Below are positions 1 through 64,000 of a stretch of 64,000 bases of DNA, piece by piece (within the stretch, counting starts at the first letter, position 1; the number at the start of each line of letters is the position of its first letter). A program made the translations under genes and the position numbers. The DNA comes from a virus. The stretch spans positions 1-64,000 of IMG/VR virus record IMGVR_UViG_3300044678_002325; one strand, written 5' to 3'. The notes under the pieces were generated by a model. The model ran no database searches and was not told the origin of the DNA. It was given only the letters and a program-made list of their open reading frames with translations.

Positions 1-183
1 ACGTATGGTGCAAGGCCAATAAAACGAGCCATACAAGACAAAATTGAAGATTTCATATCGGAGGAAGTACTTAACGGAAATGTTGCTGAGAATGAAAAAT
101 ATGAACTCACAACCAATGAAGAAAACATAGTGTTTAAAGAAAAAGAAGTTAAAAAATCAAAAAAGAAAAAAGGGACTGAATAG
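1..183 (+). CDS. Clp/Hsp100 AAA+ ATPase, C-terminal end (partial)
   Basis: The window opens inside this gene; 60 codons remain before TAG at 181-183. The first residues read YGARPIKRAIQDKIEDFISE, the hallmark of the small D2 subdomain at the C terminus of ClpB/ClpC-type unfoldases (sensor-2 arginine in GARP). The tail is a lysine-rich stretch. Hsp100 proteins unfold or disaggregate proteins with ATP. Only the end is visible, so ClpA, ClpB and ClpC cannot be told apart, and it may be phage-encoded like the DnaK and FKBP genes further on. It converges on the peptidase gene across a shared terminator. Confidence 0.8.
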   Translation, partial: TYGARPIKRAIQDKIEDFISEEVLNGNVAENEKYELTTNEENIVFKEKEVKKSKKKKGTE

Positions 184-194
184 TCCCTTTTTTT
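171..194. terminator. bidirectional intrinsic terminator
   Basis: GGGACT-GAAT-AGTCCC hairpin flanked by an A run on the left and a T run on the right, so it can stop transcripts from both converging genes. It overlaps the last codons of the Clp gene. Confidence 0.75.
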
Positions 195-1009
195 TATAGT
201 AAAAATTTACTTGATTTAACTTCCTCAAAATATTTCACACTACCCAAATCATTAATCATATTCTTTGCAATATCCAATGTATTAAAAACATCCTCAACAA
301 TCACATATTCATGTTTTGTGTGGTAGTTATAATATCCTACAGCAAAATTTATACAAGAAAAATCAAATTGATTTTTAAGAGCATAAACATCAGTATAAGG
401 ATGTGATTGGTATTTGTTTCGGTTATCAAATCCCTCAGTTAACACCTTGTCACATTTGTTGAAGAATTCAGACTTCTTATCAAATAATTTTGTTCCCATA
501 CAATATTCACTAACCATCCAATTACCTGGAGCGTCAAATTGAATAGCATAACCAACATTTGAGAAAAACTCTTTATCAGCATTCTTTGACCCGTGACAAC
601 CAGTTTCTTCTGAGACAAAAAATGCGGCTTTTACATTTGGTAAATTTTTTAATAATTCCAAACATACATAAACACCACATTTGTCATCCCCACCAATACC
701 CGTGGGTTCTCCTTTATCATTAAAAGCCTTTAATGCTGGTTTTAATTCTTTTTGGTCATTGGGTAACATCATTTCTTTAATGTTGATTGTATCCAATTCG
801 TGGACTGTGTCGGTATGTGCAACAACACAAGGGAAATATTTAATATCATCCGTTTGTTTGGTTGCATAAACATTACCCATCTTATCAACTTGATAAGGGA
901 TATTGTTTTCTGTTAACCATTCACATAGGAATTGAATCATTAAGTCCTCTTTGTATGTCTTGGTAGGTATGGACAAAACCTTTTTGAGTAAATCGTAATT
1001 GTGTTTCAT
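194..1009 (-). CDS. M20/M42-like zinc aminopeptidase
   Basis: A 271-residue protein with the metal-site signature of clan MH co-catalytic zinc peptidases: HTDTV at about 65-69, GGDDKCGV at about 106-113 (bridging Asp), EETG at about 134-137 (general base plus metal Glu), an Asp in QFDAPG near 159 and a late His. It resembles peptidase T and related di/tripeptidases but is short compared with the usual ~400 residues, so the dimerisation or lid domain is reduced or absent. No signal peptide, so probably cytosolic. A phage could use it to recycle peptides during infection. Family call is good; substrate is unknown. Confidence 0.75.
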   Translation of the reverse strand: MKHNYDLLKKVLSIPTKTYKEDLMIQFLCEWLTENNIPYQVDKMGNVYATKQTDDIKYFPCVVAHTDTVHELDTINIKEMMLPNDQKELKPALKAFNDKGEPTGIGGDDKCGVYVCLELLKNLPNVKAAFFVSEETGCHGSKNADKEFFSNVGYAIQFDAPGNWMVSEYCMGTKLFDKKSEFFNKCDKVLTEGFDNRNKYQSHPYTDVYALKNQFDFSCINFAVGYYNYHTKHEYVIVEDVFNTLDIAKNMINDLGSVKYFEEVKSSKFLL

Positions 1010-1018
1010 AACACAATA

Positions 1019-2386
1019 TTACAACATTCTTTTTAATTTTCTAACTAAATGTTCAAATAATTCACCCATTGACATAAAATTATTAAATTCTTCAAAATTG
1101 AAACTCTTGTTTGTTTTTTCACCATTCTTTTTAATGTGTGTTACAAGAAGTTTTCCATCTTTAATTCCTGTGATAATAAATGAACCTCTTTCATCATCAA
1201 TTTTGACAGGAGTATTCAATTGATACTTTTTAAGTATTTGTATTAATTTTAAATTCTCACTAATATTCTTGGAATATTTTTCAGGATTTTCTTCAATCTT
1301 ATCAATTATATTTTCAAGTTCGTATTCAACTTCTCTATTAAAAGATTCTGTGTCAAATTCACCACGATATGGATATTCGTAAATCTCAGATCTTAAACCA
1401 CCACCAACGAACTCAGATAATTTTGTTATCAACTCTTCAATAGTACTAGTATTAGTCTTGATTAATAAATCTTTTAATATTGAGACCCAAGTACGATATT
1501 CATAAAAACATATCGGGGTTTCATTTTTTTTAACTACAAATATTTTATCGTCCTCAAATGGACTACAAAAATCACTATATAATTCTTTTCTTAGTGCATC
1601 ATATCCAGCTCTTTCATTATGTTTACTATAATCGTTTAGTATATTATTTATTTCATTATAAAATTTATCATCTAATAATTCACATAATTCACCCTTTATA
1701 TTATAATCATCCCTCCAATTAAAAAATTCAGGTTTAATGTATGAAACAATTTTATCCAAAAGCTCATTACTTCCATCATTAAAATAACGTAATAAATTAC
1801 CTTCTTTCCAATCGTAATCTGTATCTCCTTCCCATAAATTAGAACCATATGCATATCTATTTAAAACAGCCTCAATATAGTCAAGATCATTACTATCAAA
1901 ATCCATTAAACTCAAAATACCTGCACTATCCGTAAATTCTAAATAAATTTTACAATTATCTGGTATTCTTGTATATTGAACAGATTTGATATTAGAATCT
2001 ATTTGTTTTAATTGATAATCACTAAATTTTTTCCCCTGCTCAATCAAGATTAATGTTGTGATTAAATCAACATTACCGACTATGTCTGTAATTGTTTTAT
2101 CTAAATCTGGAAAATAATGGAAAGCATCCCTTAATTGAATATCATCGCCATAATTATCATAGACTTCAAAATATTCTCCAAATGCTAGAGTTATAATTCC
2201 ATATCTAGTATATTTTTCTTCTTTATTAATGAAAAAGTATACTGTTCTATTATTATAGACATCTTTACCATGTCTTGTTGTTGTTAAGAATTCTGGACCT
2301 ACTTTTAAACCCTCTTCCATATTTGGAGATTTAATGGCCAAGTATTTGTCATTTTCAAACAATATATCGTTATTAGAATAATCCAT
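1019..2386 (-). CDS. hypothetical acidic protein, possible relative of the 59213-60661 product
   Basis: About 455 residues from the ATG at 2386; an in-frame ATG 30 nt upstream is possible but adds a short hydrophobic segment. The N-terminal 110 residues show a pattern (APxx...TTTRHGKDVY...TVYFFINKEEKYTRYG) that recalls a phage family with a WCxSR core, of which the product of 59213-60661 is a clearer member. No enzyme motif or signal peptide. The relationship is weak by eye and the function is unknown. Confidence 0.5.
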   Translation of the reverse strand: MDYSNNDILFENDKYLAIKSPNMEEGLKVGPEFLTTTRHGKDVYNNRTVYFFINKEEKYTRYGIITLAFGEYFEVYDNYGDDIQLRDAFHYFPDLDKTITDIVGNVDLITTLILIEQGKKFSDYQLKQIDSNIKSVQYTRIPDNCKIYLEFTDSAGILSLMDFDSNDLDYIEAVLNRYAYGSNLWEGDTDYDWKEGNLLRYFNDGSNELLDKIVSYIKPEFFNWRDDYNIKGELCELLDDKFYNEINNILNDYSKHNERAGYDALRKELYSDFCSPFEDDKIFVVKKNETPICFYEYRTWVSILKDLLIKTNTSTIEELITKLSEFVGGGLRSEIYEYPYRGEFDTESFNREVEYELENIIDKIEENPEKYSKNISENLKLIQILKKYQLNTPVKIDDERGSFIITGIKDGKLLVTHIKKNGEKTNKSFNFEEFNNFMSMGELFEHLVRKLKRML

Positions 2387-2465
2387 ACATTTTTTTATTA
2401 AAATAAATATAATCAAAACTTGGAATTATCAATCATTATATTTATTATTGTAGTACTTTACAAAA

Positions 2466-2846
2466 GGGGGTAATCTGGAATTGACTGACGTTGTTAGTTA
2501 TTTGGGGCATGTCAGACCTAAACTAAGTCTGTTAAACTGGTTTGAAACGATACACGGCAACGTTATCAACAAACTTTCTGCAGTAGGTTTAATCCGTGCT
2601 GAAGAAGCAGTAGTAGCCTAGTTAATAGGGTATTACTTTCGAGTCGGGGTGCATTAACTCAGGAACAGGAGTACTATAGGGTTGTCTAATCAATTCTCAT
2701 CCCTAAAAATGAATTGACCGATTTTGTTGATTTTGGGTGTATAAAAATCAAATAGCTCGGAACACTGCGAATAATGTTGTCCTAAGCATGTAGTCCTTAA
2801 TAGTTAAGATGGGCAGGACTTGGGATCGTGACCCAATACCTCCACC
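2466..2846 (+). ncRNA. ssrA: tmRNA (ssrA)
   Basis: A 381-nt tmRNA that rescues stalled ribosomes. The ends pair as a 7-bp acceptor stem, GGGGGTA with TACCTCC, including a G3-U70 wobble, the alanine identity element, followed by A-CC. The T arm TTGGG-ATCGTGA-CCCAA abuts the 3' acceptor strand. An internal frame starting near GGC at 2556 runs to TAG at 2619-2621 and gives a tag of about 21 residues ending AEEAVVA. A terminator hairpin follows. Resume codon is inferred from typical layout. Phage-borne tmRNAs are known but uncommon; the VVA tag end differs from the usual LAA. Confidence 0.9.
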
Positions 2847-2857
2847 TTTAAAAAAGA

Positions 2858-2887
2858 AACCCCTCCGTTAAGAAGGGGTTTTTTGTT
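2858..2887. terminator. terminator after tmRNA
   Basis: AACCCCTTC/GAAGGGGTT-type hairpin followed by a T run on the plus strand; ends the tmRNA transcript and faces the converging minus-strand gene. Confidence 0.75.
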
Positions 2888-3202
2888 TTACTGAATTTCT
2901 TTTTGATTTAATGCTTTGTCAATTCTTTTGTCAGTATAACGTATTGAGTCATCAAATTTGTTGTTAACTATTGCTAACAATTCGGAATAGTCCCTAGATG
3001 AATTATCTTTAAGTTCACCAATAGTTCTATAAACATCATCAAATTGACGTTGGACACTATTAACATCAAATCTTTGATTTTCTTTTATGGCAACAATCTG
3101 CCTTTCAATTCTTAGTACCTTAACCAAACCCCAAACAATAACTCCAACAAATATTAGAGCCAACATCGAGAGCATACCTAAAGCAAAATAAGTAATTCCC
3201 AT
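2888..3202 (-). CDS. small membrane protein with coiled coil
   Basis: 104 residues. One strong N-terminal membrane helix (about 5-30) is followed by a charged, probably coiled-coil region to the C terminus. No recognisable domain. It lies just upstream of the candidate spanin genes in transcription order, so a role in lysis or envelope modification is possible but not shown. Confidence 0.6.
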   Translation of the reverse strand: MGITYFALGMLSMLALIFVGVIVWGLVKVLRIERQIVAIKENQRFDVNSVQRQFDDVYRTIGELKDNSSRDYSELLAIVNNKFDDSIRYTDKRIDKALNQKEIQ

Positions 3203-3255
3203 AATAATAAATTATTTAATTTTTTATGTCCAAAGACCTAAAAAATATAATAAAC

Positions 3256-3747
3256 TTATTTTAGTAGTAAAAGGATAAATGAAGTAAATCCAAATGTTAC
3301 CCCACCAATACTTAATCCAGTTAACCATTTATTCCTATTTTTTACTTTACGAAATTCAGTATTCAAATCGGTAATAATCTTTTTTTGGGACTCTTCAATT
3401 CTCTTATATCCTTGAACAATTTGGTCTTTGGTTTCAGCCTCTCTTTTTAACATATCTGTAATGTCCATTGATTTGTCCAAGGCTACCTTATATTGGTCTT
3501 TTACTTTAACACAATCATCCAATACAATTTTATACTCAGATAGTTTGGCTGTCACAATTTTCAATGAATCATATTGAATTGCAATTTTATCTGCAAATTT
3601 TCTATTGATGATAAAAGAGGTATCACCATTAACAATTATTAAATCAATTTTGGGTTTAATTGTGTCTGTATTATTGGTTAAACCTTGTGCGTAAACCATC
3701 CAGGAGTTGGTCATTAGAACTATTAACAATAGCGTCAATCTTAACAT
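3256..3747 (-). CDS. exported coiled-coil protein with C-terminal membrane helix (candidate outer spanin partner)
   Basis: 163 residues. N-terminal signal peptide (cut likely after VYA, about residue 20, no lipobox Cys), a long periplasmic coiled coil (about 60-140) and a hydrophobic C-terminal helix (about 143-162). Its 5' end overlaps the preceding gene by 77 nt, an arrangement typical of phage spanin pairs. If it is a spanin it would have unusual anchoring, since no lipoprotein cysteine is present. Hypothesis only. Confidence 0.5.
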   Translation of the reverse strand: MLRLTLLLIVLMTNSWMVYAQGLTNNTDTIKPKIDLIIVNGDTSFIINRKFADKIAIQYDSLKIVTAKLSEYKIVLDDCVKVKDQYKVALDKSMDITDMLKREAETKDQIVQGYKRIEESQKKIITDLNTEFRKVKNRNKWLTGLSIGGVTFGFTSFILLLLK

Positions 3748-4024
3748 TGTTTTGAATTTTTAATTGGTTTATTTTTGATGTTAGATTACTTTCACTCATT
3801 TGAATGTTTGTGGTTAAGATATCCAACTGGGATTCCATTTTTTCTCTCTCAGATTTCATTACATCCAATTTTTTATATAGAGAATCTATGGCTTTCTTTT
3901 CTGCATCAATAATTTGTTGTTGTAATTTCTTGTTATCTTGATGATTTGTATTCATCATATAACCCAAAATAATCCCAATCAATAATATTGATACCACAAT
4001 AATTAGGGTGTGTTTCCAATTCAT
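3671..4024 (-). CDS. candidate inner-membrane spanin (Rz-like)
   Basis: 117 residues: N-terminal membrane anchor (about 6-24) followed by a coiled coil to the C terminus, the layout of Rz-type i-spanins that link inner and outer membranes at lysis. It overlaps the next gene out of frame by 77 nt. Spanins diverge too fast for recognition by sequence, so topology and overlap are the only evidence. Confidence 0.5.
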   Translation of the reverse strand: MNWKHTLIIVVSILLIGIILGYMMNTNHQDNKKLQQQIIDAEKKAIDSLYKKLDVMKSEREKMESQLDILTTNIQMSESNLTSKINQLKIQNNVKIDAIVNSSNDQLLDGLRTRFNQ

Positions 4025-4147
4025 ATGTTATGTTTTATTTATAAGTATATTTTTTTTTAAAAAAATGTTAAAACCATTTGACTTATCTACAATTATTATG
4101 TATTTATTGTCTATAAAAATAACAAATCAATTTTAAAAACAAAAAAA

Positions 4148-4312
4148 ATGAAAAACGTACTTTTTGGCGCAATTGTAACTTTGAGCTTGGTTTTCACATC
4201 TTGTGGATCAACTACAAAAACTGAAGAAACTAAAACAACTGAAGATTCAACTAAAGTTGAAACTACAACAGTTACAACTCCTTCTGTTGACACTGTTAAA
4301 GTTGAGAAATAA
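4148..4312 (+). CDS. small lipoprotein
   Basis: 54 residues: MKNVLFGAIVTLSLVFTSCG is a classic lipoprotein signal with Cys at 19, followed by a low-complexity Thr/Glu/Val/Lys tail. One of very few plus-strand genes in the left half. Small phage lipoproteins can be o-spanins or superinfection-exclusion factors; proximity to the spanin candidates makes the first worth testing, although it sits on the opposite strand. Ends before a hairpin terminator. Confidence 0.75.
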   Translation: MKNVLFGAIVTLSLVFTSCGSTTKTEETKTTEDSTKVETTTVTTPSVDTVKVEK

Positions 4313-4334
4313 TTTTAATTTCTAACTAAAAATT

Positions 4335-4371
4335 AAAATCCCCACTCTTAATTGAAATGGGGATTTTTTTA
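4335..4371. terminator. bidirectional terminator
   Basis: ATCCCCA/TGGGGAT stem with T run on the plus strand and A run on the other side, between converging genes. Confidence 0.7.
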
Positions 4372-4980
4372 TTTTAATAGTTGTCTAATTCTTTTGACTT
4401 CTTCATTTAATTCTTTTTCTTCTTTGTTTTCTTTTTTTCCCGGAAAATCAGTTAAAGCTTTATATGCCAAATTTATTGGGGATAAGAATAATGATGTAAA
4501 TATATCAGGTACTTTTTCTATTTTTCTGTATGGTTTATTCCAATCATTATAACTGTCATTATCATCGTTTCTACTTTTACTACTACCACTATCAGATTTT
4601 TTTAATTCTTTTGAACTTTTTCCACCTATATCTCCCGTAAAAAAAGGACCAATACTTACTTTATCTTTACTTTTATTTTTGATTTCATATTCCACGAGAT
4701 AGTTACCAGTTCTACTTAACTTGTCTTTTTGACTAACATCAACACCCCTTTGAGTTGTAATATCTTTGAGTCCACTTATTTCAGAATAATATGTCTCACC
4801 ATCAACACTATGTTTTATTCTTATAAACCCATTACGATTTTCTCTTAATCCTTCTTGTATCTCATCAATAACACCATCATATGGTGCTATAATAAAATCA
4901 TCTGACTCAGGGTTATATATGATTTTTTTATCTTTTCTTTCTTTCACTTTACCAAATTTTACAGGGTCTATAAATTTCAT
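4369..4980 (-). CDS. degenerate M23-like beta-barrel protein, probable virion protein
   Basis: 203 residues. Residues about 28-100 follow the M23 peptidase beta-barrel pattern (APYDGVIDEI...GFIRIKHSVDGETYYSEI...QKDKLSRTG) but lack the HxxxD and HxH zinc ligands, so it is unlikely to be an active peptidase. A Ser/Asp-rich linker follows. The C terminus NEEVKRIRQLLK closely resembles the end of the next gene product. Overlaps that gene by ATGA. Function unknown. Confidence 0.55.
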   Translation of the reverse strand: MKFIDPVKFGKVKERKDKKIIYNPESDDFIIAPYDGVIDEIQEGLRENRNGFIRIKHSVDGETYYSEISGLKDITTQRGVDVSQKDKLSRTGNYLVEYEIKNKSKDKVSIGPFFTGDIGGKSSKELKKSDSGSSKSRNDDNDSYNDWNKPYRKIEKVPDIFTSLFLSPINLAYKALTDFPGKKENKEEKELNEEVKRIRQLLK

Positions 4981-5516
4981 AATTTCATTAATTTTTTAAC
5001 TCTAAGAATTTCTTCTGAGAGGTTATCATATCCTTGATATGCGACATCTTTAGCTAATGGATTATCAAATACACCACTTTGTTTTATTTCTTGTGCCAAA
5101 GTGTCAATTGTGCTTGCTTTACTTGCACTTGGTGTTTTTGTCGTTGTTGAATCGTCAGTTTTAGTTGTTGAGACATCAGTTTTAGTTGTTCCAGCTTTTT
5201 GTGTATATGTTATTTTTTTACTAGAAATATCAACATTTAATTGACCATCAGACATTGGTGGATTAATTTTATCGTTAACATAATCTCTTAACTGATTATC
5301 ACCTGGATTACTTCCAGTTGTGGCGGTAAATTGGACTGCAAACTTATTATTATCTGGTGTGTTATTTAAAGTAATTTTATATGTTGAATTTTGTGTCCAA
5401 CCATTAATTAATGTTTCTAAACTTTTTGCAAAATTATCATCTAACAAAGTATCATTTAATGACGTTAAAGTTGCATTAGGTTTACTTGATAGATTAGTTT
5501 TTAAAGGATATGCCAT
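4977..5516 (-). CDS. hypothetical protein with shared C-terminal motif
   Basis: 179 residues, Thr/Ser-rich linker (about 112-140), ending SEEILRVKKLMKL, which matches the end of the 4369-4980 product. The gene has a TATTTATA element 23 nt upstream, so it is probably late-expressed and structural. Start codon coupled to the downstream gene via ATGA. No known domain. Confidence 0.6.
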   Translation of the reverse strand: MAYPLKTNLSSKPNATLTSLNDTLLDDNFAKSLETLINGWTQNSTYKITLNNTPDNNKFAVQFTATTGSNPGDNQLRDYVNDKINPPMSDGQLNVDISSKKITYTQKAGTTKTDVSTTKTDDSTTTKTPSASKASTIDTLAQEIKQSGVFDNPLAKDVAYQGYDNLSEEILRVKKLMKL

Positions 5517-5538
5517 TTATATTTATTTTATACTAAAA

Positions 5539-5546
5539 TATAAATA
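5539..5546 (-). promoter_or_regulatory. late-promoter-like TATTTATA element
   Basis: TATTTATA on the minus strand upstream of the 5516 start; same element as before the leader-peptide genes. Confidence 0.5.
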
Positions 5547-5562
5547 TTAACAAAAATAAAAA

Positions 5563-5592
5563 AAGTGTGAGACTATTCTCACACTTCATTTT
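5563..5592 (-). terminator. terminator overlapping the end of a CDS
   Basis: AAGTGTGAGA-CTAT-TCTCACACTT stem followed on the minus strand by a T7 run; contains the stop codon of the 5579-5872 gene. Confidence 0.75.
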
Positions 5593-5872
5593 TTTCTTTC
5601 TCAAATTTCAAACCCCATCTTGCCCCAATCATTGACATTTGTCTGTCGGCATAAACATCAGTATACTTAAGTTTTTTCTTAATTTGTTTAGTTCCCCATT
5701 CTTTCCATTTGTCATATTGGTCTTCAGTAATTGTCCAATCATTATACCAAGCATCTTGTCTATCTTTGATGTCTTCAAATGTAACCTTATGACCAGCGAA
5801 TTCAAACATTTTATTCAATATTTCAATTATTAGGTTGTCTCTTTTTTCTTGATATGAAAGTCTCTTAGCCAT
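5579..5872 (-). CDS. small phage protein of unknown function
   Basis: 97 residues, charged, Trp-rich in the middle (DAWYNDWTI, KWKEWG). Starts 8 nt upstream of the RNA ligase stop in transcription order and ends in a terminator hairpin, so it is the last gene of the RNA ligase operon. Not recognised. Confidence 0.6.
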   Translation of the reverse strand: MAKRLSYQEKRDNLIIEILNKMFEFAGHKVTFEDIKDRQDAWYNDWTITEDQYDKWKEWGTKQIKKKLKYTDVYADRQMSMIGARWGLKFEKEKNEV

Positions 5873-5880
5873 AGTTTTAT

Positions 5881-6891
5881 TTATTTTTCGTTTAACAAAA
5901 ATTTGTTTGATATAACTTTAAATGATATTTTTCTATCATACGCTCTTATAACAACACCTTCCCTATCAAAGTTCCCATTAAGTTGAGATTTATCTTCGGC
6001 AAATAACAATAATTCATCAATTGATTTTGGAAGTACAAATTCGTAATCCAATATTGGAACTGTTTTTAAACCCAAATCTTCCATTAACATTAGGAATTTA
6101 GTAAATGGGATATTTTTTTGTTCATCAATATTAAATGCGTTGAAGAATTTAACTGTTTGACCTTTTATCTTGTATGGGTTACCCTGGATTCCTTCTCCGA
6201 TGATTTCACCTTGAACACATACATTATAACCCAATTTAGATAAAGATTCCTCCAAATTCAATTCTCTTGCAACTTTCCAAAAGGAGTTACCCTCAGTCTC
6301 CAACAACTCAAGATTTCTTGAGCACACCCCAAATACACCATCCTTGTAATAGAATGTAGCACTTGATCCATCCAACTTCTCAGTGACATAAAATGCCTTA
6401 CCAGACAATCTGATATTTTCGTATTCACTTGATAAGTTTTGGATACGTTCTTCATCTGTTTTTCTTATAAAAGATGGAAACATACCTTTAACTTTACCTT
6501 GAAGTTCTGCTGGAATTGGGGGTTCGTATTTAAATATACCCAACATTTCAGTAACATCTTCTCCTTCGGTTATTTCCATATCAATTGGAAGAACACTTAT
6601 CGGTAACAATAGACCTTGACTTAATTGTCCTCTTAATCTTATTGTTTTCAATCTAAATCCTTCACTACCATCAGACATTTTTTTGTATGATGTTTTTCGT
6701 AAGAATTCAAATTCTTCTTTGATTGGTAAGAAGGAGTCAATTTCACAATAGATACAAAAGTCTCCAGCTTTGTATTCTCCTTTTTTGGACACAACATCCC
6801 AGTTGTTTATTCTAACAACTTCTATAGCGTCAGCCCCAACTATTGGTCTAACTTCTTTTACTATTTGTATGCTCGCTAATTTTCTTTCCAT
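5881..6891 (-). CDS. RNA ligase, DraRnl (Rnl5) family
   Basis: 336 residues from ATG 6891, chosen because MERKLASIQ matches the family start and the codon follows directly on the upstream stop. N-terminal OB-like domain (about 1-120) precedes the nucleotidyltransferase domain with EKLDG (nucleophile Lys about 172), a family feature that distinguishes Rnl5 from T4 Rnl1/2. Further motifs GVCSRNLEL, GEIIGEGIQ, EGVVIRA and KVIS follow in order. The enzyme seals nicked RNA through an RNA-adenylate. With a full tRNA set encoded nearby, repair of cleaved tRNAs is a likely role. Confidence 0.9.
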   Translation of the reverse strand: MERKLASIQIVKEVRPIVGADAIEVVRINNWDVVSKKGEYKAGDFCIYCEIDSFLPIKEEFEFLRKTSYKKMSDGSEGFRLKTIRLRGQLSQGLLLPISVLPIDMEITEGEDVTEMLGIFKYEPPIPAELQGKVKGMFPSFIRKTDEERIQNLSSEYENIRLSGKAFYVTEKLDGSSATFYYKDGVFGVCSRNLELLETEGNSFWKVARELNLEESLSKLGYNVCVQGEIIGEGIQGNPYKIKGQTVKFFNAFNIDEQKNIPFTKFLMLMEDLGLKTVPILDYEFVLPKSIDELLLFAEDKSQLNGNFDREGVVIRAYDRKISFKVISNKFLLNEK

Positions 6892-6892
6892 A

Positions 6893-7378
6893 TTAACTAA
6901 ATTCATTATTTGGTGAAACTCTTAATTCATCTATATATTCTTCTTTTACTTCAAAATCGTAGTGGTATTGTCTTGGATGTTCTTGTCTATAACGTTTTAA
7001 ATCATATCCATCAGGTTGCCCCCAATCTAATGCCATTGTGATAAACTCTTCCACATCCATCTCTTTACCATACTCATCTATAACTCTACCTATTCTTATA
7101 AAGTTCAATAATTCTTCTTTATTTGAATAAAATTTTTTGTCATTAAAATTCCATAAAAACTTCCAACCACTACTACGTTTACCTAAGTGAATGTTTGTTC
7201 CATCAGTAAACAAATCCCAAATTGAATAGTTATCCCAATCATTTTCCTTTTGGATTGTTGCAAATTTTCTTTCTATTGAAGATGGAGAAATATCCAAAGA
7301 ATTAATATTATCAATCAACTCTTGTTTTCTTTTTTCCATTTCTTCCACACTTGGAATTCTGTAGTAGTTTGTTCCCAT
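6893..7378 (-). CDS. conserved phage MGTNYY family protein
   Basis: 161 residues. Starts MGTNYYRI and carries IHLGKRSSGWKFLW at about 66-79, the signature of a family seen widely in phages and some bacteria. Function unknown. Its stop lies 1 nt before the RNA ligase ATG, so the two are co-transcribed. Confidence 0.7.
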   Translation of the reverse strand: MGTNYYRIPSVEEMEKRKQELIDNINSLDISPSSIERKFATIQKENDWDNYSIWDLFTDGTNIHLGKRSSGWKFLWNFNDKKFYSNKEELLNFIRIGRVIDEYGKEMDVEEFITMALDWGQPDGYDLKRYRQEHPRQYHYDFEVKEEYIDELRVSPNNEFS

Positions 7379-7410
7379 TGTTTTATTCGTTTTAATTGTT
7401 TCACAAAATT

Positions 7411-7453
7411 AAGAAATCCCCACCTAATATCAAAATTAAATGGGGATTTTTTT
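7411..7453. terminator. hairpin with weak terminator character
   Basis: AAATCCCCA/TGGGGATTT stem with a 20-nt loop, T7 on the plus strand, weaker T run on the minus strand. Confidence 0.5.
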
Positions 7454-7757
7454 AAGAATTTAATCTAAATGACCAATCTATTTCCCAGTCTCGTTGGACT
7501 TTTCCAAATCTAGTATCAAAATAAATCCCAACCATTTTACACAGATTTTCCATATCGTGAATTTTCTTTACATCACTTTCATTTTCCAAGTTGAATGCGA
7601 TATTAATCCACTTATCAACTGGTAATCTGTTTGGTTTATCATATTTCTCAATCAATATTGGAGTTTTAATTGATTCATTCATTGTGTAATCAACCCCCTC
7701 ATTTTTCAATCTTTCAAGTTTGTTCATAACAAACTCATACGCTTCATTAATGTTCAT
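7452..7757 (-). CDS. hypothetical protein
   Basis: 101 residues, soluble, no recognised domain. Four nt separate it from the upstream gene; part of a tight minus-strand operon ending at the 7411-7453 hairpin. Confidence 0.55.
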   Translation of the reverse strand: MNINEAYEFVMNKLERLKNEGVDYTMNESIKTPILIEKYDKPNRLPVDKWINIAFNLENESDVKKIHDMENLCKMVGIYFDTRFGKVQRDWEIDWSFRLNS

Positions 7758-7761
7758 TTTT

Positions 7762-8001
7762 TTAATTTAAGTTTTCCAAGAATTTTACGAATTCAGTTAT
7801 ATTTTTTTCCTCAAAAATTATTGTTTTGTCTTGTGTTATTGAAACTTCTTTTTTGGGAAAAATTTTAATTGTAAATTTAGAATCTTTGGTTATTACAAAT
7901 TCGTCATCAAATGTCAAATTAACTTGATAAGATTCTTTTTTAATTATGGGTTCAATTGTTTGCCAAACCTTAGTTTGAAACTTTGTTAATTTTTCTTTCA
8001 T
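7762..8001 (-). CDS. hypothetical protein
   Basis: 79 residues, alternating beta-like pattern, no recognised domain. Its ATG overlaps the stop of the 29-residue membrane peptide gene (GCATGA) and is preceded by AGGAGG, one of the few Shine-Dalgarno-like sites seen here. Confidence 0.6.
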   Translation of the reverse strand: MKEKLTKFQTKVWQTIEPIIKKESYQVNLTFDDEFVITKDSKFTIKIFPKKEVSITQDKTIIFEEKNITEFVKFLENLN

Positions 8002-8087
8002 GCCTTCCTCCTTTTTCTAATTATAAATAAAAATAGAAGAAATAGTATAAACCAAATTCCTGTCATTATTTTATTGAATATATTCAT
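7998..8087 (-). CDS. 29-residue membrane peptide
   Basis: MNIFNKIMTGIWF start, one membrane helix (about 9-23), basic end RKRRKA. Translationally coupled to the next gene by a 3-nt overlap. Supported by position between coupled genes; function unknown. Confidence 0.5.
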   Translation of the reverse strand: MNIFNKIMTGIWFILFLLFLFIIRKRRKA

Positions 8088-8091
8088 AGTT

Positions 8092-8352
8092 TTATTTTTT
8101 TTCAAATTCTTCCTTTAAAACGGATAATTCATCTTGTACCTTTTTTCTTTCAGTTTCTAAAACTGATTTAATTATATCATTACCATTTATATATAAAAAT
8201 CTTGATATTTTAAACTTACAATCAGACACCCCTGTAATTTTCATATCTAAATTATTATATTTCAATAGAGAATCAATAGTATGGAGTCTCATTTCCATAT
8301 TTCCAATTTTATCCATAAAGGATTTTAACTCAAAAAATTTTTCTTCTGTCAT
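8092..8352 (-). CDS. hypothetical protein
   Basis: 86 residues, charged with a C-terminal helical, coiled-coil-like segment (about 60-86). Follows the next upstream gene by 6 nt. Not recognised. Confidence 0.55.
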   Translation of the reverse strand: MTEEKFFELKSFMDKIGNMEMRLHTIDSLLKYNNLDMKITGVSDCKFKISRFLYINGNDIIKSVLETERKKVQDELSVLKEEFEKK

Positions 8353-8358
8353 AATTTT

Positions 8359-8850
8359 TTATACCAATTCTAAGTGATTTTCATCACAAAACCAATAGGG
8401 AACATCACGATTTTTCCAAGAAACAAAATCTTTTTTTGCCCCAATGTAATAGTTCCTATAAGATTGAATAACGTCTTTAACCTTATATTCGTCAGGCATT
8501 GCTTTGGGTGGTTCAGTGAAACCTTTGTCACAAATATTGACAAAATTTGTGACACACCACTCAATAACATCTTGGGATTTATGACGTTTTCCATATCTAT
8601 AAGTATACTCCTTACACAATTCCAATCCAAGTTCACATAGGTATAAATAGTTAGATAATGATTCTCTAACCCATATTGAACAAGGGTGATTTTTATGGGA
8701 TAATTTATAAGGGATATCCAATTTGGAATTAGTTACGTGGTGGGCAGAACATAACAATTGTGCCGTTTCCAAAATCATTTTAACAACGTGTTTGTCACAA
8801 TGGTATTTAGCACATTTGACAACATCATAATCCAAAAAGAAAATGTTCAT
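8359..8850 (-). CDS. conserved phage protein, CAKYHCDKHVVK family
   Basis: 163 residues. MNIFFLDYDVVKCAKYHCDK followed by HVVKMILETAQLLCSAHH is a strongly conserved start in a phage family with several His and Cys residues that may bind a metal. A second conserved block has HPCSIWVRES and EYTYRYGKRHKS. Members are sometimes annotated as pyrimidine-dimer glycosylases, but I see no basis for that here. Function unknown. Confidence 0.65.
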   Translation of the reverse strand: MNIFFLDYDVVKCAKYHCDKHVVKMILETAQLLCSAHHVTNSKLDIPYKLSHKNHPCSIWVRESLSNYLYLCELGLELCKEYTYRYGKRHKSQDVIEWCVTNFVNICDKGFTEPPKAMPDEYKVKDVIQSYRNYYIGAKKDFVSWKNRDVPYWFCDENHLELV

Positions 8851-8903
8851 TTTTATTTATGTTGAATGGTGAAAGGTTCTACTTTGGGTAATAAGGAATT
8901 TCA

Positions 8904-9494
8904 TCAAAATCCTTTTCCCTCAAGAGTTTTTAAAGCTTCCAAATAAACTTCTATTGCTTTCAAGTAAAGATCAAAATTTCCACCCCTCATATTCTTAAGT
9001 AACTCTTTTTTCTCTTGAAGATAAGTAACAGCGAAAGATTTATCATACTCAACAATAGATGAAAGGTTCTCAATCAAGTCAGCATATTTAACTGTTTGAC
9101 AATAAACGGGAATTCTCCCAAGCCTTTCGGCTTCCATAGTTTTTCTTTTGGTTCTATTGAGTTTAGGATAAACTTTTTTGGTGCAGGTGTTGGTTAAATG
9201 AATAATACCTGAAATAATCAACTCAGCACTTAAATAGGGATAACCAATCTCACTTAATTTTTTTCTTAAAGTGTCAATAGTACAAGGAGTATCTTCAAAT
9301 AAATCATGGCCTAACGATATTTCTATGGTAAATATTTCAGCATTACTAAAAGAATCTGATTTATATTTATTTACTAATTCCGCAACGGCTAATAGATGAG
9401 TCCAATAAGGTTCTCCCGTATATTTTCTCACTTGAGTGCCATGTTGTTCTTTGACAAACTCAAGAAATTTTTCTTGTTGTTCTGTTAATATCAT
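8904..9494 (-). CDS. HD-domain hydrolase, MESH1/SpoT-like
   Basis: 196 residues. HD-superfamily motifs in order: RKYTGEPYWTHLLAVAELV (His about 33), GHDLFEDT (His-Asp about 63-64) and KYADLIENLSS (Asp about 139), which match the ppGpp hydrolase domain of SpoT and the stand-alone MESH1 enzymes. No synthetase, TGS or ACT domain. It could remove alarmones or hydrolyse NADPH in the infected cell; substrate is inferred only. It lies 2 nt upstream of the receiver-like gene. Confidence 0.7.
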   Translation of the reverse strand: MILTEQQEKFLEFVKEQHGTQVRKYTGEPYWTHLLAVAELVNKYKSDSFSNAEIFTIEISLGHDLFEDTPCTIDTLRKKLSEIGYPYLSAELIISGIIHLTNTCTKKVYPKLNRTKRKTMEAERLGRIPVYCQTVKYADLIENLSSIVEYDKSFAVTYLQEKKELLKNMRGGNFDLYLKAIEVYLEALKTLEGKGF

Positions 9495-9496
9495 TT

Positions 9497-9919
9497 TTAT
9501 TTATCTTGAATGGTGAAAGGTTCTACTTTTAATTTTGCGGTTTGTTTTTTATCCATATATCTTAGGAAACGATTAACATAATTAACAATATTAGCAGCTC
9601 CAATAGGATTGGCTGAGTGAACATATACTTGAGGGAAAGGACTTGTAAAGTTGTCCATATATTGTCCAACCAACCATTTAACTGCGTCATATCCAGTTTT
9701 TTCTTCAATATTATCATAATCTAATATACCTTTATTCATTACATTTGTGTAATACTCTTCAACCGCAGTATCACCCAAATCGTGGTCAAATGAAATAACA
9801 TCGATATTCTCTAATCCTAACTCAGAAATCTTTTTGATGAATTGACCATAATTTCTAACAACAATCCAATCTTTGTCATTAGGAGTTCTTTTATCATCCA
9901 AATATATTTTGTATTTCAT
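9497..9919 (-). CDS. cyclic-phosphate-processing receiver domain protein (cREC)
   Basis: 140 residues with YLDDKRTP (about 7-13), ISFDHDLGD (about 42-50), GYDAVKWLV and YVHSANPIGAANI, the fingerprint of the stand-alone receiver-like domain predicted to process 2',3'-cyclic phosphate RNA ends. This fits with the RNA ligase 2.6 kb away: together they could trim and reseal cleaved tRNA. Activity of the family is predicted, not proven as far as I know. Confidence 0.7.
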   Translation of the reverse strand: MKYKIYLDDKRTPNDKDWIVVRNYGQFIKKISELGLENIDVISFDHDLGDTAVEEYYTNVMNKGILDYDNIEEKTGYDAVKWLVGQYMDNFTSPFPQVYVHSANPIGAANIVNYVNRFLRYMDKKQTAKLKVEPFTIQDK

Positions 9920-10070
9920 TTTTACTCTTGTTTTTACGTGAATATTGTTTTGAACTTTTGTGTACCTTAGTTACTGATACAAACCCATGTGGGTTATTCT
10001 CCAAATACACCAATCTAGCACCATTACCAATGGCATCAATTGTAACTTTAAGTTTATTCTTGGTTTTCAT
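9894..10070 (-). CDS. small basic protein
   Basis: 58 residues from ATG 10070 (a longer frame to 10136 has no better start). KLKVTIDAIGNGARLVYLEN then a Lys/Ser-rich tail. Overlaps the next gene by 26 nt. Unknown function. Confidence 0.5.
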   Translation of the reverse strand: MKTKNKLKVTIDAIGNGARLVYLENNPHGFVSVTKVHKSSKQYSRKNKSKNEIQNIFG

Positions 10071-10132
10071 AATATTAAGTTTTAAGTTGTTTTTATTATA
10101 ACCAAATAACTCAATCAAATGTTCCCAACAAT

Positions 10133-10381
10133 TCAATTTTTATTACAATCTTTTATTCCATCTTTATAACCTTGCAAATAAATTGAATCAACATTAATTA
10201 CCTTGTTTGATTTAATCTCAATTGGTTTTGGGGGTGTTTTTGGGATAATCATAAAACCAGTAATAAATAAAATAAACCCAAGAATAAATAAATAAATGCC
10301 TCGATTGTCTATAAAAGAGAAAGAACCAAAAAAGGCAAACAATCCAACAACCATAAAAAGTGAACCAAATAATAAATCCAT
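10133..10381 (-). CDS. small membrane protein
   Basis: 82 residues from ATG 10381; the upstream in-frame extension runs into tRNA-Leu and is rejected. Two membrane helices (about 2-22 and 28-46) and a short soluble tail. Unknown function. Confidence 0.6.
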   Translation of the reverse strand: MDLLFGSLFMVVGLFAFFGSFSFIDNRGIYLFILGFILFITGFMIIPKTPPKPIEIKSNKVINVDSIYLQGYKDGIKDCNKN

Positions 10382-10404
10382 AATTTCTTTTTTTAAAATG
10401 TTAG

Positions 10405-10487
10405 TACCCAAGGTGGGAGTCGAACCCACAAGTCATTATGACGATTGATCCTAAATCAATTGCGTTTGCCAATTCCGCCACTCAGGC
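10405..10487 (-). tRNA. tRNA-Leu(UAG)
   Basis: Anticodon loop TTTAGGA on an ATTGA/TCAAT stem, class II variable arm GTCATAATGAC, T loop TTCGACT, 7-bp acceptor with wobbles. Confidence 0.9.
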
Positions 10488-10562
10488 ATAAATAAATCTT
10501 TTATCTGGGAACTTCCGTATGACTGTCAAAATAGTCGGAGGTAAGTAAGATTTTACTTTACA

Positions 10563-10599
10563 ACATACATACCAGTTTTCTCTATGTATGTTTTTTTTA
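10563..10599. terminator. hairpin terminator
   Basis: ACATACATA/TATGTATGT stem followed by T8 on the plus strand; lies just past the end of the minus-strand 42-residue gene. The stretch 10490-10560 between it and tRNA-Leu holds only a short CCG/CGG hairpin that I cannot assign. Confidence 0.55.
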
Positions 10600-10725
10600 A
10601 AGGTTAAATCCAAATTTGATTAGATAAACCAATCCTAATACAATAAGTCCAAGCATTGCTGTTGAAAACATATACATTGCAAATTCTTTTTGTTTTTCTG
10701 TTTTACCTTGATTTTCATTTTTCAT
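10597..10725 (-). CDS. 42-residue membrane peptide
   Basis: MKNENQGKTEKQKEF then one membrane helix (about 17-37). Start overlaps the upstream stop as TAATG, so the pair is coupled. Unknown function. Confidence 0.6.
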   Translation of the reverse strand: MKNENQGKTEKQKEFAMYMFSTAMLGLIVLGLVYLIKFGFNL

Positions 10726-10964
10726 TATAAAAATTTTTGATAGTCTATAAAATTTTTTTCAATCCACATTTTTCCAGTTACTTCATTATCTTCTTTTTTA
10801 CTTTTTTCATAAATTTCAGACATTACATATCTTTCATTTTGTAACTCATCCCAAAGATAAGAAATAACTATGTTTAATTTTCTTTTTTCCTCTGTCTCAT
10901 GTTTAGCTTCTCTAGCAAGTTTTTCAACTCTGTCTATAACATTTTGAAGGGGTGTGTTTTTCAT
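10725..10964 (-). CDS. hypothetical helical protein
   Basis: 79 residues from ATG 10964; the longer in-frame start at 10991 would overlap the upstream gene by 26 nt. Charged and helical, no recognised domain. Confidence 0.55.
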   Translation of the reverse strand: MKNTPLQNVIDRVEKLAREAKHETEEKRKLNIVISYLWDELQNERYVMSEIYEKSKKEDNEVTGKMWIEKNFIDYQKFL

Positions 10965-10965
10965 A

Positions 10966-11151
10966 TTAATCATTTTTTTTATCATTATCAAGTTCTAACT
11001 GACTTTCACTAAATATATGTAACATACCATTATCAATTAATTCTGCAACAATTCTTGTTTCACCAGATGTGGTTTGGAATACCGCAACAACTATACCTGG
11101 GAATTTGTAACCTTTCGGTTTGTAAACTTTGTCTCCTACTTTAAATTTCAT
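10966..11151 (-). CDS. small SH3-like protein
   Basis: 61 residues, MKFKVGDKVYKPKGYKFPG start typical of small KOW/SH3-like barrels common in phages. Ends 2 nt before the next start. Confidence 0.6.
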   Translation of the reverse strand: MKFKVGDKVYKPKGYKFPGIVVAVFQTTSGETRIVAELIDNGMLHIFSESQLELDNDKKND

Positions 11152-11177
11152 AATTTTTTTTTAAATAATATAATGAT

Positions 11178-11513
11178 TTATTTGTAAGATGAAAAATATT
11201 TTTCAGTGTAATGTTTTAGAATACCATCACTGTTGGTGTATTTGGTATTAATTGTATTACTGAAGAAAAAACTATTATCATCCAATATAAGCAAGTGTTC
11301 GTCTCTAATGGACTCAAAATTTGTTAATCCATCTGTGTTGAATTGATTAACACGACTTTTAAAATTCTCCAATTTTTCTTTAATACAATTTAAATCAATA
11401 TTTGGAAAAAGATATGTTAATCGTGTCAATGAATTTGGATAGATGAATTGTAGTTTTGAATCTTCTTTAAGAAAGATTAAAATACCAACATTTACTTGTT
11501 CATCCAATACCAC
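11178..11513 (-). CDS. DUF3037-like protein with uncertain start
   Basis: 111 residues from a GTG at 11513. EQVNVGILIF (about 5-14) fits the DUF3037 family. In-frame codons upstream of the GTG read AEYSLLKFRPSV, which also matches the family N terminus, but no ATG, GTG or TTG occurs before the stop at about 11570. Either a rare start codon is used or the 5' end was lost next to tRNA-Arg. Family call is moderate. Confidence 0.55.
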   Translation of the reverse strand: MVLDEQVNVGILIFLKEDSKLQFIYPNSLTRLTYLFPNIDLNCIKEKLENFKSRVNQFNTDGLTNFESIRDEHLLILDDNSFFFSNTINTKYTNSDGILKHYTEKYFSSYK

Positions 11514-11625
11514 TGAAGGTCGGAATTTTAATAAACTATATTCTGCGTTTTTGAAGGTCGTTAGATTTTAATTTAAGTTATCAATTTACATAGAAATAGA
11601 ACTCTTGTACTTCTTTAAAATTTAG

Positions 11626-11698
11626 TACACCCAACAGGATTCGAACCTGTAACCTATTGCTTAGAAGGCAATTGCTCTTCCAGTTGAGCTATGGGTGC
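11626..11698 (-). tRNA. tRNA-Arg(UCU)
   Basis: Stem TTGC/GCAA with loop CTTCTAA, T loop TTCGAAT, acceptor GCACCCA/TGGGTGT. Confidence 0.92.
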
Positions 11699-11710
11699 TA
11701 ATATATATTG

Positions 11711-11824
11711 TAGTCAAGATAGGATTTGAACCTATACGACCCTTCACATTTCTGTTGCATCGGTCTTTCTTATGGGACAAACGTACACCATCTTACTTAG
11801 CGTCTTCCATTCCGCCACTTGACC
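11711..11824 (-). ncRNA. tRNA-like element A (114 nt)
   Basis: Acceptor GGTCAAG/CTTGACT, Leu-type D arm GCG...CGC and T arm ATAGG-TTCAAAT-CCTAT are intact. About 65 nt lie between D and T arms instead of a 17-nt anticodon arm plus variable loop, with no 5-bp stem carrying a 7-nt loop. A GACC/GGTC helix is possible. Not a standard tRNA; could be an intron-bearing tRNA-Leu or a tRNA-mimicking RNA. Confidence 0.6.
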
Positions 11825-11926
11825 ATATTAATTAAAACATCTTGTTCAGGGTAGGTAGGAGCCCGTTACCTTTAATCTGAACCTCTTTGCCATCATTTTC
11901 TTTACGAGTTGATGTTTTAAATGTTG

Positions 11927-11996
11927 TAGTCCTGACAGGATTCGAACCCGCACAATGATTTTTTTCTCAAGCGTTTTCCAATTTCGCCACAGGACT
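11927..11996 (-). ncRNA. tRNA-like element B (70 nt)
   Basis: Perfect acceptor AGTCCTG/CAGGACT with A discriminator, D arm GCG...CGC and T arm with TTCGAAT. Only 19 nt, mostly A, lie between D and T arms, too few for an anticodon arm plus variable loop. Founder-type member of the AGTCCTG family (B to G). Confidence 0.6.
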
Positions 11997-12104
11997 ATTG
12001 TCTCACAAAATTACGATTTGCTTTTCTAATTTCCAAATCTTTTTTAAACTTTTTTTATTTTAAGATGAAAGTAATATCCCATTTTTTAGTATCTAAGTAT
12101 TTAA

Positions 12105-12371
12105 TTAAAATTCAAGTTCTTTGATTGAATAATCTGGATATCTTGTTTGGCCAAACTCATCAATCAACATTATATTTATATGAGTACAACCTTTCTTTTT
12201 GGCTGTGGTCAAATTTTCTTCAGTCAGATTAACCAAATTAACACCCCACATTTTTATCCATCCCTCATTTGGATTAAATACCTCATTGATTAGTATATCA
12301 GTTGAGTTGGGATAAGATTTCAATACCTTGTTAATACAAGTGAAGTTTTTTTCTAAAGGATTAGTTATCAT
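12105..12371 (-). CDS. hypothetical protein
   Basis: 88 residues, soluble, no known motif. Stands alone between tRNA-like elements. Confidence 0.55.
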   Translation of the reverse strand: MITNPLEKNFTCINKVLKSYPNSTDILINEVFNPNEGWIKMWGVNLVNLTEENLTTAKKKGCTHINIMLIDEFGQTRYPDYSIKELEF

Positions 12372-12462
12372 TTTGATTTTTTTTGTGTGTTAATATTCAA
12401 CTTACATTACTATAAACCTTTTTACCTATCATTTAGTTCCAAAGGTTAGAATTATTTTTTAA

Positions 12463-12607
12463 TAGTCCTGACAGGATTCGAACCTGTATTTACAACAACG
12501 CCAATCTGACACATCCGTGCCAGTAGAGGAATTGAACCTCTATATTGTAACCCCCTTTGGTCTAAGTGGATTTGCACCACAGCGTCTTTACATTCCGCCA
12601 CAAGACT
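12463..12607 (-). ncRNA. tRNA-like element C (145 nt), possible fused tRNAs
   Basis: Acceptor AGTCTTG/CAGGACT, Leu-type D arm, T arm ACAGG-TTCGAAT-CCTGT. Inside lies a second T-arm-like hairpin TAGAGG-TTCAATT-CCTCTA and a hairpin TGTGG/CCACT with loop TGCAAAT that lacks U33. It looks like a tRNA-Leu body whose 3' part has been replaced or extended by a second tRNA 3' half. Confidence 0.55.
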
Positions 12608-12708
12608 GAGTAAAAGAATACGCTTCTGGGGCTTCACCAGCCTTCTATATTCATGTACCTCTCAGTTAAGAGTCAGTACTGAGCTTTTTTTCTTTGCGTA
12701 TTCCTTTG

Positions 12709-12780
12709 TAGTCCTGACAGGATTCGAACCCATACTCTCTCATCCATACATGAGGCCTTTACCAATTTGGCTACAGGACT
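12709..12780 (-). ncRNA. tRNA-like element D (72 nt)
   Basis: Acceptor AGTCCTG/CAGGACT, D arm GCC/GGC, T arm with TTCGAAT. The anticodon position has a CTCAT/ATGAG stem with a 6-nt loop GTATGG and no proper U33-anticodon. Closest of the family to a tRNA but not decodable. Confidence 0.55.
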
Positions 12781-12790
12781 AAATTCCACT

Positions 12791-12958
12791 TTAAATTACA
12801 AACAAAATTACGTATAACAAAATTAATCCCAACAATGCTAAATCAAAATAAATAAAAGTTTTACTAAACTTTATTTCATCTCTCATATGTTCAAGTTTTT
12901 CATTGTTGAGTTTTAATTGCTCTTGTAAAATTTGAAGTTTTGTTTCTAAATCACTCAT
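12791..12958 (-). CDS. 55-residue tail-anchored coiled-coil peptide
   Basis: MSDLETKLQILQEQLK begins a coiled coil (1-30), followed by a C-terminal membrane helix (about 36-55). Sits between tRNA-like elements D and E. Unknown function. Confidence 0.6.
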   Translation of the reverse strand: MSDLETKLQILQEQLKLNNEKLEHMRDEIKFSKTFIYFDLALLGLILLYVILFVI

Positions 12959-12993
12959 AATTAAAATTTAAGTTTGTTAAAAAATTTATTTTG

Positions 12994-13064
12994 TAGTCCT
13001 GACAGGATTCGAACCCGCATCCCCCTCTGTTAGGATTCGTGACTTACCATTTGCCTACAAGACT
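12994..13064 (-). ncRNA. tRNA-like element E (71 nt)
   Basis: Acceptor AGTCTTG/CAGGACT, short D arm, T arm GCGGG-TTCGAAT-CCTGT. The 22 nt between the arms only allow an ATCC/GGAT-type stem with a 9-10 nt loop, not a standard anticodon arm. Confidence 0.55.
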
Positions 13065-13069
13065 TAATT

Positions 13070-13333
13070 TTAATCTAAACTATCTAATCCCATACAATAT
13101 CTTATGAATCTTTGTTCACCATCTTCTGTCTTATATTTGTATTCGCCTTCATAAATTGTATAATAACCTCTGTCATCAAATGGTTCAAAACCGATATACT
13201 CAACACTTTCATCAACTATAGGACCTTCAACACCCATATATTGATTCAAAAGTAATTCAGTTTTTTCAATACTACTTGCAGTTAGAATAGGCATTCTATC
13301 GTTGCTATCCAAGATTACATAAATAAGTGTCAT
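13070..13333 (-). CDS. hypothetical protein, paralogue of 22241-22486
   Basis: 87 residues from ATG 13333 (a TTG 9 nt upstream is possible). Shares LLxxYMG, EYIxFEP, a Tyr-rich strand and RFIxYCMxxD with the 22241-22486 product, so the two are duplicated copies that flank the tRNA region. No known domain. Confidence 0.6.
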   Translation of the reverse strand: MTLIYVILDSNDRMPILTASSIEKTELLLNQYMGVEGPIVDESVEYIGFEPFDDRGYYTIYEGEYKYKTEDGEQRFIRYCMGLDSLD

Positions 13334-13351
13334 AATATTCAAAGTTTTAAA

Positions 13352-13582
13352 TTAAAAATATTTTCTCAAATAATATTCATATGTATCACGACTTGGAGCT
13401 GTGTTATTTTCATCAAGATGAAGAAACATATACCCTTTATAAGCGTTAGATTCATGTAAGATTTTCTCAAGTATAGTAATTATACCATTCTTTTCTTCCA
13501 TTGTGTAATTTGGATTCACCAATTGTTTGTTAGCGAAGTCTTTGATGTACTCAACTTGGATTGTTTTTTTCTCTTTAGCCAT
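13352..13582 (-). CDS. hypothetical protein
   Basis: 76 residues, charged, no recognised motif. Upstream TTGTCT-N17-CATAAT resembles a sigma70-type promoter. Confidence 0.55.
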   Translation of the reverse strand: MAKEKKTIQVEYIKDFANKQLVNPNYTMEEKNGIITILEKILHESNAYKGYMFLHLDENNTAPSRDTYEYYLRKYF

Positions 13583-13917
13583 TGTGATTATGTGTTTCAG
13601 TGATTAATAAGACAAAGATAGTTGTTCTTCCTGAATTATTCACTTTTTACTATGTTTTTTTTTAAAAAATTTTGGGGTATCTTCCAAGTTAGCTACACTT
13701 TTTCAATACCCCCTCATCCTGTAGAAACGGACTAGTGTTTTTTGCCTTTTGTAGAAAATGCGAGTGACTATCTCGTGTAAACCGCCAACAATCTGGTCTT
13801 GGCAACCCTGGTTATAGTGACATATTAACCATAATACGTGGTTAGGTTAACATATTAACCAAATACGGCAATTGAGGCTTGCAGACCACCCAATCTATCT
13901 ACATCAATTGGGATTTT
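13583..13917. other. 335-nt intergenic region, no gene seen
   Basis: No ORF above 25 codons that I would trust on either strand. It holds a GGGGTAT/ATACCCC inverted repeat (13673-13713) and the direct repeats at 13820-13867. Could encode a structured RNA or a control region; I cannot identify it. Confidence 0.4.
13820..13867. repeat. tandem direct repeat, possible operator
   Basis: ACATATTAACCATAATACG and ACATATTAACCAAATACG start 30 bp apart (about three helical turns), each containing TTAACC. Spacing suits cooperative protein binding. Confidence 0.5.
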
Positions 13918-14003
13918 TGGAGCCGTTTGTCAGATTCGAACTGACGTGTCCTAACGGAACTGGGTTACAAATCCAGTGCAATCAACCACTATGCGAAAAC
14001 GGC
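13918..14003 (-). tRNA. tRNA-Thr(UGU) with long variable arm
   Basis: Loop TTTGTAA on CTGGA/CCCAG (A-C top pair), acceptor GCCGTTT/AAACGGC, encoded CCA. Variable region is 14 nt with a TCC/GGA stem, class II size, unusual for Thr. Confidence 0.75.
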
Positions 14004-14009
14004 AAATAA

Positions 14010-14261
14010 TTATCTTCTTTTATAAACATAGGTTATTGTATCCCCTATTTCATATACATCACTTCTTCTTGTCATTATCAATTCATCACAATCGGTTTTA
14101 TAATTATATCTTTTACCAAATTCAATTGTGGATGGAGATTCTGTAATATACATCGTATCAATTACACACTTCTTAACAATATCACCAGGTTCTATTGTGG
14201 GGTGTTTGTTACAGGATACAAAGATAGTGATTAAAGTTGAAAACCAAAATATTTTTTTCAT
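14010..14261 (-). CDS. small lipoprotein
   Basis: 83 residues, signal peptide with lipobox IFVSC (Cys about 17), then a soluble domain with four strands by pattern. Overlaps the SGNH hydrolase stop by ATGA, so both exported proteins are made together. Function unknown. Confidence 0.7.
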   Translation of the reverse strand: MKKIFWFSTLITIFVSCNKHPTIEPGDIVKKCVIDTMYITESPSTIEFGKRYNYKTDCDELIMTRRSDVYEIGDTITYVYKRR

Positions 14262-14863
14262 TTTTCCATATTATTTATAACCCAAGTAGAAAATTTCTTA
14301 TGTCCAGAAGGTGCAAAGTGAATCCCATCCCAAGTATCACTATAAAACATTGTAGTGTCCATAGGAATTATTTTACAATTCTTTAATCCAGTTTTTTCTT
14401 TAACCATTAGTTTTTGAAACTCAATGTATCTTCCAACACATCTCTTGGTTGTTTCTGCGTCATACACAGTCTTTGTTGTTACTTGAGCTGGATTAAAACC
14501 CACAATTACAATAGGTTCAATTCCTCTTCTATTACAACTATCAACCATCATCTGAATGTTATTCACCGCCCCTTGTAAATCTACCATAGAAAACGCATCA
14601 TTACATCCACCATAAATGAATACCTGAGAGAAAGCTGAATCTTTTTTAAAACAAGCATTCATTGTCGTTCTCATATAATCCGTTCTAACACCACCTTTTG
14701 CTAGGTTGAGACTTTGATATCCAAAATGTTTTGAAACTTGATCCTGCCACCCACCAGGAGCACAGGTTAAACTATCACCGATATATAATACCCTACGTGG
14801 GGGTGTATATGACCAAGATGTCAATAATACAAATAATACTAAAAATACTAAAAATTTTTTCAT
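14258..14863 (-). CDS. exported SGNH/GDSL hydrolase
   Basis: 201 residues: signal peptide (1-19), block I GDSLT with nucleophile Ser about 31, block II Gly in KGG about 57-58, block III GGCND with Asn about 88, and block V DGIHF with Asp about 179 and His about 182. All catalytic positions are present. SGNH enzymes de-esterify carbohydrates or lipids; here it would act in the periplasm or at the surface, possibly on O-acetylated glycans. Substrate unknown. Confidence 0.8.
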   Translation of the reverse strand: MKKFLVFLVLFVLLTSWSYTPPRRVLYIGDSLTCAPGGWQDQVSKHFGYQSLNLAKGGVRTDYMRTTMNACFKKDSAFSQVFIYGGCNDAFSMVDLQGAVNNIQMMVDSCNRRGIEPIVIVGFNPAQVTTKTVYDAETTKRCVGRYIEFQKLMVKEKTGLKNCKIIPMDTTMFYSDTWDGIHFAPSGHKKFSTWVINNMEK

Positions 14864-14892
14864 AAATTAAATTTAAAACAACGTTTATTTTT

Positions 14893-14969
14893 TGGTGGAG
14901 GATGTCGGCTTTGCTCCGACCACCTCTTGTGTGCAAAACAAGTGCTCTTGCTGAATGAGCTAATCCCCC
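14893..14969 (-). tRNA. tRNA-Ala(UGC) with aberrant D and T loops
   Basis: Stem CTTGT/ACAAG with loop TTTGCAC, acceptor GGGGGAT/ATCCTCC with G3-U70, encoded CCA. T loop is AGCAAAG instead of TTCRANN and the D loop ATTCAGCAA lacks GG, so the normal elbow pairs cannot form. Confidence 0.8.
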
Positions 14970-15042
14970 TTTTTGTATTATGTAATTGTGCTTAAATTTT
15001 AGACGTAAGGAAGCTATACACCAACCGACTTACTTTCTCCTA

Positions 15043-15255
15043 TTACATAATTTTTCTCCATAATCCACCAGCCAAACATTTGAAATCATCAAAACTTGTT
15101 ACTCTGATTGGGAAATCTTCATATTTCCATCTTTTACAAGTTATATGAATTTTACCAGTTATAAAGTCTTTTGTTAAGAAGGTATATAAACCATCACGAG
15201 ACTTAATATGGATTTTATCCCCAGTTCTAAGATTTCTAAATTCAGACTGATTCAT
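15043..15255 (-). CDS. small SH3-like protein
   Basis: 70 residues, LRTGDKIHIKSRDGLYTFL start and alternating strands; no further recognition. The 70 nt downstream of it carry an inverted repeat TTATGTAAT/ATTACATAA around a GTAAG/CTTAC hairpin, perhaps a small RNA. Confidence 0.55.
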   Translation of the reverse strand: MNQSEFRNLRTGDKIHIKSRDGLYTFLTKDFITGKIHITCKRWKYEDFPIRVTSFDDFKCLAGGLWRKIM

Positions 15256-15271
15256 AATGAATTTTTAAATT

Positions 15272-15346
15272 TGGAGCAGTAAGCGAGACTCGAACTCGCA
15301 ACATCTTGTTTGGAAGACAAGAACTCTACCATTGAGCTATTACTGC
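15272..15346 (-). tRNA. tRNA-Gly(UCC)
   Basis: Stem CTTGT/ACAAG with loop CTTCCAA, acceptor GCAGTAA/TTACTGC, U discriminator, encoded CCA. Confidence 0.93.
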
Positions 15347-15354
15347 AATAAGAG

Positions 15355-15440
15355 TGGGTGCCGAGGGATTCGAACCCCCAAGTTTAGCACGTGGCAACTG
15401 ATTTACAGTCAGCATCCTTCACCAATTTGGATAGACACCC
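15355..15440 (-). tRNA. tRNA-Tyr(GUA)
   Basis: Loop CTGTAAA on CTGA/TCAG, class II variable arm, acceptor GGGTGTC/GGCACCC, T loop TTCGAAT. Confidence 0.92.
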
Positions 15441-15712
15441 TTTTACAACTTACAAGTTCTACTACAAATAGAACTTAACCCAAATGGTCGACATTTCAAT
15501 CGTAAAGTTTTCAACCCGTTACACAGGTGTTCACTTATTTAAGTCCACCTAACACTAATATTATGTAGTCAGATTCCCAACCTGTTAATTTAATACCCAT
15601 TTGTAGTGCAAGTATTATAAAACTACTATATTAGACGCTACTCAACTTCCATTAGATTGCTTTAGTTCGATTATTTTACTAATCAGTTACCGCCATTAGT
15701 TAAGTTGTTTAG
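15441..15712. other. 272-nt intergenic region between tRNAs
   Basis: No convincing gene. On the minus strand an 8-bp hairpin AAGTTCTA/TAGAACTT lies near 15453-15475, and a 21-codon ORF beginning MGIKLTGWES is too short to trust. Nothing else recognised. Confidence 0.4.
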
Positions 15713-15787
15713 TTGCAAGAGTGGGAGTCGAACCCACATGGTACGGCTTATGAGACCGAGCTGGAACCACCTCCAGTCCATCTTGCA
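15713..15787 (-). tRNA. tRNA-Met(CAU), copy 1
   Basis: Loop CTCATAA, perfect 7-bp acceptor TGCAAGA/TCTTGCA, T arm GTGGG-TTCGACT-CCCAC. Could be elongator Met or the Ile(CAU) precursor. Confidence 0.85.
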
Positions 15788-15796
15788 ATTTGTTTG

Positions 15797-15868
15797 ACGC
15801 AAGGGTGGGAATCGAACCCACAGCTTCTAGGTTATGAGCCTAGCGGACGACCGTTGCCCTTCCTTGCA
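15797..15868 (-). tRNA. tRNA-Met(CAU), copy 2
   Basis: Stem CTAGG/CCTAG with loop CTCATAA, T arm GTGGG-TTCGATT-CCCAC, acceptor TGCAAGG/CCTTGCG with a non-Watson-Crick first pair, a feature that would suit an initiator tRNA. Confidence 0.85.
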
Positions 15869-15878
15869 TAATGTTTTG

Positions 15879-15951
15879 TACACCATACGGGATTTGAACC
15901 CGTGACTCCTCCGTGAAAGGGAGGTGACTTATACCCCTTGTCGAATGGTGC
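15879..15951 (-). tRNA. tRNA-Glu(UUC)
   Basis: Stem CCTCC/GGAGG with loop CTTTCAC, acceptor GCACCAT/ATGGTGT, T loop TTCAAAT. Confidence 0.92.
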
Positions 15952-16019
15952 GTTTTTATTGTATCACAAAATTACGATTTGATTTTCTTAATTCCAAATC
16001 TTTTTTAAACTTTTTTTTG

Positions 16020-16103
16020 TACCCAGGGCGGGACTCGAACCCGCACAACCTTACTGGTCACAAGATTTTAAGTCTTGCGTGGCTACCATTACACCACCTA
16101 GGC
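16020..16103 (-). tRNA. tRNA-Leu(UAA)
   Basis: Stem CAAGA/TCTTG with loop CTTAAAA, class II variable arm, acceptor GCCTAGG/CCTGGGT. Confidence 0.92.
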
Positions 16104-16287
16104 AAAATAAAGAGAAGTTTTGAATAAGAACTCTCCACTTCTCTTTTTGATATCTTGTATTCGTTATGGTGAATATCAAGTCACCATAATATAACTTATG
16201 TTGCCTTCGTCCGCCCTAATTGACAATAAGTAAACTCCTTAGAACGTAAGTCACATCTTAATCTCGTGACATAGATATTATTTTAAT

Positions 16288-16434
16288 TTACCACCAATGA
16301 CCAATATCAGTCATATCATCCCACCATTTTGCTACCCAAGAATCTGGATATTTTTTTATGATATAGTTACCAATAAAACCCAAAAGCATTATAAAAATAG
16401 CAAGAATAATAAAGTTTATCATAAAGTTTGTCAT
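16288..16434 (-). CDS. 48-residue membrane peptide
   Basis: One long membrane helix (about 4-26) then KKYPDSWVAKWWDDMTDIGH and WW at the end, rich in Trp. Upstream region is AT-rich, downstream a short hairpin AGAGAAG/CTTCTCT (16112-16146). Unknown function. Confidence 0.6.
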   Translation of the reverse strand: MTNFMINFIILAIFIMLLGFIGNYIIKKYPDSWVAKWWDDMTDIGHWW

Positions 16435-16508
16435 AATCTATTTTTTTAAGTTACATTATTATAAACCAACCTTCATCTCATTTAGTTCCAACTTTTAAAA
16501 CTTTTTTT

Positions 16509-16583
16509 TGGCGGTACCAAGGGGAATCGAACCCCTACCATAAGAGTGACAACCTTATATTCTTGCCGTTAAACTATGGTACC
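16509..16583 (-). tRNA. tRNA-Asp(GUC)
   Basis: Stem TAAGG/TCTTA with loop TTGTCAC, acceptor GGTACCA/TGGTACC, G discriminator, encoded CCA. Confidence 0.92.
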
Positions 16584-16850
16584 AAATATTTTTCCCTCAA
16601 TTTCAATGAACATCACAAAGATACAATTACTAATTCACATTTTCAAACACTCTCAAAAAAAAATCCATCTTTTTTTAGGAAGATGGATTTGATTTTATTA
16701 ACAATTAAAACCTTATATCATACCATCTCCATCCGAGGATTTCTACCCTCAGCTCCAGTCGTTAAGTCCATATAGAGATTGTGTTTCATTTGTGAAGTTT
16801 TTACTATTTTTTTATTAAATATAACGATATAATACAAAAGGTCAAGTTGG

Positions 16851-17168
16851 TTACAAAAATTGTGAAATAATTTGTGCTACTTTATACCCTGTGAATGCTC
16901 CTAATGCCGCTGAACCAGGTAAAACAATGAATTTACCAAAATTACTTTCATATTTCGCACGATTAACAATATAAGATATTAAGATATAATATAAGAAAAA
17001 ATTAATCAATACGGCAAGATCAATTTCTTTGGCCATAAACACAACTATTGAATTACCAAAGAAACCCCAACTGAAGTTAATCAATGTTTCTCTTATTAAT
17101 TCACTAACAGATGTCTTAGCATCGGCTACCTTAATTTCTTTTGTAAATATATTTTTTTTCTTTTTCAT
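16851..17168 (-). CDS. small multi-pass membrane protein
   Basis: 105 residues with two to three hydrophobic segments (about 33-52, 53-69, 82-100). Follows the 171-residue gene by 2 nt. Unknown function. Confidence 0.6.
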   Translation of the reverse strand: MKKKKNIFTKEIKVADAKTSVSELIRETLINFSWGFFGNSIVVFMAKEIDLAVLINFFLYYILISYIVNRAKYESNFGKFIVLPGSAALGAFTGYKVAQIISQFL

Positions 17169-17170
17169 AA

Positions 17171-17686
17171 CTATTCTAAAATATCCCCAAATCCGTTCTC
17201 ATCCAACCAATCCTTATCATCATTTATGTCTTTTAATTCATATTCAAACGCGAATATATTACATACAACATCGTCAGCACTTGAAAAAGTTTCGTGAATA
17301 AAATCAAAATCATCTGGTTCTAATTGAAACTTTTCTTTCTTTAAACATTTGAATAATTCCTTTGATGTTTTGAAAACATTAGGAGTTGTATAAGTTTTTA
17401 ATCTACCCTCCATTTCCATATGTTCAAATTTCTTATAGAATTTATCATTAAACACCAAGATGTTTTCAGTTCCCCATTCATTTAGAACTTGCATTATAAA
17501 TGTTTTTAACCCTTGAAAACATGCTGTACGATAGTCATCAAATTGTTGTTGAACGGAGACATCCCCAAATTCAACTTCACTTGTTTCCTTTTCGTGTTCG
17601 GCAATTTTATCCAATGCCATTAGTTGGAGTTGTTCCCATGTCGTATCATAGGGTTTATAGAAATTCACAATTACCATTGGTGTCAT
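17171..17686 (-). CDS. hypothetical acidic protein
   Basis: 171 residues, soluble, acidic C-terminal third. Co-transcribed with the SET-domain gene upstream (9 nt gap). Not recognised. Confidence 0.55.
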   Translation of the reverse strand: MTPMVIVNFYKPYDTTWEQLQLMALDKIAEHEKETSEVEFGDVSVQQQFDDYRTACFQGLKTFIMQVLNEWGTENILVFNDKFYKKFEHMEMEGRLKTYTTPNVFKTSKELFKCLKKEKFQLEPDDFDFIHETFSSADDVVCNIFAFEYELKDINDDKDWLDENGFGDILE

Positions 17687-17695
17687 ATTTTTTTG

Positions 17696-18079
17696 TTAAA
17701 TAAATTCATTCTTATAAGTATGAAACTCAGTATCAAATTGACTATAATCTTCAAATAATTCTTCCCCAATTTGGATATCTTTATTTGAAATTATTATTTC
17801 CCCCACAACATCTAAATTTGGATTGTAACTATGATTAATAAAGTTAGTTAAGTCACAAGAGGAATAATAAAACCCATCATCTTCCTTCCACCCATATTTT
17901 TCAAAAAATTCTTTTTGAGCTTCGTTCAATTTATTGAATGTCGTTTCATCCATTTTAATATCCACACCTTCCACGAATTCCCAAACTATAGTTCCTTTTG
18001 GGATAAATTCTTTTGTGAATAAACCTAAGTCCATTTCAGGATTAGTTGCTATTTTAACTTCTACTTTATATAAAAACAT
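17696..18079 (-). CDS. SET-domain protein
   Basis: 127 residues, close to a minimal SET domain. GLFTKEFIPKGTIVWEF (about 19-35) is the N-terminal SET strand, FINHSYNPN (about 80-88) is the NHSxxPN motif that forms the SAM and lysine site, and GEELFEDYSQFD (about 105-116) carries the usual catalytic-region Tyr. SET enzymes methylate lysines. No pre-SET, post-SET Cys cluster or second domain. In a phage it could modify a host or virion protein; target unknown. Confidence 0.8.
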   Translation of the reverse strand: MFLYKVEVKIATNPEMDLGLFTKEFIPKGTIVWEFVEGVDIKMDETTFNKLNEAQKEFFEKYGWKEDDGFYYSSCDLTNFINHSYNPNLDVVGEIIISNKDIQIGEELFEDYSQFDTEFHTYKNEFI

Positions 18080-18082
18080 ATC

Positions 18083-18715
18083 TTAATTATTATCATAAAA
18101 CATATAATCAGAATCCTCAGTTTGCCATTTCTCGAACCCCTCACAATTATAATAATCCTTATTCACCAAATAATCTGGCTTCTCAGGGAAAGATTTTGTG
18201 ACAAAGGATGGTTCTGCCCATTTTATTCTATTATTTGGTTGTAGGGCAATCTGGCCATTATTCAGTAGTATTATGTGGTGTGATTTATGTTCCATTGGAT
18301 CCTCAGCCAAAGTAAAGTCACTATTCAAATCACTAGAACCCCAATTTATTGTGGCATAATAACTTCCATCATACCATTTCTTATCTTTCATAAAGACTGA
18401 AACTTTGGTATCATAGATATAACTTAAATGATGTACCGAGAAATTGTATGAAAAACAATTCCATATTTGAAGATAATGGAATGGTAAATCAACATCAGGT
18501 GATTTGGGTTCAGTTAATAATGCGTGAGATGGAAGTTTATCTCTCATAACACCATTATTAAATAATACTTGGAATAATGCCGCTTGTCCTGGTAAACATC
18601 TAATTGAGATTATAACACCCTCAGTAAATTCACCAAATCCCTTCTTATTTTGATATAGATATTCATTTCGAACATATACCTTTAAGGGGAAAAAATTACT
18701 TTCAATATAAGCCAT
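18083..18715 (-). CDS. conserved phage protein of unknown function
   Basis: 210 residues, beta-rich. The block NGQIALQPNNRIKWAEPSFV (about 152-171) looks like a family signature seen in other large phages. No catalytic motif or signal peptide. Start 4 nt before the upstream gene stop region, so part of one operon. Confidence 0.6.
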   Translation of the reverse strand: MAYIESNFFPLKVYVRNEYLYQNKKGFGEFTEGVIISIRCLPGQAALFQVLFNNGVMRDKLPSHALLTEPKSPDVDLPFHYLQIWNCFSYNFSVHHLSYIYDTKVSVFMKDKKWYDGSYYATINWGSSDLNSDFTLAEDPMEHKSHHIILLNNGQIALQPNNRIKWAEPSFVTKSFPEKPDYLVNKDYYNCEGFEKWQTEDSDYMFYDNN

Positions 18716-18717
18716 AA

Positions 18718-19038
18718 TTAATTTGTTGGTATGTCATTTGTTCCATACTCTCTTATCAAATAGTCGGTAAAATTTTCCACACTTTCAACATTAAATTCAA
18801 TTTTATCGTGCCAAATCTTTTTTTCAATTTTTTCATACAACCACCAACCAACTAAATCCTGTATCCATCCGTATTGTTCGTCTTTTTCTTTTCTGAGGAT
18901 GGTCGGAATGGACTTCTCAAGTTGCGAAATGGTGTTGTCAAAGTCAAGTAAATCAACTCCCATAGTATAGAGCTTGTGTACCTTCTCATCTTGTTCTTTG
19001 ATTTTTGTTAATGTTTCGATTATGTAATCCCTTACCAT
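18718..19038 (-). CDS. hypothetical protein
   Basis: 106 residues from ATG 19038; the longer open frame upstream runs through tRNA-Trp and is rejected. Soluble, Trp-rich centre (WIQDLVGWWLYEKIEKKIWH). Unknown function. Confidence 0.6.
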   Translation of the reverse strand: MVRDYIIETLTKIKEQDEKVHKLYTMGVDLLDFDNTISQLEKSIPTILRKEKDEQYGWIQDLVGWWLYEKIEKKIWHDKIEFNVESVENFTDYLIREYGTNDIPTN

Positions 19039-19069
19039 AATAAATAGTTTTAATTGTTGATAAAATTTG

Positions 19070-19142
19070 CATAGATGGAGGGACTCGAACCCCCAACCGG
19101 CTGGTTTGGAATCAGCAACTCTACCAATTGAGCTACATCTAC
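19070..19142 (-). tRNA. tRNA-Trp(CCA)
   Basis: Stem GCTGA/CCAGC with loop TTCCAAA, acceptor GTAGATG/CATCTAT, G discriminator. Confidence 0.92.
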
Positions 19143-19151
19143 ATTTGTTTG

Positions 19152-19236
19152 AGGTTGGGGAGGGATTCGAACCCACGATGAATTTTCATTCGATAGTTTT
19201 GCAGACTAGTGCCTTAACCAACTCGGCCACCCAACC
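19152..19236 (-). tRNA. tRNA-Cys(GCA) on a class II, Ser-like body
   Basis: Loop CTGCAAA reads Cys codons. The D arm TGGCCGAGTTGGTTAAGGC and a long variable arm (CGAATG...CATCG) are those of bacterial tRNA-Ser. U discriminator as in tRNA-Cys. Charging identity is uncertain. Confidence 0.8.
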
Positions 19237-19258
19237 CTATTGTTTCTTTTTATATTAC

Positions 19259-19717
19259 CTATAACTCAATAAAGATATCATAAGTTCCATTTTCATAGTA
19301 ATTTGTTGAACAATTTCTTAATATGATACCATCATAATTTTTTTCAATTAACATTTCTTTATATTTGTCAACCCCACCGAATTTGTATATTTCATCCATA
19401 TAAACTTGAAATGAGTCATAATCTTCATCATCTGAATTAACAACATATGGATTTTCAAATTTTATTTCTTTAGTTAAAATCTTACCCTTAGAACCTTTTA
19501 TATTTTCATATCTATCAGTATCAACAGAATAATCAATAAGTCCAGCAAACCATTTGGCCATAGTTAAATTATCTGTCCAAAATACACCCATTCCATCATC
19601 AGATACTTTACCATAGGTAGCGTTAATTCTATCTCCAATACCACGATATACTATAGTATAATTTTCAAATTCTTCTTTTAAAATTGTTTTAATACGTATT
19701 CTTAAATCTTTCATCAT
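19259..19717 (-). CDS. putative ADP-ribosyltransferase-like protein, late gene
   Basis: 152 residues. The order YRGIG (about 24-28), GVFWTDNLTMAKWFAG (about 44-59), a GKIL/NPYVV strand pair, YDGIIL and a final YDIFIEL matches the ART fold in phage and toxin proteins (Arg, STS-like and acidic regions). The acidic catalytic pair is not clear. The N terminus IRIKTILKE ends in LKE, a weak version of the leader peptide, and TATTTATA lies 9 nt upstream, so it may be packaged in the head. Confidence 0.5.
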   Translation of the reverse strand: MMKDLRIRIKTILKEEFENYTIVYRGIGDRINATYGKVSDDGMGVFWTDNLTMAKWFAGLIDYSVDTDRYENIKGSKGKILTKEIKFENPYVVNSDDEDYDSFQVYMDEIYKFGGVDKYKEMLIEKNYDGIILRNCSTNYYENGTYDIFIEL

Positions 19718-19725
19718 TTTTTTAC

Positions 19726-19733
19726 TATAAATA
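19726..19733 (-). promoter_or_regulatory. late-promoter-like TATTTATA element
   Basis: TATATTTATAGTAAAA on the minus strand directly before the 19717 start. Confidence 0.55.
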
Positions 19734-19953
19734 TATTAAATCCCCCAACTTCACCCCACTCGTCAGTGGGGGATAGGTTGAGTTAAGCTTCCTAACTTAT
19801 ACCTTGGGCTATTCGTTTACAAGCAACAAGACCACAGTAGTGAGCAGTTCTTATGGGATGCCTCGTGGTACTATTATAACATAAAGAACAATTACCTACT
19901 AGCACCTCACACCGAAATTGTAGGCAGGCTCGGTCCCTTAATTGTTCAAATCT
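19734..19953 (-). ncRNA. structured intergenic region, possible RNA
   Basis: No ORF. Read on the minus strand it has ACCGA/TCGGT and several other short helices and ends in nested GC stems, CCCCAC/GTGGGG inside ATCCCCCA/TTGGGGGAT, at 19739-19772, which could be alternative terminator forms. Family not recognised. Confidence 0.4.
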
Positions 19954-20202
19954 TTATTTCACGATTGTCTGTATTCCCAAATCTTTGGGGTGTTTTCCAC
20001 TTAGTTTATGAGTCACAGACCCATCACAAGTTGTAAAATACTTGTATCCTTTATCCCAAAATCGATAGACCTTACATCCATCAACTTTAAATAGAAGCTC
20101 AACGTTATAATTCGCATTATCTGTTTTTAGTTCTTCTATACCTTCTCTTTGACAACTAAGGAATAATACAGAAATTAATCCAAGGAATAATATTTTTTTC
20201 AT
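19954..20202 (-). CDS. small lipoprotein, DUF4884-like
   Basis: 82 residues with lipobox VLFLSC (Cys about 17). The domain has VELLFKVDGCKVYRFWDKG and YFTTC, a pattern of two Cys around a Tyr/Phe core seen in small Bacteroidetes and phage lipoproteins (I recall DUF4884). Likely outer-membrane anchored; function unknown. Confidence 0.65.
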   Translation of the reverse strand: MKKILFLGLISVLFLSCQREGIEELKTDNANYNVELLFKVDGCKVYRFWDKGYKYFTTCDGSVTHKLSGKHPKDLGIQTIVK

Positions 20203-20231
20203 CGTTTTTGTAATTTAAAAATTATTTAATG

Positions 20232-20316
20232 TGTCCTTACCTAGATTCGAACTAGGATTATACTTCTCGTCTCCACTTTGTAAGAGTGGGATGTTTAACC
20301 ATTACACCATAAGGAC
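20232..20316 (-). tRNA. tRNA-Val(UAC) with long variable region
   Basis: Stem CCACT/AGTGG with loop CTTACAA, acceptor GTCCTTA/TAAGGAC, T arm CCTAG-TTCGAAT-CTAGG. Variable region is 16 nt instead of 4-5. Confidence 0.8.
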
Positions 20317-20338
20317 TATTTATAAAAGAATGATTGGG

Positions 20339-20455
20339 CTATACTGATAATTGTACTCCAATAGAACCGAGACCGCGTATCTTAGTTACCTTTCCTAGTT
20401 TACAGTCAAAGTCCTGAACTTTCGTACCATCCTTAATTTTTATTTTCAGACCCAT
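20339..20455 (-). CDS. 38-residue SH3-like peptide
   Basis: MGLKIKIKDGTKVQDFDCKL then GKVTKIRGLGSIGVQLSV, a compact strand-turn-strand pattern typical of a small barrel rather than chance sequence. Sits between tRNA-Val and tRNA-Lys. Confidence 0.5.
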   Translation of the reverse strand: MGLKIKIKDGTKVQDFDCKLGKVTKIRGLGSIGVQLSV

Positions 20456-20513
20456 AATGTCAAAAAATATGTCTACTATTTTCTAATAACACCTTTCGTA
20501 ACTTATTGTGTTG

Positions 20514-20588
20514 TGACCCTGGGGAGATTTGAACTCCCGCTCCCAATATTAAAAGTATTGTGCTTTAAACCAGCTAAGCTACAGGGTC
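20514..20588 (-). tRNA. tRNA-Lys(UUU)
   Basis: Stem CAATA/TATTG with loop CTTTTAA, acceptor GACCCTG/CAGGGTC, T loop TTCAAAT. Its 5' end overlaps the stop region of the next gene. Confidence 0.93.
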
Positions 20589-20801
20589 ATTTGTTATTTT
20601 TTTAAGTGAGTTACATCTACATAACACATTGAAGTAATGAATTGGTTCTATATGGTAGTTATTTTTTTCATCCAAATAAATCACCACTTCCATATCCACA
20701 ATTGCTCTAATTTCGATGTGTTTATTGTTTGGATTATCTTCACTATAATCAATAAACAACTTATCACCAACCTTAAATTCACCAATTTTTACATTAACCA
20801 T
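20574..20801 (-). CDS. small SH3-like protein ending inside tRNA-Lys
   Basis: 75 residues, IGEFKVGDKLFIDYSED start. The last five codons and the TAG stop lie in the 5' end of tRNA-Lys, a 15-nt overlap on the same strand. Unknown function. Confidence 0.55.
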   Translation of the reverse strand: MVNVKIGEFKVGDKLFIDYSEDNPNNKHIEIRAIVDMEVVIYLDEKNNYHIEPIHYFNVLCRCNSLKKITNDPVA

Positions 20802-20817
20802 AATTTATTAAAATTTG

Positions 20818-20891
20818 CGTCCCAGGTAGGATTCGAACCTACGATCACTCGATTAACAGTCGAGAGCTCTAAACCACTGAGCTACTGAGAC
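20818..20891 (-). tRNA. tRNA-Asn(GUU)
   Basis: Stem CTCGA/TCGAG with loop CTGTTAA, acceptor GTCTCAG/CTGGGAC, G discriminator. Confidence 0.93.
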
Positions 20892-20899
20892 ATTTGTTG

Positions 20900-20974
20900 T
20901 TGTCCTGGTGAGGCTCGAACTCACGACTTTTCGCGTATCAGACGAATACTCTAAACCAACTGAGTTACAGGACA
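20900..20974 (-). tRNA. tRNA-Ile(GAU)
   Basis: Stem TTCGT/GCGAA with loop CTGATAC, acceptor TGTCCTG/CAGGACA, T loop TTCGAGC. Confidence 0.92.
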
Positions 20975-20989
20975 TTGTTAAAATTGTTG

Positions 20990-21063
20990 TGGTTCCACTA
21001 GGACTTGAACCTAGAACCTACCGATTATGAGTCGGGTGCTCTAACCAATTGAGCTATAGAACC
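20990..21063 (-). tRNA. tRNA-Met(CAU), copy 3
   Basis: Stem CCGA/TCGG with loop CTCATAA, acceptor GGTTCTA/TGGAACC. One of the three CAU tRNAs may be Ile(CAU) if modified to lysidine. Confidence 0.88.
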
Positions 21064-21076
21064 TTTAAAAATCTTG

Positions 21077-21148
21077 TATAGGTGACTGGGATTGAACCAG
21101 CGACCACTAGTTCCCAAAACTAGCACTCTACCTCTGAGCTACACCTAT
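21077..21148 (-). tRNA. tRNA-Pro(UGG)
   Basis: Stem CTAGT/ACTAG with loop TTTGGGA, acceptor ATAGGTG/CACCTAT, T loop TTCAATC. Confidence 0.92.
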
Positions 21149-21294
21149 ATTATTAAACCATATATAAATCCAAACAAAAGAACAATTAGAAATATAATTC
21201 CAACTATAAACAAGTCTGAGTTCTTTGTTTTGTAAGACAAAATTAAGAATAAGATTCCAATTATCAAAAATAAAAGACCAATAATTACTAACAT
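21145..21294 (-). CDS. 49-residue two-helix membrane peptide
   Basis: Two membrane helices (about 2-20 and 28-48) joined by a KTKNSD turn. The stop codon overlaps the first bases of tRNA-Pro. Unknown function. Confidence 0.6.
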   Translation of the reverse strand: MLVIIGLLFLIIGILFLILSYKTKNSDLFIVGIIFLIVLLFGFIYGLII

Positions 21295-21308
21295 TTTTTA
21301 ATTTTTTG

Positions 21309-21402
21309 TAGTCCTGACAGGATTCGAACCCGTAACGTACATCTCATATCTTTGATGCAAGCACTTGATAATAGCTGCGTCTACCAATTCCGCCACAGGA
21401 CT
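21309..21402 (-). ncRNA. tRNA-like element F (94 nt)
   Basis: Acceptor AGTCCTG/CAGGACT, Leu-type D arm GCGGAATTGGTAGACGC, a class II-like variable stem TGCATC/GATGTA and T arm CGGGT. The 17 nt at the anticodon position pair only AGC/GCT with an 11-nt loop, so decoding looks impossible. Could be a decayed tRNA-Leu(CAA). Confidence 0.6.
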
Positions 21403-21415
21403 ATATTTAACTTAT

Positions 21416-21592
21416 CTAAAATTTTCTCATATTTACAAAACAACAATCCAACTTTTTAGGTCTATCTATGTCATCTCTACCGTCAATTCTTGATTTTATA
21501 TAGTCAAAGATTTCTTTTTGTTCATCAGCGTTTAAACTATTGTTGATAGTTTCAATTCTAATCTCAAATCTTACCCAATAATGTGTGTCCAT
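21416..21592 (-). CDS. 58-residue hypothetical protein
   Basis: MDTHYWVRFEIRIET start, strand-helix-strand pattern, CC near the end. Lies between tRNA-like elements F and G. Unknown function. Confidence 0.55.
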   Translation of the reverse strand: MDTHYWVRFEIRIETINNSLNADEQKEIFDYIKSRIDGRDDIDRPKKLDCCFVNMRKF

Positions 21593-21614
21593 AATTTTAG
21601 TTTTTAATTTTTAG

Positions 21615-21744
21615 TAGTCCTGACAAGATTCGAACTTGTATTAAGCTACATATTGTTTATGTTAGACCTTTCGCTCCAATCCTAGTATTAAGGAGTGTCT
21701 GAACATTCAATCTTCACTCTACCCTTAACTTTCGCCACAGGACT
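21615..21744 (-). ncRNA. tRNA-like element G (130 nt)
   Basis: Acceptor AGTCCTG/CAGGACT and T arm ACAAG-TTCGAAT-CTTGT intact. About 90 nt replace the D and anticodon arms; possible helices are AGAC/GTCT enclosing CTCC/GGAG and ACATA/TATGT. Most divergent member of the family. Confidence 0.55.
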
Positions 21745-21898
21745 ATTGTATCACAAAATTACGATTTCATTTTCTAATTTCCAAACACTTTGGAATATTT
21801 TTCTTCATTTAATATGATTAGGTGGGTCGCTCATCTCCACTGTCTGCATTCCTTTGAGTTATGAACTCAACTGCTCTAATCTTATTAATATTTTTCTG

Positions 21899-21985
21899 CG
21901 GAGGACAGAGGACACGAACCCCACACCATACTTGGTGCCACTCGCTTAGCAGGCGGTGGTAACGACCCTGATTACTTTATCCTCC
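21899..21985 (-). tRNA. tRNA-Ser(GCU)
   Basis: Loop CTGCTAA, class II variable arm with GCACC/GGTGT, acceptor GGAGGAT/GTCCTCC, G discriminator. Confidence 0.9.
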
Positions 21986-21990
21986 AATTG

Positions 21991-22143
21991 TTAAATCCTT
22001 TTTCTTGAATTTTCTAAAATTGTTATTCCTAATAGAATTATACCAAGTACAATAAGTGTGTTAGGTGTACCTATTAATTTTGGAAGGGGCAAAAGAATAC
22101 TAAGCACAAAACCGAAAATCAAGATGAACAATAAATTTCTCAT
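21991..22143 (-). CDS. 50-residue two-helix membrane peptide
   Basis: Helices at about 4-20 and 27-42 and a basic tail NSRKRI. Unknown function. Confidence 0.6.
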   Translation of the reverse strand: MRNLLFILIFGFVLSILLPLPKLIGTPNTLIVLGIILLGITILENSRKRI

Positions 22144-22240
22144 TTTTTTAAACTTTTAATTGTTTCTAAATTCATTTACATAAACCCCTTCCCTTACCAT
22201 TTAGTTCCAAGATTTAATTTTTTTTTGTGGTATCTAAGTT

Positions 22241-22486
22241 TTAAATTAATTCATCTGTCGGCATACAATACATAATGAATCGGTGTGAACCATACTCATT
22301 TTCGTAATAATAACTTCCTTGATTTACCTCATCATTATTGGGTTCAAACATTATGTATTTAGAAGTGGGGTCAACACCAATTCCCATATATTTGTCTAAT
22401 AATTCCAACACTCTTTGAAGGGTTGTTGCGGAACAAATAGGTATCCCCCATTTTTCGTGAACAATAAAATACATTGTATTTTTCAT
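22241..22486 (-). CDS. hypothetical protein, paralogue of 13070-13333
   Basis: 81 residues. Shares LLDKYMG, KYIMFEP and RFIMYCM with the 13070-13333 product at the same relative positions. A duplicated phage-specific family of unknown function, one copy at each end of the tRNA region. Confidence 0.6.
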   Translation of the reverse strand: MKNTMYFIVHEKWGIPICSATTLQRVLELLDKYMGIGVDPTSKYIMFEPNNDEVNQGSYYYENEYGSHRFIMYCMPTDELI

Positions 22487-22509
22487 ATTTGTTATTTTAA
22501 ATTTTTTTG

Positions 22510-22582
22510 TAGTCCCAGCCCGATTTGAACGGGCATCTTATCATCCGTAGTGATAGATTCTAATCCATTGAACTATGGGACT
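22510..22582 (-). tRNA. tRNA-Arg(ACG)
   Basis: Stem TATCA/TGATA with loop CTACGGA, acceptor AGTCCCA/TGGGACT, T loop TTCAAAT. Confidence 0.92.
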
Positions 22583-22592
22583 AAATTTGTTG

Positions 22593-22679
22593 CGGAAAGT
22601 TGAGGTGTCGATCCCCATACAATACAATTGTACCTATCGTTTTCAAGACGTAGACCCAGGCCGCTGAGCTTAACTTTCC
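22593..22679 (-). tRNA. tRNA-Ser(UGA)
   Basis: Loop CTTGAAA, class II variable arm, acceptor GGAAAGT/ACTTTCC, G discriminator; T loop ATCGACA deviates at position 54. Confidence 0.9.
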
Positions 22680-22721
22680 AATTTATTTTTTTAATGTAAT
22701 TAGACTTTATTATTTAAATGA

Positions 22722-22729
22722 TATTTATA
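22722..22729 (+). promoter_or_regulatory. late-promoter-like TATTTATA element
   Basis: GATATTTATAGTAAAA, 13 nt before the start of the leader-peptide gene at 22743. Confidence 0.55.
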
Positions 22730-22742
22730 GTAAAACAAATTT

Positions 22743-23006
22743 ATGAAAAAGATAGTAAGATTAACAGAATCAGATTTAATTAGACTGGTTAAAAGAGTAA
22801 TTAATGAAGACAACTTGAAAGAGTTTGGTTCACGTAAAGATTATGAACATGAAAAAAGCTGGAATACCAAATCTCCAAAAGTATACGATACTCAAAACCC
22901 AGAACAAGATGATGACACTAAAACAATTATGGATTACATTAAAAAATTATTCGGATTAGGTTTAAAACCTAAAGAAATTAGAAAAAAATTAAAAGAATTG
23001 GAATAA
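22743..23006 (+). CDS. leader-peptide (family A) virion-cargo candidate, short
   Basis: 87 residues. Leader MKKIVRLTESDLIRLVKRVI then N-E (I20-N-E22), the predicted prohead-protease site. The remainder is charged and helical with no known domain, ending KPKEIRKKLKEL. A plus-strand gene inserted in the minus-strand tRNA array with its own TATTTATA element, so it behaves as an independent late cassette. Confidence 0.7.
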   Translation: MKKIVRLTESDLIRLVKRVINEDNLKEFGSRKDYEHEKSWNTKSPKVYDTQNPEQDDDTKTIMDYIKKLFGLGLKPKEIRKKLKELE

Positions 23007-23018
23007 TCTTTATTTAAG

Positions 23019-23090
23019 TAGGTATGATGAGAATCGAACTCACTAAACCAACATCCACAATGTTGTCCCTCTCCATTTGGGTTCATACCT
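23019..23090 (-). tRNA. tRNA-His(GUG)
   Basis: Stem CAACA/TGTTG with loop TTGTGGA, acceptor AGGTATG/CATACCT, T loop TTCGATT. The usual G-1 to C73 His identity pair is not evident. Confidence 0.88.
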
Positions 23091-23268
23091 CATATAATCC
23101 ATTTTCAGATGGTTTTTTGTCCATCTTCTCTGCGAGTTCCTTTTTGCTGATGTCGTTTTCACGCAATAGCTGATTGGTGCGAACCACCAGGTCGGCATAC
23201 CAATCTACAAAGATTTCTACATCTTTCGGTGTGCTTTTCAGCAATCTATCTACGGTTTTGCTTCTCAT
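23083..23268 (-). pseudogene. truncated HTH (HigA-like antitoxin) gene fragment
   Basis: 61 codons. MRSKTVDRLLKSTPKDVEIF and the helix LLRENDISKKELAEKMDKKP match the N terminus and first half of the HTH of Bacteroidetes XRE/HigA-like regulators, which normally continue past the recognition helix to about 100 residues. Here it breaks off after KKPSEN and stops inside tRNA-His. Codons are much GC-richer than the surroundings. Probably a recently captured host fragment, not functional. Confidence 0.65.
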
Positions 23269-23283
23269 TGTCTTATAGTTGTT

Positions 23284-23359
23284 TGGTGGTGGGAGTAGGA
23301 ATCGAACCTACATTAAATAATCTTCAGCTATTCGCCTTGACCAACTTGGCAATCCCACC
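23284..23359 (-). tRNA. tRNA-Phe(GAA)
   Basis: Stem AATAG/TTATT with loop CTGAAGA, acceptor GGTGGGA/TCCCACC, encoded CCA. Confidence 0.92.
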
Positions 23360-23364
23360 ATAAT

Positions 23365-23559
23365 TTATATTTGATTACCTTCTTTTAAAGTTGAAGACAT
23401 TTCACTACCATCCCCAAATTCTTGGTAAAAATAAACAAACATTTTTCCATTAATGTCAGTTCCTTTATGTAAAATTCTTGTGACTTTTTTTAGTTTACCA
23501 AACATATTTGGAATAACATCCCCAACTTCAAGATTTAAAATTTGATTTTTAGTAATCAT
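23365..23559 (-). CDS. small SH3-like protein
   Basis: 64 residues, LEVGDVIPNMFGKLKKVTRI pattern of a small barrel. Followed (23590-23655) by a GAGTAAG/CTTACTC-closed structured segment that I cannot assign. Confidence 0.55.
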   Translation of the reverse strand: MITKNQILNLEVGDVIPNMFGKLKKVTRILHKGTDINGKMFVYFYQEFGDGSEMSSTLKEGNQI

Positions 23560-23767
23560 AAAATAAATATTTTAAGTATGAAAAAATTTAGAGTAAGTAT
23601 CCACCACGTTTAAGGCTGGTTGTGGACAGTGCTACCTACGACCTTTCCTTACTCTCCCACAAAATTACAACCCTTTATTTTTATTTCCAAATGTTTTATC
23701 AAGTTTTTTTTAAAGTGGTCAAATTTAACCATTTTAAACTACACCATATTTATGATAAAATAGAATT

Positions 23768-24517
23768 ATGAAAATTATAATTAATGAATCCCAATATAAA
23801 ACAATCCTTAAAGAATTTATGGGTTCAATTGAATCAAGTAAGTTTATGAAAATTTTTAAAAAATTTTTGGAGGATAAAAATATTGTTATACTTTATGATG
23901 ATTTTAGAGAATTTACAATGCACACAAGTATAAAAATACCTAAAACAAACTTTGATGATTATCTAACCATATTTTCAGAGATTGAAAAATTTATTGAAAT
24001 TTATGGGTGGTTTATTTCAAGTTATTTAGTGATTTATAATCACCCTAATACATCAATTTATGATGAAAAGGACATTAAATTCTTAGATTATAGAAAATTA
24101 GTTGATTGGCTAAAAACGAATGAGTCAAATATCCAACTAAAACATATAATGTTAAATTTAGAAAAAAAATACACAGAACAAAATAAAGGCCATAATGTTT
24201 TTTACCACGTAACAGATAAGAAAAACACTGAAAAAATAATGACTTATGGATTAAGACCTAGAAAATCACAAAATAAATATTTCAATTATTCTGATAGAAT
24301 TTACCTAGCTGATTATGTCAAAGTAGCTTATTATATAAACGACCTTTTTAAAGATCCTAACGCCAAAACTGATTATGGTAAAGAAGGTGTTGTCGTATTT
24401 GAAATTACCTTACCTGATTCATTTAAAACTTATTTTGACCCAAAAGCACCATTGTCATCCTATACCTTAGAACCAATACCACCTAAATATATAGAAATTT
24501 ACGATTATCTAGATTAG
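23768..24517 (+). CDS. leader-peptide (family B) ADP-ribosyltransferase
   Basis: 249 residues. Leader MKIIINESQYKTILKE with predicted cut after L14-K-E16. A helical linker follows, then an ART domain (about 141-249): FYHVTDKKNTEKIMTYGLRP (His-Thr or YH motif of the PARP/DarT/KptA branch), RIYLADYVKVAYYI, VVVFEITLP and YTLEPIPPKYIEI. This is the layout expected for a head-packaged, injected ART analogous to T4 Alt. A TATTTATG element lies 14 nt upstream. The acidic catalytic residue is not certain by eye, and the modified target is unknown. Confidence 0.7.
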   Translation: MKIIINESQYKTILKEFMGSIESSKFMKIFKKFLEDKNIVILYDDFREFTMHTSIKIPKTNFDDYLTIFSEIEKFIEIYGWFISSYLVIYNHPNTSIYDEKDIKFLDYRKLVDWLKTNESNIQLKHIMLNLEKKYTEQNKGHNVFYHVTDKKNTEKIMTYGLRPRKSQNKYFNYSDRIYLADYVKVAYYINDLFKDPNAKTDYGKEGVVVFEITLPDSFKTYFDPKAPLSSYTLEPIPPKYIEIYDYLD

Positions 24518-24520
24518 ATG

Positions 24521-24593
24521 TTCCCCCTGATGGAATTGAACCACCATCCTCAGAACCAAAATCTGATGTAATAAGCCTTTATACCAAGGAGGA
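24521..24593 (-). tRNA. tRNA-Gln(UUG)
   Basis: Stem TCAGA/TCTGA with loop TTTTGGT, acceptor TCCTCCT/AGGGGGA, T loop TTCAATT. Confidence 0.9.
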
Positions 24594-24622
24594 TTATATT
24601 TTACCAACGATGTCAAAGAACA

Positions 24623-24655
24623 CAAAAAAACCCTGAACGTCTTTTGTCCAGGGTT
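24623..24655 (-). terminator. intrinsic terminator
   Basis: AAACCCTG/CAGGGTTT stem followed on the minus strand by T7; ends the small 24685-24780 transcript. Confidence 0.75.
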
Positions 24656-24684
24656 TGTATAAAAAATTAATATTTTTTTTACCA

Positions 24685-24780
24685 TCACGAGATTCCACCT
24701 GAACCATAAGAATCCGCTGACCAACAATTTTTAAATTGCGGTTGCACTGAATTACTAATATGGTTTATCGATGTTCTCAT
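24685..24780 (-). CDS. 31-residue peptide with own late promoter and terminator
   Basis: MRTSINHISNSVQPQFKNCW then SADSYGSGGIS. It has a GATATTTATA element 14 nt upstream and a strong terminator 30 nt downstream, so it is a complete small late transcription unit. It may instead be a non-coding RNA. Confidence 0.45.
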   Translation of the reverse strand: MRTSINHISNSVQPQFKNCWSADSYGSGGIS

Positions 24781-24794
24781 TTTTGTTATTTGTT

Positions 24795-24802
24795 TATAAA
24801 TA
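24795..24802 (-). promoter_or_regulatory. late-promoter-like TATTTATA element
   Basis: GATATTTATAAACA on the minus strand before the 24780 start. Confidence 0.5.
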
Positions 24803-25202
24803 TCACTAAATTATTAAAAAGTTTGGTTCGGAATGATTTTTTAAGATATGCTGTCTTTTTTAAGTTGCTGAACTCATTCGTTATAACCTTAATTGTCAGG
24901 ATAGTTTTTGTTCAATTTGACTAAATTTGATATTTTAATTTGCTGAATCTATCCTTTGTTCTATATAACGTAAATTTAATTTAAAAGTTTCATTAAGTCA
25001 AGAAAAAATAGGAAAAATTGGTTTCAGAATGGGTTTTTGGTTAGTAATTTATTCCCGTGCGATTAGGAAAGTGAGACTAACCCCCCTCCTTATCAGAGGG
25101 TGACAGGGTTTGAACCTGTCCTCGTATCCATTGTGATAGTAATTGATTTGTTGTGTTAACTTTGCAGTAATCATTCCTTTTAAACCAATTTTTCCATTTT
25201 TT
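24803..25202. other. 400-nt non-coding region with isolated T-arm-like hairpin
   Basis: No credible ORF. Two copies of TTCAGCAAxTTAAAA (minus strand, near 24858-24872 and 24937-24951) flank a GATAG/CTATC inverted repeat. At 25105-25125 the minus strand reads GACAGG-TTCAAAC-CCTGTC, a perfect T arm with no partner acceptor or D arm within 100 nt, so it is a tRNA remnant at most. Confidence 0.45.
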
Positions 25203-26609
25203 TTAAACTTCTATCATCTTGTATCTTTCGGACTCAATGGTTTCGGTCATAATTAATATTGGTGATAGTTCTTTTCCACCAAGAATTGACTTCAAGATTG
25301 ATGGACTAAAACCAGATATTAACGCTGTACCACTTTCATCAAAACGAACAGGGAAGTTATCTCCTCTCGATTGTATGTTCCAAAAGATAATACCAGGTAG
25401 TTGATATCCACTATTCTCATATTCTTCACGAATCATTTGAATTGCGGAATTATTACGACCAGTTGCTTGATTAAATTCCATATCTGATAAGATAAGGATT
25501 TTAGTCGGCATCTCACTTTGAGGTACATTGTGTTTAATTGATTGGTTTAGAATCAATTTGAACACAGACTCCAAGTTTGTACTCATACCCCAATCGGCAG
25601 CACGTAGTTGTGTGTATCTATCATATAGATTACCACTCAACTTTTGTAATTGTGGTCTCTCAGAGAATGTTATGAAAGAGTCTTTAAAAGAACCTTCATT
25701 TCTTTCTGAAATATACAATCCCAATGATACTGCAACATCCATACAAGTTAGATTATTGTTTTTTCCTGCAGAACCACTAACCATTGAACCTGATACATCA
25801 ACTACTGGTAAAATTCTTTCAGTACTTCCTTCCATAAAGTTGGGGAGAGCTTTCCATTGTTCTATTGCCAAATCTTTGACACCTTGTTCCAAAGTTTTAA
25901 CAACATCATATGGATATACAGCCCCAGCATTTACTTTGGTCTCACCTTTTTTCAATGATTCCAAGTATTCTCCAAAACCAGTTAAATTGTGTTTAGAGAA
26001 TGCTTTGGTGTATCGAGCCATAGCCAAAGATGGTACTTTTGAGTATTCAATATTTGTCCACTCGTTAGCACACATCTTTTGCTCGACCGTTTTGGAAAGA
26101 ACAACCAAAGTTTTACGTAATGATTTTGGTGTAAGACCCATAACCTTCCTGATTGAGTTAAAAATAACTCCTTTTCTTGGCATCCACTTTGCACATAGTC
26201 CATTTTTGGCTTCTAAACCTTGTACTATTGTGTCAATCGCATCGTCATTCACTTTTGTGTTGAATAGGACTGTAAGATCGTCCCAACGACCGAATTCAGG
26301 GATGAATTTAATATTCTTTGCCAATACTTTTGGGGCCACCTCTGCTAAGAGTTGGATTATATCACGGAATATTTGTCTTTCACCAGCACCACCACGAACA
26401 TCTCTTGCCCAAAATAATATACGCAATGCAGTTTTAGGACTCTCAATGAAAGCCTTTGAGAATAGACTTAACAATCTTTCTTTGTCTTGTCCTCTCATTG
26501 CTCCAATGGTGAAGAATAGATTCACACACTCGTTAAGAGTTGATGAATTTGTAACCATACCATTTTCAGTTAAGGTATCTTCTGTCTGTAATGCGTCTAA
26601 GAAGTTCAT
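25203..26609 (-). CDS. DUF2828 / Ro60-like protein (TROVE-type repeats plus vWA)
   Basis: 468 residues from ATG 26609; the open frame extends 19 codons further but these lie in the promoter. The N-terminal half is helical-repeat (LFWARDVRGGAGERQIFRDI, IPEFGRWDDL), the C-terminal half a vWA domain with MIDAS residues DVSGSM (about 271-276), a Thr-containing MSTN and SDMEF. This architecture is that of DUF2828 proteins, relatives of the Ro60/Rsr ring that binds Y RNAs and misfolded RNA. It sits at the edge of the tRNA region, next to odd tRNA-like RNAs. RNA binding is inferred. Confidence 0.8.
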   Translation of the reverse strand: MNFLDALQTEDTLTENGMVTNSSTLNECVNLFFTIGAMRGQDKERLLSLFSKAFIESPKTALRILFWARDVRGGAGERQIFRDIIQLLAEVAPKVLAKNIKFIPEFGRWDDLTVLFNTKVNDDAIDTIVQGLEAKNGLCAKWMPRKGVIFNSIRKVMGLTPKSLRKTLVVLSKTVEQKMCANEWTNIEYSKVPSLAMARYTKAFSKHNLTGFGEYLESLKKGETKVNAGAVYPYDVVKTLEQGVKDLAIEQWKALPNFMEGSTERILPVVDVSGSMVSGSAGKNNNLTCMDVAVSLGLYISERNEGSFKDSFITFSERPQLQKLSGNLYDRYTQLRAADWGMSTNLESVFKLILNQSIKHNVPQSEMPTKILILSDMEFNQATGRNNSAIQMIREEYENSGYQLPGIIFWNIQSRGDNFPVRFDESGTALISGFSPSILKSILGGKELSPILIMTETIESERYKMIEV

Positions 26610-26637
26610 AATATTCTGTTTTTGAATTTGTTTTGAA

Positions 26638-26666
26638 AGTATATGATTAATACTTTGGTTTGTCAA
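26638..26666 (-). promoter_or_regulatory. sigma70-type promoter of the Ro60-like gene
   Basis: TTGACA, 17 nt, TATACT on the minus strand, 29 nt upstream of the ATG. It fixes the start at 26609. Confidence 0.65.
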
Positions 26667-26674
26667 GTGAAATT

Positions 26675-26866
26675 TTAAATATTTGTTTTAAATTTTTCAT
26701 TCAAAATATCAAAAAGTTTATTGATATTGTCAATTTCTTTTTGATAAAAATTTTTGACCTCCTCGTGTTGTGATTTGTTCATCTCATCAATAAAATGATT
26801 TCTTAACATCATAGAATGAGACGTTAATAATACAAATTCATCTTGGTTTAACTTTAAATTTTTCAT
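26675..26866 (-). CDS. small helical protein
   Basis: 63 residues, two predicted helices, no known motif. ATGA overlap with the upstream gene. Confidence 0.6.
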   Translation of the reverse strand: MKNLKLNQDEFVLLTSHSMMLRNHFIDEMNKSQHEEVKNFYQKEIDNINKLFDILNEKFKTNI

Positions 26867-27237
26867 TTTAAATCTTGTATTTGAATTAAATAATTTGTTA
26901 CTTCTTCTGGTTTTAGATATCCAAGAACATCACTAGTAATTGGGGTATCATAAGTTAATTTTCCATCATTATCAAGTATGGCCAATTCATATAAACCTAT
27001 ATGACCACCATATGAATGTGTAGTACGAATTACTGAAGCACCATACCCATTTTCAAACATAATTTTACCAGCAACACCTGCCCAATTAGGCTGGAAATCA
27101 ATATCCTCAAATGTTTTGTAATGTAAATCACAAAGTTCAATTAATTTATTGACACTAAGTCCAAATTGTTCTGATGTGTTGATTAAACCATCAGTTTCAA
27201 TGTTTGATTTTATGGCATCAAGTGTTTTCTGTTTCAT
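26863..27237 (-). CDS. hypothetical phage protein
   Basis: 124 residues. The pattern WAGVAGKIMFENGYGASVIR and HSYGGHIGLYELAI looks like a conserved small phage family, function unknown. Has its own Bacteroidetes-type promoter. Confidence 0.6.
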   Translation of the reverse strand: MKQKTLDAIKSNIETDGLINTSEQFGLSVNKLIELCDLHYKTFEDIDFQPNWAGVAGKIMFENGYGASVIRTTHSYGGHIGLYELAILDNDGKLTYDTPITSDVLGYLKPEEVTNYLIQIQDLK

Positions 27238-27253
27238 TGGGATTAATTTTACA

Positions 27254-27285
27254 CAAAAATATGGTTTAAGATTTAAACAAACAAA
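27254..27285 (-). promoter_or_regulatory. Bacteroidetes-type promoter
   Basis: TTTG, 20 nt, TATTTTTG on the minus strand, 16 nt upstream of the 27237 start; matches the TTTG / TAnnTTTG consensus. Confidence 0.6.
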
Positions 27286-27288
27286 TTT

Positions 27289-27897
27289 TTAATCATAAAA
27301 ATTAAGTTGTCTTTTACAATTGTTACAAAAAGTACCTGTTTCGTATTCATCATTATTGATTGCCATAATACAACTCAAATTACTACAATGACTTAATCCT
27401 AAAGTATGACCAATTTCGTGAATTAATGTTTCTCTTAGGGTTGATTTATCGCCTTTAACAAATACAGTACCACCAGTTTTTGCAGCATATCCTTTAATGT
27501 GTATACCTTTAGCCCACATTCTCTTATCGAGAACATAAACAATTCTATCTTGAGAATAAAATTTATTTAGACAAGTTTCGGCATTAACTATATCACTACC
27601 TGAGATAAATAAATCACTAGTCAATTCAGTCTTACGACCAATGTAAGCTTTCCAACCATAAAAACTCTCAATAACATTAACAGCATCTGTCAAGTCACTA
27701 TAATCAACATCACCTAAAGGTTTTACCAAAACAGTACATTTTGGAAAATACATTTTCTCATTATGAGTACAAGTAGATTTGTGAGAACAATTATGGGTTT
27801 CCACATCAGTTTCACCTTGTGGAGTATAGTTTGGTTTACAACCAAAAATAAAAGATACAACAATAAGTACGATTGAAAGTTTGATAGAGTTTTTCAT
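27289..27897 (-). CDS. archaemetzincin-type metalloprotease, lipoprotein
   Basis: 202 residues. Signal peptide with lipobox (Cys about 20), then a catalytic domain ending in HEIGHTLGLSHC (about 160-171), CIM (about 176-178) and CNNC (about 191-194). HExxHxxGxxHC-x4-CxM-x-CxxC is the complete archaemetzincin signature: three zinc-binding His, the Met-turn and a structural Cys zinc site. Archaemetzincins are known from archaea, some bacteria and vertebrates. Envelope location suggests cleavage of surface or periplasmic proteins. Own host-type promoter, so probably expressed early. Confidence 0.85.
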   Translation of the reverse strand: MKNSIKLSIVLIVVSFIFGCKPNYTPQGETDVETHNCSHKSTCTHNEKMYFPKCTVLVKPLGDVDYSDLTDAVNVIESFYGWKAYIGRKTELTSDLFISGSDIVNAETCLNKFYSQDRIVYVLDKRMWAKGIHIKGYAAKTGGTVFVKGDKSTLRETLIHEIGHTLGLSHCSNLSCIMAINNDEYETGTFCNNCKRQLNFYD

Positions 27898-27920
27898 ATT
27901 TGTTTATTTTTTTGATGTTA

Positions 27921-27951
27921 CAAATATAAGAACTACTATTGACTAAACAAA
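27921..27951 (-). promoter_or_regulatory. Bacteroidetes-type promoter
   Basis: TTTG, 19 nt, TATATTTG on the minus strand, 23 nt upstream of the archaemetzincin start. Confidence 0.65.
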
Positions 27952-27966
27952 GTTCCAAAGAATGAA

Positions 27967-29649
27967 TTATTTTTTCTTAATACTCATTTTTGCCAAATTA
28001 TGTCGTTGTGAGTTCTTATTGTCATTAACAACGTTTCTTGATACTGGTTTATTTTGTGGAGTTTGTGGTTTTTGATTTGGTTGTACTTTTTGTTCTGGTT
28101 TCTTCCCTAATATTTCATTGATTTTACCATAATCAATTGTTTTGGGATGAATTAATATTGTTTGGGAAATATCTTTTTTTGGGGTTATTTCAATGGTTGT
28201 CTCAGTATTGTGTATTTTATTAGTGTAAACATCATAAAAGGTGGCGGTCACTAATTCTTGTAGTGGATTAAAATTACTTTTACGTTTACTCATTGAGTAA
28301 TATTTATTTCTTAATGGTGATGATAATCCAGTATCTTTTCTTTGGGTTAAACTATTCGAATGAACTCTCCTATAAAATACAACATCAGTTGTATAACTGA
28401 ATTTCTTATTGTTTTTATATAGTCTGACCATAAAATCTGAATCTGCGGCAATTGGCCAAGGTTCAAATCCATTCATTGATAAAAATAAATCCTTTTTGAT
28501 TGCGAAGACACCTTCACCATATGTGTTTGATTTGTTAATGTTATAATTTGGTGTATTTGTAAAATCAGAATACATTGGTTTGACAAAATCGTTTGAACTC
28601 ATTCTTCCTAATATATCTGAAATCATATTTTCTTTCATTATATCATCTGAATCAAAGAAAAGTAATATATCTGAATTGGATATTTTGGCTAATGAGTTTC
28701 TAACAATATATGGTCCATTATTTTTGTCAAAATAAAAAAATCTTATGTTTTCATTGTGTTTGTTTTTCTTAACATATTCTAATGTTTCCTCACATCCATC
28801 AATCCCTACCAAGATTTCACAATCAGAGTACCCTCTAATACTATTTAAACACTCAGATAACATTGTTGGGTTTTTGAACGTGGGGACAATGATGGATATT
28901 TTTGGTCTAACAAAATACTCTAACAAAAATGAGTCATCATTCGCATAAAGAATAAAGTCAGAGATTACTAAATCATCTAAAGGACCAAAATTATTATTAC
29001 TTTGTTTTTTATGTTTTTTATCGTGATAGTATTTTCGTATTGGCGAATTCATACCAGTATTAGGGTTTGATGTTAAGCTTTCGGTATGTTTCCTATAATA
29101 TAAACCAACACTATCCAATGTTTTAACTCTAATCTTGTTCGCAGTAACTCTCCAAAAAAATTCACCATCCGCAGCACAGTCCCAAGGTTCAAAACCATTT
29201 AATGACATAAATACCTTTTTATTGATACCAAAAGTGCCAACATGATAATGATTGGCCGGAGCATTGTTAATATAATTTACATAATTATCTCTAAATGTAA
29301 TATAACGATACCTTACATATTCATAATTGTCTAATGCGTTTACAACATTAGAAGCTAAGGTTGATGTCATAACATCATCGGAATCAAAAAATAATAACTT
29401 TTCGTAAGTGGAGTTTTTAACCAAAGTATTTCTGATTATATATGTACCTACTTTTTTGGTAAAAAATAATATTTTTACTTTATCAGATAATTGATTTTTA
29501 ATTGATATTAAGAATTTCATTGTCTCAATACAATTATCAATTCCAATCAGTATTTCATATTCCAAATCGCCACAAGAATTTATGATTGATTCTAATGTTT
29601 CTTTGATATATGATGTATTTTTGTAAGCGGTTACTATTATTGAAATCAT
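27967..29649 (-). CDS. tandem two-domain GT2 glycosyltransferase
   Basis: 560 residues with two homologous GT-A domains. Each starts ISIIVTAYKN / ISIIVPTFKN, has IGIDNCIET / VGIDGCEET, a DxD-like FFDSDDVM / FFDSDDIM, and GFEPWDCAADGEFFWRV / GFEPWPIAADSDFMVRL. A proline and glutamine-rich tail (about 505-560) follows. Internal duplication is obvious. It could glycosylate DNA, a virion protein or surface sugars; two active sites suggest an alternating polymer or two-step transfer. Confidence 0.85.
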   Translation of the reverse strand: MISIIVTAYKNTSYIKETLESIINSCGDLEYEILIGIDNCIETMKFLISIKNQLSDKVKILFFTKKVGTYIIRNTLVKNSTYEKLLFFDSDDVMTSTLASNVVNALDNYEYVRYRYITFRDNYVNYINNAPANHYHVGTFGINKKVFMSLNGFEPWDCAADGEFFWRVTANKIRVKTLDSVGLYYRKHTESLTSNPNTGMNSPIRKYYHDKKHKKQSNNNFGPLDDLVISDFILYANDDSFLLEYFVRPKISIIVPTFKNPTMLSECLNSIRGYSDCEILVGIDGCEETLEYVKKNKHNENIRFFYFDKNNGPYIVRNSLAKISNSDILLFFDSDDIMKENMISDILGRMSSNDFVKPMYSDFTNTPNYNINKSNTYGEGVFAIKKDLFLSMNGFEPWPIAADSDFMVRLYKNNKKFSYTTDVVFYRRVHSNSLTQRKDTGLSSPLRNKYYSMSKRKSNFNPLQELVTATFYDVYTNKIHNTETTIEITPKKDISQTILIHPKTIDYGKINEILGKKPEQKVQPNQKPQTPQNKPVSRNVVNDNKNSQRHNLAKMSIKKK

Positions 29650-29651
29650 AA

Positions 29652-30329
29652 TTATTGTTTAATAAGAATATCATTTGGATTTAATTTTGAGATTGTATTA
29701 TTATTATGAATACATAATTTTACGTAACCTCTAGGTATATAGATAATATTCCCACTTAGTCTTTTTAAGTGGTCGTGCATTACATCAAAAATACCATGTT
29801 TTGTTTCTTTTTGAATTAAAGTACTAAACATTGAACAAACTTTAGAATAATCTCTACTATGAGTATATTCTTTTTTTGTATTTACAACATATTTTGTTGG
29901 GTGGAAGTTTAAAATAAAATTATCATATTTATTAATATTTTCATAATATAATTTATGGATATGTTCTATGTAATTTGGCATCATAATGTCATCACAATCG
30001 TGTCTTGTTTGGATTGTTATATTGTTTTTAATGACATATTCTTTATAATCTTTAATAACATCAGTAAAAGGTAATAAATCAATTTTTGGATTTATTTCAT
30101 AATCTTTATAGATTTCGTTATTGTCAGTAAATTTAAGAACATTAATATTTTTATTAATTTCATTTTTTATTATATCAAAATGTTTTGGATTAACAATTAA
30201 TGCGATTGTGAAATCTTTGTTTGTTTGACTATTTATTGATGGGATATAAGTTTCCTTCATTATTTCAAAATATTTTTGGAAATCCTCATCTTTACCAAAC
30301 TTACATCTTGTTACTATTATATGTTTCAT
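29652..30329 (-). CDS. putative glycosyltransferase (rhamnosyltransferase-like)
   Basis: 225 residues. TRCKFG start, FTIALIVNPKHFDIIK, TRHDCDDIMMPNYI (DDxD-like metal site at about 112-116) and FHPTKYVV resemble the putative rhamnosyltransferase family. Adjacent to the tandem GT2 gene (2-nt gap). Shares the bidirectional TATTTATA element with the divergent gene at 30356. Confidence 0.65.
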   Translation of the reverse strand: MKHIIVTRCKFGKDEDFQKYFEIMKETYIPSINSQTNKDFTIALIVNPKHFDIIKNEINKNINVLKFTDNNEIYKDYEINPKIDLLPFTDVIKDYKEYVIKNNITIQTRHDCDDIMMPNYIEHIHKLYYENINKYDNFILNFHPTKYVVNTKKEYTHSRDYSKVCSMFSTLIQKETKHGIFDVMHDHLKRLSGNIIYIPRGYVKLCIHNNNTISKLNPNDILIKQ

Positions 30330-30341
30330 AATTTTTTTATC

Positions 30342-30349
30342 TATAAATA
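30342..30349. promoter_or_regulatory. bidirectional late-promoter-like element
   Basis: TATAAATACTAT on the plus strand and TATTTATAGAT on the minus strand between two divergent glycosyltransferase genes; the plus-strand form equals the T4 late consensus TATAAATA. Confidence 0.55.
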
Positions 30350-30355
30350 CTATCT

Positions 30356-31009
30356 ATGAAAATTTACGGTGTTTATTTCGCGGCATTAATTAATCAATGG
30401 GATTTGATTATTCAAGAACAATTAAATAATTTTTTTAATTCTGAATTATTTAATAAAACTGATAAATTTTTTATAAGAATTTATTATACTAATGAAAATG
30501 AATTAAAAAAATTTAAATCATTATTAATAAATAACAATAAAATAATAATTACAGAAACAAATATAAATGAATATGAGTTTGGTGCTTTAAAAATTTTAGA
30601 GAATTTAAGTAAAACTGATGATTTTTATTGTTATTATTTCCACTCAAAAGGGGTAAGTAAATTATCAAACAATTTTCTTACCAAGAATATAAAATCTTGG
30701 CGAGAATATATGGAATATTTTATGATTGATAAATATGATATATGTTTAAATGAATTAAACTTGGGTTGGGACGCTGTTGGTGTAAAATTAAGAAAAACAC
30801 CAAATACAAAATTTAATCATTTTTCTGGTAATTTTTGGTGGACAAAAAGTAAATTTATTAATACATTACCAAGTATTGATAGTTTAGATTTAACAAAAAG
30901 ACATAATGCAGAATTTTGGATTGGATATACAAATGGTAAATTGAAATGCATACATAACTCCACAGAAGCTGGCTATCAAAAAATTATTACAGAAAATTAC
31001 AAAATTTAA
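30356..31009 (+). CDS. putative glycosyltransferase
   Basis: 217 residues. YYFHSKGVS, SWREYMEYFMI, GWDAVGV and HFSGNFWWTKSKFINTLPSI (about 158-177) with RHNAEFWIG form a pattern I associate with a GT family in capsule loci and large phages. Divergent from the other two glycosyltransferase genes, so the three probably form one modification module. Confidence 0.7.
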   Translation: MKIYGVYFAALINQWDLIIQEQLNNFFNSELFNKTDKFFIRIYYTNENELKKFKSLLINNNKIIITETNINEYEFGALKILENLSKTDDFYCYYFHSKGVSKLSNNFLTKNIKSWREYMEYFMIDKYDICLNELNLGWDAVGVKLRKTPNTKFNHFSGNFWWTKSKFINTLPSIDSLDLTKRHNAEFWIGYTNGKLKCIHNSTEAGYQKIITENYKI

Positions 31010-31020
31010 AATAAGTTAAA

Positions 31021-31512
31021 ATGCAAAAAGTATTAGTATTAAACGCTGACTTCACCCCTATAAATATAACTAGTGTTTATAAGGGATTTACTTTGGTCAA
31101 CAAAGGAAAGGCTGAAGTAATAAAAGCAAGTGAGAATCCAATTGTCTCAGGTATGAAGGAATTTGTACGTCCATTGATAATCCGTTTATTAAATTTTGTT
31201 AAGTTCAGAATCAATAAATTAAGAATCAATAGACAAAGAATTTATAAAAGAGACAACAATGAATGTACATATTGTGGTAGTAAGAAAAATCTTACTATTG
31301 ACCACATTATACCCAAATCAAGAGGAGGACAAAACACTTGGATGAATCTAGTAACTTGTTGTTCAAGTTGCAACAGATTGAAAGGTGATAAGACTCCAGA
31401 AGAAGCTAATATGAAATTAAATACTAGACCTTACGAACCAACAATATTCTCAGAAATATTGAATTCATCAGTTGGACAAGTTTGGAATGAATTCAAAAAC
31501 GATATCTACTAA
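31021..31512 (+). CDS. HNH endonuclease
   Basis: 163 residues. CTYCGSKKNLTIDHIIPKSR (about 81-100), GGQNTWMNLVTCCSSCN and KGDKTPEEA give the full HNH beta-beta-alpha-metal motif with two CxxC zinc knuckles. The N-terminal QKVLVLNADFTPINI is typical of stand-alone HNH proteins related to McrA-like and phage enzymes. May be a homing nuclease or act in DNA packaging or host restriction. Confidence 0.85.
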   Translation: MQKVLVLNADFTPINITSVYKGFTLVNKGKAEVIKASENPIVSGMKEFVRPLIIRLLNFVKFRINKLRINRQRIYKRDNNECTYCGSKKNLTIDHIIPKSRGGQNTWMNLVTCCSSCNRLKGDKTPEEANMKLNTRPYEPTIFSEILNSSVGQVWNEFKNDIY

Positions 31513-31517
31513 AACAC

Positions 31518-31541
31518 AAAAGGACGTTTTCACGTCCTTTT
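31518..31541. terminator. bidirectional terminator
   Basis: AAAAGGACGT-TTTC-ACGTCCTTTT stem directly after the HNH gene; also ends the minus-strand candidate small RNA. Confidence 0.75.
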
Positions 31542-31606
31542 GGTAGATGTTGGATACCTCCCTTTCTTTTAGTCGAGTTTATCCCATGTAAGCACTACCT
31601 TACAGG
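31542..31606 (-). ncRNA. candidate small late RNA
   Basis: A TATTTATA element at 31611-31618 points into this non-coding stretch and the 31518-31541 hairpin ends it. Inside, GATACC/GGTATC closes a structure with a TGTAAG/CTTACA hairpin. No ORF of more than two codons from its ATG. Confidence 0.45.
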
Positions 31607-31610
31607 TATC

Positions 31611-31618
31611 TATAAATA
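31611..31618 (-). promoter_or_regulatory. late-promoter-like TATTTATA element
   Basis: GATATTTATAGATACC on the minus strand, overlapping the stop codon of the upstream gene and facing no coding gene. Confidence 0.5.
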
Positions 31619-32386
31619 TCAAATTTTAAATGGAAAATTTGATTCTGGTTTATTAATTTCAGGACTACTAATTTTTGGTAATTCTAGTGTCATATCATCA
31701 GTTTTTGATATAATGTCACTAGTCTTTGTAATTAAATCACTTGCCGTTGATTTTAATCCATTTGGTTTACTTTGTTGTATTAATTTCTCACCAACTTTAT
31801 CCATTTTATTTGTTAATCCACCCCATTTCGGACAAATTACACCTGATAATTTTTTCTGTAAATTTTGAACAAAGTCAGTATCTGCCATAACATCAGTTAA
31901 CGCATTTCTAATTGTTGCAGTTATTGGGTTTTCATATCCTTTTGACGCTAAAAACTTTCTAATCAAACCTTCAACCAAAGATTTTGTAAAAAATGGAACT
32001 GCATAATTACAATCAGTCAATTTAAACATATCACCTATTGGTAGATTACCTATTGAAGTTATAAATATTGAACCTAACAAACTATCTGGTTTTAATTTAA
32101 ATGACTGAAGTAACCATTTTGCTGCGTATTCTTTAAAATATCCAAATAACGCATTTACACCAGTTCCACTTAAAAATTTTTGTGCCATTTCTAATGTTTG
32201 TTCCGAAATAATATCAGAGTTAAATCCTTGATAATTTAGATACACATTTTCCAATAAAATATCATTAAAAAATGAATCTAAATCTTCTCTATTTCTGATT
32301 CGTCTATTCTCAACTAATATCTGTAAGTGTTTTTTGATGACAATGTCCTCTCTAATAATTGTTTTTTTTTTAATTTCATCAAATTC
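31619..32386 (-). CDS. downstream frame of a probable -1 frameshift fusion (virion protein)
   Basis: The frame is open from 32386 to the stop at 31619. The only start-like codon near a sensible place is a TTG at 32254, yet codons upstream of it read like real protein (TIIREDIVIKKHLQILVEN). There is no ATG. The frame overlaps the end of the 489-residue gene at a run of ten A (TTA AAA AAA AAA C), a -1 slippery site, so the natural product is probably a fusion of about 720 residues. The protein itself has helical and hydrophobic segments, no known domain. Confidence 0.55.
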   Translation of the reverse strand, partial: EFDEIKKKTIIREDIVIKKHLQILVENRRIRNREDLDSFFNDILLENVYLNYQGFNSDIISEQTLEMAQKFLSGTGVNALFGYFKEYAAKWLLQSFKLKPDSLLGSIFITSIGNLPIGDMFKLTDCNYAVPFFTKSLVEGLIRKFLASKGYENPITATIRNALTDVMADTDFVQNLQKKLSGVICPKWGGLTNKMDKVGEKLIQQSKPNGLKSTASDLITKTSDIISKTDDMTLELPKISSPEINKPESNFPFKI

Positions 32387-33783
32387 TCACTAATAATATT
32401 TTTTAGTAATCTATCTCTTGATTCTTGTTGTACTCTTCCAGCATCAGCGTCACTTTTTTTACGTAATCCATATTGAGTTAAGGCAGCTCCCTTCATATAT
32501 TCATCAGAATATTTAATCTTATATGCGGCTCTTGTTGATGTTGGTGCCATCATCTGATTAATCTTATCTTTTAATTTAGGATATCTTCCCTTGAATGTAG
32601 TTAAACAAGCTTCAACTCTTCTTTTTTCCTCAAGACTTGGGGCTGTTTTTTGTTCATTACTAACCATATCCGTATAATAATCTTCAATGTATTTACGACA
32701 ATTATCTTGAGTCAATGTACCTGCCCTATCACCTGCTCTGCTTATATTTACTTTTCTTGCAATTATATAACCTTTTGGAAATAATTGAGGATATTGGTCT
32801 TTATAGGTAATAAGGTCACCACTATAATATCTAGCATCACTTAAATCAACTTTTTCTAATTCACCACCTCTTTGTTCAGCGGGTGAAAAATCATCAAGTG
32901 GTTTCCATCCACCCCCATCTGGGGTAATTAAATAATCAACAAGTTTTTTTGCGTTTGTACTAAGATTTTTTGTACCTTTAGGTCGATATATTAAAAATGG
33001 AGATGTAAAATTTGTTGCGTAACCTTCATAACCTGCCAATACACCAGTATATGATTCGGGTTTTTGTAAATCAACTCGTTCATATTGACTTAAATCTACA
33101 CCTTCTATTTCACTTGGTTCTAAATACGCATTATCTTTTGCTCTTTTTAAGACGATTTGAGCTTCCTGACCCAAATCTCTTCTACCTTGTTCCATTCCAC
33201 TTGCAGTCCCTCTAGGTTTATAAAGCCAAAAAGTTTTTAATTGAGGCTTGTTTATAATGTCAAGTAATAATTGATTATTACCAATTAATCCTAGTACATC
33301 TTTATCAGTTGCAGGATTTACTAATTGGTAGTTAAACATCTCTTTTGCTGAAACTTCACTCCACTCCTTATAACGCCTATCTTTTAGATAATCAATGATT
33401 TTTTGTTCATCAGGACTTTTTACTGTGTCTGTTGTTGATTTAATTTCATTACATAATGTTGCTTCAACAAATTCTTTTTCAACACCATTACCATCACGAT
33501 AACTTACCCTAAATGAGTTTCCATCTTGGTTAGGGACAATATACATATGTGGGTACTGACTTAAATTAGGATTAGCCGATTGTTTATAAAATGCCTCACC
33601 AAATGAATGTGGATATTCTTTTCTAATTTGTGGAATTTGGTCTTTAGTTGGAGTAAATCCCTTATAGCATCCATTATTGAGTGCTAACTGAAAAAGTTTA
33701 TTTTCATAATTACCAATACCTACAACATTAGTACCTGTTAGCGGATCTTCATATAATAGTCTCCTTAATCTTGTATTTTTCAT
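32314..33783 (-). CDS. large virion-associated protein, upstream frame
   Basis: 489 residues. N terminus MKNTRLRRLLYEDPLTGTNV resembles a shortened leader, with L-Y-E12. A TATTTATA element lies 18 nt upstream. The body has two repeated GYxGYAT / YRPKGT-like blocks (LYKPRGTASG, IYRPKGTKNL), Tyr-rich, with no recognised enzyme motif. The C terminus ENLMKLKKK meets the poly-A slippery site. Probably structural. Confidence 0.6.
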   Translation of the reverse strand: MKNTRLRRLLYEDPLTGTNVVGIGNYENKLFQLALNNGCYKGFTPTKDQIPQIRKEYPHSFGEAFYKQSANPNLSQYPHMYIVPNQDGNSFRVSYRDGNGVEKEFVEATLCNEIKSTTDTVKSPDEQKIIDYLKDRRYKEWSEVSAKEMFNYQLVNPATDKDVLGLIGNNQLLLDIINKPQLKTFWLYKPRGTASGMEQGRRDLGQEAQIVLKRAKDNAYLEPSEIEGVDLSQYERVDLQKPESYTGVLAGYEGYATNFTSPFLIYRPKGTKNLSTNAKKLVDYLITPDGGGWKPLDDFSPAEQRGGELEKVDLSDARYYSGDLITYKDQYPQLFPKGYIIARKVNISRAGDRAGTLTQDNCRKYIEDYYTDMVSNEQKTAPSLEEKRRVEACLTTFKGRYPKLKDKINQMMAPTSTRAAYKIKYSDEYMKGAALTQYGLRKKSDADAGRVQQESRDRLLKNIISENLMKLKKKQLLERTLSSKNTYRY

Positions 33784-33800
33784 AGTAAAATTTTTTTTAT

Positions 33801-33808
33801 TATAAATA
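33801..33808 (-). promoter_or_regulatory. late-promoter-like TATTTATA element
   Basis: ATATATTTATAATAAAA upstream of the 33783 start. Confidence 0.55.
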
Positions 33809-33816
33809 TATTGAAG

Positions 33817-34065
33817 TTATAAAAGAGTATTCGCTTTACCTCTAGTAACTTTAACAATATCTTTCCATTTAGTTAATCCAATTTGATTTGCTGGCCCTCT
33901 AGTTGCTCCCGACTCCCATTTTGTTACTGTAGGATAAGCAGGTTTAGACCCCCCACCACTAGTTGCGGCCGCGGCATCTTGTTCATCAAGTTCACCATCA
34001 ATATCTTTTTTGGGTGTATATCTTTTCATCAAGTATATTATTTCATCAATTTGAAAATTTTCCAT
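33817..34065 (-). CDS. small Gly/Ala-linker protein, possible virion protein
   Basis: 82 residues. ELDEQDAAAATSGGGSKPAY is a low-complexity linker, followed by PTVTKWESGATRGPANQIG, a pattern I have seen in small structural proteins of large phages. Adjacent to the 97-residue acidic gene (1-nt overlap). Confidence 0.55.
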   Translation of the reverse strand: MENFQIDEIIYLMKRYTPKKDIDGELDEQDAAAATSGGGSKPAYPTVTKWESGATRGPANQIGLTKWKDIVKVTRGKANTLL

Positions 34066-34358
34066 TATAAAAATTCTGGTTTTGGTAATTTATCTGTGAA
34101 TAAAACATAATATTCATTAAGAAATGATAATATTTCATTTTCATCAATAAATAAATCATCATCAATATCCTCATAGTCATCACTTGAATTAAATTCATCT
34201 ATATCCGTATGAAAATTATATCCAAAATCATCAATGTCAATAAATGGGATTTCAGCTTCCCTACACTCTTCTTCACTATCTAAATTAGTTCTAAATGTAA
34301 CTTCTAAAACTTCTTCTAGTCTATTAATATGGAATGTTATTATTTCTATGACTTCCAT
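34065..34358 (-). CDS. small acidic protein
   Basis: 97 residues, extremely acidic centre (EFNSSDDYEDIDDDLFIDEN). Shares one base with the next gene (ATG/stop overlap). Unknown function; acidic DNA-mimic or scaffold-like roles are possible. Confidence 0.55.
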   Translation of the reverse strand: MEVIEIITFHINRLEEVLEVTFRTNLDSEEECREAEIPFIDIDDFGYNFHTDIDEFNSSDDYEDIDDDLFIDENEILSFLNEYYVLFTDKLPKPEFL

Positions 34359-34360
34359 TT

Positions 34361-34777
34361 TTAATATTTTTTAAATCGTTTAAACATATCCAAAGTTTTA
34401 TTAACTTGTTCTTGTAAAGGTTCTACCATATCCTCATCAATATCCTCATTATCCAAATAACTATCCTCTTCAAAATATTCATCCTCTTCGTCTATTTCCA
34501 TAAAAGGTTCATCCATTGTTCCATGTTCTTCAGAGAATAACCCAGTATCCATATCATCATACCTCATTTCATTTATTCTCATATTGGTGTATGATTTAAC
34601 TTCACCTTTATTATTAACAGTTATTCCACCTTTATCATTTGCATAATCTTGGACATAAAGTGGTTGTTGATTTATTTTTTGTCCATATGTTGTTACAAAT
34701 CCATCATAGACTTGTCTGTGTTGGTCAAGAATGTCATTCCTTTCCGCTTTGTTCATTTTAAAAAAATATGCGTTCAT
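34361..34777 (-). CDS. conserved phage protein, possible structural
   Basis: 138 residues from ATG 34777; the longer frame reads through the promoter. KAERNDILDQHRQVYDGFVT, QPLYVQDYANDKGGITVNNK and GEVKSYTNM form a pattern that looks conserved among Bacteroidetes phages, then a very acidic tail. Function unknown. Confidence 0.65.
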   Translation of the reverse strand: MNAYFFKMNKAERNDILDQHRQVYDGFVTTYGQKINQQPLYVQDYANDKGGITVNNKGEVKSYTNMRINEMRYDDMDTGLFSEEHGTMDEPFMEIDEEDEYFEEDSYLDNEDIDEDMVEPLQEQVNKTLDMFKRFKKY

Positions 34778-34785
34778 GTTCTTTT

Positions 34786-34797
34786 TATTTATAAATA
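34786..34797. promoter_or_regulatory. bidirectional late-promoter-like element
   Basis: Palindromic TATTTATAAATA between divergent genes starting at 34777 (-) and 34826 (+). Confidence 0.55.
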
Positions 34798-34825
34798 TTA
34801 TGTATTTATTTAAATATTTATTGAT

Positions 34826-35452
34826 ATGAGAATTATAATTACAGAAAGTCAAAAAAGAATGATATTACTTGAAAACATTGGTGAAGACCTTGGAAGTATT
34901 ATCAAACAAAATGCTGAAAGAGTAAAAAAATTGATTTCAGAAGTTCAAACTCAAATTGGAATGAATCTTCAATTTCTTTTAACTTGGGGGGCAGGTATTG
35001 GTGGATTTATGGGTCCTGTTGAAGATTTTGTGAGAGGTAGATTCCCAGAATTAACCGATTTACAAGTATTTCTTATTATTCTTGGTGTCACATCAACACA
35101 TTTAATTGAAAATAAAGAACTTAACAATAAAATATTAGATAAAATAAAAGAAGGCGGAATTTTAAAACAATTTAAAGTAACCTCAAAAAAAACAAGTGAA
35201 TTAAAATCAGTTTTTTCTGATTTTGTTGAAAGTTTGGGTGTCACATTCCATAGAATAACAAATATGTTGAGTTATACCTTTATAATACCAATCATCCCAA
35301 TGATATATCAAATGGTAACTGATGGATTAGTGACAAATAGTGATTTAAAAAGTTTGGCGACAAGAGTTATTGCTTTTACTGGTTTAACTATATCAGGTAT
35401 TCTTTTCAAAGATTTAATTACAAAAATGGTTAGAAGATTTAAGGGTAAATAA
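34826..35452 (+). CDS. leader-peptide (family B) protein with membrane-active segments
   Basis: 208 residues. Leader MRIIITESQKRMILLE, predicted cut after L-L-E16. The rest has amphipathic helices and at least three hydrophobic stretches (about 46-66, 75-92, 150-170 and 185-200). If packaged, a membrane-active cargo could help DNA transit across the inner membrane. No known domain. Confidence 0.65.
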   Translation: MRIIITESQKRMILLENIGEDLGSIIKQNAERVKKLISEVQTQIGMNLQFLLTWGAGIGGFMGPVEDFVRGRFPELTDLQVFLIILGVTSTHLIENKELNNKILDKIKEGGILKQFKVTSKKTSELKSVFSDFVESLGVTFHRITNMLSYTFIIPIIPMIYQMVTDGLVTNSDLKSLATRVIAFTGLTISGILFKDLITKMVRRFKGK

Positions 35453-35506
35453 TTGAATTTCTTAAATTATTAATTTATGTTTTGATTAAACAAATATAAA
35501 TTACAT

Positions 35507-36532
35507 ATGCAGAAATTTGATTTTAAAGACATCACCTTAGTTCCTGAAACAATTACAAATATTGACTCAAGAAGTGAAATTAACATTTTAACAGAAAACT
35601 TTACCCTACCCATTATAGTAAGTCCAATGGATACTGTGGTAGATAATTCAAATTATAAAAAGTTTTTAAGTAACAATTTAGAAGTTTGTTTACCAAGAGG
35701 GGAATATTCAAGTGATAATAATGTTTTTACATCAATATCATTATATGATTTTGAACTAATGGTGTTAAAACATCAGAAATTTGAGAAAGTACCAATATAT
35801 CAAAAAATTCTTGTTGATATTGCAAATGGTCATATGTCAAAATTATATGACTTGTGTAAATACTTCATTGAACATATCAAAACAGACCAAGAATTAATGA
35901 TTGGTAATATTGCCAATCCAACAACATATGATAAATTTGCTGAACTTGGTGTTGATTATATCCGTGTTGGTATTGGTGGCGGTTCAGGATGTCTAACATC
36001 AGCGAATACTGGTGTTCATTACCCTATGGCGTCCCTTATTTCAGAATGTTATCAAATTAAAAAGAAAAGAGGTTATAAAACCAATATTGTTGCTGATGGT
36101 GGATTTAGAAATTATGACGATATAATTAAAGCATTAGCCCTTGGTGCTGATTATATTATGTTAGGTGGAGTATTAAACAAATGTCTTGAATCTTGTGCTC
36201 CGGTTTATTTCAATAAATGGATTAAATTAAATGATTCAACATTAACTTATATTTGGAATAACTTACCATACCTTAGAAAATATATGTATAAAAAATTTAG
36301 AGGTATGAGTACAAAAGAAGTACAAAAAAAATGGGGTAGAGATAAACTAATAACATCCGAAGGTATATCAAAATATAATAAAGTTGAATATACTTTGGAT
36401 AAATGGCTTGAGAATCTACAAGATTATCTTAAATCTGCAATGTCATATACTAACTCAAGAAATTTAGAAGAATTTAAAGACACTGAATATATATTTATTA
36501 CGGAGAATGCCTTAAAAAGGTATTATAAATAA
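35507..36532 (+). CDS. IMP dehydrogenase / GMP reductase-like enzyme
   Basis: 341 residues, TIM-barrel family. Recognised by FDFKDITLVPE, LPIIVSPMDTV, the phosphate and catalytic loop GIGGGSGCLTSANTG (about 155-169, Cys about 162), NIVADGGFRNYDDIIKALAL and GADYIMLGG. No CBS domains. The active-site loop departs from the textbook GPGSxCTTR, which makes the direction (GMP to IMP or IMP to XMP) uncertain. It would rebalance purine pools for phage DNA synthesis. No late element; a 2-nt gap to the next gene indicates co-expression. Confidence 0.8.
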   Translation: MQKFDFKDITLVPETITNIDSRSEINILTENFTLPIIVSPMDTVVDNSNYKKFLSNNLEVCLPRGEYSSDNNVFTSISLYDFELMVLKHQKFEKVPIYQKILVDIANGHMSKLYDLCKYFIEHIKTDQELMIGNIANPTTYDKFAELGVDYIRVGIGGGSGCLTSANTGVHYPMASLISECYQIKKKRGYKTNIVADGGFRNYDDIIKALALGADYIMLGGVLNKCLESCAPVYFNKWIKLNDSTLTYIWNNLPYLRKYMYKKFRGMSTKEVQKKWGRDKLITSEGISKYNKVEYTLDKWLENLQDYLKSAMSYTNSRNLEEFKDTEYIFITENALKRYYK

Positions 36533-36533
36533 T

Positions 36534-37358
36534 ATGAATAAGAAAACCTTAATTAAAATTGTTGAAGATGTAGACTATTTTGACAATTACGATTCCCCTC
36601 AAGAAATTTATATAAATTTAAATGACTATGTTGATCAGAATCTTTTAGATGTTATGAATGGTAAAGACGTAATGTTATTTTGTTTTTTAACTTATGAACA
36701 AAGATTTTCAGTCGATTTATCTAAATTATATGACTTTATTAGTAATAACTACTCTAGATTTACTATTGGAGAAATTTTAAGTTTTAATCCAAATAAAGAA
36801 TGTTATGAATGTTATGGTGGTGGTAATGTAGGTTGTATAAAATGTCATGGCGATGGAGAAGTAGATTGTTCTGAGTGTGGTGGTGATGGTAGAGTAGAAT
36901 GTGATGTCTGTGATGGTGATGGTGTTGATAGTGATGGGGACGATTGTTATGATTGTGAAGGTGTCGGGGAAGTAAAATGTAGTAATTGTTATGGACGAGG
37001 TAGTGAAACTTGTTCTGATTGTGGAGGTGATGGTGATTTAGAATGTGAAATATGTGATGGTAAGGGAGAGATTAAAGCTATTAATGAAACTTTGGTTAAA
37101 ATGACTAGATATCTATCTTACGATATTAATTTTACTAAAAAATTTGAAAATATGGTGCCAGATGATGTTATTTCCCCAGAATTTTATAACCGATTGATGA
37201 GTAGAAAAAAGTTTTTAGTAATTCAAGATTCTGATTATCTTTCTGAGGACTATGACCATCCAAATTATAAAGAAATGGAAGAAGGTGATGTATTTTTAGT
37301 TCAAGAAAAAAGTAAACCTGAATTAAAACATAGTTTTGGTAAAATTAGTGCATATTAA
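36534..37358 (+). CDS. protein with eight CxxCxGxG zinc-finger repeats (DnaJ-type)
   Basis: 274 residues. Residues about 90-182 hold eight CxxCxGxG-type repeats, twice the four found in DnaJ. Acidic spacers (DGDGVDSDGDD) separate them. No J domain or HPD motif. Flanking regions are unrelated to DnaJ. Such a domain usually binds unfolded peptide or acts in assembly. With DnaK encoded 2 kb away, a co-chaperone role is tempting but unproven. Confidence 0.75.
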   Translation: MNKKTLIKIVEDVDYFDNYDSPQEIYINLNDYVDQNLLDVMNGKDVMLFCFLTYEQRFSVDLSKLYDFISNNYSRFTIGEILSFNPNKECYECYGGGNVGCIKCHGDGEVDCSECGGDGRVECDVCDGDGVDSDGDDCYDCEGVGEVKCSNCYGRGSETCSDCGGDGDLECEICDGKGEIKAINETLVKMTRYLSYDINFTKKFENMVPDDVISPEFYNRLMSRKKFLVIQDSDYLSEDYDHPNYKEMEEGDVFLVQEKSKPELKHSFGKISAY

Positions 37359-37614
37359 TTTTGACTTTCAAATTACTATTTCCTTTAATAACACGATGAT
37401 AAACACCCTCTGGGATAAAATATTTTTCCCCAACAATTAATTTGATGGGGAGTTCATTATCCATTTGTAAATACCAATTATCACTTTCTAAGATTTCAAC
37501 AAGTCTATTTTCTCTATCTCTATGCCATTTTAATTCTTCATCATCAACATTTTCATCAAATGTTCTGATTCTAATGTCATCAATTATTTCTTGTTGAAAG
37601 GGTAAATTTTTCAT
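37345..37614 (-). CDS. cupin-like phage protein
   Basis: 89 residues from ATG 37614. LKWHRDRENR, WYLQMDNELPIKL and YFIPEGVYHRVIKG follow a cupin-like metal-site pattern (HxD...H). Small proteins with this WHRD...HR signature occur in many large phages; role unknown. Coupled to the upstream gene by a TAATG overlap. Confidence 0.65.
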   Translation of the reverse strand: MKNLPFQQEIIDDIRIRTFDENVDDEELKWHRDRENRLVEILESDNWYLQMDNELPIKLIVGEKYFIPEGVYHRVIKGNSNLKVKINMH

Positions 37615-38240
37615 TACCAATTAGCACTAGATTTTAATCCCAATTTTTTGGCATGCCTCCCAACATTGCAACTCCAATACCCGGCCATTGTTCTGTCTTT
37701 CTTTTGGGCACAATTATGTCTTGCTCTAAATGATTTTGCAGCTTTTGGATTTCTATTTCTCACTTTAAGATTAGGATCACCAAATGTTACTTTTTTAATT
37801 GTCCCTTTTGGTGTTTTTACATAAACAGCAAATTTTTTAGGACTTCCTGGTGTTCTAAATGGGGAGTTTAATTTAACATTCTTTCCACGATGTTTTGCTT
37901 CAAATAATAACTCCTCAACTTCTTCTTCAAACATTGGAGCATCCAACCAAACCTCATCACCATTCTCTAATAATACCTTTTTACCCAAGTCAGATTCAAC
38001 CAACCAAATATCATCTTCGTTTAATCTAATACTACCTTGATAGTATAAATTTCTAACTTCATTGATTAATTTAAAATACTTGTCAGAATATATTCTAAAG
38101 ATATTTTCATTTAATGATATTCTGTTTTCCAAGTGATATTTTAAATCTTCAGATATCATACAAGGTTCTGTTAATCTCATTGGGGGGTCAAGAGATTCTC
38201 TCAAAACTTTTTTTATTAAATTGTCTAAACTATTTCTCAT
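37614..38240 (-). CDS. head-assembly-associated phage protein with Cys-rich C-terminal domain
   Basis: 208 residues. N terminus MRNSLDNLIKKVLRE resembles the leader, with L-R-E15. The C-terminal domain (about 130-208) VTFGDPNLKVRNRNPKAAKS followed by FRARHNCAQKKDRTMAGYWS is a conserved unit in T4-like marine phages, sometimes fused to prohead protease or scaffold proteins. One TATTTATC element upstream. I infer a head-maturation or DNA-packaging role. Confidence 0.6.
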   Translation of the reverse strand: MRNSLDNLIKKVLRESLDPPMRLTEPCMISEDLKYHLENRISLNENIFRIYSDKYFKLINEVRNLYYQGSIRLNEDDIWLVESDLGKKVLLENGDEVWLDAPMFEEEVEELLFEAKHRGKNVKLNSPFRTPGSPKKFAVYVKTPKGTIKKVTFGDPNLKVRNRNPKAAKSFRARHNCAQKKDRTMAGYWSCNVGRHAKKLGLKSSANW

Positions 38241-38312
38241 AATTTGTTTTTTTAGATAAATATTCTTACTTTTATAATCATATATTAACTATCAAACAAT
38301 TAAATAACTATT

Positions 38313-38516
38313 ATGAAATTTTATCATTTTTTTTACGCTATTATACAAATATATATTATTGTAAAAGTTTCTTATCTACTTTTTATGACTTCTTATAATC
38401 CTGAAGCATATCCATTATCAATGTTGAATTGGTGGATATATTTCCTAATTTTTGATATTTGGATGAATACCATATTAAGAAATGAAAAACCTTTAAAAAA
38501 AGATGATAACAATTAA
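38313..38516 (+). CDS. small membrane protein
   Basis: 67 residues, two membrane helices (about 4-25, 36-54) and a charged tail. Unknown function. Confidence 0.6.
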   Translation: MKFYHFFYAIIQIYIIVKVSYLLFMTSYNPEAYPLSMLNWWIYFLIFDIWMNTILRNEKPLKKDDNN

Positions 38517-38537
38517 ACAACATAATATTTTTTGATA

Positions 38538-38545
38538 TATTTATA
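38538..38545 (+). promoter_or_regulatory. late-promoter-like TATTTATA element
   Basis: GATATATTTATAAAGAAA, 13 nt upstream of the 38558 start. Confidence 0.55.
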
Positions 38546-38557
38546 AAGAAAAAATTT

Positions 38558-39085
38558 ATGAGAAAATATATCATTAAAGAATCTGATATCAGAAAAGTTT
38601 TAAGACAAACAATCAAAGAAGAAATGGGGATGGAACAAAAGGAAGAAAAACAAGCTCCTCGTTGTGTTCCTGAGAATGTTATTCCATTGGATGAAATCGT
38701 TGGTAGTGCCGATGAATATGTTGACTATGCAAAAGGTGTTAATAAAAGAAAACTTGGTGTAAATTCAATGGTTGATACTTTGGGTATTCTTAATAATATA
38801 AGATTATTCAAAGATGTTAAAGATGGTGGTGCTCACTTAGCTTACAATATGATGCACCATTTAAATAAATTCAGAAATAAGAATTATTACGATGAAACTT
38901 CAGGTCGATGTAATAAAGCAATGGATAAAATCATTGAGCTTTATAAAGAAAATGAACATGGGACTGAACTTGTTAAAGATATTGAAAGAGTATTAAATCT
39001 TCAAACAAAAGATGATGAATATACGCCTTCACCAAGAGCTAAAGAATATCTAAAAAGATGTTTAGCTTTGGCTAAAGGAGAATAA
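38558..39085 (+). CDS. leader-peptide (variant) virion-cargo candidate
   Basis: 175 residues. MRKYIIKESDIRKVLRQTIK-E is a hybrid of the A and B leaders and ends in I-K-E21. A glutamine/glutamate-rich linker follows, then a helical domain (about 45-175) without known motif. Late element upstream, terminator near 39137 downstream. Confidence 0.65.
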   Translation: MRKYIIKESDIRKVLRQTIKEEMGMEQKEEKQAPRCVPENVIPLDEIVGSADEYVDYAKGVNKRKLGVNSMVDTLGILNNIRLFKDVKDGGAHLAYNMMHHLNKFRNKNYYDETSGRCNKAMDKIIELYKENEHGTELVKDIERVLNLQTKDDEYTPSPRAKEYLKRCLALAKGE

Positions 39086-39136
39086 TCTAACCTCTTAGGA
39101 GGACTTTTAGGACCGTTTGCTGTTATGGTAACAAAG

Positions 39137-39164
39137 AAAGAGGACATCGCTACGTCCTCTTTTT
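39137..39164 (+). terminator. intrinsic terminator
   Basis: AAAGAGGAC/GTCCTCTTT stem with T run. Confidence 0.75.
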
Positions 39165-39174
39165 CTCTTTATAC

Positions 39175-39182
39175 TATTTATA
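39175..39182 (+). promoter_or_regulatory. late-promoter-like TATTTATA element
   Basis: ACTATTTATAGTAAAA, 11 nt before the 39194 start and just after a terminator. Confidence 0.55.
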
Positions 39183-39193
39183 GTAAAAAGAAT

Positions 39194-39490
39194 ATGAAAA
39201 AGAAATTATTTTTTGGGTGGGAGAATACTAAATGGTTTATTAGAGAAATAGGTAAAATTTATTCCTCAAAAAAATCAATATTTTCCAAAAAAAGAATTGA
39301 ATCTGGTATTGCATTCATAGTTGCACAATGGGGAATGATTTTTTTCCTACTTGAAAAACATTCAACATTAACTATGACTGATTTAATTATGTGGGCTGGA
39401 GTTGAATTCGCAATCTCAGGTTATATAATTCACCAAATTCAAAAAGAAAAGAAAACTGAAGAACAAAAAGAAGAAACCCCCAACGTTTAA
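39194..39490 (+). CDS. small membrane protein, late gene
   Basis: 98 residues from ATG 39194, chosen because the terminator and promoter lie in the longer frame. Basic N terminus, two membrane helices (about 40-57, 64-82) and a Lys/Glu tail. Its topology would also fit a small holin-like or head-inserted membrane protein. Confidence 0.6.
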   Translation: MKKKLFFGWENTKWFIREIGKIYSSKKSIFSKKRIESGIAFIVAQWGMIFFLLEKHSTLTMTDLIMWAGVEFAISGYIIHQIQKEKKTEEQKEETPNV

Positions 39491-39508
39491 TTGGGGGCTT
39501 TTTATTTA
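39476..39508. terminator. bidirectional terminator
   Basis: CCCCCAA/TTGGGGG stem between the ends of converging genes. Confidence 0.75.
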
Positions 39509-41365
39509 CTTTACTTCTTCAAATTCTACATCTGAACCTGTAAATCCATCAGTATTTTCGGTTTGACCTACATTACTATAAAGTTCTTGTGTAACTTTTT
39601 GCATAGTTGAGTTAACATTATCAAGAGCTTCATTAATTTTATCCATTTCACCAGTATTTTTAGCCTCTTTTAGTACTTCCAAACCTTTTTTAATCTCTTC
39701 CTTGTGTTCATCACTGATTTTTTCATCCAAATCTTTCATTGTTTTCTCAATATTAAAGATTGTACTATCAGCTTCATTGATTTTCTCAACTTTTTCTTTC
39801 GCTAATCTATCACTTTCAGCGTTTTCTTCAGCTTCTCTCTTCATTCTATCAATTTCTTCTTGTGAAAGTCCAGATGATGACTCAATTCTAATGGTTTGTT
39901 TCTTATTTGTACCCTTATCTAGAGCAGAAACATTAATAATACCATTTGAGTCAATGTCAAAGGTTACTTCAATCTGAGGAATACCCCTCATTGATGGTGG
40001 AATACCATCCAAATGGAATTTACCAATAGTTTTGTTGTCTTTTGCCATTGACCTTTCACCTTGTAATACGTGAATTTCTACAGATGGTTGATTATCTACG
40101 GCTGTAGAGAAAATTTGAGACTTTTTAGTTGGAATTGTTGTATTTGCTTCAATTAATTTGGTCATAATACCCCCCATTGTCTCAATTCCTAATGAAAGTG
40201 GGGTCACATCCAATAAAAGTACATCTTTTACGTCTCCAGCTAACACACCACCTTGAATTGCAGCACCTAGAGCAACAACTTCGTCAGGATTTACACCTTT
40301 TGATGGTTCTTTTCCAAAGAATTTCTTAACCGCCTCTTGAATTGCTGGAATTCTTGTGGATCCCCCAACCAAAATGATTTCATCAATGTCATTTACAGAT
40401 AATCCAGCGTTTTTAAGGGCTGATTTACAAGGATTTATTGTTCTTTCAACCAATTTGTCAATAATCTGTTCAAATTTAGCTCTTGTAAGTGTTTTTACAA
40501 GGTGTTTTGGCTGATTATCAATAACCATAAAGTATGGTAGGTTAATTTCAGTATTTAGAGCCGATGAAAGTTCAACTTTTGCCTTTTCTGCGGCTTCTCT
40601 AAGTCTTTGTAATGACATTGAATCATCAACCCAACCTCCATTCTCATTTTTAAACTCAGTTGTTAACCAATCCACAATTGCTTGGTCAAAATCATCACCT
40701 CCAAGGTGAGTATCACCATCAGTTGACAATACTTCGAACACACCACCACCCAATTCAAGGATAGAAACGTCATGAGTACCACCACCACAGTCAAAAACTA
40801 CGATTTTTGAGTCTTTGTTCTTCTTATCTAGACCATAAGCCAATGCTGCGGCCGTTGGTTCATTGATAATACGTCTCACATTCAACCCAGCAATCTCCCC
40901 AGCTTCCTTTGTTGCTTGTCTTTGAGCATCATTGAAGTATGCTGGTACTGTAATCACGGCTTCAGTTACTGATTGACCCAAATAATCCTCAGCAGTTTGT
41001 CTCATTTTCTGTAATACCATAGCAGAAATTTCTTGTGGGGAATATTCCTTACCATCAATTTTCACTTTAGGTGTGTTATTTTTCCCTTTTACGACATTAT
41101 ATGGTACTCTCTTAACCTCAGACTTGATTTCGTCATAATTTGAGCCCATAAATCGTTTAATTGAATAAACTGTCTTGTCTGGATTTGTTACAGATTGTCT
41201 TTTAGCGGGGTCTCCAATCTTTCTTTCCCCTCCATCAATAAATCCAACAATTGATGGGGTAGTTCTTTTACCTTCCGAATTGGTGATAATTACTGGTTCA
41301 CCATTTTCCATAATTGCAACGCACGAATTTGTCGTACCTAAGTCAATTCCTAAAATTTTGCTCAT
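39506..41365 (-). CDS. dnaK: chaperone DnaK (Hsp70)
   Basis: 619 residues, near full length (E. coli 638). ATPase domain signatures [67 protein letters not shown] and [11 protein letters not shown]; linker [13 protein letters not shown]; substrate domain and a C-terminal EFEEVK that resembles the EEVD-like end of bacterial DnaK. It folds or protects proteins with ATP and J-domain partners; no dnaJ or grpE is visible here. A sigma70-type promoter lies upstream. Full-length DnaK is rare in phages and implies host-derived control of virion folding. Confidence 0.97.
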
Positions 41366-41385
41366 AATTTTTCTGTTTTTGTTTA

Positions 41386-41414
41386 ATTATATGTTTTATT
41401 TTTTATGGAGTCAA
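41386..41414 (-). promoter_or_regulatory. sigma70-type promoter of dnaK
   Basis: TTGACT, 17 nt, TATAAT on the minus strand, 21 nt upstream of the start codon. Upstream lies a TGACAAATTGTCA inverted repeat (41466-41478), a possible operator. Confidence 0.7.
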
Positions 41415-41603
41415 TCCAAAATTTATATTTCAATGTATAAAAACTAGACCATAATGAAAACAACTGACAATTTGTCAGTTTTTATGACAAATTAAATTTT
41501 TTTTATCAAATTATTGTTTTTTTGAAAACTTTATAGTATTTATTCCTAAAATAAAAATCAATGGGTACTAATCTAATCAACATAAATCGCGTTTTATCTT
41601 ACT

Positions 41604-41633
41604 AATCCTCCTATTATTAGGGGGATTTTTTTA
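41604..41633. terminator. hairpin terminator
   Basis: AATCCTCC/GGGGGATT stem with T7 upstream of the synthetase-like gene. Confidence 0.6.
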
Positions 41634-41669
41634 TTATATAAATTAACACATAAAAACAAATTTTAAAAA

Positions 41670-42503
41670 ATGAAAAACACAAAAATTTACAATGAATTGG
41701 TTCAAAAGATGAGAACTTTCTTCCAAGCTAAAGGTTTCTTGGAAGTTCCAGTACAATCTAGATTATCAATCTTAGCAGCATGTGAAAATCCACATAGCAT
41801 CACAACATTTGAATATTCTGGAGAAGTTTGGCCTCTACCTCAGACAGGTCAAATGTGGTTGGAATATGAATTATTACAAAATCCTGGATATCCTGGTGTA
41901 TATTGTATCTCAACATCATACAGACAAGAAAAAACACCAATACCTGGAAGACATGACTTAATTTTCCCTATGTTTGAAGTTGAAACTAAAGGTACAAAAG
42001 AAGATATGGTTAAACTTCAAGCTGAAATGTTGGAATATCTTGGTTTTGATACACCAAAAGTTGTTGATTATAACCAACTATGTGAACATTATGGTACAGA
42101 AATCCTTGAAGCGGAACACGAAACAAAAATGTGGGATGAAATCGGTGATTCAATCTCTCTTCAAAACTTCCCATTAAGAACAAACCCATTTTGGAATATG
42201 CAAAAGGGTGAAGGTGATAAGTTTCAAAAGGTTGACGTTATTCTTTTTGGTCAAGAAACTATTGGTTCGGCTGAAAGAAGTTGTGATAAAGAAAGTATGA
42301 AAGAAATGTTCTACACAATTGAAGGTGGAAACTACGCTGGAAAACTTTTTGAATTATTTGGTAAGGAAAGAGTAGAAAAAGATTTGGAAGATTTCTTATC
42401 TTTGGACTTCTTCCCAAGATTTGGTTGGGGTTGTGGTATGACCAGATTGGCAAGAGCGTATGAACTTAATCTTCAAAAAAAACTTAGTCTAGACATCGCT
42501 TAA
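41670..42503 (+). CDS. stand-alone class II aminoacyl-tRNA synthetase-like catalytic domain
   Basis: 277 residues. Motif 2 STSYRQEKTPIPGRHDLIFP with FEVE (about 81-105) and motif 3 GWGCGMTRLARA (about 252-263) are those of the Asp/Asn/Lys subclass IIb catalytic core, and the N-terminal FFQAKGFLEVPVQ matches the motif 1 region. There is no anticodon-binding OB domain. Similar stand-alone cores include asparagine synthetase A-like enzymes and EF-P or tRNA modifying paralogues. It could make asparagine, or charge or modify an RNA or protein; the choice needs structure-based comparison. Confidence 0.75.
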   Translation: MKNTKIYNELVQKMRTFFQAKGFLEVPVQSRLSILAACENPHSITTFEYSGEVWPLPQTGQMWLEYELLQNPGYPGVYCISTSYRQEKTPIPGRHDLIFPMFEVETKGTKEDMVKLQAEMLEYLGFDTPKVVDYNQLCEHYGTEILEAEHETKMWDEIGDSISLQNFPLRTNPFWNMQKGEGDKFQKVDVILFGQETIGSAERSCDKESMKEMFYTIEGGNYAGKLFELFGKERVEKDLEDFLSLDFFPRFGWGCGMTRLARAYELNLQKKLSLDIA

Positions 42504-42505
42504 TT

Positions 42506-42691
42506 ATGACAAAAAAACAAAATCCTGAAACCATTAATACTGGGACTACTAAATACGAGGTTGTTGTTGATGGGGATGATATCATTCAAATATGGAAATA
42601 TGACAAAAGAATCAGTAAAACACCATATGAAATAGAAAATATCTATAAAGGAGAACCAAAGTTTAGTAAATTAAAAAAGGGGTCGAAATAG
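42506..42691 (+). CDS. small hypothetical protein
   Basis: 61 residues, 2 nt after the synthetase-like gene and followed by a terminator, so part of the same transcript. Not recognised. Confidence 0.6.
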   Translation: MTKKQNPETINTGTTKYEVVVDGDDIIQIWKYDKRISKTPYEIENIYKGEPKFSKLKKGSK

Positions 42692-42704
42692 ACCCCTTTT
42701 TTTT
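42673..42704. terminator. bidirectional terminator
   Basis: AAAAGGGGTC/GACCCCTTTT stem between converging genes, T8 on the plus strand. Confidence 0.8.
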
Positions 42705-43200
42705 ATTCTTGTTCACCTTCTTTATATTTTTCGTCATTAAATTCTTTTAAATTATTCTTTATATTCTTACCAAAATTAACTAAATCTAAAACGTGACGTA
42801 TAAGTCCTTTCCCAAACATTACTTTCCAATTCTCATCAATTGATTTCATTTCAGCATAAATTAGACCCAAACTTATTATCTTGGTTGATAGATGTTGTAT
42901 AGGTATTACATATTTAACAAATTCATCTAGTAAAAAAACATCCAACATAAAAAACAACAATATCAGTGAGGTATACCCAATTAATTTTGGAACAAACCCT
43001 CTCACAAAAGCTCTTGAAGTCCATCTAATTTTAACCCCCTCTCTACGTTGTTTAATTATCCTACAATAAGCTGTAATGATATCAAGTAATACAAATCCCA
43101 AGACAACCAATAATATTCCAGCAGAAGGGGCAAAAAACGTCAAAATCGATAACCAAAATCCAAATAACCCCTCTTTGACAGTTTCAAATAAATGCTTCAT
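42703..43200 (-). CDS. holin (phage_holin_4-type)
   Basis: 165 residues. Three to four membrane helices; the stretch LLDIITAYCRIIKQRREGVK with RAFVRGFVPKLIGYTSLILL and MKSIDENW is the profile of the toxin-secretion/phage-lysis holin family common in Bacteroidetes. It forms holes in the inner membrane to release endolysin. It is divergent from the endolysin gene 100 nt away, a lysis cassette. Confidence 0.8.
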   Translation of the reverse strand: MKHLFETVKEGLFGFWLSILTFFAPSAGILLVVLGFVLLDIITAYCRIIKQRREGVKIRWTSRAFVRGFVPKLIGYTSLILLFFMLDVFLLDEFVKYVIPIQHLSTKIISLGLIYAEMKSIDENWKVMFGKGLIRHVLDLVNFGKNIKNNLKEFNDEKYKEGEQE

Positions 43201-43278
43201 ATATATTTTTTCTTTTAAAAGTAAATAGTTTTTATTAAATTTAATAATTATAAATATCTAAATTCGAATAAAAGTTGG

Positions 43279-43286
43279 TATTTATA
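43279..43286 (+). promoter_or_regulatory. late-promoter-like TATTTATA element
   Basis: GGTATTTATATAAAAAA, 17 nt upstream of the endolysin start. Confidence 0.55.
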
Positions 43287-43303
43287 TAAAAAACTATTAT
43301 ACT

Positions 43304-44104
43304 ATGTTAAAAATCGGATCAAAAGGAAACTTGGTAAAACTCCTCCAAGAAAAACTAGGAGTTACAGCTGATGGTGACTTTGGACCTAAAACCGAATCAG
43401 CACTAAAAGAATGGCAATCTAAGAATGGACTAACCGCTGATGGTGTTGCAGGTCCTATTACTTTGGGTAAAATGGGAATTGAAATTCCTGTAGTCAAAAA
43501 AGAACCATTAAAATTGGATAAACTTAAAGGTCACGTACCTCAAAATGTGATTGATGAAATTGGTTTAATCGCTGAAAAATTTAACCTCATCACAAATCTT
43601 CGTTTAGCGCATTTCTTAGCTCAATGTTCTCACGAATCGGGTAATTTTAAAATCCTTACAGAGAATTTAAATTATTCAAAAGATGGGTTAATGAGAATCT
43701 TTGGTGGTTATTTTGCTGGTAACTTGGCTGAATCTTATGCCCACCAACCTGAGAAAATTGCTTCTCGTGTTTATGGAAGTAGAATGGGTAATGGTGATGA
43801 AGCCTCAAAAGAGGGGTGGAAATATCGTGGTCGCGGTGCAATCCAATTGACTGGTAAACAAAATTATGAAATCTTCTCAAAATTCATTGGTGAGGATTGT
43901 GTCGCAAACCCTGATTTAGTTGCTACTAAATATCCATTAAGTTCTGCGGCATTCTTTTTCAATAATGTAGGGCTTTGGTCTATGTGTGATGAAGGTTCAA
44001 CAGATGATGTTGTAACAAAAGTAACAAGAAGAGTAAATGGAGGTACAAATGGTTTAGCTCATCGTTTACAAGAATTCAAAAAATTTATTAGTTTATTATC
44101 TTAA
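43304..44104 (+). CDS. endolysin: peptidoglycan-binding plus GH19 lysozyme
   Basis: 266 residues. N-terminal PG_binding_1 domain (about 1-58) with two repeats of the DGxFGPxT / DGVAGPIT motif, then a GH19 chitinase-like muramidase domain (about 85-266) with catalytic Glu in AQCSHESGNF (about 111) and GRGAIQLTGKQNYE. No signal peptide, so it relies on the holin. Single late element upstream, terminator downstream. Confidence 0.9.
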   Translation: MLKIGSKGNLVKLLQEKLGVTADGDFGPKTESALKEWQSKNGLTADGVAGPITLGKMGIEIPVVKKEPLKLDKLKGHVPQNVIDEIGLIAEKFNLITNLRLAHFLAQCSHESGNFKILTENLNYSKDGLMRIFGGYFAGNLAESYAHQPEKIASRVYGSRMGNGDEASKEGWKYRGRGAIQLTGKQNYEIFSKFIGEDCVANPDLVATKYPLSSAAFFFNNVGLWSMCDEGSTDDVVTKVTRRVNGGTNGLAHRLQEFKKFISLLS

Positions 44105-44110
44105 AAAAAA

Positions 44111-44138
44111 TAACCCCCAATAAAATGGGGGTTTTTTT
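44111..44138. terminator. bidirectional terminator
   Basis: AACCCCCA/TGGGGGTT stem, T7, after the endolysin gene. Confidence 0.75.
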
Positions 44139-44139
44139 A

Positions 44140-44820
44140 TTATCTTCTATATTTTCTATATTTTCTATATCTTCTTGATTCCATAATTTCATCCTTATCT
44201 AAACCAAACTCAACATCACTAAAATCAGAACTCAAATCATCATATTTACCTTTTTCTAATTTATCAAAAACACTTCCTTTATTATTTTCTTTACATTTTT
44301 CTAAAATTTTATCCATATCTTCATCATCAACCTCATATTCAGTATAACCCATCATTCCTTTAGTATATATTGTAGCCAAACTAAAATCATATTCACGTTT
44401 AATTCCTTCAGGAAAAACTTCAGTTAAATCAACAAAAAATTCTATAGAAGTATGACCCCTATTGGGGTCTTCACTCGTTGGTCTTATTTTACCAGATAAT
44501 CCATATTCGAAATCCTTACCTAGAACTCTACCATTATAAATTACTGCTATGATATGACCTTTGAATACCCATTCCATTTCATCCATATCAAAACTATCCC
44601 TTTCAGAGGCACTCCACCCTTGTCTCCAATTTAAGTTGTTTACATTGTTGATTTTAACAATATTGGTTCTATCTTGATGAGGGTTTTTATTTTTTTCTTT
44701 TAAAAAAATTATATTTTCATCATTTTTAAGGTTCTGTAATTCTGAACTTTCATTTTCTCTGATTACTCTTTTGACCAATTTCATTAAATCACTCTCGGTT
44801 AATCTTACTATTCTTTTCAT
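44140..44820 (-). CDS. leader-peptide (family A) virion-cargo candidate
   Basis: 226 residues. Leader MKRIVRLTESDLMKLVKRVI then R-E (I-R-E22). Mature part is mixed, acidic near the end (VDDEDMDKIL), with a basic tail of RKYRKYRR repeats that could bind nucleic acid or pack with DNA. No known domain. Confidence 0.7.
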   Translation of the reverse strand: MKRIVRLTESDLMKLVKRVIRENESSELQNLKNDENIIFLKEKNKNPHQDRTNIVKINNVNNLNWRQGWSASERDSFDMDEMEWVFKGHIIAVIYNGRVLGKDFEYGLSGKIRPTSEDPNRGHTSIEFFVDLTEVFPEGIKREYDFSLATIYTKGMMGYTEYEVDDEDMDKILEKCKENNKGSVFDKLEKGKYDDLSSDFSDVEFGLDKDEIMESRRYRKYRKYRR

Positions 44821-44863
44821 TGTTTTTTTTTAATCTTTATTTATAAGATAAATATTAATTAAA

Positions 44864-44898
44864 ACAAAAAAAACCCATTTAAAATGGGGGTTTTTTTA
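44864..44898. terminator. hairpin terminator
   Basis: ACCCATTT/AAAATGGG stem between genes, followed by T7 on the plus strand and preceded by an A run that gives a T run on the minus strand. Confidence 0.6.
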
Positions 44899-45615
44899 TA
44901 TGAATTCCAATTCATTTGTTTTAGGATTCCATTCCACAATTAATGGTTTGTTTTTATACTCATATCTTTCATTCAATACACTTGCATTTATATAATGAGT
45001 ATCACCATCAAATACGTAGCCATATCCTGAGTGAATGTGACCACAAACGTGAATCTTTGGTTTAATTTCTTTGATTCTATCAGCCAATAATTCACAACCT
45101 AGATGTTCAGTTCTACCAATAACTTGGTCAACATAACCATAAGCTGGTCCATGAGTGATAAGGATGTCAGTATCAGTTGGAATATTATCCCATCTACGTT
45201 TTAGTTCCTCACCTTTTCTTGGTAGATTAAATGCCCAATCAAAGAATTCTGGTTGCCAAGGACTACCATATATCTTCACAGGTTTTTCATCCCCAATTTG
45301 GACTTCTACTGAACTATCTCTTAGGTATTCAAAGTTCTTATAGCTGTTTAATATTTCTTCGGTACGTCTAGGTATTAGAACACTCCCATGAACAAAGAAT
45401 GGTTCTCTATCTATAAACCCCCAATCGTGATTACCAGCAATGAATACTTTGAAATCGTAATCCAATCCATCAAACCATTGACAGAAATCTTGTATCTCGT
45501 AATTATAACCCATTGAAGACATATCCCCAGCATGAATTAAAAGATTACCTCCAGGTAAATCCTTCTCGATTAATTTATGTTTGCTATGTGTATCTGATAC
45601 AAATGTAATTTTCAT
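44896..45615 (-). CDS. calcineurin-like metallophosphoesterase
   Basis: 239 residues with all metal-binding motifs: FVSDTHSKH (Asp, His), LIHAGDMSS, AGNHDWG, ITHGPAYGYVD and VCGHIHSGYG. Resembles the MPPED1/2 branch of metallophosphoesterases. Cytosolic by absence of signal. Possible substrates are cyclic nucleotides or RNA 2',3'-cyclic phosphates; not decidable by eye. Confidence 0.9.
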   Translation of the reverse strand: MKITFVSDTHSKHKLIEKDLPGGNLLIHAGDMSSMGYNYEIQDFCQWFDGLDYDFKVFIAGNHDWGFIDREPFFVHGSVLIPRRTEEILNSYKNFEYLRDSSVEVQIGDEKPVKIYGSPWQPEFFDWAFNLPRKGEELKRRWDNIPTDTDILITHGPAYGYVDQVIGRTEHLGCELLADRIKEIKPKIHVCGHIHSGYGYVFDGDTHYINASVLNERYEYKNKPLIVEWNPKTNELEFI

Positions 45616-45644
45616 TTTATTATGTTTTTTTTACAAAAATAAAC

Positions 45645-45652
45645 TATTTATA
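45645..45652 (+). promoter_or_regulatory. late-promoter-like TATTTATA element
   Basis: ACTATTTATATGATATAATA, 30 nt upstream of the 45683 start; a TATAAT also lies here. Confidence 0.5.
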
Positions 45653-45682
45653 TGATATAATAAAATAAATTAATAAAAAATT

Positions 45683-46309
45683 ATGAAAAAAATTATAAGA
45701 TTAACAGAGTCTGATTTAATCAGATTAGTAAAAAGAGTTATAAAGGAAAACCAAACACCCTCAGTAATGGGACAAATATTTGCTGAGATGAGAGCTGATA
45801 CTGGATGTTCAGACATTATTGTTAGGTTAAGAAATGTTATTAGTATGTTAATTAGTGGTACTGATTACGCAACTTATTCTAAAACAGGAACATGGGGTGA
45901 ATATTTAAATTCATTAAACAAACTTAATGTTACACTTGAGCAAGAAATGGCAAGAGTGACTAAGACAACTAATCCAATGTTTACAAAAATACAAACTTTG
46001 TGTGTTGCACAAGGAATAATTCCTAAAGATAAATGTGTTGTAAAACTTCAAAAATTAATTCTATCTAAAGCCAAAGGACAAAATGAACTAGAAACTGAAA
46101 GTGGTAAAATAGAATGGGCTGATGGTATTGTTGGACTTGCAACTTTACAATCATTAGTTCTTGGTATGATTGATTTCTTCCAATCCATTTTAGCGAAAAA
46201 TCCTGAATTAACAGATTCACCATTGGTAACTCAAACCGCCAAAAATCAAGTGACATATAAAGGAATTAAGGGTGTTGAACAAAAAGTAGGAACTATGCAA
46301 CGTCCGTAA
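45683..46309 (+). CDS. leader-peptide (family A) virion-cargo candidate
   Basis: 208 residues. Leader MKKIIRLTESDLIRLVKRVI then K-E (I-K-E22). The mature part is a helical protein with conserved-looking blocks CSDIIVRLRNVISMLISG and GIVGLATLQSLVLGMIDFF and three Cys residues. No known domain. Confidence 0.7.
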   Translation: MKKIIRLTESDLIRLVKRVIKENQTPSVMGQIFAEMRADTGCSDIIVRLRNVISMLISGTDYATYSKTGTWGEYLNSLNKLNVTLEQEMARVTKTTNPMFTKIQTLCVAQGIIPKDKCVVKLQKLILSKAKGQNELETESGKIEWADGIVGLATLQSLVLGMIDFFQSILAKNPELTDSPLVTQTAKNQVTYKGIKGVEQKVGTMQRP

Positions 46310-46328
46310 ATAACATCATTAAAATATC

Positions 46329-46379
46329 AGAGACTACAAATAAGATATAAAGAAAATAAAGTAATTATTTGTAGTCTCT
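46329..46379. terminator. long hairpin encoding the end of a CDS
   Basis: Perfect 14-bp stem AGAGACTACAAATA/TATTTGTAGTCTCT with a 23-nt loop. The last 14 codons of the 46334-46867 gene lie in it. Confidence 0.7.
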
Positions 46380-46867
46380 TTAATTTTAGTTTCAGTAAAG
46401 TCATTAGGATTATATATAGTTGTGATGTTTTCATTCTCAAACTCAAATATGTCACAATAAACTCTAGTATAGGGTAAAAAATCCAAATTATAATTATTTT
46501 TGATATACTCATCAAATTTTGAATACGCCAAATTTTTATCAAATTCCCCTTCAATAGGAAAATGGTAATAAAGTAATGTTCCCATATTTAAAAAACTTCC
46601 CGTAAAACAAATCATATAATCATTTAAATCATCTGAAAGATTTAAATTATATGTACTACAATTAGTTGGTAACTCTAATTGTTTTTTTTCTATAACATAC
46701 TTTTTGAGAGTATCAATTAATGTTTTAACATTTGTTGTGTCAAAATTAATCTTAATATTTAAAGAATTTTGATTTATTAAATATTCACAAAATTCCATAT
46801 TAACATTCTTTTGTGATAATATTGGTAATGAAACAAAAAAAAGAAGATTTAAAATTAAAGTTCTCAT
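46334..46867 (-). CDS. exported protein of unknown function
   Basis: 177 residues from ATG 46867. Signal peptide MRTLILNLLFFVSLPILSQ, then a soluble domain with Cys residues at about 27 and 69. Its 3' end doubles as a terminator stem. Not recognised. Confidence 0.6.
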   Translation of the reverse strand: MRTLILNLLFFVSLPILSQKNVNMEFCEYLINQNSLNIKINFDTTNVKTLIDTLKKYVIEKKQLELPTNCSTYNLNLSDDLNDYMICFTGSFLNMGTLLYYHFPIEGEFDKNLAYSKFDEYIKNNYNLDFLPYTRVYCDIFEFENENITTIYNPNDFTETKIKETTNNYFIFFISYL

Positions 46868-46908
46868 AATTAATAATTTTGTTAATATTAAAAAATGTAA
46901 TTGTTTTT

Positions 46909-47466
46909 TTAATCCCACCAGCCTCTCATACCAGAGCCATCAAAAATATCATCCCAGTTTCCACCTTTAAAATAAACAGAAGAATCTTGCCCTTTCATAA
47001 TATCCCATAATTCAATCCATTCTATTTCTTCAAGCTCTCTAATTCTTGAAAAATATTTGCGTTTGAACTCTTTTTCTTCTTCAGAATCTTTGTCCACCAT
47101 TTCCAAGAAACCTGGTTTATCTTCAAGAGGTATAAAATCATAATTAAACCCACTCAAACCTCTACCCATTTCCGCTTCTACAATATCGAAATATCTATCT
47201 TCTCTAATGTTTTTAATTATCTCAGTAGCACGTCTCATTTTAGCAACTTTCTTCATTCTGCTGTGTTCAATTTCGATACCTTTATTTTCAACACCATTAG
47301 CGATGTCATTTACACCTATTTCAATGAAATCTAATGTACCACTATAATCCCACCAATGGTGATTCCACAGAGCTTTTCTGAATTTGTATATATTCCTAAA
47401 GAAATTAGGTAAATCTCGCATTAGAAACCGTTTGGTTCTACCAAACCAAGTATATGAGTAAGGCAT
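46909..47466 (-). CDS. conserved phage protein (WNHHWWDYSG family)
   Basis: 185 residues. NFFRNIYKFRKALWNHHWWD then YSGTLDFIEIGVNDIANGVE is a signature I recognise from other large phages, then a charged helical part. No catalytic motif assigned. Co-transcribed with the 83-residue gene upstream. Confidence 0.65.
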   Translation of the reverse strand: MPYSYTWFGRTKRFLMRDLPNFFRNIYKFRKALWNHHWWDYSGTLDFIEIGVNDIANGVENKGIEIEHSRMKKVAKMRRATEIIKNIREDRYFDIVEAEMGRGLSGFNYDFIPLEDKPGFLEMVDKDSEEEKEFKRKYFSRIRELEEIEWIELWDIMKGQDSSVYFKGGNWDDIFDGSGMRGWWD

Positions 47467-47482
47467 TTTGAATATTTTTTAT

Positions 47483-47734
47483 TTAGAACAAAAAAATTTG
47501 AGAGAATTTTGAAAAAAACGATTTGTTTTTTCTCAATTTATATGATTTTGATTTAGTTTCTTTATCAAAGTTACTAGTTAAAGTAGTTTTACTAACTTCA
47601 CTTATATCTTTACCCCATTTTTTAAGATAAAGTTCAAAAAGTTTTTGAGTTGTTTCAACTTGACTTGGGTTTTCACAAGAATCCAAAACTGTCATAATCC
47701 AAGAGTACTGGTTGTAAGGTCCTTTTCTGTTCAT
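47483..47734 (-). CDS. small phage protein
   Basis: 83 residues from ATG 47734. GPYNQYSWIMTVLDSCENPS then QVETTQKLFELYLKKW is probably a conserved helical unit; basic tail. Unknown function. Confidence 0.55.
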   Translation of the reverse strand: MNRKGPYNQYSWIMTVLDSCENPSQVETTQKLFELYLKKWGKDISEVSKTTLTSNFDKETKSKSYKLRKNKSFFSKFSQIFLF

Positions 47735-47804
47735 AATGACTATAAGTTTAATGAGTGAGTTAATAATCATCACAAAAGTAAGAAAAGAAATTCAAAGTAA
47801 AAAA

Positions 47805-48269
47805 TTATTTGATATAAAAATCCAAAAATCTTTTCACAACTAGATTAAGAGGGTGTTTAATATCATTTCTATGAATTTCCATTTGATTTGACATTTCATT
47901 TTCATAAAATTCTCGGTCAAAATCAGTTTCAGCTGTTTGTATCAGATTAGTTAATTTTTTAAATCCACCAATTTGAAGTATCTTATATATTTTTGGGTCA
48001 TATTTTAGAAAATTAACAATATTTTCCTTTAATTCTTTTTTATTATTAAGATATCTAAAATATTCTTCAACCTCAACACCAAACATATCAGTATATTTGA
48101 CAACAAAATCAATTTTACCACCTCTACCATCAGTTAAATTGTGATATATAAGGTCATTACTGACATTAAAAATTGTTTTAAGGTATTCAAACAATTCTTG
48201 GTTAACATCACCATAATGTTTGTTAAGTATTCTTCTTTTTTCGTTCTCCGAAATTATTATTTTTTTCAT
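47805..48269 (-). CDS. leader-peptide (family B variant) virion-cargo candidate
   Basis: 154 residues. Leader MKKIIISENEKRRILNKHYG, first L-F-E at about 26-28. Mature part has a KIDFVVKYTDMFG strand region and helices, no known domain. A TATAAATA motif lies about 25 nt upstream. Confidence 0.6.
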   Translation of the reverse strand: MKKIIISENEKRRILNKHYGDVNQELFEYLKTIFNVSNDLIYHNLTDGRGGKIDFVVKYTDMFGVEVEEYFRYLNNKKELKENIVNFLKYDPKIYKILQIGGFKKLTNLIQTAETDFDREFYENEMSNQMEIHRNDIKHPLNLVVKRFLDFYIK

Positions 48270-48311
48270 AATAAAATTGATTATCTATTTAAATATAAAT
48301 ATTATTGGTTA

Positions 48312-48590
48312 ATGAAAAGACGTTTAACACTATTAATGAATAAAGTTTTGATTGAATATCTTGAAGACCTATATGGTAAAGGAAGTAGTGTTGACATTAG
48401 TTCAATAATTGTAGGTTCAAGACACAATGAAACGATAATAAATTATAAGTTATTATACACCAATCAAGAATATTTGTTAGAAACAATGAATGTTGGATCC
48501 GATTTTTTGTTGGAGAGGAGTTGGGAGTTATTGGATTTACCAAAAACAAAATTAATTTTGGCATGTTCAATGCGAATGGTTGATTTATAA
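48312..48590 (+). CDS. small hypothetical protein
   Basis: 92 residues from ATG 48312 (another ATG 21 nt downstream). Mixed helix and strand, ends CSMRMVDL. Precedes the FKBP gene by 35 nt on the same strand. Unknown function. Confidence 0.55.
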   Translation: MKRRLTLLMNKVLIEYLEDLYGKGSSVDISSIIVGSRHNETIINYKLLYTNQEYLLETMNVGSDFLLERSWELLDLPKTKLILACSMRMVDL

Positions 48591-48625
48591 AAAAAATAAA
48601 ATTATCATTAAATAAAAATTACAAA

Positions 48626-49051
48626 ATGAAAAAAGTTCAAATTGGTGACACCGTTATAGTCAATTACACAGGAAAATTGGAAGATGGGACAATTTTTGAT
48701 TCTTCTTTAAATGAAGGTCGTGAACCTCTTAAATCAACATTAGGTCAAAATCAATTAATACCAGGTTTTGAACAAGGTTTACTTGATATGAGTATTGGTG
48801 ATAAAAAAACAATTGAAATTGAACCAAACGATGCTTATGGTGAATATAGTACTGATAGGGTAACTACAATAAGTAAAACTCAAGTTCCTCCAGATGTTAA
48901 AGTTGGTGAGACACTACAAGGAATGAGTTCACAAGGTCCAATCATAATTAAGATTTTGGAAATTGATGGTGATGTTGTTGTTATTGATGCAAACCATCCA
49001 CTAGCAGGTAAGAAACTTATCTTTGACGTTGAAGTTACAAGTATTGATTAA
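48626..49051 (+). CDS. FKBP-type peptidyl-prolyl isomerase (SlyD-like)
   Basis: 141 residues: VNYTGKLEDGTIFDSS, PLKSTLGQNQLIPGFEQGLL and the C-terminal NHPLAGKKLIFDVEV are FKBP core motifs, with an inserted insert-in-flap domain (about 70-120) as in SlyD. No His-rich metal tail. It catalyses proline isomerisation and can act as a holdase. Complements phage-encoded DnaK and the Clp ATPase. Ends at a strong terminator. Confidence 0.95.
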   Translation: MKKVQIGDTVIVNYTGKLEDGTIFDSSLNEGREPLKSTLGQNQLIPGFEQGLLDMSIGDKKTIEIEPNDAYGEYSTDRVTTISKTQVPPDVKVGETLQGMSSQGPIIIKILEIDGDVVVIDANHPLAGKKLIFDVEVTSID

Positions 49052-49054
49052 AAA

Positions 49055-49084
49055 TCGGTGTTCAAACGAACACCATTTTTTTTT
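49055..49084 (+). terminator. intrinsic terminator
   Basis: GGTGTTC/GAACACC stem, T9. Confidence 0.85.
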
Positions 49085-49089
49085 AAGTA

Positions 49090-49097
49090 TATTTATA
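49090..49097 (+). promoter_or_regulatory. late-promoter-like TATTTATA element
   Basis: GTATATTTATAATAAAA, 14 nt upstream of the 49112 start. Confidence 0.6.
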
Positions 49098-49111
49098 ATA
49101 AAAATATTTTT

Positions 49112-49759
49112 ATGAAAATAATAATAACTGAAAATCAATATAAGTTTTTGGAAAAAAATCACACAATATTGGAACAACTTGAAAGTGAAAAAATATTTCA
49201 AAAATTTATAGATATGATGATGAAAGAATTACCTAAAACTGAAACTAAACCAAAAAGTTCAGATGATTCTAAAAATTTAGATAATTTAGATAAACCAACA
49301 AAAAAAACATCAGACAAATTATTTTCTCCACTAAAAAATGTTAAATTTCCTAAAAATAATTTTGGTGCAAATAGACCAGGATTAGATAAACCAGGAAAAA
49401 GTCATCCAGGTATTGATTTGACTGCGGCATCAGGTACTGAAGTATATTCACCACAAAATGGTGTAGTAATAGATTCCGCAATTAGAAATGATGCTTGTGG
49501 TGGAACTTTATTTATTGACCATCAAAATGGTTTTAAAAGTAGATATTGCCATTTAAAACAAATTTTTGTTCAAAAAGGGGATAAAGTTGAACTTGGAGAA
49601 AAGGTAGCATTAAGTGGGGGTGGTAAGGATGACAATGGACACGGATTTTCAACTGGACCGCATCTACATTTTGAGTTATATCGCGATGGTAAATTAGTTG
49701 ATCCCATTCAGCATGTCAAAGAAAAAACATATGATGAAGATTCTGATAGTTTAGTTTAA
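49112..49759 (+). CDS. leader-peptide (family B) M23 endopeptidase
   Basis: 215 residues from ATG 49112 (the longer frame runs through the terminator and promoter). Leader MKIIITENQY then I-L-E21; residues 1-45 also match the 50190 product. Linker to about 95, then a full lysostaphin-type M23 domain: HPGIDL (about 98-103), CHL (about 146-148) and GPHLHFEL (about 182-189), so zinc-active. It cleaves peptide crosslinks in peptidoglycan. The leader predicts packaging or virion location rather than lysis. Confidence 0.8.
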   Translation: MKIIITENQYKFLEKNHTILEQLESEKIFQKFIDMMMKELPKTETKPKSSDDSKNLDNLDKPTKKTSDKLFSPLKNVKFPKNNFGANRPGLDKPGKSHPGIDLTAASGTEVYSPQNGVVIDSAIRNDACGGTLFIDHQNGFKSRYCHLKQIFVQKGDKVELGEKVALSGGGKDDNGHGFSTGPHLHFELYRDGKLVDPIQHVKEKTYDEDSDSLV

Positions 49760-49767
49760 AAATATCT

Positions 49768-50157
49768 TTATTCATACATCATATATTCTTTCTCAGGATG
49801 TTTTTTTTCAAATATTTTTAGTAATTTCCCAGCAATTGAATTAGCTTCATCTTCATTAATACCACCAATATCAGGTCCAATTTTTCTACCCATAACATCT
49901 ATTTGATATTCATGTACCCATTCATGAGCCAAAGTTCTTAATGTATCTCTCATCATTCTTCCCTTGGCTAATATTCTAATTTCATTTTTTTGGTTTCTAG
50001 AACCTGTTGTCATATTACCAACTCTTTTTGATAAAAAAATAATCTCAAGATTCTTTTTTAACGGATAATTCTCAAATAAAAACTTAATAAAGTCTTGGAT
50101 ATACTTGTGTTTTCTTTTTTCTACACTATTTTCTTTATATACTATTTTAATTTCCAT
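49768..50157 (-). CDS. minimal HExxH zinc metallopeptidase
   Basis: 129 residues. LAHEWVHEYQ (about 77-86) gives the two zinc His and catalytic Glu, and the following INEDEANSIAG carries a candidate third Glu ligand, a gluzincin or SprT-like minimal peptidase layout common in large phages. No signal peptide. Wedged between two leader-peptide peptidoglycan hydrolases on the opposite strand. Substrate unknown. Confidence 0.7.
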   Translation of the reverse strand: MEIKIVYKENSVEKRKHKYIQDFIKFLFENYPLKKNLEIIFLSKRVGNMTTGSRNQKNEIRILAKGRMMRDTLRTLAHEWVHEYQIDVMGRKIGPDIGGINEDEANSIAGKLLKIFEKKHPEKEYMMYE

Positions 50158-50167
50158 ATTATATAAA

Positions 50168-50175
50168 TATTTATA
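50168..50175 (+). promoter_or_regulatory. late-promoter-like TATTTATA element
   Basis: AATATTTATAATAAAAATAA, 14 nt upstream of the 50190 start. Confidence 0.6.
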
Positions 50176-50189
50176 ATAAAAATAAATTA

Positions 50190-51005
50190 ATGAAAAAATT
50201 GATAATTTCTGAAAACGAAAAGATTAGAATTAAATCTTTGTACAATATTATTGAACAAACTGAAAATGAAAAGACATTTGGTAAATTTATAAATTTAATG
50301 ATGAAAGATTTACCTAAAGATAAAACAAATTCAGATACTGGAAATGATGTTGCGGATTCAAATAATACTGAAGATACATCAACAATAGAAAGTATTAAAG
50401 ATTTGAATGATAATGAAAATATTGTACTCAAAACGTTAAAAGAAGATGGGTTTACTGACGAGGCTGCTGCGGCCGTTATGGGTGTTGTTGGTGGTGAAAG
50501 TGCATTCAAAACATTCAAAGAAGTTGGTTATGGTACAACATCAAATGATAGGATTAGAGCTATTTTTGGTGCAAGAGTGAGTAGTTATACTGACGCTCAA
50601 TTAGATGCTTTAAAAAAATCAGATGAGAATTTTTTCAATGTAGTTTATGGAGGACAACACGGAAATGCTCCAAATGAAGGGTATAAATACGTGGGTAGGG
50701 GATTCAATGGTATAACATTCAAAGGAAATTACGTAGCCGCAAAAAATTGTACAGGGATTGATTTTGTTAGTAAACCTGAATTATTGGAAGACCCAAAATA
50801 TGCGGCAAAAGCTTTGTCTTGTTATTTTAAACCAATTAAAAGTATTTCAGAGTTTGAAAAAGCGTTTCAAGAAGCTTTTCGTTATAATGCAGGTCCAGGT
50901 AATAGTTTTGCGTATTATGCTAGTAGTAATAACCCTGTTGCAGTACAAGGGATTCCACTTAAACGAGGCAAAGCTCAACAATACTACAAGAAAATAAAAG
51001 AGTAG
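50190..51005 (+). CDS. leader-peptide (family B) lysozyme-like muralytic enzyme
   Basis: 271 residues. Leader MKKLIISENEKIRIKSLYNI then I-E (I-I-E22); the following EQTENEKTFGKFINLMMKDL parallels the M23 protein. After an acidic linker, a lysozyme/GH19-like fold (about 85-271): AAAVMGVVGGESAFKT (candidate catalytic Glu about 104), YKYVGRGFNGITFKGNY and AFRYNAGPGN. Probably a virion muralytic enzyme used at infection. Confidence 0.75.
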   Translation: MKKLIISENEKIRIKSLYNIIEQTENEKTFGKFINLMMKDLPKDKTNSDTGNDVADSNNTEDTSTIESIKDLNDNENIVLKTLKEDGFTDEAAAAVMGVVGGESAFKTFKEVGYGTTSNDRIRAIFGARVSSYTDAQLDALKKSDENFFNVVYGGQHGNAPNEGYKYVGRGFNGITFKGNYVAAKNCTGIDFVSKPELLEDPKYAAKALSCYFKPIKSISEFEKAFQEAFRYNAGPGNSFAYYASSNNPVAVQGIPLKRGKAQQYYKKIKE

Positions 51006-51006
51006 A

Positions 51007-51387
51007 TTATTTTGGTTTATCCCTACATAATATCATATCTTTCTTTTCATTAAGATAATAAACATAGTCTACCCCATTTATTTTTTCTTCTTTCTTTTCA
51101 TATTTAGCCGAGTCAATTTTAAATGGTTTTTTAGAACAATGAATTGCATTTTCTATGTCTTTCTCAGTAATTTTTTTTGTTTGGTCTGATGTCGCTCCTG
51201 TTGAAGGTGGTACTCCCCCTACTGGAGGTGGTGGCGTAGTTCCACTCATAGGTGCTGGGGGTGGAGGAGGTGTTCCTCCCATAGGTGCTGGAGGTGGAGG
51301 AGGTGGCGGTGGAGCTTGTTCCAAAATATATTTACGTTCCAATAAAAGATTTCTTTCTTGAATTAGTTTTGTTTTTCTATAAGACAT
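51007..51387 (-). CDS. proline-rich protein
   Basis: 126 residues. Basic, Glu-containing N terminus (SYRKTKLIQERNLLLERKYI) with an L-I-Q-E leader-like element, then PPPPPPPP and repeated APMxGTPPPPP blocks (about 25-60), then a small soluble domain with two Cys. Poly-Pro linkers occur in phage tail and head proteins. TATTTATT lies upstream. Confidence 0.55.
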   Translation of the reverse strand: MSYRKTKLIQERNLLLERKYILEQAPPPPPPPPAPMGGTPPPPPAPMSGTTPPPPVGGVPPSTGATSDQTKKITEKDIENAIHCSKKPFKIDSAKYEKKEEKINGVDYVYYLNEKKDMILCRDKPK

Positions 51388-51441
51388 ATTAACTTTTATT
51401 AATAAATATTAAAATCTACCAAAAGTGTTAAATTTTTTAAT

Positions 51442-51627
51442 TTAACTCAATAATTTACCTACTTCAACCATTATCTGTTGTTGTCTTTGTTCTAATTGTT
51501 GAATCTTTAAACGTTGTTCTCTGTTTAATTCAAGACTTTCACCTTTGATTCTATTAATTTCATTAAAACATTTTGTGTGTTCATTTAACAAGTTTCCGTA
51601 AATTTGAGCTTTTTGATCTGTTGTCAT
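51442..51627 (-). CDS. small coiled-coil protein
   Basis: 61 residues, Gln/Glu/Arg-rich helix (about 30-61). Unknown function. Confidence 0.55.
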   Translation of the reverse strand: MTTDQKAQIYGNLLNEHTKCFNEINRIKGESLELNREQRLKIQQLEQRQQQIMVEVGKLLS

Positions 51628-51649
51628 AATATTTAATATTTATTTTTAT

Positions 51650-52141
51650 ATGTATCTAATTCAAAAATATGAATTTCAAATTAAATTAATGGTAATCTTA
51701 TTATCAATAATACAACCATTTATTTTAATGTCAATATGTGGTGAATTATGGTCAATATCAAATTATTGGAAAACCCCACTTCAACCTATGTTTATAATTG
51801 TAAACGCGGCCACAAGTTATTTTTTCTTCAGTACTGACCGATGGGTAATACCTTCAATTTTTTTATTACTTCTGACCGCGTTCTCTTTAGAAATGTATCC
51901 CATTATTCATAATGTTTTTGCGGGATGTTTTTTTATCTCTTGTATTTACCCATTATTAACATTAAAAAGATTTAAATTCTTTGGTCTTTTATATCTATTG
52001 TCAATTTTGGTTTTATTGTTAGTAGGTATGTTGTGGTTCGAAATTTATTGTGTTTTAATACTAGGGTCATACCATTTAACAATACTTAGTTATAAACATA
52101 ATTTGGATAAATTAAGAAAAAGTCATAATTTATACCGCTGA
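51650..52141 (+). CDS. polytopic membrane protein
   Basis: 163 residues with about five membrane helices; short charged tail. Converges with and overlaps the glucosaminidase gene by 19 nt. Unknown function, possibly superinfection exclusion or lysis related. Confidence 0.6.
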   Translation: MYLIQKYEFQIKLMVILLSIIQPFILMSICGELWSISNYWKTPLQPMFIIVNAATSYFFFSTDRWVIPSIFLLLLTAFSLEMYPIIHNVFAGCFFISCIYPLLTLKRFKFFGLLYLLSILVLLLVGMLWFEIYCVLILGSYHLTILSYKHNLDKLRKSHNLYR

Positions 52142-52725
52142 CGCTTTTGGTAATCACTTACCAAATCATCATATCTCCACAATTCAAACTTTTCTACGAC
52201 CATCCCAATATGTTTCCAATAACCTTCACCACCATAACCAGTACAATTGTTTGACCAATATTTCCAATCTTTTCCAATAGCGTGAGGATAAAATTTATTC
52301 AAGAATTCTGCATGGTCATTAAATGAATCTTCAAAGTTTTTATACTTCCTCCATCTTGAACCACTAGAAGTTTCATAATAACCACCACTATACAATTCTT
52401 TATAGTACTTCATTCCAAAAAGATTATTACTATGTCTAGCAATATCTGACCTTCCCCCGCCACTCTCAGTTATAGCTTGAGCCAACTGAATACTAACAGG
52501 TACACCACAATCTAAATGATGTTGGATTGCAACACCCCCATATTCTTCACAGAATTTGGCGTAGGGATGTTTTTGTTTAAAATTCACACTGTACATTATG
52601 TTCTTAACAATAATGTCATTGTGACTTGTTTTTTCATCTTCCGAAGAAACTGAAATGTTTTGGGTGTTTCTATACTCAAATGAGATAAATAATAACCCCA
52701 AAAGAATTACAATTACTCTTTTCAT
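52123..52725 (-). CDS. exported glucosaminidase (endo-beta-N-acetylglucosaminidase)
   Basis: 200 residues from ATG 52725. N-terminal signal or anchor (about 4-20), then a glucosaminidase domain: PVSIQLAQAITESGGGRSDI (catalytic Glu in TESG), NNLFGMK, RWRKYKNFEDSFNDHAEFL and YPHA. This is the LytB/FlgJ-like lysozyme fold that cuts glycan strands. Exported on its own, so it may act in lysis or as an envelope remodeller. TATTTATA lies 50 nt upstream. Confidence 0.85.
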   Translation of the reverse strand: MKRVIVILLGLLFISFEYRNTQNISVSSEDEKTSHNDIIVKNIMYSVNFKQKHPYAKFCEEYGGVAIQHHLDCGVPVSIQLAQAITESGGGRSDIARHSNNLFGMKYYKELYSGGYYETSSGSRWRKYKNFEDSFNDHAEFLNKFYPHAIGKDWKYWSNNCTGYGGEGYWKHIGMVVEKFELWRYDDLVSDYQKRQRYKL

Positions 52726-52813
52726 AATGTTTTTGTTTTTAGGTTGAACCACAATTTGTTAAACCCTATTACATTATAAATATATTAAATGACATTGAAA
52801 ACCCTAATCAAAG

Positions 52814-52845
52814 AAAACCCCAACTTTTTATAGATGGGGTTTTTA
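52814..52845. terminator. hairpin terminator
   Basis: AAAACCCCA/TGGGGTTTT stem between genes. Confidence 0.65.
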
Positions 52846-52853
52846 TATCTTAA

Positions 52854-53777
52854 TTATTTACCTAAATTCAAAATACCTTTGGTATCAGGGTCATCTATAA
52901 TGATTTTTGCAGTATCAATCATTGATGCAAATATAGCTAGATAATCAATAATTGTTTTTAAATAACCGCCAACAGTAGTATTATAACTTATTATCAAATT
53001 ATAAAATGGAGTTAATAAATTTGTGTTAATCCATGTAAAAATTGTTGATACTGCTGTACCTACAGCTTGTACAATTAAAGTCACAACAGCTTGAATCCAT
53101 TTAGGCTGACGATCAAACCTATCATTTATGTTTTTACCTTGAGATTTCAATTTAGCAATTACTGAAGAAAACCCGTATTTGTCTAAAAACGAAGTTATTT
53201 TATCAATCCAATCACTTAAACCCGGAACTTTTATATTAAAATTAGCTAATGACAAAAATTTACTAAGTCCCTCGATAAATAAAGAGACACGTTCTTTTGT
53301 CGTTTCTTTAAATAATGAAGCAAACATATATGCAACAGCTTGTATAGTCTCAACGATTTTGGCTAAAGCTTGTCCTTGTGGTCCTAACCATTTTACAAAC
53401 CAAAGTAACCAATCAATTGTTGCTTGTAAATTATCACTTGGTTTCCAAGAAGCGAATGATTTAATATCTTTTACAGCAGCACTAATCAGATTTGGTTGTT
53501 CCTTATAACTACCTGAACATTTTGTTCTTAACTTATAATCCCTTTGAGATTGAGTTAGGGTTTTATATTCAGGGTCTTTTTTGAAATCAAAAACATAAGC
53601 ATTTTTAGTACCATCCCAAGTATAACTATAAGTATATGATGCTTGTTTTTGACCTCCATTATACCACCATTGGGCGTAATCATATTCCTTGGTTACACCA
53701 CATTCATTTATGACTTTTATTTTTTGAGCTTCAACAATCAAATATTTTAACTGCGATTCAGTAATTAGTATTCTCAT
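52854..53777 (-). CDS. leader-peptide (family B) protein with membrane-active C terminus
   Basis: 307 residues. Leader MRILITESQLKYLIVE (I-V-E16). A Tyr/Lys-rich domain (about 30-95) is followed by amphipathic and hydrophobic helices (about 120-200 and 225-300), including VTLIVQAVGTAVSTIFTWIN. Such a protein could insert in the host membrane on injection. No known domain. Confidence 0.65.
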   Translation of the reverse strand: MRILITESQLKYLIVEAQKIKVINECGVTKEYDYAQWWYNGGQKQASYTYSYTWDGTKNAYVFDFKKDPEYKTLTQSQRDYKLRTKCSGSYKEQPNLISAAVKDIKSFASWKPSDNLQATIDWLLWFVKWLGPQGQALAKIVETIQAVAYMFASLFKETTKERVSLFIEGLSKFLSLANFNIKVPGLSDWIDKITSFLDKYGFSSVIAKLKSQGKNINDRFDRQPKWIQAVVTLIVQAVGTAVSTIFTWINTNLLTPFYNLIISYNTTVGGYLKTIIDYLAIFASMIDTAKIIIDDPDTKGILNLGK

Positions 53778-53786
53778 ATTATTATT

Positions 53787-54299
53787 TTAGTTATTTGGGT
53801 CATCCAATTGTTGAATTAAACCAATTGGGTTTTCTAAATCCCAAGAAGGTTCTCCAAACATACCTTTACCAAGATTTTTATATAATTTACCCTCAATTAA
53901 TCCACTTTTATTAAAAGTTCCAACAATAAAATCATATTGACTTATTTCCTCAGAATTTGAAAAATCAGTTTCAAAATTCAATTGTATTCCATACTGACGA
54001 TAAGCTCTTTTAAAATATAGTAATCCAACACCTGGTTTGAAATTACCATTTATCCCAGGTTTTATACCTTTTTGTTCAACACCCTTATTGTTTTTTCGAC
54101 CCTCAATATCCGTAACACCAGGATAGTATGCCACTTCATCAGAATCTATTGCCCATCTCAAACTTTCACCTGTGTGGGTTGTTACTTTTTGTTCAAATAG
54201 TAATGGTTTGGCATTCCCCAATTTTCCTACTGCCAATTGTTTAAATCTTCTTGTTTCATTAATTAATGAACTATATTTTTGTTCAAATAAATCTTTCAT
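53787..54299 (-). CDS. leader-like virion protein candidate
   Basis: 170 residues from ATG 54299 (the longer frame overlaps the upstream gene). MKDLFEQKYSSLINETRRFK has I-N-E14 but a different core from families A and B. Beta-rich mature part, no known domain. It lies between two leader genes in the same operon. Confidence 0.55.
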   Translation of the reverse strand: MKDLFEQKYSSLINETRRFKQLAVGKLGNAKPLLFEQKVTTHTGESLRWAIDSDEVAYYPGVTDIEGRKNNKGVEQKGIKPGINGNFKPGVGLLYFKRAYRQYGIQLNFETDFSNSEEISQYDFIVGTFNKSGLIEGKLYKNLGKGMFGEPSWDLENPIGLIQQLDDPNN

Positions 54300-54309
54300 A
54301 TTGTTTTTT

Positions 54310-54921
54310 TTATTTTCTTGTATTAAACTTATGGACATTAACCATATCCCTAAATGTATGAGATTTATGTCTTGGTTCATTTATATTATTGCCACTCACA
54401 TCTTTCTCATCACTAGCATGTGGTTTATATATTTTATCCAAAACGCCTTGATGTATTTGGTTATCCGAATTCATTTGTTTTAATATATCTTCAATATCTA
54501 CAATTTCTTCATCTTCTTTTGTATTATATGGAGATTCACCAGCAAAACCAGATTTAATAATATCATCAATCTCGGCATAAATTAATGTACCATCATTTAA
54601 TTTAACTCCAAATTTAATCCAAGTTGGTTGTTTATTATCAATAGTATCTTTAATTATGTTACTAACATCATCCATTGTTATATAAGAAACATCTTTACCA
54701 TATATTGTTTCAATATTACCATCATCATCCATATTCTTCTCTGATGTTATTTTTGCAAATAATCTCTCAAGTTCTTTTAATCCATTCTCGCTTAAATTGT
54801 TAAGCAATTTTTGATAATCATCGTCATTTAAAAACTTTTTTAATAATGGATAATTCTCACTCTCATTGATTAATCTTTTAATCAATTTTTTACATTGGGT
54901 TTCACTTAATATAATTTTCAT
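54310..54921 (-). CDS. leader-peptide (family B) virion-cargo candidate
   Basis: 203 residues. Leader MKIILSETQCKKLIKRLINE (I-N-E20). Mature part is acidic and helical with a short strand region. Ends RHKSHTFRDMVNVHKFNTRK. No known domain. Confidence 0.65.
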   Translation of the reverse strand: MKIILSETQCKKLIKRLINESENYPLLKKFLNDDDYQKLLNNLSENGLKELERLFAKITSEKNMDDDGNIETIYGKDVSYITMDDVSNIIKDTIDNKQPTWIKFGVKLNDGTLIYAEIDDIIKSGFAGESPYNTKEDEEIVDIEDILKQMNSDNQIHQGVLDKIYKPHASDEKDVSGNNINEPRHKSHTFRDMVNVHKFNTRK

Positions 54922-54924
54922 AAA

Positions 54925-54932
54925 TATAAATA
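54925..54932 (-). promoter_or_regulatory. late-promoter-like TATTTATA element
   Basis: GATATTTATATTTATG on the minus strand; very close to the ATG at 54921, so it may drive a leaderless or nearly leaderless transcript. Confidence 0.45.
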
Positions 54933-54958
54933 TCTAACAACAAATAAAAAATACCCAT

Positions 54959-55114
54959 TCATCTTGGGGATTTCTTATCATCAATAATAGATTTAATTAT
55001 TTTCTTAAAATCAGTTTCACCTGACATATTTAGTTTATTGGTTATAATACTTTTTGTACCTTTTAATTGGTGATATAAATCCCAATCCCAAATTGATTTA
55101 TTTTCTATTCTCAT
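54959..55114 (-). CDS. 51-residue peptide
   Basis: MRIENKSIWDWDLYHQLKGT then a helical, lysine-rich remainder. Its ATG follows the upstream TAA directly, so it is coupled to the 55115-55579 gene. Unknown function. Confidence 0.55.
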   Translation of the reverse strand: MRIENKSIWDWDLYHQLKGTKSIITNKLNMSGETDFKKIIKSIIDDKKSPR

Positions 55115-55579
55115 TTATTTTTTACAATTTTCAATAAATTTATCCTTAATTAATTTTCCATATTTTTTATTAATATAATTTGAAAGTAAATAAACAACAT
55201 TTTCAAATTCAACACTATCATCATCCAAAAAATCATCATAATAATTATTATGTAAAAATTCAAGGATGGTTTCTTCAACAACATTTAGAAATGTTTTGGG
55301 AGTTTCATATTTTTCACAATAAAAATCCTTATCCTTCTCAAAATTATAAATCTTATCCATTTTTTCGTCAATATAATATTTGATAAGTTCTTTAGCCTTC
55401 TCATCATCAAATGGTATATTGAATTTATCAATGAGTTTATTAGCCGTAATACCCATAGATTGAGCGACATCCATAATCCCATACTCTTCTATATTGTTTA
55501 TAATTTCTAGACGGTCCTTATCAAATTTAGACTCAGAAATCAAAAACTTATATTGTGACTCACTAATTATTATTCTCAT
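55115..55579 (-). CDS. leader-peptide (family B) virion-cargo candidate
   Basis: 154 residues. Leader MRIIISESQYKFLISE (I-S-E16). The segment YGIMDVAQSMGITANKLIDK resembles a helix-turn-helix; the rest is acidic and helical. If delivered with DNA it could be a regulator, but the HTH is weak by eye. Confidence 0.6.
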   Translation of the reverse strand: MRIIISESQYKFLISESKFDKDRLEIINNIEEYGIMDVAQSMGITANKLIDKFNIPFDDEKAKELIKYYIDEKMDKIYNFEKDKDFYCEKYETPKTFLNVVEETILEFLHNNYYDDFLDDDSVEFENVVYLLSNYINKKYGKLIKDKFIENCKK

Positions 55580-55586
55580 TTCTTTT

Positions 55587-56189
55587 TTATTTTTTGTTAT
55601 ACAACTTGTCAGTTAACCCATCCAAAATATATTCATCTATAACTTCCCACATTTCAGTATAATAATCATCATCAGATATGTAATCAGGTTCAAATTCCCA
55701 TTCATCATCCCTACCAGAAGAATATTGAGATAGTCTTCCAGTTAATTCAAAAAACCTCCCATCAGCCAATGATTTCATTAATGTAACATCATACTCATCA
55801 CCATCCTTGTCATATTCAACTTTAGCGGAAAATTCTTTTTCAAATTTGAATTGAGCATTATTATATCGCCAAGGTAGTTGTTCTCTTATCTTTGAAAGAT
55901 AATCATCATAAAAATAAGTTTTTTCACCCTCCATTAAGATATAAATTGTTCCACCCTTAATCTCAACATCTTTATACGACCCATCCAATAACTCATCACA
56001 AATTTTCTTAACCTCATTTGTAAATACATCATCAAATGATGAACCCAATTTTTTGAGGACAATGTCCTCACCAATATTTTCAAATATGTGTTTCAATCCA
56101 AATGTTTGAATTAATTCTATCATCTTATCCTTAAATGACTTATCCTCCAATATCAATCTATACTGACGTTCAGTTATTATTATTTTCAT
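55587..56189 (-). CDS. leader-peptide (family B) virion-cargo candidate
   Basis: 200 residues. Leader MKIIITERQYRLILE (I-L-E15). Tyr/Asp-rich with repeated YDDYL, YDKDGDEYDV elements. Overlaps the upstream gene by ATGA. No known domain. Confidence 0.65.
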   Translation of the reverse strand: MKIIITERQYRLILEDKSFKDKMIELIQTFGLKHIFENIGEDIVLKKLGSSFDDVFTNEVKKICDELLDGSYKDVEIKGGTIYILMEGEKTYFYDDYLSKIREQLPWRYNNAQFKFEKEFSAKVEYDKDGDEYDVTLMKSLADGRFFELTGRLSQYSSGRDDEWEFEPDYISDDDYYTEMWEVIDEYILDGLTDKLYNKK

Positions 56190-57364
56190 AATTTTCTAAG
56201 TATCTTTCTAATTGTTTCACTTAAACTTGATGGTTTACCAACACCACCATCACCAGAACTAGGTTTTGATGGTGTATTATTCCCACCCTTTATTGTTGGT
56301 TCATATTCAACATTCGGTTCTGTATAAATCTTAGGTCCTGAAAAATCAAAAGGAGGGTCATCGTCATCACAATCCCAATATCCTTTTCTACAACAATTAA
56401 GATATTTTCTAGCAATTCGCATAATTTCTTGCGCTTTATTATAATCAGGGTCTTTTATTACACTACTTTCATCATACTTTGGTGTAAATATCTTTTCAAT
56501 TTTTTTATCAATGAATTCTGACCTCTTCTTTTTAATTTTATCTAAACTTATCCCAGTTTCATCAGAAAACATTTTTGCAAATTCGTAAAATTTGTTAATA
56601 GATAAATAACGATATTTTTTAATAAAATCGTTTATTTTCTCCTCATCACTATCAGATGGAAGACTTCTTTCTGGCGGAGAATCTTTAGTACGCTTATATT
56701 TTATTCTTAGTTGGTCAACTTTAGCACTACCAGTACTATATAAAATTCTAAACATCCTATAATACTCTTTTGTACAAAACTTTTTATCTAAAGACACTTC
56801 TTTTAATTCAAATAAAAATTTATAAGCATCCTCAAATGTGTCATAAATTGGGGTATCTTCAAACGTAATTTGTTTTGGTTCATTGATACTTACTTTTGGT
56901 TGTTTGATTTCTTTTTTAGGTTCATTTGTTATTATCCCAGATTCCTTTTTTACCACATCCCAATCAATGTAATCTTCGTGTTTACATATTTCAGGTTTTT
57001 TACGTTCTAATTCATACTTAAATTGACAATATAAATTATGCCAAGAATCAATAGACCTTGAATCCCTATAAAAAAACGCATAAATGAAATTATCCTCAAA
57101 ATCACTATTATCAAACATATTTTCGGCCTCATATTCATTATCTCTAATAGAATCCAAAACATATTTAATCATATGTTCCAATGGGAAATTAGGATGTTTA
57201 TGTTCCTTTGTTGTTTTTTGTTTTTCAAGATTAGAAATAAAAGATGAAAAATATTCTTTGATACGACCCACCATATCTAACACATCATTAAATGTGTAAT
57301 TATGTCCTTCTTTTAATACTTTAACCATTTTGGTTAACTGAGATTCAGTTAATTTTATTTTCAT
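56186..57364 (-). CDS. leader-peptide (family B) virion-cargo candidate, large
   Basis: 392 residues. Leader MKIKLTESQLTKMVKVLKE (L-K-E19). A DxxxxF-rich helical domain, a short linker, a second helical domain with CCRKGYWDCDDDDPPFD, and a C terminus SSLSETIRKILRKL that looks like a second leader-type helix. No enzyme motif. Confidence 0.65.
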   Translation of the reverse strand: MKIKLTESQLTKMVKVLKEGHNYTFNDVLDMVGRIKEYFSSFISNLEKQKTTKEHKHPNFPLEHMIKYVLDSIRDNEYEAENMFDNSDFEDNFIYAFFYRDSRSIDSWHNLYCQFKYELERKKPEICKHEDYIDWDVVKKESGIITNEPKKEIKQPKVSINEPKQITFEDTPIYDTFEDAYKFLFELKEVSLDKKFCTKEYYRMFRILYSTGSAKVDQLRIKYKRTKDSPPERSLPSDSDEEKINDFIKKYRYLSINKFYEFAKMFSDETGISLDKIKKKRSEFIDKKIEKIFTPKYDESSVIKDPDYNKAQEIMRIARKYLNCCRKGYWDCDDDDPPFDFSGPKIYTEPNVEYEPTIKGGNNTPSKPSSGDGGVGKPSSLSETIRKILRKL

Positions 57365-57377
57365 ATTATAATTTTAA

Positions 57378-57385
57378 TATAAATA
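57378..57385 (-). promoter_or_regulatory. late-promoter-like TATTTATA element
   Basis: TGATATATTTATATTAAAA, 14 nt upstream of the 57364 start, immediately after a terminator. Confidence 0.6.
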
Positions 57386-57390
57386 TATCA

Positions 57391-57420
57391 AAAAAAAATC
57401 CCCACCTTAAAGATGGGGAT
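57391..57420 (-). terminator. intrinsic terminator
   Basis: ATCCCCATC/GGTGGGGAT stem followed on the minus strand by T9; ends the 57444-57839 transcript. Confidence 0.75.
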
Positions 57421-57443
57421 ATATTTTATACTTTTGAATTTTC

Positions 57444-57839
57444 TTATAAAGCATATTCATTAAAATAAAATCTGTCTAAATTACTTAACCTATTTCCAAA
57501 TTCACGTCTATTTTTACCATAATTATATCTCCCATTATTATCAACCCAAACTTTAACCAAATTATGTCCCTTATTTTTAATAACTATTAAAGTCATATTC
57601 CAGTTTTCACCATATCTTTCTCCACCCTCATCTTTTTCAGTTATTGATTCAGATGATACATTATCTTCATTCAAATCAAATAACTCTATAACCTTATCTT
57701 TCAAGGAATATTCACTTATATAATCTAAATTGGACTGAATCCAATCATCTAATTCCTCAACCTCTCCGTAACTTTCTTTTATTATTCTTTTTACCATTCT
57801 AATTAAATCAGATTCCGTTAATCTTACTATTTTTTTCAT
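57444..57839 (-). CDS. leader-peptide (family A) virion-cargo candidate
   Basis: 131 residues. Leader MKKIVRLTESDLIRMVKRII then K-E (I-K-E22). Mature part has a MTLIVIKNKGHNLVKVWVDN strand pair and Tyr-rich end. No known domain. Confidence 0.7.
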   Translation of the reverse strand: MKKIVRLTESDLIRMVKRIIKESYGEVEELDDWIQSNLDYISEYSLKDKVIELFDLNEDNVSSESITEKDEGGERYGENWNMTLIVIKNKGHNLVKVWVDNNGRYNYGKNRREFGNRLSNLDRFYFNEYAL

Positions 57840-57864
57840 ATTTTTTTAATTTAAAATAAATATT

Positions 57865-58359
57865 TTATACTTTTGAAAAATATACATTACCACTAGGTTT
57901 ATTGATAAATTCATTTATATTTAATTCACATCTGTATTCTATTTTTGTATCCTCATATTCTAATATATAATTTGTCGCAAAACTTTCTAGGATTTGTTGG
58001 TAATATAAGTCTAACTCATTTTTTAGTTTTTTTGTCTCTGACATATTAACTTCACTTTTAACCTTACTATACCCTAAAATAAAATACATATGTTGATTGT
58101 AATCCTCCTTCCATCTTTCTAAATAAGAATCAGGAATCTGTGTTTCAGATGTAAGTATATCTTTATTTAAATAAAACTTATTAACATCATCCAAGTCAAC
58201 AATTAAATCAATAAATATTATTGACCCATATTCATATGCTTTTTCTCCTAACTCCCACCCAGTAATAAAATCATAATCAGATGATAATGCCTTAACAGCC
58301 ATATTAATACCTTTAAGCTGTTTATTACTAAAGTCTTCGTTAATTCTATATGATTTCAT
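57865..58359 (-). CDS. hypothetical protein in the cargo cluster
   Basis: 164 residues. MKSYRINEDFSNKQLKGINM lacks the full leader but contains I-N-E8. TATTTATA lies 9 nt upstream. Mixed fold, no known domain. Confidence 0.55.
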   Translation of the reverse strand: MKSYRINEDFSNKQLKGINMAVKALSSDYDFITGWELGEKAYEYGSIIFIDLIVDLDDVNKFYLNKDILTSETQIPDSYLERWKEDYNQHMYFILGYSKVKSEVNMSETKKLKNELDLYYQQILESFATNYILEYEDTKIEYRCELNINEFINKPSGNVYFSKV

Positions 58360-58377
58360 TTTTTATTTATAAATACA

Positions 58378-59166
58378 TCAATCTTTTTTATACTTTATTA
58401 ATTCAGGATAATCATTTAATAAGTCTTTATCAAATTTAATAAAATTAACATCATTATAATTGTCATCAACAATTTTAACAATGTCTTTATCAGTTCCCTT
58501 ATATATCGCAAATATTCTTGACGATATCTCACCATCAATATAAAAACTATAAAAATCTGGGTCTTTAATAAGTTTTGTCCAAATTCTTTGAGACTCCGCA
58601 CTGACATTGGAGGTTGAACTACCCCATCCCAAATATTTTATGAATTCTTGATATATCAAATAACCCAATCCAGTCCCCATTAAAATTGATGGCAATCCAC
58701 CAATAAAATGTATCCTATTTCTAGGTTCACCCTCAGTTTCAATCACAACACCCCAATCATTCAATATCTCATCAACATTCTTTATTATCCCCCTATTTGT
58801 TTTTTTCATTGCGGGAATCTCCAAACCATAATGCTCATTCCCATACAAACCACCATTTTCAAAATTAACCCTAGATGGAAAATGCTTAATCCCAAAATTT
58901 GGGGGAAATTTAACATCATACGAATTTTTACCTTTAGTTATAAACTTCAATCCATACGGTTCACTACGAGTAATCGGTTCATCCTTGAAAACATTACCAT
59001 AATCCTTTGCAAAAGTGTCATCCAAATGCTTTTTCCTATAATAGTCGGTATTAGGTTTCTCCAAATATGTGCCCTCAATGTCAATCTCATCTATTTCACC
59101 CTCATTAATAACCCTCTTAATCAATTTAACCAATTCACCCTCAGTTAATCTTATAATTCTTTTCAT
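58378..59166 (-). CDS. leader-peptide (family A) virion-cargo candidate
   Basis: 262 residues. Leader MKRIIRLTEGELVKLIKRVI then N-E (I-N-E22). The central segment NRIHFIGGLPSILMGTGLGY LI-type pattern and GWGSSTSNVSAESQRIWTKL recall ART-like or permuted papain-like catalytic surroundings only vaguely; I do not assign one. Confidence 0.65.
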   Translation of the reverse strand: MKRIIRLTEGELVKLIKRVINEGEIDEIDIEGTYLEKPNTDYYRKKHLDDTFAKDYGNVFKDEPITRSEPYGLKFITKGKNSYDVKFPPNFGIKHFPSRVNFENGGLYGNEHYGLEIPAMKKTNRGIIKNVDEILNDWGVVIETEGEPRNRIHFIGGLPSILMGTGLGYLIYQEFIKYLGWGSSTSNVSAESQRIWTKLIKDPDFYSFYIDGEISSRIFAIYKGTDKDIVKIVDDNYNDVNFIKFDKDLLNDYPELIKYKKD

Positions 59167-59170
59167 AATC

Positions 59171-59220
59171 TAATTTTAATATAAATATTATTAAAAAGGG
59201 GTTGGGGATTGATTACGACC
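59171..59220 (-). repeat. repeated promoter module, copy 1
   Basis: Minus-strand ATCAATCCCCAACCCCTTTT followed by the TATTTATATTAAAATTA element (59180-59187); shared with copies at 60666-60718 and 61670-61724. Confidence 0.65.
59180..59187 (-). promoter_or_regulatory. late-promoter-like TATTTATA element
   Basis: AATATTTATATTAAAA, 14 nt upstream of the 59166 start. Confidence 0.6.
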
Positions 59221-60661
59221 GAAGGGAGAGATAATTTTCTTTACCCAAATTACCCAAATTTTTAATAAATCCTTTTTCAGTCTCACCAATGAAATTCAAA
59301 AATTTATAGAAATCATTTTTATTGGTTTTCAAATAGTATATTCCAAATAAATCAATTAAATCGGAGTTTTCCATAAATTCATTTTTAATATCCTTTTTAA
59401 TAAATTTTTCAACAAAAAACATTTCAGGGATTTTATTATAACCAATTTCATTTAATAATTCCAAATCATAATAAAAACGATATTGTCTTGGATTGGATTT
59501 AATCAACATCAAAATAAATCTATTAATGTCCAATTCCAATAGGTAATCAAACTTATTTTTATTTTCTCCCTTAATTAATTCGTAATCCCCACTTGAAAAT
59601 TTTGAAAAAATATCTTGATTTGGATTATTCTTACGAAGTTTAAAAAATGTTTCTAACCTTTCATCCAAAATTTTATTATACCTATTCAACAATTTACCAT
59701 CTTGTTTTATTAATTCAACTTGATTATTTGTTAATGAAACCCCAAGATTCATATACTTATTCTTCAAATCCGATGGTAAACTCTGAAATTGTTTATCCGT
59801 TAATGTATTAATTAAATTTACATAAACATCAATATAATATTCCTTATCCTTATAACTTAATTTGGAAAACTCCTCATCATTTAATCCATCCTTAAATCTT
59901 TCATATTTTCCCTTCTCATCATCACCCAATGGAACATTCTTAAAGTAATCCTTTAACCCATTTAATTCTGGGGCAATTCCCAATATTTTTTCCCAACTCA
60001 TTTTTTTATCCCCATCATTCAATGCCGATGTAACAACATATTCACCACCCTTCAAAACTTGTATAACAAAGAAATGCCACTTATCCCTAAAATCGCCTTC
60101 AAACTTTTTTCCAGATGTATTCCAATAATTAAATTCATTATCAGTCGCACCCTTCCTCTTAATAAAATAAAATGATGGTTCAGTTTTACCCATCCTATAT
60201 CTCATATACATATTTGAAGAATCACTCCTAGATACACACCAACTATATGGTCTATTCCCCTTATACTCAACACAGGATTGTCTATTTGGTGCATAATATA
60301 TCGTAACATTATTATTCTCAAATATCGGTTTCCCATCAACCTTTATATCCTCAAAATTTGCTGAACCAAAATTCCTCTGTCCAGCCATATAATCAACAAC
60401 CAACTCCAATTCCTTGAATGTCTTATATTGGTCAATGTCATATCTTTTCATCCCCTTCTCAATATTCAATCCATCCAAATCAGCATTCTCCAATTCCTTA
60501 TACTTCTTATCCTTAATCTCCCTAAAATCATTCAAGTACTTATCAACAATTCCCTCATCATTACCCTGTTGAATAAATTTATTTTTCTGTGTCTTGAAAT
60601 CTTCATTAATTACCCCATTAATTAATTTCCTCAATTGAGATTCCGTTATTATTATTTTCAT
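59213..60661 (-). CDS. leader-peptide (family B) protein of a conserved WCxSR phage family
   Basis: 482 residues. Leader MKIIITESQLRKLINGVINE (I-N-E20). Residues about 95-215 hold YYAPNRQSCVEYKGNRPYSW followed by CVSRSD, MYMRYRMGKTEPSFYFIKRK and KWHFFVIQVLKGGEYVVTSA, a pattern I know from marine and freshwater myophages, function unknown. The C-terminal half is helical and repetitive (LTDKQFQSLPSDLKNKYMNL, SLTNNQVELIKQDGK). Probably a virion protein injected or lining the head. Confidence 0.7.
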   Translation of the reverse strand: MKIIITESQLRKLINGVINEDFKTQKNKFIQQGNDEGIVDKYLNDFREIKDKKYKELENADLDGLNIEKGMKRYDIDQYKTFKELELVVDYMAGQRNFGSANFEDIKVDGKPIFENNNVTIYYAPNRQSCVEYKGNRPYSWCVSRSDSSNMYMRYRMGKTEPSFYFIKRKGATDNEFNYWNTSGKKFEGDFRDKWHFFVIQVLKGGEYVVTSALNDGDKKMSWEKILGIAPELNGLKDYFKNVPLGDDEKGKYERFKDGLNDEEFSKLSYKDKEYYIDVYVNLINTLTDKQFQSLPSDLKNKYMNLGVSLTNNQVELIKQDGKLLNRYNKILDERLETFFKLRKNNPNQDIFSKFSSGDYELIKGENKNKFDYLLELDINRFILMLIKSNPRQYRFYYDLELLNEIGYNKIPEMFFVEKFIKKDIKNEFMENSDLIDLFGIYYLKTNKNDFYKFLNFIGETEKGFIKNLGNLGKENYLSLRS

Positions 60662-60665
60662 ATAT

Positions 60666-60718
60666 TAATTTTAATATAAATATATCAACTTAAAAAGGGG
60701 TTGGGGATTGATATCGAG
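60666..60718 (-). repeat. repeated promoter module, copy 2
   Basis: Nearly identical to copy 1 including CCCCAACCCC and the TATTTATA element. Confidence 0.65.
60675..60682 (-). promoter_or_regulatory. late-promoter-like TATTTATA element
   Basis: TGATATATTTATATTAAAA, 14 nt upstream of the 60661 start. Confidence 0.6.
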
Positions 60719-60766
60719 TATAACGAGAGAAAAAAATATCCCCACTATAAAAATGGGGATAATATA

Positions 60767-61666
60767 TTATTTCATTACAAACTTCCTAAACATAACCAAA
60801 AAATCAATAAAATCTTTATCAAATAATTTCTTCTCAATTCCAAAGTCATGCAACGAATAAATGTAATCATATAAATATTTTTTATCATATATCTTATCCT
60901 GTCCCAATACCTTAATCATTCGTTTCCCCATCCTATCGGATATTGGCTTATCATAATAAATGTGTTTTTTATAATCATTCTTTTCCACATAATACTTTAA
61001 CCTATCCATATTCCTATCAATAATAGTTTTATACTCCTCATATTCAGCATCCCCCAAATTCTCAAATAAGAAATCATAAAATAACTTCTCCAATGTATCA
61101 AAGGTTACATTCCACTCATATATCCCAACACTTAATTCATCATCACTTTGAAATGGGGTGTTCTTATATGGTAATATCATTTCCTTTTTAAATTCACCAC
61201 CCTCAACCCACTTAGGATATTTCTTTTTTAATTCATCAATTAATTTGGAAATCATTTCCACAATCCTACCCTCAAAAATTAGAGCCTTTTTATAACGACT
61301 ACCTTTAACATAAATATTACTTTCTTCATTGTTAATGTGTATGTAAATGTGAAATAAATGCTCCCATAAAGCTGTTAAAGGGTTGTCATCATCACCACCA
61401 ATAGAACTAGCATCAATATAAGTACTAACATAAAATAAAGAATTAATCTTTTTTCTATTCTCCTTATTATCTTCCAATTCATAAAATTCAATTATTGAAT
61501 CAATAATAACTTTGGTAACTTTATAAGTTATTTCCTTTTCTGTTGAATCACCAACCAATAATTTATTCAAAAACTCAATTAATTTATTTGAAATAAATGT
61601 CTTTGCATCGTAATTGTCCAATGACATTAATTCATTTAATTGCCTCTCCGTTATTATAATTTTCAT
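60767..61666 (-). CDS. leader-peptide (family B) virion-cargo candidate
   Basis: 299 residues. Leader MKIIITERQLNELMSLDNYD; the only leader without a clear [I/L]xE within 28 residues. Helical mature part with WEHLFHIYIHINNEESNIYV (three His) and charged C-terminal third. No known domain. Confidence 0.65.
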   Translation of the reverse strand: MKIIITERQLNELMSLDNYDAKTFISNKLIEFLNKLLVGDSTEKEITYKVTKVIIDSIIEFYELEDNKENRKKINSLFYVSTYIDASSIGGDDDNPLTALWEHLFHIYIHINNEESNIYVKGSRYKKALIFEGRIVEMISKLIDELKKKYPKWVEGGEFKKEMILPYKNTPFQSDDELSVGIYEWNVTFDTLEKLFYDFLFENLGDAEYEEYKTIIDRNMDRLKYYVEKNDYKKHIYYDKPISDRMGKRMIKVLGQDKIYDKKYLYDYIYSLHDFGIEKKLFDKDFIDFLVMFRKFVMK

Positions 61667-61669
61667 ATG

Positions 61670-61724
61670 TAATTTTAATATAAATATATCAATTTAAAAA
61701 GGGGTTGGGGGATTGATAACGAGG
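61670..61724 (-). repeat. repeated promoter module, copy 3
   Basis: Same module as copies 1 and 2 with one extra G in the G run. Confidence 0.65.
61679..61686 (-). promoter_or_regulatory. late-promoter-like TATTTATA element
   Basis: TGATATATTTATATTAAAA, 13 nt upstream of the 61666 start. Confidence 0.6.
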
Positions 61725-61780
61725 AAAAAAAATATCCCCACTCCTAATATATGAAATGGGGTTCAATTTTCATATTTTAT

Positions 61781-62311
61781 TTATCCACTAATTTCTTGAA
61801 TATCCTCTAAAATACTATTCAAAAAAGAATTTAGTACTTCTTTATCTAAATCGTAAGATGTACTTTCTGATTCATACTTTTCATCTGAATATCCCCAAGG
61901 GTCAGTTTCTATAAATACTCCACCACTTTTATCAATCTCAATAATATCCACTTGTCTATTATCATATCCCCTACAACCTAATGAAATTGTATCGTTATTT
62001 TCACTACAAAATATAATTAATTCTTTGTTGACATACTCAATTTGATATCCAAAATTATCATAATATTCATAATCAGTGACTTCACCAAATTCATATGATA
62101 ATTCATTTTCGAAAAAATCTTTTATTTTTTCAATAATCATTTTCATAATAGGATAAGATGAATTAGTATAATCATCATCATAAACAATTGATTCAAATTC
62201 TGTTTCTATTTCATTTACCAATTCTTCGAATTGTGGAGAATCCCCCTCTTTTATAATTTTTTTTACCAATCTGATTAAATCAAATTCCGTTAATCTTACA
62301 ATTCTTTTCAT
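61781..62311 (-). CDS. leader-peptide (family A) virion-cargo candidate
   Basis: 176 residues from ATG 62311 (an ATG at 62323 adds four residues). Leader MKRIVRLTEFDLIRLVKKII then K-E (I-K-E22). Very acidic, Tyr/Ser-rich mature part. No known domain. Confidence 0.7.
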   Translation of the reverse strand: MKRIVRLTEFDLIRLVKKIIKEGDSPQFEELVNEIETEFESIVYDDDYTNSSYPIMKMIIEKIKDFFENELSYEFGEVTDYEYYDNFGYQIEYVNKELIIFCSENNDTISLGCRGYDNRQVDIIEIDKSGGVFIETDPWGYSDEKYESESTSYDLDKEVLNSFLNSILEDIQEISG

Positions 62312-62332
62312 ATTTTTTTTCATAATTTTTAT

Positions 62333-62340
62333 TATAAATA
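62333..62340 (-). promoter_or_regulatory. late-promoter-like TATTTATA element
   Basis: TATATATTTATAATAAAA upstream of the 62311/62323 starts. Confidence 0.6.
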
Positions 62341-62374
62341 TATAATACCAATTTCTCAAATTTTTTCCAAAATT

Positions 62375-62458
62375 TTTTTTTTACATTTTCACTTATATAT
62401 GGGGTGACTTACTTTTTTACCCAAAAATAAAAAACCCCTCTTCGTGATTGAGAGGGGG
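62375..62458 (-). repeat. intergenic cassette repeat, copy 1 (with terminator)
   Basis: About 84 nt almost identical to 62989-63072, ending in an AACCCCTC/GAGAGGGG terminator with T6 on the minus strand. Confidence 0.75.
62425..62458 (-). terminator. intrinsic terminator
   Basis: CCCCTCTC-AATCACGAA-GAGGGG stem plus T6; stops the 62488-62919 transcript. Confidence 0.75.
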
Positions 62459-62487
62459 ATATTGAATTATAACTTTTTTAATCCAAC

Positions 62488-62919
62488 TTACCATAATGAT
62501 TTTGGTTGTTGTTTCTGATGACTACCACCAAAATTAGTGCTAAGACCAAGATTTGCAACTGGTTGTTTCCAACTAGGGTCACCATGACTACTATAATGGT
62601 GTGTATTATATGAACCACCAACATTTAAATTAATATTATGATGTTTACCTAATCCAGGAAATTGAATTTCAACGTGTTCACTTTTTGGGTCAATATGAAC
62701 ATGTACTTTGTGTCCAATATCTTCCCAAAAATTATGTTCAGTGTGGTGTGGCATAATATCTAAATGTTGTTTTAATTCAGGACTACTTGATATCTTATTC
62801 CACAATAATTTTTTATCATTTGGAGATATATTAGGTATTGTATTTGGACCTCCTTCTTTAATTACTCTTTTAACTAATTTAATTAAATCGGACTCAGTTA
62901 ATCTTATTATTTTTTTCAT
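62488..62919 (-). CDS. leader-peptide (family A) His-rich virion-cargo candidate
   Basis: 143 residues. Leader MKKIIRLTESDLIKLVKRVI then K-E (I-K-E22). The mature part is His-rich (at least 15 His: DIMPHHTEHNF, GHKVHVHIDPKSEH, NTHHYSSHGD) and Gly/Asn-rich at the end, so metal binding is likely. No known domain. Confidence 0.7.
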   Translation of the reverse strand: MKKIIRLTESDLIKLVKRVIKEGGPNTIPNISPNDKKLLWNKISSSPELKQHLDIMPHHTEHNFWEDIGHKVHVHIDPKSEHVEIQFPGLGKHHNINLNVGGSYNTHHYSSHGDPSWKQPVANLGLSTNFGGSHQKQQPKSLW

Positions 62920-62948
62920 ATTTTTTTTTTGATTAATTTATTTGTATA

Positions 62949-62956
62949 TATAAATA
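62949..62956 (-). promoter_or_regulatory. late-promoter-like TATTTATA element
   Basis: AAATATTTATATATACAAAT, 30 nt upstream of the 62919 start. Confidence 0.55.
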
Positions 62957-62988
62957 TTTCCCAATTTTCCAAAATTTTTACCATAAAT

Positions 62989-63072
62989 TTTTTTTTACAT
63001 TTTCACTTATATAAGGGGGGTACTTACTTTTTTACCTAAAATAAAAAACCCCTCTTCGTGATTGAGAGGGGC
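62989..63072 (-). repeat. intergenic cassette repeat, copy 2 (with terminator)
   Basis: Matches 62375-62458 with a few substitutions, so the promoter-terminator spacer was duplicated together with the cassette boundary. Confidence 0.75.
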
Positions 63073-63078
63073 TTTTTG

Positions 63079-63456
63079 TTAAAACATATACAAATTATCT
63101 TCAAAATAATTTTTTAATCCTCTATATGCTGAAAAAGTTTTTTGTGTAGCTCTAAATAATCTATCATTAAGTTCAGATAAACCTCTATTTAATGACATTC
63201 TCTTTTTTTCTAAATCCGCATTAGGGTTCACTATTGATATGATATGTAAAATTCCTGCCATTAATTTATCCTCATCAACATCATTCCAATCATACCTTAC
63301 ATTATATGTAATTTTATTTAAATCTCTTTCTTCTAAGTTATTTATCCTATATATTAGTTCTTCATCAGTTAAAGGTTCATTCCCCATTTCTTCATTGATA
63401 ATTGATTTAATCAATTTGGTTAAATCACGTTCTGTTAATCTTACTATCTTCTTCAT
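63079..63456 (-). CDS. leader-peptide (family A) virion-cargo candidate
   Basis: 125 residues. Leader MKKIVRLTERDLTKLIKSII then N-E (I-N-E22). Helical mature part, no known domain. Unlike its neighbours it has no TATTTATA upstream; the promoter region appears replaced by the end of the GNAT gene. Confidence 0.7.
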   Translation of the reverse strand: MKKIVRLTERDLTKLIKSIINEEMGNEPLTDEELIYRINNLEERDLNKITYNVRYDWNDVDEDKLMAGILHIISIVNPNADLEKKRMSLNRGLSELNDRLFRATQKTFSAYRGLKNYFEDNLYMF

Positions 63457-63466
63457 TGTTTTTTTT

Positions 63467-63488
63467 TTTGATTAATTTATTTGTATAG
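63467..63488. repeat. 22-bp direct repeat with 62930-62951
   Basis: TTTTGATTAATTTATTTGTATA occurs before two cassette genes; right of it the sequences diverge, one into a late promoter and the other into the GNAT gene. Confidence 0.6.
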
Positions 63489-64000
63489 AGCATAGCCAAT
63501 AGTCGGCATGCCCATAAATGTAAATCGATTAGTCTCCTCAAAACCAAGTCTAAGCATTAACTTTTGTGCACTAATATTAAGTTCTGAAGTATAACCGTAT
63601 AATGGATATTTTATAAACCCCTCCTTTAATATAAGCTTAAATGCCTCGGTCATGATCCCCTTACCTGCATAGTTAATATCGATGCTAAAACCAACAGCAT
63701 TTGTAAATACTGGATTATTAGGAATATCACTTATTGAAAATAAGCCAACCGTCACCCCATCATACTTTATTGCCCATAGATGTGTAACATAACTGCTCTT
63801 TAAAAATTCTTTAAGCTTGTTACCTCTTTCATCAATAGTACTTCCTGGAATATTAGTTACATTAAATCGTGTGTTGTACTTCTCCTTTTGCTCATCTCCA
63901 TTTATTGCAAAAATAATCTCATTTAATATATCATCCCCTCTCCTAGATAAATACTCTACTGAGACTCCGCTCTCATCTTTAGGATCTATATTTTTTATAT
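63477..64000 (-). CDS. GNAT acetyltransferase, 5' end outside the window
   Basis: The frame stays open to the right edge, so only the C-terminal 174 residues are seen. THLWAIKYDGVTVGLFSISD, AVGFSIDINYAGKGIMTEAF (motif A with the acetyl-CoA loop NYAGKGIMTEA) and LNISAQKLMLRLGFEETNRF (motif B) match RimJ/RimL-type N-acetyltransferases. Codon use (AGG, GGG, AGC) differs from the leader genes. No leader. It could be a recent acquisition or a contig-joining artefact. Confidence 0.8.
   Translation of the reverse strand, partial: IKNIDPKDESGVSVEYLSRRGDDILNEIIFAINGDEQKEKYNTRFNVTNIPGSTIDERGNKLKEFLKSSYVTHLWAIKYDGVTVGLFSISDIPNNPVFTNAVGFSIDINYAGKGIMTEAFKLILKEGFIKYPLYGYTSELNISAQKLMLRLGFEETNRFTFMGMPTIGYALYK

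What the first reader, a model, noticed from the sequence alone, without database searches (positions are those of the whole stretch)
23768..24517. Leader-tagged ADP-ribosyltransferase, a probable functional counterpart of T4 Alt
Seen: family B leader with L-K-E16, then an ART-like domain with FYHVTDKKNTEKIMTYGLRP and IPPKYIEI. Known: T4 Alt is packaged in the head, processed by gp21 and injected to ADP-ribosylate host targets. Inference: convergent or homologous strategy in a Bacteroidota phage with an unrelated ART branch.
Basis: partly seen in the sequence, partly recalled or inferred. Interest (0 to 1): 0.8.

Follow-up and report, generated by a model that had tools for sequence, protein, structure and literature searches.

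The report
Capsid-tagged ADP-ribosyltransferase of a huge phage
A giant bacteria-infecting virus carries an enzyme of the ADP-ribosyltransferase kind, related to the RNA-repair enzyme Tpt1/KptA, behind the same short N-terminal tag it puts on some 30 other proteins; the tag looks like a ticket into the virus head, so the enzyme is probably carried in the particle and released into the host when infection begins.

Summary
ORF 23768-24517 (+, 249 aa) begins with the phage's own leader MKIIINESQYKTILKE and ends in an ADP-ribosyltransferase (ART) fold. Some 50 relatives, all in large or huge phages, show that the ART domain is a divergent branch of the Tpt1/KptA NAD+ lobe (hhalign 97%, Foldseek top 18 all Tpt1, NAD-site spacing H-x-T-x7-I kept). 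It is not the Alt (R-S-E), PARP or DarT kind: no conserved catalytic Glu, and Tpt1's RNA-binding Arg-His-Arg-Arg tetrad was not found. The leader resembles unrelated tagged proteins of the same genome, not the ART's homologues. It ends at (L/I)-x-E, the T4 gp21 cleavage rule, kept across the family (P1 Glu 37/39, P3 Leu/Ile 34/37). A ~96%-identical sister genome encodes gp21-type protease (S77), gp20, gp23 and T4-type terminase; the same promoter-like motif precedes tagged genes and several head genes. The ART gene is an accessory insertion in the tRNA island, absent from the sister, which keeps a second leader-tagged ART (ART-PolyVal). Best reading: head-packaged, protease-matured, ejected effector working like T4 Alt in delivery, with different chemistry. 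Packaging and activity are inferred; virion proteomics and an NAD+ assay would decide.

The parts
23768..24517 (+). Leader-tagged KptA/Tpt1-like ART protein, 249 aa (stop included)
23768..23815 (+). N-terminal leader MKIIINESQYKTILKE (proposed capsid-targeting propeptide)
   Evidence: BLOSUM score median 43 against tagged, unrelated proteins of the same genome, against 23 or less for its own ART homologues; leader statistics
23807..23815 (+). L-K-E, proposed prohead-protease site (P3-P1), cleavage after Glu16
   Evidence: family-wide P1 Glu 37/39, P3 Leu/Ile 34/37, P2 free; gp21 rule L/I-X-E (PMC9026906)
23825..24166 (+). N-terminal alpha/beta domain (about residues 20-133), ferredoxin-like by fold comparison
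   Evidence: AF2 secondary structure; Foldseek PulM/EpsM/S6 hits, individually weak
24185..24514 (+). ART (NAD+ lobe) domain, residues 140-249; H147, T149, I157, G161, R177, Y179, D224
   Evidence: conservation; hhalign 97.1% to Tpt1; Foldseek
23746..23760 (+). ATATTTATGATAAAA, promoter-like motif shared with other tagged genes and several head genes
23715..23731 (.). GTGGTCAAATTTAACCA inverted repeat (terminator-like) at the left edge of the insertion, also present in the sister genome
   Evidence: read directly
23741..24518 (+). Accessory insertion holding only this gene and its promoter-like motif; absent at the same place of the sister genome
   Evidence: sister alignment breaks at window 21992 and resumes at 24519; sister sequence
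22743..23006 (+). Second leader-tagged accessory ORF (type A leader, 87 aa) in the same stretch missing from the sister
19259..19717 (-). Second leader-tagged ART, ART-PolyVal family (leader MMKDLRIRIKTILKE)
   Evidence: PF18760 best E 1.2e-12 among aligned relatives, not for the window protein itself; present in the sister genome
49112..49759 (+). Leader-tagged M23 metallopeptidase (other cargo of the same tag)
   Evidence: PF01551 E 8.8e-26
50190..51005 (+). Leader-tagged lysozyme/endolysin-like protein (other cargo of the same tag)
   Evidence: phrog_181 E 4.9e-22

Best explanation
The protein is an accessory effector of a large Bacteroidota-type phage. It is made late, with the head proteins. 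Its 16-residue leader targets it into the prohead core, the phage's gp21-type (S77) prohead protease cuts after Glu16 (ILKE|F), and the mature two-domain protein stays in the head and is released into the host with the DNA. There its C-terminal NAD+-binding lobe, a divergent Tpt1/KptA-type ART, uses NAD+ at the start of infection. Because, like Tpt1, it lacks a catalytic Glu, the likeliest acceptor is a phosphate group (nucleic-acid end or 2'-phosphate, or a nucleotide) or another reactive group presented by the N-terminal domain, rather than an Arg or Glu side chain as for Alt or PARP. Shown by sequence and structure comparison: leader identity, family-wide (L/I)xE site, ART fold with Tpt1 NAD-site residues, gp21/gp20/gp23 in the sister genome, shared promoter-like motif, accessory status. 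Inferred: late expression, targeting, cleavage, packaging, ejection, enzymatic activity, acceptor.
For: Fold: AF2 mean pLDDT 82, mostly 93-96 over the core strands of the ART domain; Foldseek against PDB, ranks 1-18 all Tpt1/KptA, E 8e-5 to 0.016, then CtxA and DarT1, with PARP10 lower. Sequence: 41-member profile against all PDB chains, best hits Tpt1 (E 3.5e-4, 7e-4), then DarT1 0.015; hhalign to nine KptA proteins 97.1%, E 4.8e-11 over 93 columns, controls 0.2% (S77) and 0.07% (reversed). NAD site: CthTpt1 His101/Thr103/Ile111 (PMC6333775) = H147/T149/I157, same spacing; I157 40/40, H147 39/40. Leader: genome-specific module; (L/I)xE conserved family-wide with P2 free, entropy 1.45/3.46/0.34 bits at P3/P2/P1, matching gp21's L/I-X-E and T4's capsid targeting sequences (PMC9026906). 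Machinery: S77, gp20-type portal, gp23-type MCP and T4-type terminase in the sister; S77 in 6 of 20 records of the ART family, 6 of the 9 that are over 150 kb, and in 5 of 5 megaphage records (3 above the curated cut-off). Promoter-like motif ATATTTAT within 50 nt upstream of 17/32 tagged against 12/79 untagged ORFs, Fisher p 9e-5; in the sister it also precedes terminase, portal, protease and scaffold-position genes. Cargo company: M23 peptidase, lysozyme-like protein, ART-PolyVal. Relatives include multi-ART polyvalent proteins (L065).
Against: No virion proteomics and no cultured relative found. The 78.75 kb window record itself has no S77 hit; the head genes come from the sister, which lacks this ART. 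On the prime side of the site G-L-x-T is also conserved, so LxEGL could be a structural start of the domain as well as a cleavage site. Several tagged genes have no motif of their own, and the motif is AT-rich in an AT-rich genome. Without Glu and without Tpt1's tetrad, activity cannot be assumed. Pfam PTS_2-RNA hits are weak (6 of 41 members, best E 0.011). Full-length Foldseek TM-scores are low (about 0.3 on the query) because only the NAD+ lobe matches.
Confidence: 0.68

Rival explanations
1. It is a phage RNA-repair enzyme: a Tpt1/KptA that removes 2'-phosphates from tRNAs healed after host anticodon-nuclease attack, made during infection and sitting in the tRNA island for that reason.
For: NAD+ lobe is Tpt1-like; the gene lies among 26 tRNA genes; jumbo phages do carry KptA (PMC9503650; Erwinia and Klebsiella phages and phage G).
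Against: The alignment to Tpt1 covers only the NAD+ lobe; the RNA lobe with Arg18/His19/Arg68 is replaced by a ferredoxin-like domain, and the NAD-contacting basic pair of Tpt1 (RHG region) is missing. Genuine phage KptA proteins fetched here start without such a leader. The leader and the promoter-like motif shared with head genes point to the virion.
Confidence: 0.12
2. A catalytically dead ART fold used as an NAD+ or ADP-ribose binding or sponge protein, packaged or not, for example blocking NAD+-derived defence signals.
For: No conserved Glu; Tpt1 tetrad not found.
Against: Near-invariant H147, I157, G161, R177, Y179, D224 over very divergent members are typical of kept chemistry; Tpt1 itself works without a Glu.
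Confidence: 0.12
3. The leader is not a capsid-targeting sequence but another tag, for example for a phage-built compartment or a shared regulatory peptide, and the ART acts from inside the cell late in infection.
For: No direct packaging evidence; leader helices resemble general amphipathic targeting helices.
Against: (L/I)xE at the leader end, gp21-type protease and T4-type head genes in the sister, tagged lytic enzymes that make sense in virions.
Confidence: 0.18

Closest known systems
T4 Alt (head-packaged, injected ART)
   Same: ART fold; short N-terminal propeptide ending at a gp21-type L/I-X-E site (7 residues in Alt; PMC9026906); T4-type head with S77 protease in the sister genome
   Different: Alt is a much larger R-S-E type protein-modifying ART; here His in the first motif, no conserved Glu, Tpt1-like lobe, ferredoxin-like N-domain; packaging and target not shown
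Tpt1/KptA RNA 2'-phosphotransferase (PF01885)
   Same: NAD+ lobe fold, H-x-T-x7-I NAD site, no catalytic Glu, C-terminal (N)G-V-[YW] ... V/I-P-P strand
   Different: RNA lobe and Arg-His-Arg-Arg tetrad absent; leader and late-type promoter-like motif; phage-only distribution in what was searched
DarT (ssDNA thymidine ART)
   Same: Same superfamily; weak profile hit to DarT1 (E 0.015)
   Different: DarT's Glu aligns with a Gly or other residue here (my reading of the motifs); a DarG-type partner was not looked for
ART-PolyVal and other phage polyvalent-protein ARTs (PMC5512222, PMC9503650)
   Same: Predicted virion-packaged, injected ARTs; the present domain is fused to PARP-like and ART-PolyVal domains in L065
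   Different: A different ART family; here a single ART domain carrying a removable-looking tag
T4 internal proteins with capsid targeting sequence (IPI-IPIII)
   Same: Short N-terminal propeptide shared by unrelated cargo and ending at (L/I)xE
   Different: Leader sequence was not aligned to the T4 CTS and no obvious similarity is claimed; targeting not tested

Membership tests
ADP-ribosyltransferase superfamily (fold) | Split beta-sheet NAD+-binding ART fold | tested here: met
   AF2, Foldseek, profile searches
ADP-ribosyltransferase superfamily (fold) | Transfers ADP-ribose from NAD+ | not testable with these tools
   needs enzyme assay
Tpt1/KptA | NAD-site His-x-Thr-x7-Ile | tested here: met
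   H147/T149/I157: 39/40 His, 29/40 Thr (8 Ser, 3 Cys), 40/40 Ile
Tpt1/KptA | Arg-His-Arg-Arg tetrad for the RNA 2'-phosphate | tested here: not met
   three tetrad residues lie in the RNA lobe, which does not align; the fourth falls in a gap (R177 lies nearby)
Tpt1/KptA | Winged-helix RNA lobe | tested here: not met
   N-domain is alpha/beta, ferredoxin-like by Foldseek, hits weak
Alt/VIP2 (R-S-E) ARTs | Arg in first motif and E-x-E in the third | tested here: not met
   His 39/40 in the first motif; no conserved Glu in the last strand
PARP / diphtheria (H-Y-E) ARTs | His-Tyr-Glu triad | tested here: not met
   His and Tyr present; Glu position E13/D12/N6/Q5 and others
T4 Alt-like packaged effector (works like) | N-terminal propeptide with L/I-X-E cleavage site | tested here: met
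   sequence and family conservation only; cleavage itself not tested
T4 Alt-like packaged effector (works like) | gp21-type prohead protease in the same phage | tested here: met
   absent from the 79 kb fragment, present in the about 96%-identical sister G020 and in G021
T4 Alt-like packaged effector (works like) | Present in virions and injected | not testable with these tools
   no virion proteomics for any relative found
ART-PolyVal (window 19259-19717) | Match to PF18760 | tested here: inconclusive
   4 of 5 aligned members match, best E 1.2e-12; the window protein itself did not ring at E 0.5

The most novel reading that the evidence does not exclude
A phage-specific, Glu-less Tpt1-type ART family delivered from the capsid, whose acceptor is a phosphate on nucleic acid or on a nucleotide signal, so that huge phages chemically cap or neutralise RNA ends or defence nucleotides in the first moments of infection; with it, a general 'leader tag' by which Bacteroidota huge phages load dozens of swappable effectors into the head.
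Probability: 0.25. Interest if true: 0.82.

Novelty: new variant of a known kind. Interest (0 to 1): 0.62.

Why it matters
That phages package ARTs is known (T4 Alt; systematic survey PMC9503650). New here are (1) an ART family of large and huge phages, including the 540-735 kb ones, that no Pfam, PHROG or PDB entry named at significance from the single sequence, tied to Tpt1 with its RNA-recognition half replaced; (2) sequence evidence that a short, genome-specific leader ending in a gp21-type site is a detachable head-loading tag on some 30 proteins of one phage, which gives a readable list of its candidate injected effectors; (3) a natural presence/absence pair of sister genomes. If confirmed, the tag predicts the effector cargo of uncultured phages from sequence alone.

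Tried and rejected
Single-sequence Pfam, PHROGs and PDB searches gave nothing significant; the family only became visible through a Lak-phage hit at E 7e-3 and profile building. Scans of bacterial genomes found no relative, but these are pattern-limited and do not prove absence. Short leader queries against the phage collection gave no match (queries this short are hard for tblastn). Search for cultured relatives with virion proteomics: none; only Lak and the 642/735 kb uncultured phages. I first took the Glu in TLEPIPP as the ART Glu; the family alignment rejects that. A note of mine that all records of at least 155 kb carry S77 is wrong: 6 of 9 records over 150 kb do; the other three may be fragments. 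Structure of the second ART gave only weak ART hits (E 0.6 and above), so that claim rests on PF18760 in its relatives.

Full report
WHAT IS THERE. The window lies in a 78,750-base IMG/VR virus record, G000. The ORF at 23768-24517 (+) encodes 249 residues. It starts MKIIINESQYKTILKE|FMGS..., and its C-terminal part holds FYHVTDKKNTEKIMTYGLRP, YSDRIYL and SSYTLEPIPPKYIEI. The gene sits inside an island of 26 tRNA genes, on the strand opposite to them, and its stop codon lies 2 bases before the tRNA-Gln gene (24520-24593).

THE LEADER. Eighteen of 98 ORFs of at least 80 aa in the window match a leader pattern, against 0.22 expected and at most 2 seen in 200 shuffles (the pattern was formed on this window, so the number describes rather than tests). 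Two leader kinds are seen: A (MKKIVRLTESDLIRLVKRVIKE) and B (MKIIITESQ...LIxE). The rest of G000 adds more, eight of them in a row (66430-71383). The leader of this protein scores a median of 43 (self 77) against tagged proteins of the same genome that are otherwise unrelated, but at most 23, median 3, against the matching stretch of its own ART homologues in other phages. So the leader is a module of this genome and did not come with the ART domain.

THE FAMILY. No Pfam or PHROG family and no PDB chain was significant for the single sequence. A weak tblastn hit in Lak megaphages (E 7e-3) led, via small alignments, to about 50 viral loci. They lie in phage records of up to hundreds of kilobases, among them the 540-550 kb Lak phages and the 642 and 735 kb huge phages, in some in two or three copies per genome, and once inside an 884-residue protein (L065) together with PARP-like and ART-PolyVal domains. 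No relative was found in bacterial genomes (pattern-limited).

FOLD AND KIND OF ART. AlphaFold2 with 41 sequences gave mean pLDDT 82. Foldseek ranks 1-18 in the PDB are all Tpt1/KptA; cholera toxin A and DarT1 follow, PARP10 lower. A profile of the family finds Tpt1 chains first (E 3.5e-4) and then DarT1 (0.015) among all PDB sequences. hhalign against nine KptA proteins fetched from plasmids and phages gives 97.1% over the whole NAD+ lobe; S77 and reversed-sequence controls give 0.2% and 0.07%. The NAD contacts of CthTpt1, His101, Thr103 and Ile111 (PMC6333775), fall on H147, T149 and I157 with the same spacing; near-invariant G161, R177, Y179 and D224 add to them. But Tpt1's RNA lobe and its Arg-His-Arg-Arg tetrad are not found: the alignment stops at the NAD+ lobe, and the N-terminal domain looks ferredoxin-like. 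The Glu of PARP, DarT and Alt is not conserved either; Tpt1 also lacks it. Hence: an ART by fold and descent, close to Tpt1, but neither a canonical Tpt1 nor an Alt.

THE (L/I)xE SITE. T4 gp21 cuts after Glu in L/I-X-E, and the N-terminal propeptides of T4 internal proteins are capsid targeting sequences (PMC9026906). In 40 family members the residue aligned with E16 is Glu in 37 of 39, the residue two before it is Leu or Ile in 34 of 37, and the one between is free (entropies 0.34, 1.45 and 3.46 bits). The leader in front varies in length and sequence. This is the pattern a gp21-type site would leave. Caveat: G-L-x-T after the site is conserved too, so a structural role at the domain start cannot be excluded.

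THE MACHINERY. A sister genome, G020 (141 kb), is collinear with G000 at mostly 95-99% identity. It carries T4-type terminase, gp20-type portal, S77 prohead protease and gp23-type capsid protein, with ribosomal protein S21 on the opposite strand between portal and protease, the arrangement described for bS21 phages of freshwater Bacteroidetes (PMC9723584). The host assignment is inferred from that. S77 is also found in 6 of 20 records of the ART family (6 of the 9 over 150 kb), in relatives of the second ART, and in all five megaphage records tested, three above the curated cut-off.

REGULATION. ATATTTAT, often followed by TAAAA, lies within 50 bases upstream of 17 of 32 tagged and 12 of 79 untagged ORFs in G000 (Fisher p 9e-5; reverse-strand motif 2 of 32), and several of the 'untagged' ones look tagged by eye. 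In the sister it, or its longer form, precedes terminase, portal, protease and scaffold-position genes. I infer a late promoter shared by head genes and tagged cargo.

ACCESSORY STATUS. The sister aligns up to window 21992 and again from 24519. Its tRNA-Ser, -Arg, -His and -Phe genes are there, but the ART and the tagged ORF at 22743 are not; the ART insertion lies between a terminator-like inverted repeat and tRNA-Gln. The second leader-tagged ART (19259-19717, -), of the ART-PolyVal family by its relatives (PF18760 best E 1.2e-12), is present in both.

HOW IT MOST LIKELY WORKS. Made late, carried into the prohead core by the leader, cut after Glu16 by S77, kept in the head, released with the DNA, active on NAD+ at the start of infection. 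Acceptor unknown; lack of Glu and kinship with Tpt1 point to a phosphate-type acceptor (inference). Other tagged cargo (an M23 peptidase, a lysozyme-like protein) fits virion proteins that act at entry. The idea that phage ARTs ride in virions is published (PMC9503650; PMC5512222); the present family, its Tpt1 kinship and the leader tag are what I did not find described in the papers searched.

CONFIDENCE. ART fold 0.95; Tpt1-type branch 0.9; leader is a head-loading propeptide 0.75; catalytically active 0.75; the explanation as a whole 0.68, with the acceptor left open. Virion proteomics decides.

Noticed in passing
window 19259-19717 (-): A second leader-tagged ART (MMKDLRIRIKTILKE|E...), ART-PolyVal family by relatives; shared with sister genomes G020 and G021.
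   Followed up: partly
G000 66430-71383 (L109, just outside the window): Eight consecutive leader-B ORFs on one strand with divergent bodies, some near-duplicates: a cassette array of tagged cargo.
   Followed up: no
upstream of tagged genes in the window; G020 head genes (L125, L126): Promoter-like motif ATATTTATnnTAAAA shared by tagged genes and several head genes; candidate late promoter of this phage group.
   Followed up: partly
window 49112-49759 and 50190-51005 (+): Leader-tagged M23 peptidase and lysozyme-like protein next to each other, sharing a similar stretch just after the leader (ESEKIFQKFIDMMMKELPK / ENEKTFGKFINLMMKDLPK).
   Followed up: partly
G020 82716-82901 (-), L126: Ribosomal protein S21 gene on the reverse strand between portal and prohead protease, as in published Bacteroidetes bS21 phages.
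   Followed up: partly
L065:1894-4545: 884-residue polyvalent protein with several ART-like domains, including PARP-like, the present family and ART-PolyVal.
   Followed up: partly
G006 82011-82607 (L097): Another possible leader-tagged ART-like protein: MIKLIDLLNE|GKQVGTLYHFTSLSGGENII.
   Followed up: no
window 32314-33783 (-), 51007-51387 (-): ORFs with leader-like N-termini outside the two patterns (MKNTRLRRLLYE|D; ...RKYILE|QAPPPPP) that also have the promoter-like motif; the tag set is probably larger than counted.
   Followed up: no
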